Shown here: piece by piece, positions 1-64,000 of the stretch
How positions within the stretch are numbered: position 1 is the stretch's first letter
Layout: each line of letters begins with the position of its first letter
DNA from: Polychytrium aggregatum
Taxonomy: Eukaryota > Chytridiomycota > Chytridiomycetes > Polychytriales
Length of the DNA stretch: 64,000 bases
Direction of reading: 5' to 3'
Assembly (NCBI RefSeq): GCF_025602895.1
Contig: NW_026516214.1
Coordinates: forward strand, 186,001 to 250,000
Notes under the pieces: model-generated
Told to the model about the DNA's origin: nothing
Seen by the model: the letters and a program-made list of their open reading frames with translations, nothing else
Databases searched by the model: none
Translations under genes and position numbers: made by a program

Positions 1-129
1 TATGATTCGGAAGCGAGCCGGATATATACCGCATCGTTGCCTCGGCCGTTTATCTACTCTATCTCTACCTCTATCTCTCTATCTCTCTGCAGCACTGGCA
101 GTCGTGTGAATCGTGGAGCTGTCGATAGC

Positions 130-2003
130 ATGTACCCTTCATCGTCGTCCTCACCGCGCAAGACCAGCGAAGGCTTCAGTAGCAGTCGCTCCAGCGAAAG
201 ATACGATTCCCAAATCGTCTACCGCATATGCAGGGCCCGTATCTTGGCGAAACTCGATGAGGCTCCTGTGGGAACGCTGCATGTGCGCATCTGGCTTACA
301 TGCGGGCTCGGATTTCTCGCAGCCTCGTATGAAAACTTTGTCGCCAACTTGATTCTGCCGCTGCTCTACCACGTTAACTATCCGACTCTGACCGCACAAC
401 CCGGGGAGGATCCATACCAACTTCCATCTGACTTTCCCTCAAGACATCCCGACTCTGATGCCTGGATGAAAGCCTCGATTCTCTGGGGGAATCTTGTGGG
501 TACGTATCAGGACCGCAAAACCCCGAGCCGCCATATGAGTGCCGAGTAAATAACATCCATGTGCTGCTGAAATGAGAATCAGCTCGAGCATTGACACGTT
601 TTCGGTCCGCTGCAGGTCAAATCTCGTTTGGCTACTTGGCCGATCGATATGGACGCAGGGCTGTCTTCAGCTCCACGATGATCATCATGATTGTCTGCAC
701 CATCGGCTCGGCCTTCTCGGCCAGCGCTATCCGCGGCGCCAACATCCTCCAGACCCTGGCCGTCTGGCGCTTCTTCCTCGGCATCGGTATTGGCGGTGAT
801 TATCCTCTCTCGGCCATCATCACCTCCGAGTTTGCCAACGTCAAGTGGCGCGGCACCATGATCGCCGCCGTCTTTGCCATGCAGGGAATCGGAATCCTCA
901 CCGGCGGCCTCGTCACCCTCGCCACCCTCGCCGCCCTCCAGAACAGCATCCGCTCCGACCCGGCCTATCTCGACCTCGTCTGGCGCATCATCCTGGCCTT
1001 TGGTGTGATCCCTGCGATGGGTGCCGTGTACTTCCGTCTGACCATCCCCGAGACCCCCCGCTACACCGTCGATGTCATTGGCTCTGTCGACCAGGCCGAG
1101 CGCGATGTCGAGAAGGTCATGGCCCTCAACGCCACCCGCGATGTGTCGTCCAACTGGGTCGGCGAGGAGGTCGCCAACGGCACCCGTGCCAACGTCAAGA
1201 AGGGAGGATTCTGGGCGCACTTTGGCCAGTGGAAGAACGGCAAGATCCTGTTTGGCTGTGCCTTCACCTGGTTTGCGCTCGATGTCGCCTGGTATGGTCT
1301 CTCGCTCAACGCCAGCACGATCCTGACGCTGATCAACTGGAACGGCTCCAACTCGCTCCCTCCGTACGACAACTACTGGCAAAAGACCGTCGGCCAGGTC
1401 ATCATTGCATGCATGGGCACTGTTCCTGGATACTGGGTCTGTGTCGCCCTGATCGACCGCACGGGTCGCTTGACCCTCCAAGGCTTTGGATTTGCCGTCA
1501 TCACGGTGAGCTTGCTCATTCTCGCCTTATTCTGGGAGACGATCGCAACCCGAACCGTTGGGTTCTGTGTTCTCTATGGACTTGCCAGCTTCTTCTTTCA
1601 GTGCGGCCCCAACGCCACCACGTTCATCCTTCCAGCCGAGCTGTTTCCCACGCCCTTCCGAGCACGAGCATACGGCATCGCCGCAGCCATGGGCAAGCTC
1701 GGTGCCATCATCGGCGTGCAAATTTTCAGTCCCATCTTTGCCAGCAATCTGGACGTCTGTCTCTATTGCTTTGCGGGCGTGATGGCTCTCGGCGGGATGG
1801 CCACGCTGCTCGTTCCAGAAACAAACGGCGTTGCCCTCGAGACCCTCGAGGTTATCTCTGCCAAGAAGATACAAATGGGCCCGGCTCTGGCGGGTGCGCA
1901 GCGCGAAACCGTTGAGGAGCTTGCCTCCGAGTTTTTGATTTCCCGGGATCTGGAGGCGTCGCCGTCGCAGATCGACAATATATTTACGGACTGGAGTGTG
2001 TAG
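130..2003 (+). CDS. PHO84-like phosphate:H+ symporter (MFS), copy A
   Basis: Plasma-membrane major facilitator of the phosphate:H+ symporter type, expected to import inorganic phosphate. Two exons: 130-499 and 616-2003. The intron has a GTACGT donor and TGCAG acceptor, and the split glycine codon gives GQISFGYLADRYGRR, the classic MFS loop 2-3 motif. About 585 residues. Visible hallmarks are the N-terminal YENFVANLILPLLYHV helix, GIGIGGDYPLSAIITSE in TM4, PETPRY at the end of the first bundle, and a second bundle with PAELFPTPFRARAYG and LVPETNG. Residues encoded by 684-1461 are identical to copy B (6586-8465), while both ends differ. That pattern points to recent gene conversion, not a whole-gene duplication. 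The C-terminal tail (after PETNG) is about 75 residues and unlike copy B. The start is the first ATG before YDSQIVYRI; only 129 bp of promoter lie in the window. The exact substrate is inferred from the family. Confidence 0.88.
684..1461. repeat. Direct repeat copy 1: 778-bp near-identical tract in transporter A
   Basis: Bases 684-1461 align without gaps to 7257-8034 (offset 6573). I see a single mismatch, T at 800 against C at 7373. Similarity falls abruptly at both borders, at 683/7256 and 1462/8035, although the reading frame continues in both genes. A tract this clean inside two otherwise diverged paralogs is the signature of ectopic gene conversion. Direction is not decided by the sequence alone. 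Confidence 0.95.
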
Positions 2004-2264
2004 TGCGCTCGAAAATACACAAGGAATGTGCTTGCAAACTGGAACCACCATATCTCATCCTCCACTTGGATTGCTGGTCTAGATTGAGTCGCATTCATTG
2101 TCAAGCGATCGTGGCGAGCGAGTTCATGGGCGTCCGGCGCTGTCGGCAGTGTGGCTGCTCCAGGCCCTGGTCGGAACGGCGACCCTGGCTGGTGTTGTCC
2201 AACCAAATCCCAGTCCCGCAACGCCTTGATCTCCTCCCACCGCCCTGCCCCAAGATCACTCGCC

Positions 2265-2325
2265 CTCTCTGGCTCTCTGGCTCTCTGGCTCTCTGGCTCT
2301 CTGGCTCTCTGGCTATCTGGCTTGG
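2265..2325. repeat. GGCTCTCT tandem microsatellite
   Basis: Roughly seven copies of an 8-bp unit (GGCTCTCT), the last ones degenerate. It ends about 20 bp before the start codon of the QNG1-like gene, so it lies in its 5' leader or core promoter. Together with 2004-2264 this is the only sequence between the two genes; I saw no other signal there. Confidence 0.85.
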
Positions 2326-2343
2326 CCCCTCGCATCCGCAAAC

Positions 2344-4290
2344 ATGACTCTCTCACCCAACAACAGCCTGGACCTCAGCGGCGTGCCCCAGGGCAATATT
2401 CTGAAGGTGCCTCCCTCCCTCTTGGCTGCACACCAGCCAGCTCAGCAGTCGTCCTGGGCTCGCTGGATTCGCTGCTCACCTGCCCCGCATGGCTTCGTCG
2501 GTCCTGCTTTCCTCCAACAGGCTGTCAAATCTTCTTGCAAACACTTGGCAGAGACTGCTACCGCAGACATTTCGGTACGAATGCACCTGCCCCCGGCGGC
2601 CATCGTTGCACTCTGTCCTATTGTCGCATTCATGTCCCCGCATAATCTGGCCCGGCTAACCCAGTCCGGATATACGCTGCGCCCCAGATCCAAGACGAGT
2701 CGATCGACCAGTTTCTCTCCACCTTCGATGTCAATCTCTTCAAAGATCTGACCAATACCGAGCCCTTCCGGGTTCCGCTTCGGTTCGACAGCATCGAAGC
2801 CGAGATCAACTTCATCGCCCTGCTGGACCTGCTCAACTTTGGCAGCGGCTGGCGAGTGGAGCTGCACAACGCTGTTGGAAGAGTATGTCGCAGCGACTCT
2901 TGCCGTGCTTGTCTTGTGCCATCGATGGCCCCCAGCTCAGGGCTGGCCACCGACCCAGATGTTGTCGGAGGCAGCAACACTTGTGGCTCCCTTCCCTGCC
3001 CTCTCGATCGAACGGCTACAGAACCTGACCGCTTGGCACTCACATAGGGAGCTTCGGAAGCCATCAAATTTGGGGCTATGGCGATGCATATTTCAGGAAT
3101 TACAGCAACGACAGAGTATCTCAAGAGCGTCACCATATCCGAGGTGAGATACTGGCCTGCATCAGAGCGATACCGATCGACCCTCATGCTGCGTTTATGC
3201 GCCGAGGCTCACTTGTAGCTGCGATCATCGATACGTCGATGTTGGCGGGACAAGCATTGCATTGCCAGTATATGATTCCTTCGAGTGATGCTTTGTGTCG
3301 GCTCCCAAAGGGCCCGGAGCAAAGGTCCAGACAGCTGGCGATCCGGCCACCGATGCTATGGCTCACTCCGCCTGAATCTGTCGCTTTGCGCCCAGATCTC
3401 CTCTCTCTTTGACATCCCGGTGACGCACGAGGTCCCGCATCCAAGCCTGCCGGTCGTCATTGGCGAGCCTGCACCCATTCGACCGTTTGTGCAGGCCATC
3501 ACCGACACACTGAAGGAGACCGGCGAGTGTCTGGAGTCCCAGGGCTTCAAGAGCTTGGGCCACTTCATTCTACAGGTTACCCAGCCATCGAATGACAGCC
3601 CCAGGAAGGCCGCCGATGTGGTCGAAGCCATTGTTCGTCTCCTGCCCTCGATGCGGGACTATGGCGAGTGGCATGGACAGCGTACGTTTTTGGTGCTGGA
3701 TACTAGCATCTACACTACAAACCATCAGTCGAAAGCATTGCTTCGTCTACCCAGTGTCTATGAGACATCCGATTCATGTTGGCCAGCGCTCACTGACTGA
3801 GTCTGAAACGACCCGACACGATTGTGTTGGGGATCCGTCTTTGCATCCAGGCGTTTACATCTTGAAACGGGCACAGCTACTCGTGTGCGATCTGTACCGG
3901 CGCTTCGGCGGCAGCGATCCAAAGCGCTTTGCCTTCCAGGAGCTGGACCAGCTGACAATCTTCAGCGATAACGTTGTGCCTCGCGTTCTGGAGCACTTTG
4001 GTATCATCAAGATCCACAATCCGTCGCTCGTGCAAATGATTCAGGCGGGTCGGGACCTTGGCAAAGACAGCGATCGGTGGGACTGGGCGTTGCGTGCCAT
4101 TGCCATCGAAGCTACCGAACGAATACTCGACAAGGCCCATTCATGGCAGGATGACTCGGACCCGGCTCGTTCCGAGACCCTGCGAGCCCTGGCTGCCTTC
4201 CGCCTTGACAACTTCCTGTGGGGCATGGGCAAGCAAAAGGACATTCGCTCGCTCACAAGACTTGTCAACAAGCAAACGGTGTACTTTTAG
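2344..4290 (+). CDS. QNG1: Queuosine 5'-phosphate N-glycosylase/hydrolase (DUF2419)
   Basis: Releases queuine from queuosine nucleotides for salvage into tRNA. Exons 2344-2574, 2688-2882, 3048-3143, 3396-3681, 3851-4290; all junctions keep frame, about 415 residues. Family landmarks in order: ETATADISI (the FIAENS..V.I segment), LLDLLNFGSGWRVE, ITATTEYLKS, LESQGFKSLGHFIL, LLPSMRDYGEWHGQRVYILKRAQLLVCDLY, and LTIFSDNVVPRVLEHFGII. The last 20 residues match the usual ending of the family (R..R.V...YF). The human protein is about 340 residues. An additional 114-nt in-frame intron at 2407-2520 is possible (GTGCCT donor, CCAACAG acceptor). Removing it gives a 377-residue protein whose N-terminus fits the family better, so the N-terminus is the least certain part. 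Sits between two phosphate transporters with no evident functional link. Confidence 0.88.
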
Positions 4291-4985
4291 GCGCCTTGGC
4301 ACTAACGAGCATGCCGCACCCGCTCTTGTGCTCTTCTATGTGGTTGGTGCATATACTGGTTACGTAGAAATACATGCACATTCATCATTCACATTATGGA
4401 AGCAAAGCAGGGGGTATGCCCCCGTCCAGTCCTCGCCACTTCGAGCAGCTCCACTTCCAGAGGAAGAATGCCGCATGTGGGTCTATGAAGGTGTGTTCGG
4501 TCAACTCGTCAAGTGCGATGATGCGGCAGTGTGTGTCGCTGGTGAGCCACAGACATTGATTTGATGGGCATCCCAACCACGATCTACTCAGCACAACGAC
4601 GGGCGACACCAACGGCGGTGTGGAGACCCAATAAGACTACATATCAACGAAACCTCAGTTAGAAGCCACTTGGAGGCTCCGAAACCCATGACAGCACCCT
4701 CGTCATGATTCCTGGTAGGGCGAGTCGACCCTATGACTATGCACGACGCTCTTGAGAGTTCAGCGCCAATATCATCGGAGCGCTGTCTCCGCCTGACATG
4801 CGCTCTCCACTGATCTGCACACCTTGTACCGTCGCTCTCATTTGCGGTATCTGAACATCTTTTATTCAGATTAAGGAGCAATTAACAAAACTGGAAGAGA
4901 GGGGAGGGGATAGATACATGAGGATTCGGGCGACTGGGCTGCGTGATCCACGATAGCCAGCACAGCGAGCATTGCGATGGCACAT
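4291..4985. other. Intergenic, convergent 3' ends
   Basis: This 695-bp gap separates the ends of the QNG1-like gene (+) and the small heat-shock gene (-). Short open frames exist on both strands, but none has splice sites, family similarity or a good start. I see no tRNA-like cloverleaf or repeat. It probably holds the two 3' UTRs. Confidence 0.6.
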
Positions 4986-5811
4986 TTAGAGCTCGGGGAG
5001 GGTTGGGTACAGGTTGCCGGCCTTGGACTCGGACACGGGGATCGTGGTGGTGCTGACGGTTGGAGGCGCAAAGGTGGGAATATCGATGAGGAGGAGGCCG
5101 TGGTCGAGATTGGCGGTCATGCGCTGGATGTCCGAGTTCTGGGGCAAAGTGTACTGCAGATCGAGGCGCTTGTCGGAAACCACTCTGGACTGGGCCTGAC
5201 CCTTGACGGAGAGCACACGGGTGTCGTCGGTGAGGGTGATGTCAATATCTTCGCGCAGGAAGCCAGGGGCTTCAACAATGAGGGTGAGACGGTCGGGGAG
5301 AGAAATGGCCTGGAACTCGGAGCTGTTTTGCTGGATGCTCTGCTCCGATGACACGACCGCAGGCTTGATGTTCTGTTCGACCCAGTCGACGAATGGAGGG
5401 ATGGCTTCGGAGGCCTTGGCGCTATTGGGTCGAGACCAGCTAGTGTTAGTGCATGCGGGCTGTATGAGATTCAGTTCATTTGATACATGCTGCATAAAGG
5501 ACATTTGCCGACTCTTGCAGGGGCAAAAGTACTGGCTGATGGATGGATGCTTACCGGATGTGGCTGAGGCAGTTGTCCCAATCCTGCTCGCTCCACTTGC
5601 CATCGGCAGCGAGGCGGATGCAGCGGCCCTGCTCCTGGCCTTGCTCCTGGCCCGGGCGCTTGTGTGGGTGGCGGGAACGGCACGGACCTTTCTGCTTGCC
5701 TTGGCAACAAGGGTATTCGCAGGGCTCCTGTTGCTTGGCCTGGCGGTTGGACCACCAGCGGTAGACGACATAGGCGACGGCGACCTTGCCGATAAGATTA
5801 AACAGGGACAT
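4986..5811 (-). CDS. Small heat-shock protein (HSP20/alpha-crystallin) with N-terminal membrane anchor
   Basis: ATP-independent chaperone of the alpha-crystallin family. Two exons, 5811-5555 and 5421-4986, spliced GTAAGC...AATAG; 230 residues. Residues 1-20 (MSLFNLIGKVAVAYVVYRWW) form one hydrophobic helix, suggesting a signal anchor. A basic, Gln/Cys-rich stretch follows, with CEYPCCQGKQKGPC. The alpha-crystallin domain is about residues 120-205, with LPDRLTLIVEAPGF, DIDITLTDDTRVLSVKG and a terminal LLLIDIPTF strand, and a short tail follows. The family's usual I-x-I/V tail motif may be represented by IPV. Most sHSPs are soluble, so the predicted anchor and Cys-rich neck suggest a chaperone tethered to a membrane; which membrane cannot be told. 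It shares a 774-bp divergent promoter with transporter copy B. Confidence 0.85.
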
Positions 5812-6585
5812 GGTTGGAATAGATGGGGCTGGCAAAGATGCGCAACGGTATTGTACGGTGGACGAGGATTGGCTGTGCTCGAGAGCAGCGGGATGTCTGT
5901 GGAGATGGATGAGATTCCTGTGATGGTGGCTTTGGGACTGGCGGCTGGTCGCGTTGATATGTCGCTGCCAAGGCGCGCTGCCAAGACCTGGGCGAGGGAT
6001 ACGTGGCTCCACCTGGAACCGCCCAGAGCCACGGCCATCGAACAATCGGTGCCCGTCTTGGCGACCGCATTGGTGGACAAGGGACAGTGCGAGCCGGCGT
6101 CCTGATGCGGATCGAATCGATGGGATGCCGGGCCGTCGCTGGACACTGGGCTGCAGCCAAGCAAAGCCATCCCAATGCCGGGCGACCATGTCGGGCGACC
6201 ACTCAAACAGGGAAGGCCTGCGTCGTTTCGGAATCGAGGCGAGACTGAATGCACTCTGACCCGGGATCAGAGCCTCCCTTTCGGCCGACGAGACAGCCGC
6301 CCATGAGTCGCAAGCACAACAGCCGGTCCTAATGCAGCCAGGCAGATGGATGCTCATCCCGCCTCGCTGCCTTATCGACTTGCCGGGATGGTCCGCAGGG
6401 CCCCAAACCCCCTCGAAGCCCATCCCGACGGAGAGCGGGGCCGGGCGGAGTGCATGGCGCCGGGGATCGTGCCCGCCAAAGCGAGAAACTGCTGAGAGGG
6501 CCGGGTATATGAGCCGCAACCTGCTCTCCAGAGCCCTTTGTTTCGTAAAGGAAAGCGCTCATCTCAAGCAGCAAAACGACCGACG
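5812..6585. promoter_or_regulatory. Shared divergent promoter region, sHSP / transporter B
   Basis: 774 bp lie between the start codons of the sHSP gene (-) and transporter copy B (+). I looked for a perfect Pho4 E-box (CACGTG) and for a heat-shock element of three alternating GAA/TTC units and found neither. Short open frames here are not supported as genes. Confidence 0.5.
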
Positions 6586-8465
6586 ATGGACTACGATCGA
6601 GTGACCCAGATCCGCGCCAAGGCCTTTGCCCATCTGGATGAGGCCCAGTTCGGATGGTTTCATCTGCGTGCGATCCTGGTGTCCGGCGTCGGTTTCTACA
6701 CCGACTCGTACGACAACTTTGTCATCAACCTGGCCTTGCCCATGCTCTACCATGTCTACTTCCCCAAGTCGCCCGATCTGCAGTATCCCTCTGATTTCCC
6801 GCAAAGGAACCCCAACTATGACGCCTGGATGAAGGCTGCAACTTCCTATGGGAACCTCTTCGGTCAGTAGATCGCGCCGCCCGGACTCCAACTGGCGGAT
6901 CGGAACAGGAGAGGTGGCGATTGGATGCGTCCGTCGAGCGGGATTATGCACAGAGCATCTCAGGGATTCTCTGTTTGTGAGGCTCTCATAGGGCCGGTTG
7001 GATCGGCTGCGTTCCCTGTGGCACCTGTCATTTCGCGACCTGTCTGGGGGTGACATTACGCACCAGGTTCGCCTTCTTAACCAGGGGGCTATGTCAGATT
7101 TTGTGCTGCTGATATACGCGAGCTTCGGCGCTCTACTTCGCTCATATAATCTGACGGATTTGCTCTGTCACTACTCCGCATATTGCAGGCCAACTGAGCT
7201 TCGGTTACCTCGGCGACAAGCTCGGCCGCAAGAACATGTACGGTGTCGAGCTCATGATCATGATTGTCTGCACCATCGGCTCGGCCTTCTCGGCCAGCGC
7301 TATCCGCGGCGCCAACATCCTCCAGACCCTGGCCGTCTGGCGCTTCTTCCTCGGCATCGGTATTGGCGGTGACTATCCTCTCTCGGCCATCATCACCTCC
7401 GAGTTTGCCAACGTCAAGTGGCGCGGCACCATGATCGCCGCCGTCTTTGCCATGCAGGGAATCGGAATCCTCACCGGCGGCCTCGTCACCCTCGCCACCC
7501 TCGCCGCCCTCCAGAACAGCATCCGCTCCGACCCGGCCTATCTCGACCTCGTCTGGCGCATCATCCTGGCCTTTGGTGTGATCCCTGCGATGGGTGCCGT
7601 GTACTTCCGTCTGACCATCCCCGAGACCCCCCGCTACACCGTCGATGTCATTGGCTCTGTCGACCAGGCCGAGCGCGATGTCGAGAAGGTCATGGCCCTC
7701 AACGCCACCCGCGATGTGTCGTCCAACTGGGTCGGCGAGGAGGTCGCCAACGGCACCCGTGCCAACGTCAAGAAGGGAGGATTCTGGGCGCACTTTGGCC
7801 AGTGGAAGAACGGCAAGATCCTGTTTGGCTGTGCCTTCACCTGGTTTGCGCTCGATGTCGCCTGGTATGGTCTCTCGCTCAACGCCAGCACGATCCTGAC
7901 GCTGATCAACTGGAACGGCTCCAACTCGCTCCCTCCGTACGACAACTACTGGCAAAAGACCGTCGGCCAGGTCATCATTGCATGCATGGGCACTGTTCCT
8001 GGATACTGGGTCTGTGTCGCCCTGATCGACCGCATGGGCCGCAAGCCCATCCAGTACCTCGGCTTTGCTGTCATCACCGTCTGCCTCCTGATCCTCGCCA
8101 TTGCCTGGGACACCATCAAGAACAACACTGTCGCCTTCTGCGTTGTCTTCACGATCGCCCAGTTCTTCTTCCAGTTCGGCCCCAACACCACCACCTTTGT
8201 TGTTCCTGGTGAGGTCTTCCCGACCCGCTTCCGCTCCACCGCCCACGGCATGTCTGCGGCAATGGGCAAATTGGGAGCCATCATCGGTGTCGAGGCTGTC
8301 GGTCCCTTCTTCAGCATGAATCCAAAGGCAGTCCTCTACGTCTTCACCGTTGTCATGGCCCTCGGCGGTGTTGCCACCTACTTCATCCCCGAGACCATGG
8401 GCAAGACCCTCGAGGCTCTCTCGGGCGAGGATGATGCCTTTGAGTCTCAAGAAACGATCCTCTGA
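6586..8465 (+). CDS. PHO84-like phosphate:H+ symporter (MFS), copy B
   Basis: Two exons: 6586-6862 and 7189-8465 (GTCAGT donor, TTGCAG acceptor), 517 residues. The intron sits at the same codon (Gly before QLSFGYLG) as in copy A, so the two genes share ancestry. Motifs: GDKLGRKNMYG loop, YTDSYDNFVINLALPMLYHV in TM1, GIGIGGDYPLSAIITSE, PGEVFPTRFRSTAHG and FIPETMGKTLEALSG. The C-terminal half matches the phosphate-permease consensus better than copy A does, and the protein ends soon after the last helix. If conversion was one-way, this copy could be the donor, but that is inference. Function by family: high-affinity phosphate uptake. Confidence 0.9.
7257..8034. repeat. Direct repeat copy 2: 778-bp near-identical tract in transporter B
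   Basis: Partner of 684-1461, with one mismatch in 778 bp. The tract starts about 70 bp inside exon 2 and stops within the codons after ALIDR, so conversion did not extend into the introns or the last third of the gene. Confidence 0.95.
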
Positions 8466-8921
8466 ACAAGGTAATTGGCATACCGGTGCCAATGGCCGAC
8501 TCGTAGCCGCGCTGCCCGTGGGCCACCGATAGTGCTGCTTGGGCATAACATCACTTGCGGGTCCTACAGTCTGCGATCCAGCTCAGCTCCATTGCTTTGA
8601 TCTGTACTGCACCGCACACTTGCCTTATTTGATGGCTGCTTTGGTTGGTTGATTTAGTGTGTGTGAGTTATTTGATTCTCAAGAATGCTGCCCAGCACCA
8701 TCGTCTGGGCCAGACTACATAAATGGCTATTACAGCGACGCCTGATAAAACTCCCAGCCACCAGCGCATCCTTTGCACTGCCCTCACAAGGTAGCTGGTC
8801 CTCGAGCATGATGGATGAGTGTGTATTCAGGAGCCAGGAGAAAAGAGTACGTTCATCGCTCTCGAACAAAATGCCTCGTTTCGTTTGGCAACTTCCTTGG
8901 CTGAGTGCTTGGCTACTTTGA
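8466..8921. other. Intergenic, convergent 3' ends
   Basis: 456 bp between transporter B (+) and the BCL7-like gene (-). No supported gene, repeat or RNA seen; presumably 3' UTRs. Confidence 0.6.
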
Positions 8922-10368
8922 CTACTTGTCGGCAGGGGGTTCATTGGGGCCTGTTGCGTGCGCTTGCTGAGATCCTGCAGAGTTTTCTTCCTTAACTGCT
9001 GCGGCCGCCTCTGGGGCTGCTGCTTGGTGTGGATCCGAAGGTCTATGTTGCTCGGGCGCTTCAGGCTGTTTCTCAGACTCTGGGCGCTGCTGTACCGGCT
9101 CCTTGGTTGCTTCTTGAGGTTGTCCAGGCTGCTTCAGCAGCCCCGGCTGTGTGGATTGTCCCTTGGCTTGTTCATTCGCGCTCAGCGATGATACAGGGCC
9201 ACTGGGGTCTTCTGGCGGCTGGCCAAGTGAGTCTACGCTTTGGGCCGCACTGGCAGTTTGATGATCAGCCTCCATCGCCCTTCCGATCGTCGTTCCGATC
9301 GTGGCTCCCGTCGGTTCGGCACTTGGGATATCATCGGCACACTTGGGAGCCACTGTGTCATGGCCCGCCGCTGGCTTCTTGTTCGGGTATTGATCTTCGT
9401 CTGCGACCTGGCGCTTGAGGTCCTTCGGGCTGGGCGCGGCTTGGCCCTGTGTGGACGATACCAGAAACACATGGTTGGGACCAATTTGCTGTGCGATCGC
9501 CGTTCAAGACGGAACGCATACCATAGCCGCTGACAGACTCGCTCGCTCGACCAACCGACAGAGCCTACCTGGGCCTCAGGTGCATCTGCTGGAGCATCTT
9601 GCATTTCCACATCTTCGGGCCCGTTCTTCGATTCAGTCGAGGGATTGTGGGTCATCGTTCCCTCCTCTGTGGAGGTGCCCGGACCAGCTTTCTCTGCCAC
9701 TTCGCGACCCTGGGACTCCTCGCTCTGATCCACCGGGGCGTTAGGTTGGCCCGAGACTGCCTCGCCATCGTCGCGTTGGGCAGGCTCGGTCTCATCGACA
9801 TCTTGCACGGTAACAGCGTCGGTATGCTCGAGTTGTGTTCGGGGCGCGAGTGTATCGGGATCGGTCAGATCGGTGCTCATGGGAGGACCTGCGACCCCTC
9901 AAGCACGCAAGTCCACAGGTGCATCGAGGGAGAGAGGGTGGATCAGAGCCGAACACTTGAATGAGCAGCAGTCTTGGACTCGACTCCGGGATACTCGCCG
10001 GTCGAGCGCATGAACACCGATCGCAGCCATGGCCGCTGATATCCCTTCGACCGATCGCATACGCACGAACCTCGAACCCACTTGAAGACCACGGGCTTGT
10101 GAGCCACTTTGGACTCGACCATCCCAGGGCGAGGAGGAAACACGATGCCCTGCAGCACAGCGTTGGGCAGCACCCAGCGCTTTTCCCAGCGCTGAACTGG
10201 AGCCCAGAACGGACGGGGGGCATGCGAGTGGATCGCTCGACCGGCCTGGCCTGAAGGTCCTTGCGAGCCCGAGCCTGGGCCTGGGCCTGAGCCTGAGCCT
10301 GGGCCCGATGGAGCAGCCTGGCCGGGTACTGCAGCCCTCGTTGGTTTGGCAGCAACGGAGGACGACAT
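8922..10368 (-). CDS. BCL7-like protein, putative SWI/SNF-associated subunit
   Basis: Exons 10368-10071, 9888-9569, 9488-8922; junctions keep frame, 394 residues. After a Gly/Ser/Pro-rich start, residues about 55-100 contain QRWEKRWVLP and then VFKWVR. This pairs with the W-E-K-[KR]-W-V ... Y/F-K-W-V pattern of the BCL7 N-terminal domain, found in accessory subunits of animal BAF (SWI/SNF) complexes. The spacing between the two halves is longer here. The rest is acidic and Pro/Gln/Ala-rich low complexity, as in BCL7 tails, with one conserved-looking island, QQIGPNHVFLVSSTQGQ, spanning the start of exon 3. Assignment rests on one short motif. If wrong, it is a disordered nuclear protein of unknown role. 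Confidence 0.55.
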
Positions 10369-10936
10369 GATCAGTGTTCCGCAGCGGCTCTGGTGCGGAG
10401 GGGGGGGGACAGGAAGAGGGAGAGGAAGGACAGATCAAGAGAACGACCGCAAGTCCAGCCAAACCAGGCAGCGCCCTGAAGCAAACGAGGCGCGCAGACC
10501 GGCCGCCCTGATTCACCTACACACAGGGAAGCTGATGTGGGGCCATGGCAGTGGCCAGGCGGGCCTCCATGCTCCACTAAATAGACTGTATATACATGGT
10601 GATATCGGCGGACGCAAGGGGTACTGAAGAGCAAACAACCGAAAAGCAAGCGTGGCACCGGTGGTGAAGAAATGTCTGTCGTGGATCAATGTCCAAGCGG
10701 CAGCGGGTGGGAGAAGACAAATCTGGCCAAGATGCACTCGTGTGGTGCTGGGGTGGGTTAGCATCGAGTGCAAGGAAAGGGGCACGGCAGCTCCAACAAA
10801 ACAGAGATGGGAGGCGAGGCGGAAACATTCCAGAGGGCTGAAGACGCCATCTTCGCCTCAGCGCGCGAATCTGCCAAGGGGGAGAGGCACTCAAGAGAGG
10901 CAAAAGAGCGTTCCGCGACCAAAAACTGAGGCGGCG
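10369..10936. other. Intergenic region
   Basis: 568 bp between the start of the BCL7-like gene and the end of the C2H2 gene, both on the minus strand. It must hold the BCL7-like promoter and the C2H2 3' UTR. Open frames here lack supporting features. Confidence 0.55.
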
Positions 10937-12609
10937 CTAGAGGGCTTCGTTGATCCGAGTTTCGCCCATCGAACTGTGATCATGATCGTGATGCTCCTCA
11001 GTCGACGTGCCGACGATGCCGCTGGCAACAAGCTGGCTCTGGGCATTTTGGAATGCGGCCGTCACCGCGGCCGAGACCTCTGCGGGCGTGGCGCCGCTCT
11101 GAGCCGCTGCAGCCATCTGCGCCTGGAGCTGTGCCTGGACCTGCAAGGCAACATGGGCTTGAAGCTGGGATGCCTGCGCTGCAGAGAGTTGAGCGACCTG
11201 GGCGATAGGATCAGCCATGGCATCGTCCATCACCACGGCCGACGTCTGGTCGAGATGAGCGTCGACAGTGATTGGGCTCACGCAGTGGATCTTCTTGCCT
11301 TCGGGGTTCATGAGCTCGTGTCGACGGAGGGCGTCGCGTCTTTGTAAAGCGACCCGGATTGTCCAGTGGGTGATTGCAATGGTGTGAGTTTAATACGCCG
11401 GGGGTCAAATGAGCCAGCCGAAGCGGGATCTTGGCTGCGACAAGGTTCTACAGAGGAGCTGGTGAGGGCGGGCTGGCGAGACGTGCCCAGACAAGCATAC
11501 TACCTTGCAAACATTCGTCCGCACTGCTCACAGCTGTGGGACTTTTCCTTCGAGTGGGTCCGCAGGTGTCGGCTCAAGTCGTGGTTTCTAAACCGAAGCG
11601 CCGTGCGAACGAGGAGGCGCGATGGGGAAACGAGTGAGCTATGGATTCAGATACTGGAGAGCGGCACCAAGATCGAGCCAGTGCGGACGACTAACCTGGT
11701 AAACCGAAGCTGGCATACGTGACAAACATAGGGTCGGTGATCGTGATGGGTGCGAATGTGGCTCTTGAGGTTGTATGCGCGAGAGAATGCGCGGTTGCAA
11801 GTTGGGCAGAAATGCTTGAATTCCTTGGCATTGTGGTCAGGGGATCCAGGATGCGTCTCCGATCCCTCGTCGGACTGGCGCTCAAGTGTCTCGTCGGTAG
11901 CCTGTCCCTGGGCTGCAGCCATGGCGGCCTCTTGGATCAAACTCAGCGGGAACGAGTTTGCGAGATGGTTGCGGGCCATGAAGGTAAACGGGTCCAGGCC
12001 GGGCGCGGCCGAGGCCAGGGCGTGCGAGTAGTAGAAGGCCGCAAAGGGATTGTTGATGCCGGGCGGGATTGGAAGGCTCTGCTTGCCGTTGGCCAAGGCG
12101 GTTGTGCTGAGGACGAGCAAGCCGCTGGTCGCTGCAGAGGCAGAAAAGTTTTGGCCGAGGGCCTTGAGGGCCTCTTCGTCGATCGCCGACGGGGCCGAGC
12201 TGCTCCCTTGCTGGTGACTGTGGCCGTGCTCTGGACCGGAGCCGGGTTCTGGGCTGCGGCCGTGCTGGAGATCTTTTGAACGCTCCTGAGCTTCGTCACC
12301 ATGGCCCTCCGACGAAGCGCCGTCGTCGGCAGCATGTTCTTGATGCTGGCGGCTCTCGCTGGCGGGGCGACCGTCGTCGCCTTCAGGGTGCCTGTTGCCG
12401 TCGGCGGTGTCGCTGGAGCCGTCACGGTGGCGCAGATTTTCCTGCAGCTGGCGCTCTCGCTGGGCGACGACCTGGACCTGGCGAGCAAGAGCAGTCTGGA
12501 AGGCAACCTGCCCAGGGGTTGGAGCGGAGGAAGACAAGTCCTCCGAGCCTTGCTTGTGATCGTATTCCGAGTGGGGCTCGGGAGAGCCGGAGCCAGAGCT
12601 TCGTTCCAT
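10937..12609 (-). CDS. C2H2 zinc-finger transcription factor, Crz1-like finger array
   Basis: Exons 12609-11696, 11587-11504, 11339-10937; both introns split arginine codons inside the finger array. 466 residues. Fingers near residues 280-355: CPTCNRAFSRAYNLKSHIRTH, CHVCQLRFTRNHDLSRHLRTH, and a third starting CEQCGRMFARRDALRRH. The third lacks the normal H-x3-5-H spacing and ends GKKIHC, like the unusual last finger of Crz1/calcineurin-responsive factors (RSDALGRH...GRRC). The N-terminal 250 residues are acidic/Gln/His-rich with little order. The C-terminal 100 residues contain an Ala/Gln-rich helix (QLQAHVALQVQAQLQAQ) and an HHDHDH patch. I see no clear PxIxIT calcineurin site, so the Crz1 analogy is limited to the fingers. 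Expected in the nucleus, binding DNA. Confidence 0.82.
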
Positions 12610-13100
12610 GGAGGCAGCGATCTACCCAAGGGGAGGAACAGCGGTAGATGGGGTGTAGGCTAGGTGAGAGCGAGCACTGGTAGATCGATTCTGGACCATG
12701 TGCAGACGAAGGATATCATTGGCGGGACGAGGGCAGTGGAGAGGCAAGGGCGAGAAGCAGAGGAGGGGGGGGAGTGCGCTGGAGACGACAGGGAAGAGCA
12801 AAGGCAGACGATGGCGAGCGACAACAGGAGAGGCCGCCGAGCACAGCCAGGAGCCAGAGCCAGTCGATGCAACGCAATGCAGGGCAGAGATGCAAGGCAG
12901 ATGCAAGGCAGAGATGCGACGCAAAGAAACCAGGAGACGAAAGATGTATTTACCCGTCGGCGATGGGGTTGTGTGCGAGAGCGACGGGAGGTGAGGCTTA
13001 GAACGGGGCGAAAGTGGCTTTTCGCCCGCGCAAGAGCCAGTGCGCCAGGCGGGCAAGGGCTGGGGCGGGTGCTGGGGCTGGGGCTGGGGCTGCCGCGCCG
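12610..13100. other. Intergenic, upstream of the C2H2 gene
   Basis: 491 bp between the C2H2 start and the last exon of the USP48-like gene, same strand. It is purine-rich on the + strand with short AGGCAGAGATGC-type repeats near 12883-12915. No gene supported. Confidence 0.55.
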
Positions 13101-16100
13101 TCACCAACCCTCGCCGCGCCCCAACAGCCGGCTGCCGCCGAAACCCTCGCGGTCTGTGGACCAGCGTCATGGCAGGCAGTGTCATGGCAGGCAGTGTCAT
13201 GGCAGGCGGTGTCATGGCAGGCATTGTCATGGCAGAAATGAGACCATAGCATGATGAGACCGCAGCATGATGAGACCACAGCATGATGGGACCACAGCAT
13301 GATGGGACCACAGCAAATGACGAGACCACTCCCGAGCTCGCTACTCACCTGTCTCGCCACTGAGGTCAATCACCTCTGATGCCGCGGCCTCCAGGACCTC
13401 AAGGTCGATCTCGTCGTCTGGCCCAATGCCGAAATCATCGATCAGAACCTTATCGCTCTCGATCGGTTGCATTACTCCACCACCACCGCCGTCACCAACA
13501 TCATCACTATCATCACTGTCATCATCATCATCGTCGTCGTCGTCGTTCCAAGGATGCAGCAACCGCTCCAGGTCGATGCTGTCGGCATTCCAGCATCGCC
13601 TCATCATCGCCAGATGGCGGTCGGTATACACAATCCTGATCGCAAATGGAGGGCTTGAAGGCATCGGCGGGGCGTCCACGTCAATGGGCATCTCGGTAGC
13701 TCCAAGTTTGGGCGTCGGTTTGCTCTCGTCCTCGGCAAGCTCGCATCCGGGCAACACCAGCGGAGGCGGAATCGTCAGCCTGGTAGCCGAGGTGTAGCTG
13801 ATGCGGTGCGTGCCAAAGTGGAGTCGCTGATCGCATGGCGCAATATGGAATATGCGATAAATCTCTGCCATGAGATCGCGGACTGTCATTCCCGGGTGAA
13901 TCGGGACAGGCTTGAATCCCCGGGACGTCATCGATTGTAGTCTCGTGGCCCTTCGTGGCCCTGCCGACTGCCATGTTGCGGTGGGATTCGATGGCGTCGG
14001 GCGAGCGCCGCGATAGACGCTATCCAGCTTCTGTCGCTTAGTATTCGGTCGTCGTCCCATAGTTTTGATTTCATCGTCGCCATCTTCGTCTCTATCGTCG
14101 GCATCGGCATCGACGTTGGTTTTGACAGCATCGGCGCGTGCAACTCGAACCTTCACGTACCCAGAGCTATACTGCAGGTGCCTTAATGTTAGGCACGACA
14201 CCATGCCATGACACAAGGCATGCGGCGTTAGATTTCAAACTGCTAGTCGACAGGAAGCTGCGTGACATCGCCCCACGGCTTCGGCACTGATACATAGCCT
14301 CTCGATACTTTCCGGCAGTCAACCAGGCAGTCAACCAGGCAGTCGGCCAGGCATCGGCGACAGGAACACGGATATCACGCTCGCCCGCAACAATAATTTA
14401 CCTCTTGAGCCTGCAGGCGTGACAGGGCGGCGGGTAAACATCAATTGGCGATCCATTACTGTCAGTGGTTACTTGGGCGGCAGCCAAAGAAGGGTATCTA
14501 CGAAGGATGGGAAATTTCGTCAGCCGCGTTTGTCGGGGGCCATCCAACGCCATTCTCGGACACATCGGGAGCCACGAAGCTCGGCTATTCAAACATGGAG
14601 AGGCTTGCGTGTACTCACTCGGTCTGGAGAAAGGTCCACTCTTCTTCAGTCACATACCGAACGGACATCCGATCGCGAGGATGGCCAAGGTCGTAGAGAA
14701 GCCCGCCGTGGTCGCAAAATATGCTTATCGAGCTGGCGCTCATATCCGGCGGAATGTTCATCTGGTCGAATCGCTTCAGGGCCTGGACGAAAGCTGCACC
14801 ATGCACCGCCATAACCCGGTTACTCGAGCACTGTCCGATCCACCAGATCTAGCGGCCTGTGTGTCTGTTCCGCCATCGAGTTTGATGAACTGGCGGCGAC
14901 GATTGCTAGAGCTCTTTGCTATCTTCACGGCAATCTGTGCCGAGGTGCAGGTCATCCTCAAGGCCAATGTCTGTGCACACATCGCTGTACATACCGTCCG
15001 ATACAATCCGATAATCGGAATGTGCCTCAGGGAGCCGTTCTTGGCGACCAAGGAGTCCTCTGAGAGGCCCCTGGACGCAGTAAACAGAACATGTCAGCAC
15101 CACGCCTCCTTCATCACCTCAGCTTACTCTCTCAAGGCACGGCGTATCAGCTTACTTTCTGGAGTCTGGCCCTATTTTCCAATCGTGCCTCCTCTTCGTT
15201 CTGTTGAAACAGTTGCTCTTGACAGAGAATACACTCATCTTCGCTCTTGGCATGCGCGTCGGTTTCAGGGAAGAAACTGCGGATAATGTCCAGGACCTGG
15301 GCCGAGAAATCAAGGCAAAACTCAGCGACAAGCAACTTGACCTGGCAGCCACCCATCTCGTTAAGCACGCATGACTCTAATACCTTCAGCGAGACAAGCG
15401 TCCGGTCGGACGGATTGATAGCGAGACCATTATGCTCACAAAAGACATCTCTGAGGTATGAATCGGACAGTGGTCCGCCAAGCCTTCCCATCGGGTGAAT
15501 CGGCCCGTTGGGCTTCCGTTTCTTCATGTCTAAGTGTCAAAAATGGCAAGCGCGGATCGCAGCGTGGTGAGCCGCAGACACACATACGGGCAAATACATA
15601 TCTGGCAGGAGCGAACCGCACGCCGCTTAGCGGGACGCACCTTGGAGCCATCTCTTGGAGATCCACATTGTCTTTGGGTCACTCTCAAGCAAGGCCTTGG
15701 TGACGGACGATCGCATTTCCTGAAAACTCTCGTGCCACCGAATCTCTACACATGCGAGGCGAGTCAAGGTGCATCAGCGACACTGCAGGCGATATATATG
15801 GTGGCTCTGGACTGAGGCAGACGCAACTTGTGCTGCTCATCGGGCAATCCAAGCACAACGACGGGTCGCCAGAGTGACAGACAAACCTTCGCATTTCTCC
15901 GACCAACAGACCCCGCAGATGTCACTTGTGCAAAGCAGTGGCTTAATCTGGTATCCACTCGTTTCGATACATGCCGCGGCGAGCTGTGTTAACATCACCG
16001 AGAGAACACGAATCAGCTTGCATGCATACAGATCGGTCAAAGCAAGGCCGATGCAGTATTGAATCAACCGAGAAGGCAGAGCGCCGTCGTTGTGAACGTG

Positions 16101-19100
16101 AGCCACATTCACACCACAGCATGCAGGTACAAGTCGGTTCGAGGGGAGTGTCTGGCAGCTCGAGGAGGCATGGTGCACGGCTCTCGTTCTCCTGTCGGCT
16201 CCACACCGCGCCAGCACCGACCTGCGATATTCGCTTGGAGCATTTGATTTGGCTCGGATCAAAATGGCCGTGTGCACACAGCAGCGAGGTGCAGTTTAAG
16301 ACAGTGTTGGTGCCGCTCACCAACTCGCCGCCAACAATCTCGGGCAGCTCCATCCATCTTTCGAGCTCCAATGTTGGTATATAGACCGACGGCGACTATT
16401 GCGTAGATGGATTGGTGGGATGAGTTTGTGGAAATCCTATCAGCACAGAATCGAGACGAGCAGGCGGCGTTTCAAGCATCGAATCATGCAACGCGCATAC
16501 ACGCTTCTCGACATCTTACATCCTCCTCTCGCGATGGCATTTCTCCGATGATGCTTAGCTTCGCATCGCGAAGGGCACGAATGCTGGCTACCAGCCGGTC
16601 TTCCCTGTCGATTCACATGGCCAATAAGATGCTTCATTGCTCTCGATATGAGGATCGCACGAGGCATGTGCATGCGAATAGCGACTATGACAGCAATGCC
16701 AGCAAATGCAGCAATGACAGCATATGCAGCGATGACAGCTACGACAGCAGTGACGAAACCTTACTCTTTCTGATACTGGTCGATCTGAGATATCAGGGGT
16801 ACATCATCGGCCTCGATTTCAGACAAGATGGACGATGGCAAGTCGAATGGTAAAGCAACGTCGCTGAGTCCTGCGTCGCTCCTGAGCTTGTAGCTCAACA
16901 TGTACACTTTCTCTGAGCAGAAGCTGAAGCATGGATCGGTTGCGCAGGACGTTAGTGATGAGAGGCGAGCCATGCATGATGGGGCACTGGACTGGAAAGT
17001 CGCTGTGTGCCAGAGCAGCGTAACTGAGTGCCGTATTTTGATGTGTCCAATAGTGAACAATGCCTGAATGGGTCAAAGGCGCACCTTTTTCCGTCATCGG
17101 GTGGGTTCGGATTGGTCTTGGTCGACGACTTGAAGTTGTCCCAGTTGGTAAAGGCCATGGGGTCGATCCGCTTCACCACGGTATCGTCCAAATGAAACCA
17201 GGATTCATTCCTATAAGACGAGTGAGAAACTCAATGTTCTATCATCCGAAACATAGCAGCAGCCAGTCGTGTATTCGATGACCCACCTGGCGTCGTATAC
17301 ACTGGCGGTGTAGTGTCCGCCGTAGGCGTCAGATCCTTGGTGCAAGAGAACCGCTTGCAGATCGTAAACTGCGGGCTCGTGCTTGAGCAACAGTCTGGAC
17401 ATGTTGAGTGTCAGCGGAAACCAGATGGTCGAGTGTACCTTGACTTTGGACATTGTTTTTTCATCAAACATGAAGCGCAAGAGTTGGATGTTGAGAACCT
17501 GTATGCGATATCGACGTTTGTGAGAACCCACACACCATCAGACGATTGAGGCTACTCTGATGATGCGGTGGTTGGCAACGCCTGTCTTTGTCGGGGCGAA
17601 GGCCGCGTCGGTACCGTAGGCAACTGAGTCAGCTGTGTGTGTCGGAGGGCGTCTCGTTTTTCGTAGCATTGCGGGCAAAAGTACTGGTTCTTGTCCGCCA
17701 ATGTTTCGGGTTTCTGGTAACTCTCGATGAATTCGTGGAGGTTGCCTCGATCCTGGAGGTCATGGACAGCCGTTGGGACATCGGTGGGATACTCAGTCAG
17801 TATCGTTCTTGTACTCGCAGAAGGCATCCGATCTGATAGACCGCAGTGCACATGCGATCCGATGGCATTCTAGACCATCGGCCGTGCTGGCGCCAAGTTG
17901 TCGGCGATGGTCAGTCGACACATTGTGGAACGACATCACTGCATCGAACCCGAGAGGGGCTGATACACGGCCTACCTTGATGTTAAGCTGCAGCTCAAAC
18001 TGGGGCGACTCGTTCCGTGATTCAAAGCCACATTTAGAGCACGTTGTCACATATGCGTATGTACTTTGGAACTGTCGAGTTGGTGCCGAGCAGGGTCAGC
18101 GATCGTACCGACAGCCTTGCTCGCAACAATGCTGCCGGGACCTGATGCAGACACGATGGTTGATCGGATATAGAGCCGCCTACCCGGTCGCTGATAGTGT
18201 TCCCATCAAAATCAACCATGTGGCTCTTGAGCTGCTGGCTTGCAAGCGAAATAAAGAGCTTGCAGAATCTGCGGCAGCCAATTGTGGACGTGAAGTTCCA
18301 ACGGCCAGATTCTTGCTATCAGCCACCGTTAATCTCGGCTCACACGCATCCATCATTCGTGGCTTCCATTCGTCATGATCATCTGTTGCCGCTACTCGTC
18401 ATTGCCGTCTCTGAGTTGTCACCTTCCAGGGGCTGACGACCAGCCGGCTCCGCCGCAACATATCCCTGTAAACCCATTTCACCTACTCTGGTGCATCCTG
18501 CTGCACACTTGGATCGACTCCAATGCTCTCGATGAACGCAGATGGGTTGGCCCATTTACGCATGCCGTGATCGAGTCGGGCAAACACCTTCTGGAGCTCC
18601 GTAATGATATCCTGATTTGGCCACAGATCATATGCTTTTGCTTAGAATGCTGTCATGGGTCCCCAGTATGGCGCTTTGCTCCAACGCTGACAGCTTTCAT
18701 CTGAGCCTTACGGTCTCTCCGCTGTCGTAGAGTGGGCGATATCCATAGATTAAGCTGCGGAACTTGAGATCATGGAACCAGATCTATCCGGTGTGATGGT
18801 GCTGGTCAGTGGCGTGCAACTTTGAGGAGCGAGACAGCGGCCTGCAGAGAATCTACCTGCAGCAGAGAGTTGATGTAGCAGGTGGCTCCAAGGTTCTAGT
18901 TGATCCAGAGAGAGCAGCGCTCGTAAGTAATCGTCGGCGATCGGAGAGTTCGCAAAGTAGGCGGAAGTGACAATGAGCAGGACCACTTGCCTTCAGCCCG
19001 ACTGGTTCGCCACCTTGGCGCTGCATACTGCGGGGATCGGCACCAAGGCTCTCGCGGGCCATAGCTTGCGCATCTAGCCAAGATTGCCAAGTGGATAGTG

Positions 19101-19467
19101 TGAGAGGAGCACTTTGGAGCAGAGGAAAGGATAGGAGCCGCAACGGCCGAGCGATAGCCCCAACAGACAAGCGTCCAGCCACCACGCAAGCACTGGCCCA
19201 CACAAACCCACCGAGGTCGATCCACTCTTCGATTCCGAGTCCTCGAAAGCTGTCTGGGCTGCTTCGACACTTTGCACAAGATTTTTTGGGCTTTCCACGG
19301 CCGGCACCGAGCTTGGCCAGAGCCGACTCCGTAGCAACGGGGATCTCGGAAGCAGCGTCGCGACCGACAGCAGGCGGCAGAGGAGTCACAGGACAGCTTG
19401 AACATGCCAATTCGTTGAGCAGCTGCCTCTCGATCTCCGGCTTCGAGATGCTGGCGTCGTGCGGCAT
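13101..19467 (-). CDS. USP48/UBP26-type ubiquitin carboxyl-terminal hydrolase
   Basis: Nuclear deubiquitinase (family role: H2B and other substrates). Exons resolved with matching phase: 19467-19212, 19073-18991, 18895-18857, 18783-18712, 18611-18487, 18268-18184, 18071-17976, 17791-17615, 17498-17287, 17210-17085, 16923-16765, 14181-13349, 13153-13101. Those between 16.7 and 14.4 kb are recognisable but not fully delimited. The Cys box GLKNLGATCYINSLLQ spans a GC-AG intron. QQDAPEFCKLFISL, the zinc ribbon CSKCGFES...CPQC, and the His box YGGHYTASV follow. DUSP-like modules are marked by LLCAHGHFDPSQIKCSKRIS, DVFCEHNGLAINPSD and IFCDHGGLLYDLG. A ubiquitin-like region (FHIAPCDQRLHFG) and an Asp run (DDDDDDDDD) close the protein. 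The last exon adds DREGFGGSRLLGRGEGW, matching the EGF.GTGLLG ending of USP48. The start ATG at 19467 is the best guess. Confidence 0.88.
13154..13348 (-). repeat. Last intron of USP48-like gene, made mostly of two minisatellites
   Basis: This 195-nt GT-AG intron (donor GTGAGT, acceptor CCACAG) carries five copies of a 15-bp unit (13166-13240, GTCATGGCAGGCAGT and variants). Directly next to it are five copies of a 16-bp unit (13241-13319, AGACCACAGCATGATG and variants). An in-frame TAG lies immediately inside the donor, so an unspliced reading ends 17 codons early and misses the conserved C-terminal motif. Confidence 0.85.
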
Positions 19468-19860
19468 GTCCTGTTGGGAGGTTGCTTCGGCTCGTCAGAT
19501 TCGGCCGGGTCGGAAGCGCTCTGGCCTCGGGTCGTCGATCGACCGCTGTGCTGTCGAGAGCCAACCTGGATTTTCGGGGCATGAGCAAGGGCGGCTGAAC
19601 CTGGTCATGTGTCTGTCACGTTTCTGCTCAGAATCAGAACGGAACTGCGATTCTGCCGACGATACCGACGATGCGGATGATACCGACGATGCGGATGATG
19701 GAGCCAACTCAAGAACGATCGTAGCTGACACCCGGCGATTGCGACTCAACAGAATGTATTGCTCTTGCGATATCGCTCAAACAGGGCGCATTTCTACTAT
19801 CGCTGTTGGAGAGGGATGCATGATCCCAACGGGTTCCAAGAGGGCAGTGCTGTCGCTTTC
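19468..19860. other. Intergenic, upstream of USP48-like gene
   Basis: 393 bp between the SFT2 stop and the USP48-like start, same strand. Contains a short GATACCGACGATGCG direct repeat near 19660-19700. The USP48 N-terminal coding exon could begin here if the start at 19467 is wrong; I see no better candidate. Confidence 0.5.
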
Positions 19861-21376
19861 TCAGACAGGCAGCCCAATGGCACCGCCAGCGGCCCGTCCC
19901 ATAAACTGGAGTGTTGGAGTCAGGTAGGCAATGATGAGCGAACAGTGGACGCAGCGGGCGCTGCCGCAGACTCAACACGCAGACTCAACACGCAGATTCA
20001 ACACGCAGATTCAACACGCAGATTCAATAATCAAACCACCGGTCGGGATTGCCATGTCGATCGTTATAGTACATACCCTGAGACCGCTGGTGCCGCCGGG
20101 AATGTAGGAAGCAAAGTACCTGATGGCAAACCAGACGTGGGCGGTTAGGAAACAGCCTCGCTCGTCAACTGAGTTGGCAACAACGGTGTACTTACCAGAG
20201 GAGCGCCACCAGCTGAAGAATACTGAAGATGAGGGTGAGGAAGTAGGACCGAACCTGGGCGCGATCAAGGCCGTTAGAAGGCTCCAGACAAAGGGTGTTG
20301 TGGAGGGTATCCCACCACCAGCCAAGACTCTGCCAGGACCCGGTGCGATGCAAAGGTGGGCTCGAATACACACCCCGACAGCAAAATATAGCGTCGCGAT
20401 CATTGTTCCGACATAGGCCACTGTAAAAGGCAGTCGCTCGCTTGAGATCATATGCTTGAAGTGCGAATAGGGTCCCTTCAGGAGAGCCACGCTGTTGCAG
20501 ACGGGAGAAGCAAGTCAGCCACGGCGACGAGCACGATGATCAGCTGTCGATCTGCTGACGCCGAGCCTGAGGCCACTGACCCAAAGAGAGAGAAGAGACT
20601 TCCGAGGGTAAAGGAGGTTGCAAACTTTCCAGGAGAAATGGCGATGAGGCCGAGAGTAACAAATGCCTGTCGAAGCCAGATTTGGAGCTGGTGAGCTCGC
20701 CAGCCGAACTGCAAGCATCCGACGAGTCCCACGTAGCTTCGGTCTCGAAAGAGCGCGGAACATACCAGCAGAAAAGAGAAACCTGCAGCAGCCATGCAGA
20801 TTGCAAATCCAATACATCGCTGTGGGCAGAGTTGATAATGAGAGCCAAGGCCTCGGGTGTCAGCGGCGGCATTGACCAGGCCGGGGGGGGGCGGCAGCTC
20901 AGACAAGTCCCAGAGACGGTGGCATTGCAGCAGCAGCAGCTAGCCAGCGACTTCAAACGCAGACGCATAGTGGATCAACAAGCCGCACATACCTGCGTCC
21001 AGGTCAAGCCGAAGAAGCTTTCCTCCTGCTCCGCCGAGTTAACGAGCCCGACGCTTGAAAGGGCATCTATATCCCGAAGAAGGACGGTGCCAAGATTAGA
21101 GGCGCTGGAGCAGCATCTTGCAAAAGCGACCAAAGACAATGAGCCGCCATGGCCACTGCGATAGTTACTCTGGGCACCGGTGCGGACAGATCCAAGGAGG
21201 CTCGAAAACGCCGAGGTATCGTCCTGGGCAGCCGCCGAACTGCTGCTGCTGCTGCCGTCGGTGAACAGCCGGATGATGGGAGAGCCAGTCGGGCGATTGG
21301 AGGCCCGGCTCTGATTGAAGTTGCGGAGCGAGTCGCGGAAGGATTGCTCGGTGCTGTTGGACATGCTGGTATGCAC
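19861..21376 (-). CDS. SFT2: SFT2-family vesicle transport protein
   Basis: Four-helix Golgi/endosome membrane protein involved in vesicle fusion with the Golgi. Seven exons: 21376-20993, 20819-20766, 20666-20581, 20491-20374, 20254-20196, 20119-20077, 19905-19861; every junction keeps phase, 262 residues. Family landmarks: N-terminal [12 protein letters not shown] (compare yeast LRDSLNRWNQTR), [14 protein letters not shown] before TM1, [18 protein letters not shown] in TM2, [22 protein letters not shown] in the loop to TM3, then [23 protein letters not shown] in TM4. The start used is the ATG at 21376; a second in-frame ATG lies four codons downstream. Shares a divergent promoter with the ASCC3/SLH1-like gene. 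Confidence 0.93.
19969..20030. repeat. 13-bp tandem repeat in the last SFT2 intron
   Basis: About five copies of GATTCAACACGCA (first two with GACTC, last degenerate) inside the 19906-20076 intron of the SFT2 gene. Confidence 0.85.
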
Positions 21377-21782
21377 AATGCTGAGAAGCGGAGAGGCGGA
21401 CGAAACGGATTGTGGGCTGATGTTTCCGAGCCGATCCTTGGCAGGAGGGTCACGTGGCGATAGCTCACAGCGAGGCAGGCGACATCACGGCGATGTGGCA
21501 GCGACGATGCTCGTGGATGCAGCGGGCGAGCATCGTCGTTGTCGGCCCAGAGAAAGGGCCGGCTCTGGGGAATGCGCATGCTGCGAGTGCAATCCGGAGA
21601 TGCAGCGGTGCAGGGATGCGGTGTGCAGCCCAAAGTCGCTTGCGGCGGGACAGGTTCTTGAGCCGGGACAGCCGGCTGCGTCGGGGCAGCTGGCTGCGCC
21701 GTCAAGGGCACCCAAAAGCGATCGCAGCGCAACCACTCTTCCCCGGCCAGCGACTGCGTTGCTGATCTGCCTTCGAGTCGCC
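21377..21782. promoter_or_regulatory. Shared divergent promoter, SFT2 / ASCC3-like
   Basis: 406 bp between two divergent start codons. GC-rich and without a recognisable TATA box; no regulatory motif I can name. Confidence 0.5.
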
Positions 21783-24700
21783 ATGAGCTTCTCCGACGGC
21801 TTCGACGCCCTGCTGGGCCAGCACCTCAACCGCAACCGCACCTCGGGCCAGCCCGACCCGGCCCAGCGCTGGACCTCTCTCATCGACAATCTCTTTGACG
21901 CTCTTGAGCAGCGACGTGCAAAAGGGTAGGCAGCTGCTCCTGCACCCAGATCCGACCGCCAGCGACGCCGCGTGCAGCTGCCCTAACTGAGCATATATGT
22001 TTATCCCGGAATCCTGCTTGCTTGCTCAGATTCAGCGCAGAAAAGAAAGGTATCGTTTCGCACCGATTCCAGCGTATCGCCGGGATGTCTGGTTGGCGTC
22101 GGCCGTGATCTCACGCTTCCGTCGTCGGCACCCAGACCACATCCTGCCCAAGACCGTCGACTACAAAACCCCCGAGTATCTTCGTGCCATTGCTGCGTGG
22201 CCCAAGAGCGATGAACCTGTCTTCGCCGATGTAGCAAGCGAGACGCACCAACTCCAGCCCCAGCAGACGCTGCAAGTTGAAGAGCCGCAATTCAATCGCG
22301 ACTGGCTGCTGAGGTGGGTCAGCCGGTCCCAGGCGCTGACAGAACCGACATCGACGATGAACGGCCCCTCGCCCTACTTGTGGCTTTGTGCCAGAGCAAA
22401 TCTGCTTCCTGCTGCCGGAACCACGATCCAGCCTGTGAATGAATAATCGCTCCCTGCTGATTGCTCTGCTTTGGTGCGCTCCATCCACAGACAGTGCGAG
22501 CACCATCTGGCCAATTTCGCCGAGGCCGATACGATGGATCCTCAGCAGCTTTGTATTGACATCTTCAACACTCTCAGATCAGACCAGTCTGGTATGTGCT
22601 GCATCGTTTGCCTCTGTCGGTCAAGCTCGGCCATCTCACCTTATCGTTCTTTGCCTTGCCAGACGACGAGATCCAGTCAAGTTTCTGCGATCTACTGGGC
22701 TTCAGCAACTTTGACTTTATTGGCAGTCTCATCACACAGCGGACGCTGATTATATCGAACATTGTGTCCGAGGTAGCCCCTGCACTTGTGCCAACCAAGG
22801 GACGGCGACCGTGCGCCGCCCCCCGATATGCCAGTAGCTGATACATGTATTCGCCTGCGATCCAGGCTCAGGGACGTTCACAGAAGGATCTGTTCCGAGA
22901 TGAGCAGCCAGAGGTCAAAAGCGACCAAGCTGCGACTCCACACCGGCCGGCATATGGCTCGCAAGTGACCGTGATGTCGCAGCACGAGAAGGTCGAGTTG
23001 AAACAGCAGCGAAAGGAGCAGAAGAAGAAAATGAAGATGGCCGCTGGTATGCATAGACTCGTTTGGCATTTATGCTATCGCCCGCATATCCAGCGGCTGA
23101 TGCTGATCCCTCACTTCCCACCGTGACAGTTGAGCCGAAGGTGGCTGATGCATCCAGTCTACTCGGCTTTGACGGCGACTACTTGCGAAGGGCTCGCGAA
23201 GAGCAGCTGGCCAATGCAGCTTCCGCTCCTCTGATTGTAAGTGTGTGGGCATATCACGATGTTGTCGAGCATCAAAACGGCACGGACACTGGCCGTACTA
23301 AAACGGCAACCACGACAGGAATCCACCAATATTCCCGAGCAGCCCAAGTACCCAAACATTTACAGCTCCGGATCCGGCGGTTCTATGCTCTCGACTTTCG
23401 GGACACGGTTTTCGCTCCCCGTGGGCAGCGTGCGCAACGAGTACAAGGTACGTCCCGCTTTCTTGTGGCATTTCGGTGCATCGGTGCATCAGTGCATCGG
23501 CGTATCGGTGCCCGGCTGATTTGGCCAATGTCTTCTTCTTCCAGGAATACGAAGAGATTGTCATTCCCGCGGGTCGCCCTAGCTATGTTCGCTCGACCGA
23601 GAAGGCCGTCCCCATTTCGTCTCTGGACGAGTATTCCCAGCGGGCATACAAAAGCTACAAAAGCCTCAATCGCGTGCAGTCGATTGTGTTCCCGATCGCC
23701 TTCCACACGAACGAAAATATGCTCGTCTGTGCTCCTACAGGCGCGGTATGTTATGCTCCTAATGTTTTGTCGCGGGGTTGATACCAGCCGTTGCATCGGT
23801 CTGGGCTAACCCTTCCTTCTGCTTTGATGGCCGATGTTAGGGTAAAACCGATATTGCCATGCTCACGGTCCTACGCACCCTCGCTCAATATCGAGTCGAT
23901 GGCCGGCTCCAAAAGAATGATTTCAAAATCGTTTACGTTGCCCCTCTGAAGGCTCTGGCGGCCGAAGTCGTCCGCAAGTTTTCTGGCCGAATCGGCGGCA
24001 GCGAGGACGAAGGCGGACTGGGCGTCGCCGTTCGAGAACTGACCGGTAAGGGCGGATCGTTGTCCGGATTGGGCAACGCATCTGGCTGCTTGCGGCTGCT
24101 TTGTCGACGGGCCATTGCCGCGATACGCAGACACGATCCACGAGGTCGCCGACTTTGAGCATCTGCGATTCTGACTGTGTCAACCATGTCCGTTGCCACA
24201 GGTGATATGCAGCTCACGCGAGCCGAGCTTGCGTCGACGCAGATGATTGTCACCACGCCTGAAAAGTGGGACGTTGTCACCCGAAAGGGAACCGGCGACA
24301 CAGAGCTCGCTCAAAAAGTGCGCCTGCTGATCATCGATGAGGTTCACCTGCTGCACGAAGATCGCGGTGCAGTCATCGAAAGCATCGTGGCGCGCACGCA
24401 GCGCCAGGTCGAGACCAGCCAGACCATGATCCGAATCGTCGGCCTCTCGGCGACCCTGCCCAACTATGTGGATGTTGCCCAGTTCCTAGGCGTCAACCCC
24501 TACCAGGGACTGTTTTACTTTGATTCTGGATTCCGTCCTGTCCCGCTGAAACAGAACTTTATCGGAGTCAAGGGCAAGGCTGGTGGCGCGACTTCAAAGC
24601 AGTACATGAACCAGGTCTGCTACGAGAAAGTGATCGAGTTGGTGCGCGATGGCCACCAAGTCATGGTGTTTGTGCACTCGCGCAAAGACACAGTCAAAAC

Positions 24701-27700
24701 TTCCATGATGCTGCGAGACGAGGCCCTCAACAATGGAGAAATAGGTGAGTCCCGTGTCCACGCGGCATCCTAACGCGGCATTGGCCTGCCCCAGAGTCAC
24801 TCACATCATCGATCCAAACTCCTTTCCCAGGCCTGTTTGATGCGTCGTCGGACCCACAGTATGCCTTTGCGCAGAAGAACGTGGCCAAATCGAAGAACAA
24901 GGAGTTGAAGGAGTTATTTGCGTCTGGATTCGGCATCCACCACGCAGGTATGTCCGTCGCCGACACGTATGATCCCTTCGCCCACCTTGGGGTCCGCTCA
25001 ATATTGAGCCATGCAGGGGACATGCTTTGATGTCGACTGAATCTGCGTCTGCTATTCTGTACTGACACGTGAACCGAATCATCGTTAACCGGGCTGGCCT
25101 GATTGACAGGCATGCTGCGTTCGGATCGTGGTCTGGTTGAGCAGTATTTCGAAAAGGGCTATATCAAGGCAAGCGTTGCTGCATCTACGACGGGCTACTG
25201 CACCTGCGCTGCACTATGGGCTGCTATACTCGTGTGCTGTGCAAGGCCACAAACCGACTGTTCATCAGATGCGCGGCAGCATCACTGATTCGATGGTATT
25301 TGGCCAACTTTTAGGTCCTGTGCTGTACCGCGACGCTGGCATGGGGTGTCAACTTACCGGCCTACGCAGTCGTCATCAAGGGCACGCAAGTCTACGATTC
25401 TACCAAAGGCGGATTCGTGGATCTGTCAATTCTGGACGTGCTCCAGATATTTGGTCGTGCTGGCAGGTAAGCGACAACTGCCCCGGCCAGTGCAGGCATT
25501 GCTTCGTGGCTCTGATGCTGTGTATGCTCGCGAGTGCTCGACTGGGTCTCAGAGCGGTGTGGGTGTGTCCGGTTCGCAACTCTTCCAGCCTTTGCTCCTG
25601 CCCGGCTGCAGTGTTGTACTGAAGTGTGCCCATCGCAACCGTCCTTGCTTTAGACCGCAATACGAAGACCTCGGCGAAGCCTTTATTGTGACGAGCCAAG
25701 ACAAGCTGAACCATTACGTGTCGGCGCTGACTCAGCAACACCCGATCGAATCGTGCTTTGCCCAACACCTCTTTGACAATCTCAACGCCGAAGTATCGCT
25801 TGGCACAGTGACGACTGTGGACGAAGCCATCCGCTGGCTGTCGTACACATATCTCTATGTCCGCATGCGCAAGAATCCGCTGCAGTACGGCCTGGATTGG
25901 AACGAAGTGCAGGAAGATCCTGTCTTGAACCGCCGCCGCCGCGATTTGATCACGGCCGCGGCCCGAACCCTCTCCAAGGCCCAGATGATCTACTTTGACG
26001 AAGCAACTGGGTATCTGACACCGAAGGACCTCGGTCGCATTGCAAGCAATTTTTACATCCGCCACGTTAGTATCGAGGTGTTCAACGAAATGATGCGCCC
26101 TGTGATGACCGAGGCCGACGTCCTCAGCATGATCAGCTTGAGCAGTGAGTTCGACAACATCAAGGTCCGCGAGGAGGAAGGCGGCGAAATGAAGGCGCTC
26201 GAGCACCAAAGTGTCTGTGTCGCCAAGGGCGGTACCGAAAACAGCCACGGCAAGACCAACATCCTGCTGCAGTCATATATTTCTCGAATCCCCATCCAGG
26301 ACTTTGCGCTGGTTTCGGACTCTGCCTACGTGGCTCAAAACTCGGCCCGTATCCTGCGCGCGCTCTTTGAGATTGCACAGAGCCGCAACTGGGGCCCCAC
26401 TTGCGCGGTGATCCTTTCGCTGTGCAAGTCTGTGGATCGACGCATGTGGTCGTTCCAGCACTCGCTGCTGCAGTTTGACTTGCCCTACGAAGTCGCAAGC
26501 AAGCTCGAGGCCATGGAGCATCCCCTGACGATCGAGGAGATGCGGGAAATGTCAGCCAACGATCTTGGGCAGCTCGTGCGCCACGGCAAGATGGGCGCAA
26601 CCATCGAGAAGTGCGTCCAGCAGTTCCCTCGCCTTGCGCTCGATGCTACGATTGCGCCAATCACCCGCACCGTCCTCCAAGTGTCTTTGAAGGTGACGCC
26701 GGACTTTGTCTGGAACCCCCGGGTCCACGGAGGTGTCGAGCCCTTCTGGATCTGGGTCGAGGACGCCGAAGTCGCCGAGATTCTGCACTCGGAATACTTC
26801 CTGATGACTCCGAAGCTCGCCAGCCAACCCCAGACGCTAAACTTTACGATTCCTGTGCCACGATCCGAGTCCACTGTGGACGAGCTGCCGCCCCAGATCT
26901 TCATCCGCGCCGTCTCGGACAAGTGGATCGGCTCCGAAACAGTCGTGCCGATCTCGTTCAAGCACCTGATCCTGCCGAGCCACAACCGCACGCCCCACAC
27001 CCAATTGCTAGATTTACAGCCCCTGCATATCTCGGCCCTGAACAATCCGATGCTCGAGGACATTTGCCGCAAGCGATTCGAGTACTTCAACCCTGTGCAG
27101 ACCCAAATCTTCCACACCCTCTATCGCACCAAGCACAATGTTCTTATCGGTGCGCCTACCGGCTCCGGCAAAACCGTTGCGGCTGAACTCGCCATGTGGT
27201 AAGTTCCTGGCTCGAGGCGTCGCTGGTGCTGATCTGTGGTGGGAGCATGACTGCCAATGCTCCTGTCGCCGCTAACAGAAGCTCGGACGATTTGCATCGT
27301 AGGGCGGCCTTCCGAGACAAGCCAAATTGCAAAGTCGTCTACATTGCGCCGCTGAAGGCGCTTGTGCGCGAGCGTGTTGCCGACTGGAGGGCTCGCCTCG
27401 TTGAGCCTATGGGCCGCAGCGTGGTGGAGCTGACCGGCGACGTAACCCCCAACATCCAAACCCTGATGCGCGGCGACATCATCATCACAACCCCCGAGAA
27501 GTGGGACGGCATCAGCCGCAGCTGGCAGAATCGCAGCTACGTCCAGAAGGTCTCGTTGGTGATTATCGACGAAATCCATCTGCTCGGCGCAGACCGCGGC
27601 CCGATTCTGGAGGTCATTGTGTCGCGCATGAATTACATTGCCAATCAAACGGGCGCTGGAATTCGTATCGTTGGACTCAGCACTGCACTGGCCAACGCCG

Positions 27701-30248
27701 GCGACCTTGGCGACTGGCTGGGCATCAAGGATGTCGGCTTGTTCAACTTTGAGCACTCTGTCCGTCCTGTGCCCCTTGAGATTTACATTGACGGCTTCCC
27801 TGGAAAGCACTGTAAGTGAATGGCATCAGCGGAGGCAACGAGAGAGTCACATGTGGCGCGGCCCGGTAGCAAGACTTGGCGCACAAGATTCTGTGCTCGC
27901 TGCTGGTTCTGCTGCAACCTCTGCTCGCCGGGATCGTTTGTTCTGCGACCTTGTGCGCCATCTCATCTGCGACGACCCTAACCCGCCGCGACTCGGGATC
28001 CTGCCCGGACGCTTCCACCCGCAGACTGCCCCAGGATGATCTCGATGAACAAGCCTACGTACTCTGCCATCATGACGCACTCCCCGACCCAGCCAGTGAT
28101 TGTGTTTGTGTCCTCCCGTCGCCAGACTCGGTTGACCGCGCGCGATCTGATTGCCTTCTGCGCCCTGGACGAGAACCCCCGTCGGTTCCTGAAGCTTGCA
28201 GAGGAGGACCTCGAGGGCATCCTGTCGCAGGTCAAGGACGCAGCGCTCAAGCTTTCCCTCGGATTCGGCATTGGGCTCCATCATGCTGGCTTGATCGAAG
28301 GCGATCGAAAGATTGTCGAGGAACTCTTTGTGAACAACAAGATCCAAATCCTGATTGCCACCTCCACCCTGGCTTGGGGAGTCAACTATCCCGCGCACCT
28401 TGTTGTCGTCAAGGGCACCGAGTATTTTGACGCCAAGACGCACGGCTATGTCGATTTTCCAATAACGGACGTGCTCCAGATGATGGGTCGCGCCGGCCGC
28501 CCTCAGTTCGACAATCACGGTGTTGCCTGTGTCTTTGTCCAGGACTCGAAGAAGAACTTTTACAAAAAGTTCCTTCACGAGCCCTTCCCGGTCGAGAGCA
28601 GTCTGCACAAGTGTCTGCACAACCACATCAATGCCGAGGTCGTTGGCGGCACCATCCGGTCCAAGCAGGACATGGTCGACTATTTGACATGGACGTACTT
28701 TTACCGGCGGCTGCACATGGTAAGTGAAGCCCATGAATGCGTTCCTTGTGGCCAGCATTCACAGACACATGGGCACTCGATCTGTGATTTGCTGAAAGGA
28801 ACTTGCTGAGAAGCAGCGTTCAGCGGAAACAGCGTTCGTGAAGCGTGTTACGTCTGCGCTACTTAGCTGCTGCATGCTTGCCAAGCTCACCAAAGCCATC
28901 GCCTCGCTGCTCCTGTCCGCGTTTCACTTGAACGCACCTCCCTTTGCTGCAGAATCCTGCATACTATGGAGTCGAGGACGTCTCGCCAGAGGGAATCAAC
29001 ATTTTCCTGTCGCGACTCGTCAACCGCATCCTGGAGGACCTGGCCAATGCAAGATGTATCGAGTTTGAGACGCCACTGGAGATGGTCCCGACAACATTCG
29101 GCAGAATCGCAAGCTACTACTACCTGGACTACCGCACGATGGACTTGCTGACCCGTCGACTGACAGACGGCTATCGCTTCACTGGCACAGACGAGCGCGA
29201 CCGCCCCGACGGCGACTTTGCAGCGCTGCTCCAGATCCTCTGCGATGTGCCTGAGTACGAAGAGCTTCCGGTGCGCCACAAGGAGGACGAATTGAACATG
29301 AGCTTTCAGGCGCTGCTGCCGATTCAGCTGGGCTCGATCAAGGCCCGGGGGCCGTTTGGAGGAATCCCACGCGTTCAGGGATTCGACAGCCCGCACTTCA
29401 AGTCCTTCCTGCTGCTCCAGGCACACTTGTCCCGCCTGTCGACGATGCCCTGCGCCGACTATTCGACGGACCAGATCTCGGTCCTTGACCAGGCAGTGCG
29501 TTTGATGCAGGCCATGGTTGACGTTAGTGCTGTCGAAGGCTTCTACAGCACGTCCTTGGGCGTGATGAACACGATGCAGTGCATCAAGCAGGCGCTGTGG
29601 CCACTGGATTCGACGCTGCTGCAGGTGCCCGGAATGACTGCCGAGGCCATCGCCAAGCTGGCTCGGCGCGGGATCAAAGATATCGAGACGCTCGCCCGGC
29701 TTCCGAACGACGATATTGGACAGGCCCTGCGCCAGAGCGGACTCGATACGGGAATGTACCAGGAAGCCGTCCGCATGGTCCACAACCTCCCGCTGCTCAA
29801 GATCACAGCAACAGTGGAGGGCGCGACGCAGTACGAGTCGCGCTGGGTGCTGAATCGCGACGAAGAGTACGAAATCCACATTCGATTTGACCGCGAGCGA
29901 CCGTACAAGACCAATGTCTGGAGCGGACAACAGGATTACAAGATCTCGTCGCCGCGGTTTCCCAAGGCTCAGTATGAGGGCTGGTGGGTCGTGCTCTCCG
30001 AAAGCGCGGACGAAAGCGTTGAGGGCCGCGAGCTGCTGGGTATGCGACGCGTGGCCGCTCCTCAAAGCAGCGACGGCCGCAACCGAGGCAGCTCGCAGTC
30101 GCAGAGCATGAGCACCTCGCTCCAGTTCACATCCCCAACGGAGCCTGGGGACTTTGAATATCGGCTGGACGTCGTGAGCGATGGCTACCGCGGCCTGGAC
30201 CGCAGCACCGTGATCAAGTTCACAGTCGCTGCGCGTCTCGGCGAATGA
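21783..30248 (+). CDS. SLH1: ASCC3/SLH1 tandem Ski2-like RNA helicase
   Basis: Motor of the ribosome-quality-control trigger complex that splits collided ribosomes; human ASCC3 also acts in alkylation repair. Seventeen exons, all phases consistent: 21783-21925, 22041-22313, 22491-22591, 22663-22772, 22866-23046, 23130-23236, 23319-23447, 23545-23745, 23841-24045, 24202-24744, 24831-24947, 25110-25168, 25315-25466, 25654-27198, 27303-27811, 28025-28719, 28953-30248. That gives 2121 residues (human 2202). Cassette 1: Walker A APTGAGKT (split by an intron), [37 protein letters not shown]. Then a Sec63-like unit with [19 protein letters not shown]. Cassette 2: [46 protein letters not shown], and a second Sec63 unit to the end. 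DEVH then DEIH, and the sequences around them, fit ASCC3/SLH1 better than BRR2. The intron after exon 12 uses a GC donor. Confidence 0.96.
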
Positions 30249-31166
30249 ATGCGAGGCTAATGCGGCCTGCTAGGAATATAGACGCTCGAGCAGCCTTTGC
30301 CACGGAGAAGCCGATTGAGGCGGCTCGCCTCCGACTAGGCCAGGGCGGAGAAGGAAAGGGGGTGGATGGCGCCATTTGCGTTGCACAGGTGTGACATCGA
30401 ATCGGGCGGTCGCGTCGCGGCGGAGGCCAATCCCTCCCGGACGGCCTTGCCAGCAGCGTGCCTGTGCAGCGACAGTGTCGCGTGTGTGTGGCGTCGCTCC
30501 TTTCTGGCTGGGCGCTGTGGCCGTGCGCCACCGTTTCAGAGTTAGTGCAATGTTCGATGTGCGCGTTTGTTCTGGGGGCGCTATTCCTGGTGGTGCTGGG
30601 CTCCCGCGCGGTCGCTGCGAGATCCTGCGGGGTCGCTGGAGTCGGCCTGGGCGGACGGCTTGGAGGCCGATGCGGCAGTCAGTCGAATGGCTTCGTCCCA
30701 TGCTCGGTGCATCTGCGCTGCCGTGCAGAGACCCAGCCAGGGTGGCCCCTTCGTGCTCTGTGCGATGGTCGCGCGGCGGCGTCTCTCCTTGCTTGCTCCG
30801 GCTGGGTTGCACTTGCCACACCCGCCTGTTGGAAAAGGCGTCCTCGCTTTCTGGGTGCACACGCCGCAGTTCGGCCCGCATGCACACACACACACACGCA
30901 GTACTTCCTGTGTGCTGCTCTCTCTCTCTCCCCTCGCCGCCTCTCGCCCCTTCTTGCCCGTTCTCGCCCCTTCTCGCCCCTTCTCGCCCCTTCTCGCCGC
31001 CGACCAGCCACGACTCCGGCCTGGGTCGATTGCCTCGACTTGCATCGTCATCTCCTTTCCCTCACCCGATCGCCATCTGCCAGCACTTGTCCCCGCCAAC
31101 CGTGCGATTACAGCACCCGATTTCCTCCTGCTGCTCCACCGCCCTGTCTGGCTGAAAGCAAGCCTC
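30249..31166. promoter_or_regulatory. Intergenic and 5' region of the BOI-like gene, pyrimidine-rich repeat
   Basis: 918 bp. It holds a short CA run (30883-30898) and a 10-bp tandem repeat TTCTCGCCCC (about five copies, 30951-31000) that is strongly pyrimidine-rich on the + strand, typical of a promoter or long 5' leader. Overlapping open frames of 250-330 codons across this stretch are compositional artefacts. Confidence 0.6.
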
Positions 31167-34100
31167 ATGGTTTCCCCGCAAAATCCCCCGCTTGTCGTAT
31201 TCGGCAAGCACACATTCGTGGCTGTACGTTTGCCATTCTGTCGGTCGTCGACCTCGTTCTCCGTCGCATGCAGCAGCCGCGGGCTGCCCACGCATCCCCA
31301 TCTGCAAGCGCACATGTGCTGTCTCAAGATTTACTGAGCAGAGCCTGGACCGCTGATCGGATCGGTGCTGGCCAGCCTCACGATCACGGCTCTTGCTATC
31401 CGACATGTTCGGTGCTTGCTGCAACCGGTCTCTTTCCCAGGATGAATCCGCTGGCTGGCTGATACCTCTGATGCCTGCATTGACCCTGTTCTCTCTGCCT
31501 CTCAACCTTGCCCTCGGTGTTTGCAGGAGGAGCCCGATGAAGTCAACTTTATGGTCGGCGAGCCGATCCTGGTCCTCGAAAAGGACGAATTGTTCGGCGA
31601 CGGCTGGTGGAAGGGCCGAAATCTTCGAGGCGAAGTCGGCCTGTTTCCTGCCAACTTCATCACCCCGGAAAATATCCGCAACGTCAGTATCCAGCCGCTC
31701 CTAGAAGTCAACGACGAGTGGCCCGACAGCCCAGCCGAGTCGGCAGCCGCTCGCCCAGCAAGCATCAAGCTCGCGGCGCCTGCTCGCGGCGCCAGCATCA
31801 ACAACCCTGTTGCCTATGTGAACTCGCTTCCGTCAGCCCAGCCCACCGATTGGTCGCCTCACCAGGTCCAGCAATGGCTCATCAGTACTGGCTACGCCAA
31901 TGTGACACGGATCTTTGTCGGTAGGTCAAAGCCCAAGCCCAAGCGCATGCCATTGCCCGGTTGCTTGCTTGCTTGCTGCCAGCCCCGCTGCGACTGCCAG
32001 CGCCTCCGCCCCGTCCCATACTCGAGTATTTCCGCCGGGCATAGATGGTGACCCCACGACCCTTTGAGTTGTGTGGCTGCACGCCATGGGCCGGTACAAT
32101 GGTGCCCTGCCTTGGTACCCCTCCCGTAGTTTGTGTTCCGCCACCCGGCTGTGCGCTGGGCTGTGTCCTGGCCGTCTCCGAGTCTGACATCCATCTCGTC
32201 GGTACACAGAAAACGCCGTCACTGGCGCCCAGCTGCTTCAGAGCACGCTGAATTCGCTGCGCGACCTCGGCATCGAGAGCTTGACCCTCCGGATCGACTT
32301 GATGCAAAGCATCGTGGAGCTGAAAAAGAAGTGCGAGCTAGGCCTATCTGAGTCGCGAACAGCGCTGCCAAGCGAAAGCGACCCGTCCTCAACACAGCCC
32401 CAGCATCTGTCGTACTCGTCTTCGCCGTCCCCACCACCACCGTCGAGAGTGGGAGCCGCCAAGGTACTGTCTCGGTGATGCTTGAGCTTTGCGCATGCAT
32501 TTGTGTGAATCTATCTGCCAGTGGGTGTGTTGGCGAGGGTGTGTCTTTGAGTGTGTGTGCTCCTGGTTGGCATGCTCGCATTTCGCCACTCATGCCATAT
32601 TGCACCGTTGCGTCCGATACGGATAACGCTGCGGATCGTTCGAATTGCCAGTCCGGCACCGACCCGCTGCTGCATCGACAGGCCTCAGCCATCTCCGAAG
32701 CCTTCACCCTCAGCGACTATCTGGACGCCAACAACACCCGTGCCTCTGGGTCGGATGCTCGCTGGAGTGGATCGACAGCCTCGGCGGGTGTTCCGCGATT
32801 TGACGCCTTTGACGACCCACACATACCCACACCCGACACTGCCGAGCCGTTCTTGTGAGTCAACATGTCGACAAGCCTGAGACCCTTGTGGACATCGCGA
32901 TTGCACTGCGCCCATCACTGCGCTCACTCGCACGCTCGTTGAGCAATGAGTGCAGCTAACTGAGACTGTATGTGCCCTGTAGCTACGACAGCAACCCGAG
33001 TCAGTCAAATAGCGGCGACTACTCGCTGGAGCCACCCTCACCCCGGTATCAGACCAATCGGCTCAGTACGGCCTCCATATCATCTCAGCCCCAGGTCGAA
33101 GGACTGCACGTAAACGTGCACGACTTTAGCAACACGGACTACGAGGGCCAACTGATGGTCAAGGTCGGAAACGAAGTCGTATGGAAGAAACGGTGGTGTT
33201 TGGTGATCGGAGACTCGATGTTCATCTTCAAATCCCAAGAGGTACGTGCTCAAATGCAGACACAGCCCCTGAAAGGCCCATGCACGGTGATCGGCTGGTC
33301 GAGCTCAGCGGCCCGTGAAGTCACCCGGAGCCTGAATATGATGGTCACTCGGCCACATTACACTGCGGGCAGGATGCACTGTGCTGCGCCTGGCAACTGG
33401 CTCTTGTGTACGCAACTGATTGCACATATCCCCCCTCTCCACCCGTCTCTAGAACAAGCATCCCATTCATGTCCTCACCCTTTCGGAAGGGTTCTCGATT
33501 TTGCCTGACGACGATAACAACAAAGCCAAGTTTGCCTTCAAAGTGACTCGACCCAGTACCTCGCCGTACAGGTTCTCCTGCGAAACCCAGATCGGTCTGA
33601 TTGGATGGATCAATGCTGTGGTCCGAGCCTCCCAACGCGGTAAGGTTTCCATCCCCCGTGGTCCGATGTTACTGCATTGATGAGATGACTCTGGAGGCTT
33701 GCCAGTACTGGGATGTGTCGCTCATGATTGGACGGACTGCAGCGCTGACCATGCTTCATTTGTCCGTGTCGTGACCGGGCTCATGCTGGCCCGCTTCCTT
33801 CGGCGACGCGTTGCAACTGCAGCTCCCAAGCACGGTCCGGTGGCCCTCGTTCCAATCCAATCCAAGGAGTCTAGCCGGCCCAACTCTGGCCAAGAAGACC
33901 CGAGCGAAAAGTTCGCGGCAATCCAAATCCAGACCCCGCGACTCAACCAAGCAACTGTCCGAGGCACACACACGGTCTCGGTCCTGTCGCACCAGGAGCT
34001 TCCAAAGGCGAAATACTTTCCATCAACCCGCCGCCCTTCGCTCCAGACCGACGCTCTGATGCTTGGTGACGGTGGTGCCACCCCGCAGATGCCGACACAA

Positions 34101-34526
34101 GCCCCCAGAGCCGTTTACCGCGGCACGCCGTCTCCCAGCTTTGCGTCCCTACCGATGAGCCGCTCTGTGAGCCACGAGGCCTCTGGCTTCGGCAGTCTGT
34201 CGCTGACCCGCTCTCTCAACAGTGGGTCCCCTGTGTCAGGCCTTCGTTCCAACCCTTCGCCTCGTAGCGCCTATCCGATCGCCAGCAGCACCAGCGCATC
34301 GCCCATCCCATCGACTCTCTCTCCCAACGGGCTGTCGTCATCGCCAAACACACAAAAGTCCTTCATCGGCACCGGGCGCATCCACGAGGCCGGCCGCGAC
34401 ACCATTTCGAGCCGCGGCAGTCGCGCAAGCCACGGCAGTGGCGGCGATAGCTCGCCGCTGTCGACGTTTGCTAATTATACGCGCTACTTCACCAGTCGCT
34501 CCAACGACTCGCACCATGGATCGTAA
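31167..34526 (+). CDS. BOI1/BOI2/Pob1-like scaffold: SH3-SAM-PH
   Basis: Cell-cortex scaffold of the fungal Boi/Pob1 type, linking Cdc42, formin and exocyst at growth sites. Exons 31167-31223 (tentative), 31527-31920, 32210-32463, 32682-32854, 32983-33241, 33453-33639, 33823-34526. SH3: EEPDEVNFMVGEPILVLE...GDGWWKGRNLRGEVGLFPANFI. SAM spans exons 2-3: DWSPHQVQQWLISTGY ... LRDLGIESLTLRIDLMQSI. PH spans exons 5-6: YEGQLMVKVGNEVVWKKRWCLVI ... QIGLIGWINAVVRAS. A Ser/Pro-rich tail of about 235 residues ends the protein. The tentative first exon supplies GKHTFVA directly before EEPDE, which lacks the ALYDYxA strand expected of an SH3. A tiny exon in 31224-31526 may be missing from my model. Confidence 0.87.
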
Positions 34527-35628
34527 CATTGGCAGCGACGTATCTGCTACTGCCTCCTGAACTGCAGCCTTGCAGCCAAAGAGCCTCTTACCTTCGACAA
34601 TAGCTCCCCCCCTCTGACTCGAACCTCATTATGTCTGTGTTGAACTCCTGTTCTACGCAACCCAACCCGAAACCCAAAACCCGAAACCCGAAACCGGATA
34701 TCCGAAACCCGACGACCGAACCTCTTGTCCTTATGACCAAACTCAACTGAACCTAGCCCTGGGTTCAATCCCTCTCGTCTTCTTCCGCAACCTCTTTTGC
34801 TCTTTGGTCGGGCTTTTCTTACCACATCTCCGAGGTCTAATACGATCTCTATCGTTCTTCACCTACTTCTCTGCCACACTTTGCTTGTCTTTATTTAGTT
34901 CTTGCAGAACCCCGCAGCATGCTGTCGGATCAGTGAGGGCCGAATGACAGTCTCCTCTGTCTCTCTATCCCCCCCCTTCCCTTGCAAGCCCTTTGGCTTT
35001 CTCCCTCGCAGTCATTCGTATTTACTCGTCCCGCTGGCTCCAGATCGGGAGTCGGCGTAAGCGAGCTGTATTTTGGGTTGTTCTCAGTGCCTTGCTTCCT
35101 TTCGTGTCGGCTTGTGCCGCTCTCGCTGTGCTTCCGATCGCTTCTGCTCTTCCTCTCACGCTGCTTGCTTGCTTTTGTCATTCCTTTGAAAGTGTATATT
35201 TCAACATAGAAACGGGCTTTCAGGGGACTTCTGTCCTCTGATAGCCTTGATGGCTTTTGTCGTGGACTCGGACGCGTTGAACCAGCTTCGACCGCGCACA
35301 TCCACCACCGCCAGCTCGGTCGTGCCAACAGAATACACCAGTTTTTTTTTACGGCGCCCATGGACTGAAACGGGAGACTGCTTCTGTAGCTGTCGGTAGT
35401 GTATCCGTGATTCACGGCCGTTGATGCCAGAGAAGGCGGGGACTGTTCCATTGACTGTAAGTTGTATTAGGTCAAGGCCCAGTGCCTGTCACAAAACGAT
35501 CAGCCATCACAAAGAATGGCTCGGGTAGGAAAGCTAGAGCGCAAGCAACTGCCACTCACGGCGGCCACATCGCTGCCGAAAATCAAGCACGCACGACCAG
35601 AGCACAGTCATCCAAATGCAACGCACAA
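34527..35628. other. Intergenic, convergent 3' ends
   Basis: 1.1 kb between the BOI-like gene (+) and the PP4 catalytic gene (-). Contains degenerate CCGAAAC-type repeats at 34665-34720 and a T8 run near 35342. No gene or RNA supported. Confidence 0.55.
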
Positions 35629-36631
35629 CTACAGGAAATAGTCGGGAGCAGGTTTCTTTGCGGGTATCGCGCGCGCTTCCTGAAGGCATTGAACGGCCGG
35701 GTGTCGATCCATTGGCAAGGAGAAATGCATATGTCGACAGGAGTCAGCCAGTCGCAGAGAGCCACATCAATTCAGTTCCAAGTTCCGGAAATGGAGTCCC
35801 AGGTACCCAGCAGGCTTGGACTGTGGTCGTGCGGGGCGGGGGTGGTTTCTCCCGATGTGTGTCATGGCTACAAATGCCACGCCGTACCTGCGGGGCTGCC
35901 TCAAAGAGCTTGTAATTCTTGTTGAGGTGCTCATCGAACTCCAAGATTGCAGCGACGTTCCCGCATCTATGCGCAGCAGTCAAAAGGGCATCAGAAAGGC
36001 CATCCGAGGGTGATGGAGCCGAGTCCAGTGCGAAAGTGGCTGCACACGCTGGTGCCCTGGATCCGGCAGTCACAAGCACACCGAGGCCAGGCTCGAGCGC
36101 ATATACATCGCCATTGCTCGTAAGTGAAGTGTCCGCATACCTGTAGCAGTAATTTGGCGCTGACCACACCGTAACGATGGTATCCTTAAACATAAGCTTG
36201 TATCCTTCCATGACGAGCTGATGCGCTCTCGCGATTAACTCGAGATTGTTGGTGTGAAGGAACTGAGCATCGGCGAAGAGATCTGAATCAGGCGTCGTCT
36301 GGTCGCTTGCCATTGATGTAGCAGGCCCATCAGGATATGGCACGACGCTGTAGGAGCCTCAGAACACAATCCGAACCTGGCCCACGACATCGCCTCCAAA
36401 GAGGTAGCCGGCTCCTCTGGGACTGAGGCCCCATCCTTCGATCTCCTCGGGATCGGACCACAGCAGGTCGCACATGGCGCCATCGTGGGGAACCTCCTGC
36501 TTCCGGTCTATTGTTCTGATCTGCAGTCAGCGGTTGTGCCAAGGTGCAACCGGTGGTTAGCCTGAGAAACTGCGTGATAACGAGCATTGAACGACATGCG
36601 CTTTTCCATCTGGAAGTCACACACCCCTCTC

Positions 36632-36668
<37 letters not shown>

Positions 36669-37950
36669 TTGTACGACTGCCATGCATTACTTGATCCAGA
36701 GTTGTTATCGATGGCGAAAGACCGCCATGGACACAAAAGATCTTGTCATCAATGATGGCCGAGAGACTTAGATAGTCAAAGATTTCGCAGCAGTAGCGCC
36801 AGACGTTGACCGAGCCGTATTTGCGGAGACACTCGTCGTAGAATCCGTAGACTTGGGTGATCTGCCGGCTTTCGTGGTTGCCACGGATCAGCGTCATCCG
36901 ATCAGGATACCGCACCTAGCATCGCCGTCAGTGATGGGAGCGGGAACGACTTAGACATGAGACATGGCAAGGCCGGAATTCCCACCACCCTGTGATCAGA
37001 TCGGCCCGGGAGCACCATTTCCATGTAGCGATGGCCGCTGCCCGCCGTTCAATCTCGCAGAGCAGTCGAAGGAGTCATCCGAGGCCCCCTTGCTCCAGTT
37101 CAAAACACTTTACCTTCAGCGCCAGCAGCAGCAGAAATGTTTCGACACTGTAGAAGCCGCGATCCACAAAGTCACCCATGAATAGGTAGTTGGTGTCGGG
37201 GCACTTGCCGCCGACTTTGAATAGCTCCTTGAGATCGTAGAATTGGCCATGGATGTCGCCGCAGATCTGCAGTGGTTCCCCCACGCAGAGATTCGGAAAG
37301 GCAGGGCCGGGAGAATCGCATATTTGGTGAATCCACGAGCGTCAAATCAGCCGAGCGAATCGATCAGGAGCCGGAGCCATCAGCAAGACCACCCGGATTC
37401 CGGTCAAAGCGATCCGCCAGAGAAGTGGGCGAGCAAATGAGCCGAACCATCCGAGGATTGCAGGCGGACACACGGCCAGGCGAAAGGACGGAGCCCCGGA
37501 GCCATTTGCGCAAGGCATTTGACTGACTGCACAATTAACAGTACCGTGACAGGAGCAGCGATTCTCTGGACATTGCTTTCCTCCACCAGGATCTCTCGGG
37601 CTCTATTGCATAGTTCCTTGACCTCGCTTTCCTTGATGATCTCGCATCGCCGAAGTTGCTCGATTTGTCTGTGCGCGGAGCGGGCGGCGGAGGGCCCACC
37701 CGATGGCGATCGTGATTACACCAGATTCGAGGGCCGTTGGCGTCGGCGTGAGCGCAGGCGTGGGCGAGTTTCCGGACGAGTGAATGGCATGAACAACGTC
37801 AAGACGATCCAGGACCAAGACCAACACAGGAGCGGGAGGAACAAGAGCGGACGCTGTCCGCTCAGTCGAGGCGGCCCGTCGGCTGCCTCGGATGATCCGC
37901 AATCACAGCAGTGCATCAGACCACACCCACCTGTCCAGATCGCTCCCCAT
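35629..37950 (-). CDS. PPP4C: Serine/threonine protein phosphatase 4 catalytic subunit
   Basis: PP2A-like metallophosphatase (yeast Pph3) acting in DNA-damage recovery. Eight exons: 37950-37931, 37668-37545, 37266-37114, 36915-36691, 36520-36377, 36262-36141, 35966-35888, 35679-35629; all in phase, 305 residues (human 307). The protein starts [16 protein letters not shown] and carries [55 protein letters not shown] and a final APDYFL. Metal ligands (GDxHG, GDxVDRG, GNHE) and the C-terminal DYFL used for regulatory-subunit binding and methylation are present. [19 protein letters not shown] and [11 protein letters not shown] separate PP4 from PP2A and PP6. Reading through the last intron hides the final exon, so the DYFL tail is easily missed. 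A (CT)n run near 36640-36666 lies in the fourth intron. Divergent from MOZART1. Confidence 0.96.
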
Positions 37951-38380
37951 GATCGTCGAAGGAGCCGCCAGGAACAGGAATGCAGTGGCCGCTTGCTCAG
38001 ATGAAAGACCAGAGGGATGATGCGTTGGGCCGCCTGGCAGCAGGACAGGCGAGAGCGTGCGAGCAGCGAGGAGCGCACGAGAGCGCAGCGAGAGCAGATA
38101 GCGACGGCAGGCAAGGCGCAAGCGGCGCAAGAGGCAAGGGGTCTTGTCTCTTTCCAAGCCGGATCGATCCGGCGCCATCTCGGCGAGAGCAGGCGAGAGC
38201 AGGCGAGGACGCCCTCGCTCTTGGGGGATCGGTCTCGGCCTTCGATCCCGATCGCTCTGCGAACAACCAGGCATCGTCACCTCTCAGTCGATCGATCGAT
38301 ATCCCACTAGCACCACCCTGCGGCCACTTGGATTTGCTTTCCGGAACACCCACCATCGACCCATCGAGTGCAGCCGCAGC
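37951..38380. promoter_or_regulatory. Shared divergent promoter, PP4C / MOZART1
   Basis: 430 bp between divergent starts, including GAGAGCAGGC-type repeats near 38180-38205. No named element recognised. Confidence 0.5.
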
Positions 38381-38596
38381 ATGGACGAGCCGTCGATCAA
38401 AGAAGCCCGCGAGACTATGGACATTCTGTACGAGATCTCCCAGCTGCTCAACACCGGGCTTGACCGAAAGTCTCTTGGTCTGTGTCTTTCGCTCTGCGAA
38501 AGCGGAGTCAATCCCGAGGCTCTTGCGGCCGTCATCAAGGATCTGAGACGAGAGGGTGCATCCGAAGCGACCGCTCCCTCTGGATCAAGGCCTTGA
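38381..38596 (+). CDS. MZT1: Mitotic-spindle organizing protein 1 (MOZART1)
   Basis: Tiny single-exon gene, 71 residues. MOZART1 binds the N-termini of gamma-tubulin complex proteins and recruits the complex to spindle pole bodies or centrosomes. The core [20 protein letters not shown] / [20 protein letters not shown] is almost continuous with the human and plant proteins (RETMDVLLEISRILNTGLD, CEQGINPEALSSVIKELR). The ATG opening [11 protein letters not shown] is used; its length fits the family (70-85 residues). The short C-terminus ([14 protein letters not shown]) is variable in the family. Confidence 0.95.
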
Positions 38597-39106
38597 AGTA
38601 TCAATCCAGTCCACCGTTCTGCAACCGGATAGTGTCGGCTATCCCGGCCTGTCCCTTTCCACGCCATCTGTCGGCCCACACGCTGGTCGTGCTGTCCCTC
38701 GTCGGTACGGCGGCGCTGTCGCTTGCCGCATCCAAGTCTGTTCTCGCATACCACACCATGAGCAGGACTGCCCAAGGCTGATTCCTGGTGCTGGAAAGAT
38801 GTGGGCTGTGGACGTGCGAATTCAAGCAGTCCTGACTTGGTCCTCACCCTGTCCGCGCGCCGGGCCAATATATTGGAATGCGCATGCATTTTTGACTGAA
38901 GCAGTCTCAGCTGGAGCATCGATGCGGATGAGTGCGAGTTTCACTGCAAGCACCCCGGGTTGCATTTACTCGAAACCCTTCAACTGCTCAGCCAACACGG
39001 AGGTCAAGCGGACATACGAAAACAATCAGGATCCGTCATGGCGCAGAGCAGCGAGAGCGTATTCCTTCGGGAACAGTGACTGCTGACGATTCGTGTGGCA
39101 GCGCCG
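38597..39106. other. Intergenic, convergent 3' ends
   Basis: 510 bp between MOZART1 (+) and the GYP1-like gene (-). I see no supported gene, repeat or RNA. Confidence 0.6.
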
Positions 39107-41935
39107 CTATGAGTTGGTTGCACCCGTGCCAGACAGATGATTCGGCGAGTTATGGAAGAGCGCCTTCCACATGAACGCCTCCGAGAGCAGGAGCTCAATG
39201 TCTTTATCGTCCCATTCGCTTGTCGGAGGATTTTGCAGGAACATCATGATATCCTGTGGAGGACGATGAGGACGTTCGTGAGTATCGCAAGTGCACCGAG
39301 AGGTATGGGACATGTATCGTCGCCACAGCCAAGCGTTGGGGAAACATGGGCCATACCGGGAAATCCATCTTCTTGAGCTGGTCCTTCCATTTGATCAGGA
39401 ATGCTGCACAGACATAGATGTGGAACTCCGAGAATCCGTCGGCGCCTTCGGCCTGGGTTGCCATAGATCGGTCCCTTGCGTTAGCGACCGCTTTCGACAT
39501 CGGCAAAGATGTGCGTCCTCCAGATCCCGGACTCACTCGAAAGGAGACGAGAGGGCAGACGCACCTGGTAAGAGTCCCACATCCGGATCGTATTCTTGAG
39601 CGATATCTCTCGCATCAGAAGGCAGTTCATCCACCGGAATGAAAACTGTACAAACTTGACTTCGTGCTGTTGAAAATGGTTGTAGAGCGGCGCTGGTGGG
39701 GAGATGAATCGGCACCGGGGGGGAGATTCAGGCACAGGACTCAGCCAGGTGTCCTTGGCGCTCGCGGTCGACCGAGCTTTCCTTTCTTCCAATACATCAT
39801 CTGGTCTAAACAACAGCTTGTCTCGTCGCCCTACCGTCGATGCGGCTGATCAACTCTGCCAGTCGGGTCATCTGTCGCTGAATGCCTGGCTGTCCGTGCG
39901 TATAGTTATCCTACACATACGAGCGACAGTCAGTCAAGAATCGGCGCGAGCTGCAAAACAGATAACCGTATCGGTCCTATGTTGCCGGTTCCTCAGGGCC
40001 AGTACGGCCACCTTGAGCACTCGGTGGCTCCCAGTAGTCCCTCTCGCCTCTCAAATAGACCTTGGTTATGGCAAGCGCATTTTCGCATTGACTCACCTGA
40101 ATGCCGTCCAGGAGCTTTGTCAAGCACCAAAAGCAGTCCGCCTCAACTTCCGTCAGGGTTTCCGGCTTGATCTTGGAGACATCGGTCTTCTCGACATCTC
40201 CCGCTGTGTCGATAAACCAACGAGGATGGTCCGGCAGTCAGCGCATCGGTCGTGGGATGCAAAATACCTCCTTGCCGCCGTGTCCACTGTGGCAGGCGAT
40301 CGACGAGTACGAAGTGACGCAACGCAAGACAACACGAGCCGCTCGGGTCGGCTTCCAGGACGCATCGGATACCCACAGACATAGGATTGTAGATAGACTT
40401 GGAAGAACGGGGTGACGAGGTCGTTGATGCCCTGTACGTAGCCACTGGCGGGGTGTCGGATGGCCCAACAGTACAAAATCCTCTCTAGCGCCTGTAAGAA
40501 GCATACCGAATAAGCACATGTCGTTCCAGGTCATTCGCTGCCATCTCCATCAGCATCGACATCGGCATCGCCTTGTAGTGCTCATGATGAAGACGGCCGC
40601 ACCTCTTGGATAGCTGTGCTCTGATATAACGGAATCGTTGCGTTGGTCCGCTGGACATCGATGTGGATCTAAGTGACCAAGATTCATGGAGTGAGTGTCG
40701 AAAGAGAGCGATGTTGCTTGAGCGAACCTGCGGGTCCCAAGCACCCGCCCCGAACCCGCATGGCAAGAGCTTATTCTCGTACCTGATGTAATAGCGATTG
40801 GTCCAGTCCGGCTTTGCCACGACCAAACGACTGGGCCACCGACTCCTCGTACTCCTTTCTCTTCCTCGTGAGGGTGGCTTCTCTCCGATCGGAATTACAC
40901 GGGAGGTAGTTCTGTGCAGCATTCGCAACAAATGCATGAGCATGCAGGTATGCAGCACTGACCGGCGAGCGACTCTTCGATCGGGCCGGCCCCGCAGCCA
41001 GGCTCGCAGCTCGGCTCGCGGCCCGGAATACAATACCATCAACAGCTTCCAGACAGTAGGCCGGATCTCCTCGGGTATGCCCATCCAGCTGAGTTTTCGT
41101 AATTGGTCTGCATACACACCAAAGATGTGGTTAGTGCCAGACGCCGCGACCTTCGCCGCACAGCAATCGACGTCGTCCGATCAGAGCAGCAGCAAATCGT
41201 GCTTCAACGCACCAAGATCAATATTTGGCTGCTCGAGAAGGGTCCGGAACTTGGCATAGCGTATCTGCATGCTGTTTAGCTTTGCGATCTCGCCAAGCAT
41301 CTTGGACTCCTCTGACCGCAAGATTCCGATATTGAAGCAGGTCGGACGTCAGCGCACATCGATCGATTGGTGCGGTCGTTCGTCAAGTCACGCCGAGGCA
41401 GCGATCCATGCAACCGAGATAGGATAGTTGTGGTGGTACCAGAGATATTGCGAGAATAAGGGGTGTCGCGTTGCGATGGCGAATGATGATGCCGATTGTC
41501 GAGTTAATATCATCGTAAATCGCCAGCTGCCGGGTGTCCGGCATTGTACATCGAGTAGCGGACCGCAGGGGATCGGGGAGATGCCGCATGCCCACCTTCG
41601 GTCATTGGACTGCCCTTCTTTGGAGAGTTGTCTATGCTGCTCCTGAGAGCGTTCGATGATCCAGCATGGCTGGGATTCTTGCTCATATCGGCCAGCCCAC
41701 CTCCAACCATCTTTGGATCGGTTTTGCGGACTTCGATCTTTGAGTCCCACTCGTCGTCGGTAGCAGAGAGAAATGCAGCAAACTCTCTGGAGCTCTTGTC
41801 GGCTTTGCTGTTGCTATAGGCCGGTTCGGCAAGATGCGGAGCGCCTCTGAGCAGCCAGCGGGACAGAGAGCGAGAGAGGGAGATCAGCGAAGGATGTGGA
41901 TCGGCGATGACGATCAGGTTGATCAGCACAGACAT
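39107..41935 (-). CDS. GYP1: TBC-domain Rab GTPase-activating protein, GYP1/TBC1D22 type (5' end unresolved)
   Basis: RabGAP for Golgi Rabs. Exons in phase from 41596 downwards: (upstream)-41596, 41311-41213, 41107-41037, 40911-40783, 40668-40603, 40491-40377, 40203-40097, 39910-39835, 39692-39565, 39452-39357, 39253-39107. The TBC domain opens with LRKLSWMGIPEEIRPTVWKLL, whose IRP carries the arginine finger. NYLPCNSDRREATLTRKRKEY, RHPASGYVQGINDLVTPFF (glutamine finger in YVQG), CFWCLTKLLDGIQDNYTHGQPG, FVQFSFRWMNCLLMRE, and WDDKDIELLLSEAF follow. The family's TSDAWD-type N-terminal motif appears as FLSATDDEWDSKIE. The true start is not clear: frames are open to 42052, and the in-frame ATG at 41935 is only a placeholder. 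Confidence 0.9.
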
Positions 41936-43678
41936 CCTCGGACCAGACCAGCCCTGGTTGTGTACTGCCATTCTTCTCCAGTTGCACACAATCGGAGGGA
42001 CTGGTCCTCGGAAACTGGTCAACCGATATGCCGCTGTACCTGCTGCGATCAAATAATGTGCGGAGCATCAATATCACAACCGGCAGTGCCCGGGCAACCG
42101 AATGGGACGAACAGATCACAGCGGCAGATATCCGAGGAAGGACGAGAGAGAATTTAGATGACAGCCTGTTAACCCGGAGCTTGCAGACCCCGGAGCCGAG
42201 AGGCCCAGCGGAGGCGGAATGACCAAAGCAACCAGGGCCTTTCAACCATCTCCATCCCTCCCTCCATTCCTGGCACTTTCTCTGCATCCCGCCAGGGAGA
42301 CCGAGCCGCCGCCGCTGCCGGGAGCACTCATACACAGTAACGATTCTGCACAGCATAGCCGGGCAGTATGGCCGCTGCGACAGAAGCCCACCTTGCTCCA
42401 AGGATTCCAGCGCCGAGGCCGATTCCAGAATGCGAGCTAGTGCCCTTGGAAGGAGCAGTCGTGGAAGTGATTCTGCGCAAGCCCCAGACAACGAGGTGAT
42501 CAGATTCATGCTCCTCTTCAGCCGAGGGCCGATGGGCTTGACAGCATCCACATCAGCGAGACCCACAGCGTCTGCGCTCAGGGTACGTACTTTCCAGGGA
42601 GATGAAGACTGTTCTTGAACCAGGTTGTCTTCCTGAACGTATGGGCCACAGAATCAGACAGCAGAGTTGAGGCAGCAGAGCCGAGGCAGCAGGGTCGAGG
42701 CAGCAAAGAGAGACGAGGATTGTTAGCGCCGATCCCAGCGACCTGGTGTAATCGTCACCCTGCTAGTCTCTGCAGGTGCGTTGCCAGCATGCGAACAGGT
42801 TCTGATGTCATCGGGAGTGGGATGTCGGGCGGATGCGACGATGCAACGAAGCCCTCGATGTGCTGGCGGTATACATGAAACAACGCCCAACTTGAAGGCA
42901 GACGGCGAGCAACGATGATGCCCAATGGAAATCAGCAAGTGCCGTCTTGCGTTACTTGGATGTGGTGTCGGGATGGGCTTCTGAACGAGAACGACGAAGG
43001 ATGGTATCCCCTCGCAGGAGCCGTGCTGCTCGATGTGTCGACGCAACTCTCCAAATGGGCAAGTCTGAGCCAGCATCGACCAAGAGTCTTCGCTGCAGCG
43101 CACACAATGGGTCTCGGCCGTGAAGTCCTCCAATCACCCCAGCCGCCTCCACCAACGGCTTGGCCATATTGTGGCTGTTGGACCAGAGTTGCTGCTATCG
43201 TCTTGGGTGCTGCTTGGGTGGACGACTGGTAGGGATCGCAGGGGGCAAGACCATGCGGGCACAATCGGGCCGATTTGCTCGAGGCAGAACCGGGGCCAGG
43301 TCAGACGGACGAGAGACAAGCGTCGCAGCGGATTTACCTCGAAGAAGCTGCGGCGTTGGGATCATCGGTAATCATGTCAGGCATTGCGCTGTTGGCGGCG
43401 AGTTGACGAGCATCAAAGCCTGCAGACATGCAAGCGCGAGGAGGGCGACGACTCGGGCGGGCCAGCGTGGCCAGCGTGGCGAGGCTGGACTGACTCGATT
43501 CCCATGCAGCCAGATGCACCGGGGATGCACTGGGATGCACCGGGGATGCATAGGGGCAGCCGCATCCAGGCTCGAGCATGGCATGTGCGGGCTCGACTAC
43601 CCCACTCGCATCTCGCCCTCCCTCAAGCCCGGCGCTTCGCTATACACATCGGACTGTATTTGTGCCCCGCAGTCGAAT
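41936..43678. other. Unresolved stretch, possibly a fast-evolving multi-exon gene (-)
   Basis: About 1.7 kb between the GYP1-like and SNF8 genes. On the minus strand a hydrophobic, signal-like segment (VVALLALACLQALMLVNSPP) lies near 43440. An exon-like piece ending TCTTCGAG|GTAAAT at about 43334 joins in phase to SKSARLCPHGLAPCDPYQSS. Further down, a glycine-zipper-like GIGLGAGILGA and AAAILPGY lie near 42400. These pieces could be one small gene, but I could not join them convincingly and recognise no family. A GATGCACCGGG repeat lies near 43515-43555. A 250-codon open frame at 41814-42566 has no recognisable features. Confidence 0.3.
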
Positions 43679-45133
43679 CTACAGCCCACCAAACAGCCCA
43701 GACACCCAATACTGGGCGGGCTGGGCCTGCTCGTCGACCCAACAGATCCCATCTCGCAGCAGCTCGTCCTGTTTGAGCAGAGGAGATTCGGGATGAGTGC
43801 TTGCTCACGACAGAGTGCCCGGCGGACATCTCAGCAAGCTCGAACGGGCATTGGACGATCTGCGGCTTCACGCCGGATTTCTGGATGTATGAGGGCTGCT
43901 GAGGCAACTCACCAAAGCCTGCTGGACTCGCTGCGTTTCCCATCCCAGTGTGCTGGCTGCCTCGGCCGCGGTTGTGAACTGCCCCATCTGCAAATGCCGG
44001 GTCGGTGTCAGTAGATCCGGAGATGCGAGCCAAGCGCAAGCATGGGTCCGATGGGTGCATCATACAAACCACCAAGAGAAGCGTGCCCAGGTCCGAGTTC
44101 AGCTCTTTGGGCACACTGATGACAACTCGCTTGCCGCCAACAGTCACAATGTCGAACCCGCTGCCCAAAGCCGCCATGCTCTTGATGCTCTGGAGAATGT
44201 CATCTCTAAATGAGGTTGCGACGACGACGAGGAGGTGAAGATGGTCAACGACGGAGAGCAATGCCATCCAATGCTATCCAATGCTATCCAATGCTATCCA
44301 ATCCCATCCAATGCTATCCAATGCTATCCAATGCTATCCAATGCTATCCAGCGGCTGCGATGTGAACGTACTCCGAGATGGGCTGGGAGGACTTGCCCCG
44401 AGTCCTCTCCACCAACCGTTTGAGTTCGGTCAATTCGATGACACCGCCATTCTTCTCGCGAGTCGCCAGGCAGCACTCGGCTATTTGGATGCCGAGCTCA
44501 TAGTAAAAGTCGCCAAACCCAAGCATTTCTGTCCAGAACCCCTTCTTTGCTGTCGGAGAGTCAGCAAGCGGCATGTTAACCCACGGGGGCACCAAGGGCA
44601 GCAGCATGATTCCGGCTGCTCAACCCGCTCGCCACCAACCGGCCGGCGATTATCGCTGGCAACGGCGAGCCATTCATCCAGGCAGACACCGTACATGCAA
44701 GCGGATCGACACCGATGTTGTTGCACATTCGTTGAAACTGGGCGCGGAATATGGGGTCTCTCTGGATGTCGGATCGGTGTTTGACTGCAAATGCTTCGAG
44801 GTGGGTCTTGAACGAGGCAAGTTGGGCCTGGAGCTGGTGAACCGTCGTGTGAGCGTAGAGTGCGATGCTCCAGATAGCCAGTGCGTCATGCTTCAGATTG
44901 CCCGGTGTGTCGGCCTCGCAGAGCCTACCTGCTCGAGCTGCTGGACAGCCAGCGCATTGCCGGCGTCCCGGAAAGCCTCCTGAAGATGTGGGAGGGAGGA
45001 AGAGTCGATCAGAGCAACCGCATTAGACACACAGAGCCCCGATGGGCATCGGCAGCAGAGTCGAGCGAACGGCGACCCTCACCCGCTCCTGCGTCTGCCG
45101 CTGGAGGCCGCTGATGCCGATCCGCCTGGACAT
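43679..45133 (-). CDS. SNF8: ESCRT-II subunit SNF8/VPS22 (EAP30)
   Basis: Core of ESCRT-II, which bridges ESCRT-I and ESCRT-III during multivesicular-body sorting. Seven exons: 45133-45083, 44979-44929, 44833-44695, 44549-44372, 44205-44073, 43987-43913, 43768-43679; all in phase, 238 residues (human 258). It starts MSRRIGISGLQRQ, as usual for the family (M.RR.GI..L). Further landmarks are EAFRDAGNALAVQQLEQLQAQL in the helical hairpin, FRAQFQRMCNNIGVDPLA, KKGFWTEMLGFGDFYYELGIQ, two winged-helix units (ALGSGFDIVTVGGKRVVISVP), and the ending DGICWVDEQ...QYWVSGLF. The tail is slightly short. Intron 4 is largely a perfect 10-bp repeat. Confidence 0.95.
44261..44350. repeat. 10-bp minisatellite (ATGCTATCCA x9) in SNF8 intron 4
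   Basis: Nine head-to-tail 10-bp units; seven are exactly ATGCTATCCA, and two vary (ATGCCATCCA, ATCCCATCCA). It lies wholly in the intron 44206-44371 of the SNF8 gene. A read-through of it gives a spurious NAIQCYPMLS repeat peptide. Confidence 0.95.
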
Positions 45134-45526
45134 TGTTGATGAGGAGAGAGCAGGTTGCAGCAAGAGCGCCGCGCCCGCACAACTGACATGCGCGATTCGA
45201 TCCCAGTGCCGACAATGCCGGATCACTGCAACCTGGCGAATCACAGATCATATGTCCGGGAAGCGCCCCGCTTTCTCCTGGATATGGTGCACATCTCTTT
45301 GGGCCTGGCTGCAGCACGGATGTGTGGATCTTGCCGCAACGAGAAGGTCTCTCGTTTGGTCTCGATACGCTGTATCAAGAGTGGATCGAGACCAAGATAC
45401 ATATATACGACTTCACAGTCGAGGGTGCTGCAGTTACATTCCCGACAGGCTGGTCGGGCAGATAGGAGCAAGTTGCTAGAAGCGAGAAACGACAGAGTCA
45501 TCCCTGGCACAGGTTGCTGGCTCGGA
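45134..45526. other. Intergenic, upstream of SNF8
   Basis: 393 bp, promoter of SNF8 and 3' flank of the next minus-strand gene; nothing further seen. Confidence 0.5.
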
Positions 45527-46537
45527 CTACTGTTTAGTCTTGGGAGCCTCCGAGGCCTCAGGGATGCCGACGCATATGTCAATTGGGTTAGACGTTCGAT
45601 AGCTTGGCAGAGAACCGAGATTGTCTGGGAGGTGACTCATCTGGACAGTAATTGGCTGGCTGGAGAAAGGATTGCCGGCTTGCATATTGTATTGTCCCGT
45701 AGCCTGTGAATACAGGCGAATACGAGGGTATGAGCACGATACATCGGCGGCGAGAGCAAAAGTCGCAATTTGCCCCTGAGAGCCAGCAGATGCTTACGTT
45801 GATGGGCATGTAAGTGCCATATGCCCTCGACGACTCGGGCGGTTGCTGCACCGGGAACTGGCTGGGCAAACGATACGGAGGAGGACTTGCTTGAATATCT
45901 TGCAGCGGGGATAGAGTTGCTCCGAGGGAAGCGCTCTGGTCGTTTTGGAGTGTCGCAGAAGCATCAGGCTCGGTGGGGCTGGCGATGGCTGCCATTGGAT
46001 AGGCTTCGTTCTGTCTCTTGTTTCGGGATTTGAATATGTACCGGAGCACCACCCCGCCTACGGCCAGGGCGAGGGCTGCGGCAGATCGTTGCAGGGTCGG
46101 GTTCATAGAATTGCGCAGGGGATATGGATATGATCCAGAGCATGGATGTGAAGGTCTCGAGACACAGCAAGTACACGATGCTGCTGACCAGAGCAATGCC
46201 GATGGTGCGCAAGGCTGCCTGACGGAGAGCATTGTTGGCGAAACAACCCCCATCTCCGCGAGAAGCCATATCATGGCAGCGCAAAACAGCCCATATCGCG
46301 ACAGTGCAAAACAACCTAACTTACCGACCAGACCACCGATGATGCCGGTGATCAAACCGACGAGAGTGGCGGAGCGGAGTCGAGCAAAGTAGGGCCTCGT
46401 CGATAATCTATATAGAATGTACCCGATTCGCTTCCATCTATATTGCAGGTTGAGTTCAAGGTTACCGAAACAGCAAGCTGACAGTTGTTGCACTGTGGGT
46501 CAGGGCATCCGTAGTTGGGGCTGCAATACACCAACAT
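45527..46537 (-). CDS. Uncharacterised membrane protein with PPPY-containing cytoplasmic tail (model partial)
   Basis: No family recognised. Two 3' exons are firm: the last is 45703-45527 (58 residues, ends EAPKTKQ), joined in frame to one ending at 45798 (...YGTYMPIN). That tail is Pro/Gln-rich and contains SPPPYRLPS, a PPxY motif of the kind bound by WW domains of Rsp5/NEDD4 ligases. Upstream, in different frames, are a transmembrane-like AALALAVGGVVLRYIFKSRNKR with basic stop-transfer and a second hydrophobic pair (VGLITGIIGGLV, IALVSSIVYLLCL). Furthest upstream is a Cys-rich piece, VYCSPNYGCPDPQCNNCQL, that would be extracytoplasmic. The introns linking these pieces are not settled and the start at 46537 is provisional. 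One reading is a surface or endomembrane protein whose trafficking is controlled by ubiquitin ligase binding. Confidence 0.4.
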
Positions 46538-47214
46538 CGCTTCGTTTGGGGCTGCGGCCGGCGTCAACCGCCAAGACCGCAACGAAAGCCGTGCAAGTCC
46601 TGTGGCGAGGATTGCGGGCGTTTACAGCGAATCAATTTTGTAACGGGACATTTACGCACGGATGGCTTGTGGATCGGTTGATGCCGATCGATCCGGCTGA
46701 ACGGCTTTGATCTGTACCCAAACCAGCGATATTGTGCTTTGCTCTGTGTCTTCCTCCCCCATTTGAGATCTGTCTTCTTGCTGAATTGCAGTGGCTGCAT
46801 CTGCAGCGACTCGCTATTTCGACCCCCTGTACGATACGGCGCGGCTGCTGTCGAAGGCCGGGTGAACACCTCGCCGAGCCGTCCTTTGCACAGGGGTGGT
46901 CGGCGCCCGTGTGACCCCCCACAGTGTACAACGAAATGCCTTTCCGGTTCGCCGGCTGTCCCTCGTCTTTCCCGTGGCAGCATCGCGGACAAATGCTCTT
47001 TCCCTGCAGCACAAACAAAGCGTTGGGGCGCTCGCCTCCCAGCCTCCTTCCAGCCGACGCTCTTGTGTTTGGGTTGGTGCTGGTCATGCCCCCCCGCGGC
47101 GATTTTGGTGCTCAGATGGGCTTTTGCTGGGGGCAAACCAAGCGATCCTCAAAAGCCGGTGCTGTCCCGCTCGTCCTGCCCGTCCCGTACGCTGTCCCGC
47201 CTGCCCTCGCCAAG
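46538..47214. promoter_or_regulatory. Intergenic between divergent genes
   Basis: About 680 bp upstream of the amidase start (+) and of the uncertain membrane gene (-). Overlapping open frames on both strands have no motif or splice support. Confidence 0.45.
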
Positions 47215-50200
47215 ATGAAGCTCCTCTCTGCAACCCTGTTCCTCTCCTCTCTCTGCCTCGCCCTCCAAGCTCAGGCCATGCCCAGCACCGGCTTCGTCCT
47301 GGAGGTGCGTGGCTGCATGCCAACCCAGCCCGCTGATTCCGGCCTGCTATGACCAGAGAAAATCGCACACACTGATGCAGCGTCAGTTTCGTTCCGCAGG
47401 AAGCCACCATCGCCGACATCCGGGATGCCTTTGCTGCCGAGACCTTGACCTCTGTCCAGCTCATCCAGGCATACATCGACCGAGCCTCGCAGGAGGTAAG
47501 CTGGCTGCAGTGTGTCCTTCTCTACCCGCTGTATTGCATCTTCGCGACCTCCGCCGCTTACATGCCTTGCCATTCTCCAACAGCCCTATGCCTCCCTCCA
47601 CTCCATCATCGAAATCAACCCCGATGCCGCTGCTCTGGCGCAGCAGGCCGACGATGAGGTGGGTGATCCATGTTCCCAGCCGCCTGCCGCCGACACTCTG
47701 CACGGGATCCTGGTGCCGATTACTGACCCGCGGTCACTTGTCGTCGGATGCAATCCATCGTTGCTGGCTTCTTGTCTACTTCCAGCGCGCTGCTTGCAAG
47801 CAGAAATGCTGCACTCTCCCGCACTTGCACGGCATTCCCATCATCCTCAAGGTAGGGTCCTGGTTCCGATGCATGGGCTTGCAACTCCTGTCATCGAACT
47901 GACTGACCGGAATGTCGATTCAGGACAACATTGCCACCAACGACAAGCTCAACACCACCGCTGGCTCGTTCGCCCTTCTGGGCTCCAAGACCGACGATGC
48001 CTTTGTCGTCCAGCAGCTGCGAAGGGCAGGTGCCATCATCTTTGGCAAGGTTCGTCCAACACACCTTCGGTGTCTGGTACGGGCGGCTATTCGTTCCTGC
48101 GTCGTCAATGGAGCCTAACGAACCCGTCCGCAATGCCGACCAGGCCAACCTCTCCCAGTGGGCCAACTTCCGATCGAACCTGACCAACACTTCAGGCTGG
48201 ACATCGCGCGGTGGCCAAACGATGGTGAGTGACATGTACGGCGGCTGTGGATACGCCAGAGGAGGCGTATCGGGTACTCAAGCGCTCTCATAACCCGGAA
48301 CATCCCAATCCTGCCGATGCTCCCAGAACCCTTATGTCCTCAACGCCACCCCGTGCGGCTCCAGCTCTGGTTCCGCCGTTGCTGCCACGGCCAACCTGGT
48401 CACCGTTGCCCTGGGTACGGAGACCGATGGATCCATCATCTGCCCGTCGTCGCTGAACGGCATTGTCGGCCTGAAGCCCACAGTCGGCTTCACATCCCGA
48501 ACCGGTGTTATCCCCATTTCGCACCACCAAGACTCTGTCGGTAAGGTCACACGGATGGTTTTTTGTCGCTTGTGGTCAGGAAAGGGCAATCGTCACCATT
48601 TGCGATCAGGCAACTTGGGGTGCCATCGATATTGTATTGGTCCTCGCCTTGGGACGCGCATGTGAATAACTGTTGTGGATGACCATCGTATCGTCATCTG
48701 CAGGGCCCATGGGACGCACCGTTGCCGATGTCGCTGCTGTCCTTGATGTGATCGTTGGCGTCGATCCCAAGGACTCGTCGTCGGCTCCAGGCAAGGGCAA
48801 GAAGCCCAAGAGCTATCTCAACTACCTCAAGGCCGACGGCCTCAAGAACGCCAATCTCGGCGTCGTCAATGCCTACTTTGACCCCGTCGGCGATGCATAC
48901 GAGTACGCCACGGCCAACCAGAGTCTCAGCGCCCTCTCTGACCTCGGAGCTCAGTTGCAGAACGTGGACCCCTCGGCGATGGACGTAAGTCGAGCGGGAC
49001 ATGCAGCATCTCTCCCTGTGCATACAGTCGCATCTTGCCGCCGCGCACACGATCCGGTGCCACTCGACCATGGTAGCGTTGGATACCCAGCAACATAATT
49101 CTATGTACTTATGCGTGCATATACGTGCCTTTCCGGCCACACTTTGATACTTGCTTGCATCTCGATCCTGGCGCAACTACAACTTGAATATGCAACCACA
49201 CGGATCCACGATCTAGATCTCGTTCGAGTTCCCCGTTCTCCTTGCCGACTTCAAGCAGGACATCCAGGCGTACCTTCAAACTATTGGCAACTCTCCGATG
49301 AAGAGTCTTGCTGGTGGGTCCTCAACGCACCCGTCTACGCCGGTTGTCGACATCCCATCCGCCATAGGACTCGACGTCTCACATTCGTACTTCCGCTCAT
49401 CACAGATCTGATTCAATACAACATCAACGACCCACGAGAGGAGAACAACATCTGGGGACAGGTGAGGGTCGGGCACAGATGACTGGCCCTACCGAGGTCG
49501 GCGTCCGTCTGCCATGCCTTCCTTCCATCACGCCCATTGTCTTTTATTGTCCCTCATCGTCTCATCGATGCTTCGTCACAGGAACTTTTCTTGCAAGCCG
49601 AGGCCACCAACGGATTCTCCGATCCAGCCTACATTCAAGGCAACCAGAACCGCACCACCGCCATCAACGTGTTCACCAAGGTATGGTTCGCTTTGAGACT
49701 CGGCAGTGTCTGTGGCACAGCGAAGCCTGGCGAAAACAATCCAAGCACAAAGGCGCAGACAGCCCTGTAAACGGACTTTGGTTCTGCTTAACCACCGTCC
49801 CTCCGTCATCTAGATCTTCAAGGACGGCCAACTTGATGCGGTCGTCGCCCCTGGGTTCTCCAACGTCGTCAGCTTGGCTGCAGTTTGCGGGTAGGTTTGG
49901 CTGTTCATGTGGCTCACGACAAATGGGACACTCTGATTTGTCCAAGTTTTGAACTCCCGCTCCCACCCCCTCGACATCTGCGTGCTTAACTGAAACCACA
50001 TCCCTACAGATTCCCTGTCATCACCGTCCCTGTTGGTCGATCGGACATCTACCTCGACGCCTACTTCAACGCGCTGCAGCTGCCCACCAAGGAGTTCCCC
50101 GTCGGCCTTGCCTTTGTTGGCTTGCCCTATACTGAAGATAAGCTGATCCAGGTTCGTGGCAATCAAGCTCAGCCGCTTCTCCGGCAGCTCGCCCGGACAG

Positions 50201-50398
50201 AGTGTGGCTTTGTGGTTGGCTCGATTTTCTATTCGAAGCTCGATCCAGAGTGCAGCGATGCTAACGATTTCCCACGTCTGTGCCCATCGCGCTCGGCTCC
50301 TATTGTAGTATGCCTATGCCCTGGAGCAAAAGCTCAAGGCCAGAGCTCCTCCCAAGTTTATCCAAGACATTGGCAAGCCCTACCCTCCTACTGCTTAA
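47215..50398 (+). CDS. Secreted amidase (amidase signature family)
   Basis: Hydrolase of carboxamides; the substrate cannot be told. Fourteen exons, all in phase: 47215-47304, 47400-47495, 47584-47658, 47786-47851, 47924-48049, 48144-48224, 48327-48540, 48704-48984, 49217-49313, 49406-49461, 49582-49680, 49814-49890, 50010-50151, 50309-50398; 529 residues. Residues 1-22 are a clear signal peptide (MKLLSATLFLSSLCLALQAQA). The Ser-Ser-Lys triad is visible: Lys in GIPIILKDNIAT, the cis-Ser in TPCGSSSGSAVAAT, and the nucleophile region GTETDGSIICPSSLNG. GKANLSQWANFRS and GLKPTVGFTSRTGVIPISH are further signature segments. The C-terminal LFLQAEATNGFSDPAY and VAPGFSNVVSLAAVCGFPVITVPVG resemble plant and fungal secreted amidases. 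Likely acts outside the cell or in the vacuole, perhaps in nitrogen scavenging. Confidence 0.93.
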
Positions 50399-50787
50399 TC
50401 TGCCTTCCTTCCTTCCTTCCCTCCCTCCCGCCACCACCGCTGGTCGCCAAGGTCGTGTGCACTTTGCACTGCGCTGAATATCTCTATGAATATGAATCGC
50501 CTCTATGAACATGACTCACCCTATGAACCCCTCCCCGAGGATAACTGGGTCTGCTCTATGATCAATATGCCTCTTGAGTTTAGAGAACTATACGACACTC
50601 GGACAATATAACTGAACAATCTTCCAAGGTGCAAAGCATCACTGCGGTGTCTCGTTTTCCGCCAATGTGAACCGTGCTCGTTTGTGAGGGGGCGATATTC
50701 TTGGAATCGCACAGTTTATTAGACCATTGTGGCGGCTTCGCGCTCCGCCTCGACAGGTGAGGGGGGGGGACTGGCCAGAGTGACTAT
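50399..50787. other. Intergenic, convergent 3' ends
   Basis: 389 bp between the amidase (+) and the TIR protein gene (-). Has a CCTTCCTTCCTTCCCTCC run at 50404-50421. No gene supported. Confidence 0.6.
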
Positions 50788-53700
50788 TCAGTTTCCAAGA
50801 TCCAACACATCGCCATGCTGACTGGGAAGCAGGCCAAGAATGTTTTGGATGTAGTCAACGAGCCGCTTGATAAACTGGTCAAACTCGGCGCTGGCAATCT
50901 TGTCGGCGTCGTTCACGTGCACTTCACCAACCCGGGTGGCCACCACAGGGCCGATCCAGCTCTTCTGCAGTGCAAGATCGGTCTGGATCCATGTGGCAAT
51001 GATGGGCTTCCTCTTGATGCGAGCATAGGTCAGCTCACCGCGGCAGTTGTCGGATTCGACATACTTGTTGTTGATGAAGGAAACGATTCCCTTGGATCCG
51101 TCGATGCCCGTTGCCATCTGATCGTAGATCTGTCCGCGCATCTGATCCAGATCCATCCAGCTGGCGATGCGAGAAAACGAGGGGGGGGGCGACAAGGACG
51201 AGTTAGACCTGATGCAGCCGTTGACTATCAACTCGACCTCGTCCGTGGCGGGGGTGCAGACTCAATAATGAAGTTGATATCAAAGGCGCAGAGACGAAGG
51301 GGCGCCCGCGGTACCATCAGGAGCACAGAAGCACTTACGTCTGGAATCCGCGAAGCTGCAGTTCGGCATTGACGCGAATGACAAAGCTCTGAGTCGACCA
51401 GCTGTAGCTCAAAAAGACATAATCCACTAAAGCCAAGGGAGATGACGCAAGTCAGGGACGCTGATGCCGCCCAGCTATCACGATCGGATGCAGTCGCATT
51501 CACAAGCAGCAACAAGGGACCGATCCAGCTGTCGGCTCAGCCGGTAAGTCACTTGCCTGCTTTCCAGCTCTCCTTGACGGCGATGGCATCTTGAATACTC
51601 TTGATGACAGTGGGGCTGGCAGGGCTTTTGATGCGATAGTAGAGCGATCCGCTGAGAATAAAGTCCGTGGCGCCGCTCATTTGGTCGATGCTTCCGTCGT
51701 CTGACTCCAGCAGACACGGAACAATCTTCTTTCGATGAAGGTTGGCATAGACCAGACACTTGGTGCACACGCTGTCCGCCATGAACGAAGCCGAAACCAA
51801 AGGGATGACCGCATCGGCTGCCCGGATTAGCGAGGCATCGAATTCGATTCCCTTGTGGATGGCCTCGACATCAAGGAACGACGGCTCCTTCGATCCGAGA
51901 CTCCAGCTGGGATGGAAGGTGAAAGAATACTCGGCGAATGGGTCTGCCGCTTGGGCTTGCTGGAGCTGCTGTGTCAGTCCAAGAGCGGTCTCTACGTTGT
52001 CGCGCGACACAACAACTGCAACACTGATGATGTCCTTGGCAGCCAAGGGATCCTGGAGGACCGGGCGAGGCGAAACGCAGTGGTGGAGCAGTGAGTTGAG
52101 GGCGAGGATCGATTTTCTCCGTGATTGCTGCCTTTCGCAAGACCATACTCCACCGCCCGTCACAAACTCGTACCTCGTCCTGGTCTTCGTCGTTTGTCGA
52201 CGCTGAGTTTTCCATATCCTCGATATCCTGGTCTGCGTTTTCTAGAGCGTTCTTTTGTTCCTCGATCGTGGGCTCCTCAATGTTGTCGGCAAGCTCCACG
52301 ATCTTGTTCAAGTTGGAAGTCCGTGATTCTGCAGACAGAGTCGCAGGCGGGGGCGGGAGGGGCGCTTCAGCCTCGTTGTCAGTGGGTGTGATGAAAGTCG
52401 TTGGTTTGGGAGGGACGGGTGGTGGGATCGAGTCCGAGTAAGGCGACGGACTCTGGGATTTGCTGTGGGACTTGGTGCGCGACATTGGGACTGGCTTCGA
52501 CTTGGTGCGGGACATGGAGACTGGCTCCAGCTGAGGGCGAGCACCCGAGCCCGGGCGTGACCTTGACCGACCCATCGAAGGCGACTCCGCCGCAGGCTCG
52601 GACTCAACCGGATCTGGTGGTCGCGGACCCGACATGGAAGCAGGCTTGGGAGGAACAGGCGGCGGACCTGTGCGAGCGGGCATCGGGAGGGCTGGGCGCT
52701 CGGTGGTGTCTAGACAAACGAGCGTGCGCATGTCAGCGTCGCGGATGTATACGCAACGGAGGCCTGCAGCGACACTTACCTGCCAGCATGTTCTTCATGG
52801 CGTAGATAGGCAGAGTGATGCCGCTCTCAATCTCCTTGCGGATCGTGGCCAGCTCGCCCGCTGCGATGCGACACGAAAGCTGCCTTACAAGGTCCATGCC
52901 CTTGCCAGTCGCCTGATCGACTTCGATGAAGGTGACAATCTCAGGCCCCAATCCTTGGAGGAACTGATGCGCACGCTCGGTCGAGATGAAGCGGCGGGAA
53001 TCGGTGGCATCGGTGCCGACGACCAAGAACGGAGCAATGTCCGGCTTGCTACCAGCTTTTTCTGCGGCCTCGATCTTGTTGCGGTACTTCATCACCACAC
53101 TCAAGAGCTTCCAGAGCGACTTGGAATCCGAAAGAGAAAACACAAAGACAAGGCACCCGGCGTCGTTGACTCGGCGGTCCACATCCATGTCGTCGACACT
53201 GATCTTGGCCACGTCGGTCGAGTTGGTGAACCGAACCACGGCCGAAGACTCCTCGCGCTCCTCGCCGACAACAGACCGCACGATCAGGATGGACTTGGCG
53301 GTCTCTGCAGGGCATGGCCGTATCAGGAGGAGGACGACCCCAGTGTGAGTGCTCCGCGGTAGCAGCAAGCGGTCCAGCGATGGCGATCTGGGCAAACCCT
53401 CGAAGGAGATCCAATGACCAAGCCACACCGACAAAGCAGGCAGCAGAAGTATCGGCAAAAGGCACTCACCGTTTCGAGGGAGATTCGACTGTGTGGCTCT
53501 TCCCAGGGTCTCGATGAGGCCTGGGACGATTCTGGCCATGCAGCGAATCGTGGTGTCAGGGACCCAGCTGCTGTATCGGAGCTGCCCTACCTACCGCCCG
53601 CCCTCTTGGCCTTCTCAGCGAGCGGTCTCGCCGTTGCACTGTAGAGTCAACTCGCAACATGCTGCTGCGAAAACGGAGCACGATGCACACTTACCGTTTA

Positions 53701-54475
53701 GCAATCTCCAGCTTTTGTGAAGCAACAAAAATGGGTGTCAGTGAAAAAATACGCTGGACAATCTGGCGGATGGTGTATTTTCTCGGACTCAGGTCGCTGT
53801 TGTGGAGGGTGTTCGGGAAGGACTGCACGTCGCTCTTTTTTCTCATGCGCTCTGCAACGGTGCCGACGAAGACGGGTTGGACAACGGCCTGGAACTGGTC
53901 CATGAGGTCGACGGCGTGCTCCCACTGGTACAGCCGAGGCGGAGAAAATGACGAGTCAGTCAGTGGGTCAGGCCGCTGTGCGAGCGTGCGCCTGGCGAGA
54001 GAGCTCTAGCTTGCGGTGCAGCAGAACATGCAGTGTAGCCCGGGCAACATTACATCGAGGAACAGCTTTTCTTCTTCGGTCATGATCTGAATGCGTTTCA
54101 TGTCGGCTTCAGCAATGAGGAGCACAACAACGGACGAGTGGCGGATGCCCTCGACGTACTGCAGATTGACATCGACGCCCTTCCACTTCATGCAAGTGTG
54201 GGGCAGGAACGAGTGGACGGGCCGGTCTTGGAATGAGCTCTCGGAGAGCTCGTTTAGCAGCAGGAAGGCAAAGTTTGTGGTTGTTCGGCGTTGGCTACGG
54301 GAGGCAAGGAGCAGCTGTCAGAGACATGGACGGGAACTCGGGCACGGACGACGAGCGGGGAAGCTCCGGGATGCAGCCCGCCAGTGGCCATCGCTGGCGA
54401 TGCGACTTGCCTGATGTAAAAGTCATGAACCGAGACGCCCTTGGTGCACACCCAGGGACCCTTGGTGTCGCTCAT
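50788..54475 (-). CDS. Multi-TIR protein: TIR-like / degenerate Ras-like / PxxP linker / TIR-like / TIR
   Basis: Nine exons, all in phase: 54475-54411, 54294-54015, 53924-53695, 53531-53470, 53304-52780, 52709-52174, 52127-51557, 51426-51339, 51160-50788; 909 residues. Three introns use GC donors. Residues 8-190 look like a TIR-type fold: VHDFYISQRRTTTNFAFLLLNEL, GIRHSSVVVLLIAE, WEHAVDLMDQFQ...VQPVFVG. Residues 210-375 resemble a small GTPase (AGCLVFVFSLSDSKSLWKLL, FLVVGTDATD) but lack a GxxxxGK[ST] P-loop and NKxD. Residues 388-575 are a disordered linker with two PPPVPPKP motifs, typical SH3 ligands. Residues 590-750 are TIR-like (AADAVIPLVSASFMADSVCTKC). Residues 757-890 are a good TIR: DYVFLSYSWS box 1, GFQTWMDLDQMRGQIYDQM, and NNKYVESDNCRGELTYARIKRKPII. 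Glu828 in NCRGE sits where TIR NADases keep their catalytic Glu; the second unit has Cys there. Function is unknown. Confidence 0.8.
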
Positions 54476-55175
54476 GGCTGTTGGAAACGATGGGGCAGTG
54501 AAGACGGGGTCTGGAGGAGATGGAAAGTCGAGCAGCCAGCCTCAGAGGACGAGAGATGGTCCAGCAGATGAGGAGGGCGAAGAGGAGACGAGGGACAGGA
54601 AGGTTTGGCGAGACAGACCCGGCGCAAGGGAGGGACAGCCGCGGCCGGGAGACGCGTCGCTGGCCACCTGGCTGTGGCTGGCATGCTGCAGAGAGCGGTT
54701 CCAAAGCAGCGATCAACCATCACATCAACCACCGAACATCATCCATCACATCAACCACCGAACATCATCCATCACATCAACCACCGAACATCATCCATCA
54801 CATCAACCACCGAACATCATCCATCACATCAACCACCGAACATCATCCATCACATCAACCACCGAACATCATCCATCACATCAACCACCGAACATCATCC
54901 ATCACATCAACCACCGAACATCATCCATCACATCAACCACCGAACATCATCCATCACATCAACCACCGAACATCATCCATCACATCAACCACCGAACATC
55001 ATCCATCACATCAACCACCGAACATCATCCATCACATCAACCACCGAACATCATCCATCACATCAACCACCGAACATCATCCATCACATCAACCACCGAA
55101 CATCATCCATCACATCAACCACCGAACATCATCCATCACATCATCCACCACATCATCAACCATCAACCACCGCAC
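54476..55175. promoter_or_regulatory. Shared divergent promoter, TIR gene / XLF, dominated by a minisatellite
   Basis: 700 bp between the TIR protein start (-) and the XLF start (+). The XLF-proximal two thirds is the 26-bp tandem array at 54721-55136, leaving about 240 bp of unique sequence next to the TIR gene. Confidence 0.75.
54721..55136. repeat. 26-bp minisatellite, 16 perfect copies
   Basis: Sixteen head-to-tail copies of CACATCAACCACCGAACATC plus ATCCAT, apparently identical, with partial copies on both sides (from about 54713 and to about 55172). There are no spacers, so it is not a CRISPR array. The unit lacks stop codons in all three + frames, producing three long overlapping artefact frames of 282-391 codons. 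Confidence 0.97.
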
Positions 55176-56940
55176 ATGGACGACCGCCTCGCCAAGCTGC
55201 CGTGGCAGACCATCCGGTCGTGCACCCGCACAGACTCGGGCGAACGACTCCGCCTCCACCTCAAGGCCCACTTTGCCCAGGACGAGTTCGTTCTGCTGGC
55301 AACCGACCTCTGCGACTGGTGGCATACCCGCTACGACGCCGACAGGGTCGCCACAGACGTCGATGTAAGAGCGATCGCTGGTCCGCCCCGCCTGGGTGCT
55401 GCTTGTGCCCAGCTCGCTGCTCACCAACGACAACGTCTCGGTCGGCATCATCGGTCGGTCCGTGTGCTGTCAGGTCTATGCCAAAGAGCTCGCATCAACG
55501 GACATGAAGGATCTCTTTCTACTCTTGAAGAACCTTCTCCAGCCAGCGGACCCAGACGGCACGCAGCACAGCATCACCATCGCCGATCATGGCCATGTGA
55601 GTCTCGATCTGATTGAGCAGCGCCTCAGCTGGCCAGTCGTTGTCATGTCCCATGATTAATGGAGCAGGTATGCACCTTCCCGACGAAGCAGCTCCTGGTC
55701 GAGGCCAAGGGCCATGTGGACCGTGAGCGGCTCCTCCCGATCGAATTCACGTTCCGGCTCGATCGCTTGGACAGCTCGACCGACCCGAGACTGGGCGACA
55801 TGGTCACCACGCATGTCACCCTGCCACTGATGCTGATGGCAGACGAGTATCGCCTCCGGTCCCAGCGCCTGAGGGGCATGCTTCGCGAGTATGCCCGTGA
55901 GCTGAGGGACCTGCAAGATATCGTGGCCCGCCAGGGCATCAGAGCACCAGGCTCATGTAAGTGCATCGTATTGGATTCTATCGCCGTTGTCAAATGCTTG
56001 GTTGTGCAGCCGGATGTCTTTGCCTGCATGGATGATTCTGTGCCATGCTATCGTGCTGACGCAGTGCCTGGACAATCGCCGCCGCCCGCACGATCGATCT
56101 CAGTCGATGTCAACGCAAGCGATCTCGACGACCCTGAAGCACCATCTGAAACGGTACAGATACGATAGCGCCTGTAGGCAATGCCCCGCACGATGCGATC
56201 CACCAAAGCGCATACTGATTTCCTCGAATCGTGGCCGCCTTCCAGGATCCAGTAGATCCCCGGACACATCCCGAGAACATCATGAAGTTCTTCCGGGGCG
56301 ACGAGTCCCTTTACCAGTCTTGTTTGGCCAGGATCCAGGACAGCTCGACGACCACCGCCACTGGACAGATCGACCGTCTCCGCAGCCTCGAGCGAGGTGG
56401 GTAGGATTCCGGGTACCCGTTCGGCTTCGCACACACTCCTTTCTTCTCCAGCAGAAGGTTGTGCTGCTCTAAAACCACATGCGTCGTGGCAGATATCGAT
56501 TTGGGGGCTCCGTCCCGTGGGCCCAGAAACGGGCCTAGTTCGCAGCAAGAGACTTGGACATTCGACTCCTTGAGCATGTTCCAGACAATGGAGACGGCGA
56601 GTTTGCAGTCGCAGCGGAGCGCGCTGGTCAACGAAGACCGCCAGGTACAGTGTTTGCAGGCGGAGCCTGTCCACGACGACATCAGGCAAGGGTGTTCGGA
56701 TCCTGGCACTGGAAAGCCTGGATAGGGGAAAGCAACGGCGGGAAGGTTTGCTGCTGACCCCTTGGGATTCCCATCGACCTTTCGAAGCAGGCCAACTCGA
56801 CCACAGGGGCGCCAGCAGAGCCTCCAAAGCCGGCAGCAGCAACCAAGCCGAAGCGCACCGTCGTTGACTTGGAGACACTGCAGCGACGGGCCGAGGAAGC
56901 GGCGCAGAGCCAGGCGAAGCGACCAAAGAAGCTTGTTTGA
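55176..56940 (+). CDS. NHEJ1: XLF/NHEJ1 (Nej1-like) end-joining factor
   Basis: Scaffold of non-homologous end joining that pairs with XRCC4-ligase IV and Ku. Six exons: 55176-55364, 55474-55596, 55668-55956, 56253-56396, 56550-56644, 56791-56940; phases agree, 329 residues (human 299). Head domain: LPWQTIRSCTRTDSGERL, DEFVLLATDLCDWWHTRYDADRV (compare human YALLVSDLQQVWHEQVD), AKELASTDMKDLFLLLKNLL, then LLPIEFTFRLDRL. A long helix follows (LMLMADEYRLRSQRLRGMLREYARELRDLQDIV), matching the XLF coiled coil. The tail is disordered and ends in a basic cluster, AKRPKKLV, resembling the XLF Ku-binding motif. Exons 4-6 are less conserved and their borders are the weakest part. It is divergent from the TIR gene. 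Confidence 0.86.
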
Positions 56941-57873
56941 AGATTCCGTCCGTTTCAAGGGCCCGAAATGCTCGCCATTTTGGCTCGTCGGCCATTGTGC
57001 CGGCCTGACGCTGCTGAATACCCCCATGCAAAGCTGGGAGAGAGGGGCGTTGCCATCTGTCCTTGGCCCGTCCTGACTATGCCCAAATGCGATCAGCCTC
57101 ACTCCAACAACGGAGCGTTATGCGTGTACGAAGGAAGCGTGCAATATATGAATCATTCCGTAACTGAAGACAAATCCGTGCAAAAGAACAGAGGAGGGGG
57201 AGGGGGAGGGGGATGGGCTCGAGGAAATCGATAAACGTATAGAAATATACATTGTCGATGGGAAGTGGGCAATCGGATAGAGGGCGAACTCCAAAGACAG
57301 AAGCGGGGGGAATTTCTGTCTGAGGCTCTGGAATAAATAGCAAGGACGGGAGCAAGAGAGAGAGAGAGAGAGCACGAGCTGAGAGAGGTAGAGGGGACGG
57401 GCGGGCGGATGCTGAGACCAGAGAGGCGAAGCTTGGGAGCCATGCGCGAATGAGAAGACGAACAGCTCCATCAGAAGGGCGACCGCTTGGGGGGGGGGAA
57501 CGGTGTGCTTCTGAGAAAATTGCAATCGATAGAACGAGGGAGATACACGCAAGGGCGGCAGCATTGGAGTGGGAGGGAAGCTCAAAGAGAACTATGTATA
57601 TGAAAGCGCCTTGGGGGGAGGAGCTTGTTGAGCAGCAAAAAAAAAAGGTGAGTGAAGCCAAAGAGAGCGGGGGTGGTGGTGATGGGCAGTATCTAACATG
57701 AATTCCGGGCCAAAGTAGCTGCACGACGACAGCGATGCGCAGCGCAGCTGTGTCAAAGTGATAGGAAGCGGTGGGTGAGGGCACAAATACCAGGCTTGGT
57801 GGACTTGTCAAAAGTCATCGCACTGGCAGGAGTCACAGCAGGCTGGGGGGGGGTGTGTGCCTGCATTGCTCCT
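56941..57873. other. Intergenic, convergent 3' ends
   Basis: 933 bp between XLF (+) and the cyclin gene (-). Purine-rich on + with GAGAGAGA (57355-57371) and several G8 runs (for example 57490-57498). The 244-codon minus-strand open frame at 57077-57811 is a pyrimidine-rich artefact without domains. Confidence 0.55.
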
Positions 57874-59686
57874 TTACAGCTCATCCGAGGCATCCGACTG
57901 CTCGTTTTGCTTGTGGATCCAGTCGCGAGCATAGATACTGGCCTTCATGTACTTTCGGGCGGCATACTTCTTGAAGAGCCCCTCGTGCTTGGTGGGGCGG
58001 CTCAGATAGGCAATCATTAGGGCAGTGATGTTCTGGAGCTCCGCTTCGCGGTATCCAGAGTAGTGTACCAGATTGGCGTCCCAGTCGTGGCGGCCGAGCA
58101 TGCGGCGGGCAAGGTACAGGGAGCCGGCGGCGACCTGCGAAGGAGGGAACTCCAGGCAGCGGTATTCAATCAGCGCGACCTCCATCAGGTACTTTGCCAG
58201 AGTGCGACTCTGGATATCGTATCCGTCGGCCTTGGAGGCACGGCGGAGGAAAGAGAGAGGCGAGGGGTATTGGAGGGAGAAGTCCAGGACCTGCAGGACA
58301 TAGCGCTCGGCCTTGATGACTTCGTCGTCGGTGTACGTTCCGCCAGCAAGCTGGATGAAATAGCTCACGGACGGAGCACAGACTTCCTCGTACTTTGCAG
58401 CAATGAAGAGCGCCGTCAGGCCGACAAGCTGCAGCTTGATGAGCGAGACGATTCGGAGGGACAGGAAGCGATCCACAATGTTGATGGCAAGGAAGAGGGT
58501 TTCCGGCAGCAGCTGGAACTTGTTGTGGACATCGATCATCCAATCGATCAGGATGCCGCGCATCTTCCACGCAAGCTCCTTCTGGTCGTCCATATAGTTG
58601 GCGTTCGGCAGTGTGTTTTTCTGTGGCGGTGCAACAGACAGCATCGATGGGAACGGTGTTAGTCGCTCGGAAGTGGATATATGGACATCAGAGGGGCCAA
58701 GATGTTCCACGGGCAATCGGCACAACGACACGGAAACAATCGGCACAGCAGCATGACAGCGCGACAGCAAAGGCGGCTCGACAGTATGACATCATACAAG
58801 CGTGGCGAGACACACCTCAAGCTCCTTCATGTACTCAAAGATCTCGCCGACGTATTCCGTGACCATCATCGGGTCATCGGCCTCGGGGGCGTCGAGATCG
58901 TCCCACTCGGGGGCGGCGGGTTGGATCTTGGCCCTCTTCTGGGCAGGCTGATCGGTGTCCATGGGGTCCTCAAGGGGATGGACGTTAGTCTTTTCATGGC
59001 GCACCGGAGCGGGGGCAGCAGTCTCGGCGGCATGGTGGGCAGCTTTGGGCACGGGGATCTGGGTTCGCTTGACAGGAGGGCGAGCCACCTCGGTGGCATT
59101 CTCGTTTCTCGATCGGAGGGCGCGACGCTGCGGCTGCTCGGGGGCGCCGCTCTCGGCCTTGACTTCCTCGGCGGAGGCGGCTGCAGTGCGGGTAGAAGGA
59201 GCACGGTGGACGGGAGCATGGGTATCTTCATCCATCTTGGGGTCAGCGTTCTCCTCGGCGGGAGGGCGCGAGGGTTTCAGCGAGCTCTTGACGGGGGGCT
59301 TTTCGCCAAGCGGTGCTCGCTGAGCCTGTGTGCTGATGTTGTTGCTGACGGACGAAAGGGCGGCCCGGGAGCGAGTGCGCGAGGCAACCTCGCCGCCCTT
59401 GAGGTTGGCAAAGGCATTAAGGGCCATCTTGGTGGCAGGAAGATGCTTGTGGGGGATAGCATTGGTGGAGTCCTTGACGGAGACTTTTGTTTTGAGTGCC
59501 GGGTTCAGGCCGACGTTTTCGTCGTTCACGACGGAGCGGAGCGAGCTTAGCGTTCGCCGGGTGCGTGGCTGGATCTGGATGACATCGCGGTCGAGAGATT
59601 AGCGAACAGGCCAGAGCAGCACGAGGGCATCGAGCGATGGGGAGTATCGATGCAAAAACAGAGACAACGAGTACCTGAGTTGTCAT
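57874..59686 (-). CDS. G2/mitotic B-type cyclin
   Basis: CDK1 regulatory subunit driving entry into mitosis. Three exons: 59686-59675 (only MTTQ), 59574-58816, 58620-57874; 505 residues. The cyclin box starts near residue 265 with WKMRGILIDWMIDVHNKFQL (the MRAIL motif), then PETLFLAINIVDRFLS and KLQLVGLTALFIAAKYEEV. The C-terminal cyclin fold has EKYVLQVLDF-like ERYVLQVLDFSLQYPSPLSFLRR and SLYLARRMLG. The N-terminus contains a destruction box, RAALSSVSN (RxxLxxxxN), at about residue 70, and a basic PVKRTQIPVPK stretch. These fit APC/C-dependent turnover and nuclear import. The four-codon first exon is supported by an in-frame GTACTC donor and GTCATCCAG acceptor. A second acceptor six bases on would drop IQ. 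Confidence 0.93.
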
Positions 59687-61233
59687 TGTGTGAATTATGA
59701 ATATTATATGCTAAAGAGCGACAAAGGCCAGTGCCAAAAGAAGCCGTCAATACGCCGTCTCCAGGTCGAGTCGCCATTTGGACCGGCAGCCACACAGAGA
59801 CTGAAAACCAATAGAGGAGTGCGGAGGCAGCAATCGCGGTGTGTCTCAGTGGCTGTGGGAAAGCAGCAGCACTGGCCAATGTCTTGCGGAGAGGCCGCAG
59901 GAGCAATCGAGAGAGGGAAAGAGGGACCGATCGGCAGGGTACAAAGCGCAGCAAAGATGCGGGCCTGAAGCATCACGAATCAACACATCGGTGGGATGGC
60001 GCAGACGGCAATGGCCATGAGTAGGGGGAGCGGGCGGGAGTTGGCGGGAAAGATGGGGTCGGCATCGAAAGAAAACGCGTGCAGAAGGATGACACGGGTG
60101 GGGAGAACCACCAGAATCTCAGAGATTCCGGGATTCCGACAGCGAGCCGGACGCTCGTTGGGACACGCTGGTTGCAAGGCCCCCCCCCTCAGCCCTTGAT
60201 GCATGCGTTTTGCATCTGAGGAGCCCAGGAGAGTACAGCGATGCGACACCAACGCAAACCAAGCTGCCGTCATCCCAAGCAAAGCAGAGACACACGCAAT
60301 TCTTTGTGCAGACCGAGGCGATCGCCTACCGGGAATCTACGGTGCGTGCTTACCTCACTGAGTGGCTATGACGCTGATGCGGATGATCCGTTGGTTTTGG
60401 AAGCAGATGCACAAAAGGAGAGCAAGCGGGATGCGTGCTGGCTGTGAGAGAAGGATGGAGGAACCAGTGAACGGAAGGGGGGGGAGACCGCCCGGACAAA
60501 AGGTCAGCCGGTGGGCTGGAAAAGAGAAAGCCAGAGGCAAGGGAGGGAGGGAGCGGTAGGCAAGGCGACAGCAAGACAGGCCACACGATTAAGCCGATAC
60601 GGGAACGGGAAGCAAACGATGGGGGGGGGAGGTTGCTGGAGGACAAGCGGGTCTGGGCAGGATATCGAGGAGGACGGGAGGAAGAAGAGAGCGAGCGAGA
60701 GCAGCGACGGGTTGGCGGCCAGATGGGCGAGGACGCCGCGCGAGAGCCCCGCGAGAGCGAGCGAGAAAAAAAGCGAGGCCGCGGCACGTGAGCGATCGGG
60801 CCTGGGCGGGCGGTTCATTTCGTCCGTTTTGGGACCAAATTGGTGGGCAGCCAGGGGCCTGCGGGCATGGGTTGTGTCGGGTTGGGTTGGATTGGGTTGG
60901 AGGGTGAGTCTGTGTCAGGTCGCATATGCGCACCAGCCTGCATCGCCGCATGGGCCGCATGGAGGAGAGGGGGGGGGAGGGCGATGTGAATCTGCTCGAG
61001 GGATGCACCGCATGTCCGCTGGCAGTGATCCGCATTGGTCGTCGAGGGCCAAACCATCGCAGCCATATTCCATAGTGCCCATATCCGCTGTCGCAAAGAT
61101 CGGCGGCCGCTGGGATCCAAAGACATGAGTGTATTCGAGATACAGAACAAAGGCGATCGGCGTCCTCGGAACAGAGTGCCATGTGCCCTGCGAGCGCCGC
61201 CTCTCAAGCCCGTCCAAGTCAAACGCATAGTTG
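59687..61233. other. Long intergenic region between cyclin and RPF1 genes
   Basis: 1.55 kb, both neighbours on the minus strand, so it carries the cyclin promoter and RPF1 3' flank. G-rich on +: GGGTTGGATTGGGTTGG near 60882-60901, and runs of 7-9 G near 60477 and 60968. Open frames up to 205 codons lack domains and start or splice context. No RNA gene recognised. Confidence 0.5.
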
Positions 61234-62795
61234 CTACAGGAAGAACCGTCTTCGGCTTGTCTCCATCTCGGGCTGGTAGATTGGGCAGGGCACAGAGGCC
61301 GATGGAATGAGTATGCAATCGACAGCGTAGACTCGGTTGAATCGCCCCGTGTGGGAGAGCCGCATGGTGTAAAAACACTCAAAGACGACAACGAACCACC
61401 CGCGCTGCCCACGGAGCGGCGGTTCATGAACGGCAAACACAGCATGCAAGACATACCTTGAAGATCCACTCGTACTCGCCCCCCTTGGTGTCAAAGGTGC
61501 CCTTCTGCAGGCTCTTGAGCTTCAGGGTAAACCGCGGGCCAATCTCTTGCAAGTCACAGCGCTTGCCGTCTCTGAAGATATAGCGGTGCCGCCGGAAGAA
61601 GATAAAGTCTCGCTGATTGTGGAAGGTTGCAACCTGCCGCCCCTTGAACTCTGGGACGTGTGGGAAGAGAGCAGCAAACATTCGACCGATGGTGTGGCCC
61701 AGACGGGTATTGAAGTTGTTGAGGATGAGCTCTGGCTTTTCGTGGCCAACACGGCCATGGCCGGAAATCTCCTTGTTGAGCTTGATCGAGGAGAGACGGA
61801 ACTGGGCCGTGGGTCCATATGGCAAATGGACAAAGGTCATGCTCGCTGGACGCGAGCGGATGTTAGCGGAGCGGATGTTAGCGGAGCCGCAGAGTGCTCG
61901 TCGGCACGGGCGGGTTTGGTGAGGGCGAATCACAATCGCAAGCTCGTGCATGAGGAGACTGACCCGACAGCATACAGAGCAGCTACTTACTGGGTTTCTT
62001 GTGATCCTCGTTGATGACAATGACGTCGGTGTAGTCTCGCTTCTGGCATAGCTCAATGATGCGCTTCAGGTCAAACTGATTGCCCCGCTTGATAAACTCG
62101 GCTCCAGGGAAGACGGTGACAAGTTCCTCGGCAAACTCGTATGTTGTCTGCGCGCCAGGCCCGAGGCAGAGCAGATGCAGATGCAGAAGCAGAAGCAGAT
62201 GCAGAGGCAGGGCCTTGGTGAGTGAACTTGATCCGCGAATGCAGAAGCAACATACAAGCTCGATGCTTTGCGGTCGGCAGAGTTGCAGGCAACCCTCCAA
62301 TCCGAGTGCACCAGATCGGTTTGCGACAAACTCGAAATCAGCCCAGACGTACAGAGCACGGTCCCTTGCTGGTGGTGATGAGGATCTTGGGCTGCCTTCC
62401 GTTGTTGAAATACTCGGCAAACTCGTCCGTGTCCTCATCCTGGAACACCTCCTCGTCGTCTTGGACAAGGGTCTCGTCCTCTTCCCGGGTGCTTTCGAGG
62501 GTCTTGGGCACATTGGCTTTCAGGCGCTCGTCCTTGAGCTCGGGAGCTTTGGATTCCTCCTTCTTCAGCTGCTGGCGGCGCTTGAGCTTGGCCCGGGCCT
62601 TCTCGGCCTTGAGCTTGTGATAAACCTCCTCACGTTTCTAGATACCCAGCGATGCAGAAGATGAGCGCCGTTGCGGCGATGGAGAGCAGCCCGCCGTCCG
62701 TGGCGGTGATCGGTGAGTCTGCGAATGCTGTCGACGAGCCGGATGCTTGCCTGTTTGTTTTTGATGTCGAGGGTGTTGAGCGTGAGCCGCGGCAT
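61234..62795 (-). CDS. RPF1: Ribosome production factor 1 (Brix domain)
   Basis: Nucleolar factor for 60S subunit maturation. Five exons: 62795-62751, 62637-62353, 62147-61991, 61845-61457, 61272-61234; phases consistent, 304 residues (human 349, yeast 295). It starts [15 protein letters not shown] and continues [21 protein letters not shown], matching EIKNKQ...LKAEK of the family. That join needs a GC donor (AAACAG|GCAAGC). An acidic stretch and the Brix domain follow: [108 protein letters not shown]. The short last exon [12 protein letters not shown] reproduces the invariant tail (M.TSRRKF.L). Confidence 0.95.
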
Positions 62796-63475
62796 GATGG
62801 GTGTGCTGTCTGGGGAGGGAAGTGGTGCAGATACCAGAGTATGTCGATGGGATGGTGTGCTGGATGAGTCGGCTGAACGGGTGCGTTGGGCGAGCTGGTT
62901 GGATGAGCTGGTTGGACCACGAGCAGACACCCGCCCAACCCACCAAACCAAAAAGAAAAAAACGAACCAGACAGAAAGCGCAGCAGCTGGCCACATGCAT
63001 TGAGACAGTGTGGACAAGCGGACAGATGCTGCAGTCGTTTGCATCGCATCGCATCGCACCGGCATCGCATCGCATCGCATCACATCGACCACTCGCATAG
63101 ACCATCGACTATCGCCTTCGCCTTCGCCTATCGACTACCGGCACCGGCACCGGCCCGAACATATCCGCCCACCCCGTCCATCGCCAACGACACATGCAGC
63201 ATCACCCCTTCCTTGGCCCGCGCGACGCACCTGCCTTTTCTGGCACTGAGGCCAAGGGCCGCTTGACACTTGGCTGGCCACGTCAGTCTCGCTGTCCGTC
63301 GCTCGCCGCGTCTCGGCGCCCCTCGCTGCGCTCTCGCTCCCCGGCGTGCCTCTCGCACGCTTTATTTGGCGGCTGGCTCCTTCGCTGCCCGATTTTGTCC
63401 ACCTCCATCTGCCGGCCAGCCAGCCCGTCTGCTGCCCTTCCCCATCCCTGCTCCCCCCCCCTCGCTGCGTCCGCC
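62796..63475. promoter_or_regulatory. Shared divergent promoter, RPF1 / SAR1
   Basis: 680 bp with CATCG/CGCAT microsatellite repeats (63043-63090, mainly GCATC units) and pyrimidine-rich sequence approaching the SAR1 ATG. No named element recognised. Confidence 0.5.
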
Positions 63476-63928
63476 ATGTTCCTGGTCAACTGGTTCTTCG
63501 ATCTCCTTAGCAGTCTCGGACTGGCAAACAAGAACGCAAAGATCCTCTTCTTGGGCTTGGACAATGCCGGCAAGACGACACTGCTGCACATGCTCAAGAG
63601 CGGCCGTCTCGCCCAACTGAACCCCACCCTCCACCCCAGTATGTTTGCATATCCTTCGTCCTCTCGTTGCAGCACCACATCCCTGGCCTCGTTGCTGCTC
63701 CATCCTCCCTCCCTGCATCGTTGATTCAAGGATGCTCTCGATCTTGTTTGATCGTGCCGTTGTCCATCGGGCGACGAGTTGTCGTCGATCGCAGCTATGG
63801 TCGTCCGTTCGGTGCCTCACCCTTTTCATCTCCCCTTGTTCTGCGATTCACCGCATTTGCAGCCTCTGAGGACCTTGCCATTGGAAACATTAAATTCACC
63901 ACCTACGATCTCGGTGGTCACAAGCAGG
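63476..63928 (+). CDS. SAR1: SAR1 small GTPase, 5' part (continues beyond the window)
   Basis: COPII coat GTPase that starts vesicle budding at the ER. Exon 1 is 63476-63638 and exon 2 is 63863-63928, followed by a GTACCG donor; later exons lie outside the window. Visible: the N-terminal amphipathic helix [19 protein letters not shown] that inserts in the ER membrane, P-loop [14 protein letters not shown], the SAR1-specific switch [23 protein letters not shown], and DLGGHKQ (switch 2, with the catalytic His in GGH). TLHPTSE and the lack of an N-myristoylation Gly2 separate it from ARF. Confidence 0.95.
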
Positions 63929-64000
63929 GTACCGTGCTCACATCCCGTCTATCAGTCGGCAACGGTGTTGCATTGCGGCAATGGATCGAGAGATTCCCCC

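Follow-up and report, generated by a model that had tools for sequence, protein, structure and literature searches.

What kind of protein is encoded at 54475-50788 on the minus strand of the window, by which we mean the whole analysed stretch of 64,000 nucleotides from the chytrid Polychytrium aggregatum, and what might such a protein do in a fungus? A preliminary description, made from the sequence alone, read there nine exons coding for three TIR-type modules, a degenerate GTPase-like domain and SH3-ligand motifs. No match for this triple-TIR/Ras-like order was found, by title and abstract opening, among the papers listed under the topics of TIR with pseudoGTPase, tandem or three TIRs, and GTPase with TIR. 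As far as the available part of a 2026 preprint goes, fungal TIRs are almost absent from its eukaryote set and all come from Rhizoclosmatium globosum (PMC13142454), while the accessible text of a 2025 survey has counts of NLRs per Chytridiomycota species that begin at one (PMC12258605). TIR has been reported in Chytridiomycota NLRs, with four sources cited, next to TIR-like effectors in the NLRs of Pezizomycotina (PMC9815663, in part); one of the sources cited there for chytrid TIR-NLRs, PMC7075850, names fungi once and chytrids never in its available portion. Excerpts of other papers state that no NLRs were found in chytrids (PMC4986451), give HET-type receptors for fungi (PMC9153377) and tabulate TIR_2 in a survey of fungal domains (PMC4102429).

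The coordinates, strand and consistent phases of the nine exons given in the preliminary description hold. Joined by GT/GC-AG rules, they give 2652 nt of coding sequence and 884 amino acids, with the stop codon at 50790-50788. Exons 1-3 (53695..54475; all positions of this gene are on the minus strand) code for TIR1, exon 4 (53470..53570) for a linker that joins TIR1 to the Ras-like module of exon 5 (52780..53304, residues 213-387), exon 6 (52174..52709, residues 388-566), which is the least certain exon, for a proline-rich and acidic linker, exon 7 (51557..52052) for a divergent putative TIR2, and exons 8-9 (50791..51426) for TIR3. Beyond TIR, no Pfam domain above its cut-off was detected in the whole protein. 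Introns are 70-178 nt long, and donors are GT except for GC at exons 1 and 7. When donors were ranked, by leave-one-out, among the candidates in the window, that of exon 2 was weak (top 21%); it sits at an intron position common to paralogues. That the single-gene model depends on a pair of GC-AG introns and a weak donor is a point against our best explanation. The gene finder that we used is a simple model of codons and splice sites that had learned from long frames and also from the splice sites of this very gene, and for that reason it is no independent test of the nine-exon model. None of its four settings returned the exact model. Three of them gave one gene with exons 2-5, 7 and 8 exact and parts of exons 1, 6 and 9, with a start shifted upstream of exon 1 and a piece of exon 6 removed, so that the first PPPVPPKP motif was lost in all three and both copies in one; this last setting also shortened exon 9 and ran into neighbouring genes. 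The fourth and strictest setting divided the gene into three.

It is improbable, in our estimate, that two genes are present instead, one with TIR1 and the Ras-like module (exons 1-5) and the other with the linker, TIR2 and TIR3 (exons 6-9). The in-frame Met codons that exon 6 has upstream, and a reading of exon 5 that reaches a stop 15 residues beyond its donor, are in accordance with such a split, as is the division made by the strictest gene-finder setting, although it falls at other places. Against it, the donor of exon 5 is among the best 0.01% of the candidates in the window and phases agree across the 70-nt intron between exons 5 and 6. Exons 7 and 8 possess no in-frame ATG from the upstream stop to the domain, so neither TIR2 nor TIR3 can start alone as a whole domain; this makes a break ahead of TIR2 or of TIR3 less likely and leaves room for one between exons 5 and 6.

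The presence of a TIR-type module at the N-terminus, as previously described, was borne out by comparison within the same genome (64.7 Mb, 418 contigs), in which numerous loci occur as pairs of equal score, which makes haplotigs likely; the triple-TIR gene, unlike these, was found in a single copy. Matches to the fungal chitin synthase N-terminal domain (13) and to radial spoke protein (8), both counted per exon, indicate a fungus that bears a flagellum, hence probably one of chytrid type. A Pfam scan of residues 1-212 gave no TIR match for TIR1. A profile of 10 same-genome paralogues, with the window left out, matched it over residues 8-175 with 102 bits, while the best of 1000 shuffles reached 5.8. 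In the search with the whole protein 19 other places, in nine groups of like-scoring copies, matched residues 1-187, and these single-sequence matches are weak (best E per group 7.1e-5 to 0.08, above 0.002 in eight of the nine). The family profile built from the window and ten paralogues matches SARM1 with E 2e-8 and plant Roq1 with 2.4e-4, gives a probability of 93.6 against the TIR3-type alignment, and aligns its family Glu with the Glu of SARM1 KEIVTAL, which we take to be the catalytic one. That Glu is present in all ten aligned paralogues and in 15/15 paralogue gene models (two of these, L035 and L036, seem to be the same gene in two copies). TIR1 has Asp102 (codon GAT) at this place, and the junction of exons 2 and 3 lies immediately 3' of the Asp102 codon. 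A phase-0 intron right after the catalytic codon is also found in eight of nine models of the UBA-TIR, TIR-only and TIR-NACHT classes (L029, L033, L037, L031, L032, L035, L036 and L038); the ninth, L034, has a donor-like GTGAGA at that spot which is read through in the gene model. In the NB-ARC-like class none of the six models has this intron. Judged by profile and intron position, TIR1 shares homology with the TIRs that the TIR-NACHT and UBA-TIR proteins of the same genome carry.

The preliminary description called TIRs rare in well-studied fungi, although in this genome they are not rare. We made gene models at 20 loci and scanned selected exons, which gave the combinations TIR-NACHT (NPHP3_N)-WD40 (WD40 was scanned in L034 and L041 only), TIR-NB-ARC-like-repeats, UBA-TIR (UBA E 1.3e-8, scanned in L037 only) and tandem TIR. 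NPHP3_N has 106 matches genome-wide, 90 of them near-full-length; these 90 include haplotigs, and 60 are distinct by E-value or 80 by E-value and frame length. For 87 of the 90 a same-strand TIR match lies no more than 2.5 kb upstream, and it is of module-1 type in 84 and of module-3 type in three (on C90, C320 and C223). The matches without an upstream TIR are C320:284, at a contig edge and with a look-alike on C90 that has the TIR, and two on C179. A search with one TIR of the NB-ARC-like class gave 70 places at E <= 1.1e-23, haplotigs included, and gene models cover six of them. The genome-wide search with the NB-ARC family gave 6 places only, which marks the NB domain of this second class as divergent, and it is termed NB-ARC-like here. 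The domain was detected in three of four scanned exons (E 5.7e-5 to 9.4e-8, two above the cut-off; L044 without), L045 and L048 being outside that scan, and the repeats that follow resemble TPR by eye. Among eight exons with a module-1-type TIR, Pfam TIR_2 was above its cut-off in one (L044), below it in five (L034, L046, L047, L029 and L033) and without a match in two (L030 and L037); the module-1 family is thus classified as TIR by profile and not by Pfam.

Some further features of these loci were observed. The C-terminal stretch of the UBA-TIR proteins L037 and L029 is weakly DUF7514-like (E 0.016 and 8.7e-5, both below cut-off), a weak SAM-like stretch precedes the TIR in the TIR-NACHT proteins L038 and L034 (SAM_2 E 0.0042 and 0.013, below cut-off), and L040 carries tandem TIRs after a long N-terminal part, both with a Glu by eye.

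TIR3 is, by its scores, plainly a TIR, and it has the usual Glu. It matches PF13676 (TIR_2) with 57.6 bits at a cut-off of 28, and a profile from four paralogues, with the window row excluded, with 74.1 bits, the best of 1000 shuffles reaching 5.0. The TIR3-type profile of five domains, window included, matches the chains of Cat1 (E 3.5e-10), RPS4 (1.5e-7), SARM1 (4.6e-5) and MyD88 (2.1e-4). In both inspected alignments, those with Cat1 and RPS4, the Glu of the C-x-x-E in this profile aligns with theirs, and E803 (codon GAG, 51034..51036) occupies that position in TIR3. The canonical TIR with a Glu was therefore correctly described, while the residue, previously numbered Glu828, is 803 in the present model. 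TIR3 is possibly an active enzyme. TIRs of this type are also found on the NACHT proteins L039 and L041 of the same genome. In a search for TIR3 relatives the prokaryote collection gave 40 pattern stretches and the viral one 39, none of them confirmed.

The assignment of exon 7 is weaker. Against TIR_2 the module scores 20 bits, below the cut-off of 28, and against the local TIR3-type profile 21.3 bits (best of 1000 shuffles 9.6), while comparison of the exon with the TIR3-type alignment gives probability 75 and E 2.5e-5 over 62 columns, in the second half only. In a single-sequence structure model (pLDDT 43.2) Foldseek gave no TIR among the best 50 of 72 matches, the best E being 0.24, and NCBIfam has no match for exon 7, nor for exon 5. 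Cys665 is at the Glu place, as expected from the description of a second module without Glu, and TIR2 is, on these profile matches, probably a decayed TIR. It had been proposed that a likely active TIR stands beside one TIR that lost its Glu; TIR3 does have the Glu, but TIR1, with Asp102, lost it too, which leaves a single possible enzyme accompanied by two pseudo-TIRs.

The module of exon 5 has no Pfam match. Its sequence resembles Rab7-like chains with E 0.04, and a profile built from three Ras proteins that this genome encodes matches it weakly with 7.9 bits, where its own shuffles reach at best 7.4 and those of TIR1 8.2. For a low-confidence single-sequence model (pLDDT 44.6) Foldseek gave a best E of 6.7e-4 and 11 matches at E <= 0.001, and the best 50 of 1265 matches were all Ras or Entamoeba Rho. 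A pattern search of residues 179-387 found none of P-loop, DxxG, [NT]KxD and SA[KL], the four nucleotide motifs of the Ras superfamily. The degenerate Ras-like domain without P-loop is therefore supported, with moderate strength, as a Ras-like module without nucleotide motifs. An active Ras superfamily GTPase was rejected since all four motifs are absent, and with these gone a binding module seems more likely than a nucleotide switch, which bears on the control by the GTPase-like unit that the preliminary description thought possible. No second copy of the module was found in the same genome at E <= 1.

Loss of the catalytic residues and of the GTPase motifs, together with the lack of a second copy at E <= 1, could also be attributed to a decaying gene under weak constraint in which TIR1, the Ras-like module and TIR2 are eroding. 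We hold this to be very improbable, as nine exons join without a stop or frameshift and TIR1 still reaches its 102 bits.

The linker of exon 6 carries PPPVPPKP, as described, at residues 403-410 (52642..52665) and 483-490 (52402..52425), and we take this motif to fit the class II SH3 ligand PxxPxK. Such proline-rich SH3-type ligands suit a scaffold. Together with the Glu missing in two of the three TIRs and the match of the TIR3-type profile to MyD88 chains (E about 2e-4), they are consistent with a non-enzymatic adaptor in which all three TIRs would only dock by TIR-TIR contacts, as in animal adaptors of the MyD88 type, and the Glu of TIR3 would be kept for structure. We consider this unlikely, though a possibility of some weight, because the Glu is retained in TIR3, whose profile gives better matches to Cat1 and RPS4 than to MyD88.

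The three scanned neighbours look ordinary: an amidase match on the plus strand (48670-49095), a cyclin match on the minus strand (57874-58644) and an XLF-like gene. The XLF-like N-terminus, from 55176 onwards on the plus strand, scores 24.5 bits, just below the cut-off of 24.6, with a query joined by eye. Between the start of the triple-TIR gene and this opposite-strand gene lies a 26-bp tandem repeat of 18.1 copies (54712-55177). Elsewhere in the window the first residues of two long plus-strand frames, 678-2003 and 7236-8465, agree by eye over some 60 positions, which may reflect a transporter gene duplicated locally.

Our best reading is that the triple-TIR protein may act as an adaptor or effector together with TIR-NLRs, one of its TIRs being possibly active and the other two pseudo-TIRs. 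That it belongs, as a multi-domain signalling protein, to the fungus's own TIR-based surveillance network is a tentative proposal, to which we would give a little less than an even chance. The proposal draws on the homology of TIR1 with its paralogues, the shared intron position, the TIR3-type TIRs on the NACHT proteins L039 and L041, the match of the TIR1 family to SARM1, and the matches of the TIR3 profile to Cat1 and RPS4 with the Glu aligned. The weak Ras-like and TIR2 matches, the weak single matches of TIR1 and the ordinary neighbours count against it. TIR1 would dock by TIR-TIR contact on activated TIR-NLR or UBA-TIR assemblies and docking would cluster TIR3, whose active site would form across TIR protomers; clustered TIR3 could then cleave NAD+ or turn it into a signal. 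TIR2 may be a non-catalytic TIR partner within the assembly, while the Ras-like module and the two SH3-type ligands would bind other proteins and position the complex. A wider version, which we regard as rather doubtful, is a TIR-based immune network as large as the TIR-NLR repertoires of plants with the triple-TIR protein as a shared downstream node, in which two pseudo-TIRs and a pseudo-GTPase would recruit and gate one NAD-consuming TIR. One flagellated fungus combines many TIR-NLR-type genes with a protein in which two pseudo-TIRs are linked to an intact one, and this makes testable whether TIR enzymes and TIR-TIR docking take part in the defence of fungi, and whether live TIRs are regulated by dead ones.

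Among known systems, BCAP is an animal TIR adaptor with proline-rich parts and a single TIR; it shares with the window protein the combination of TIR and proline-rich ligands in a scaffold, while order, partners and number of TIRs differ. The likeness to PF13676 proteins, Cat1 and RPS4 lies in the profile score of TIR3 and the place of its Glu, and that to SARM1 in the profile match of the TIR1 family, but the window protein differs from the TIRs of Cat1, RPS4 and SARM1 by three TIRs per chain, two of them without the Glu, and by the Ras-like module. Identity with SARM1 and an NLR/STAND receptor were both rejected, since a Pfam scan of the window protein at E <= 10 gave neither ARM or SAM nor NACHT or NB-ARC. 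The NLRs of Pezizomycotina likewise carry TIR-type modules in fungi, but their N-termini resemble SEFIR, by which they are set apart on the description in the available part of PMC9815663. Dictyostelium TirE shares two diverged tandem TIRs in a eukaryotic microbe and differs by RCC1 repeats, the available passage on it mentioning no Ras-like module or third TIR (PMC13142454). The fungal HET domain is TIR-like, a remote relative of TIR in fungal receptors, according to the accessible text of PMC4986451; PF06985 (HET) had no match in this genome, and none in the control either, so this search is uninformative. From the TIR-NLR-type proteins of its own genome the window protein differs by having no NACHT or NB-ARC match. 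With the TIR-NB-ARC-like-repeat proteins it shares a homologous TIR1, but the intron position of the window gene is absent there, while with the TIR-NACHT-WD40 proteins both the homologous TIR1 and the intron position are common.
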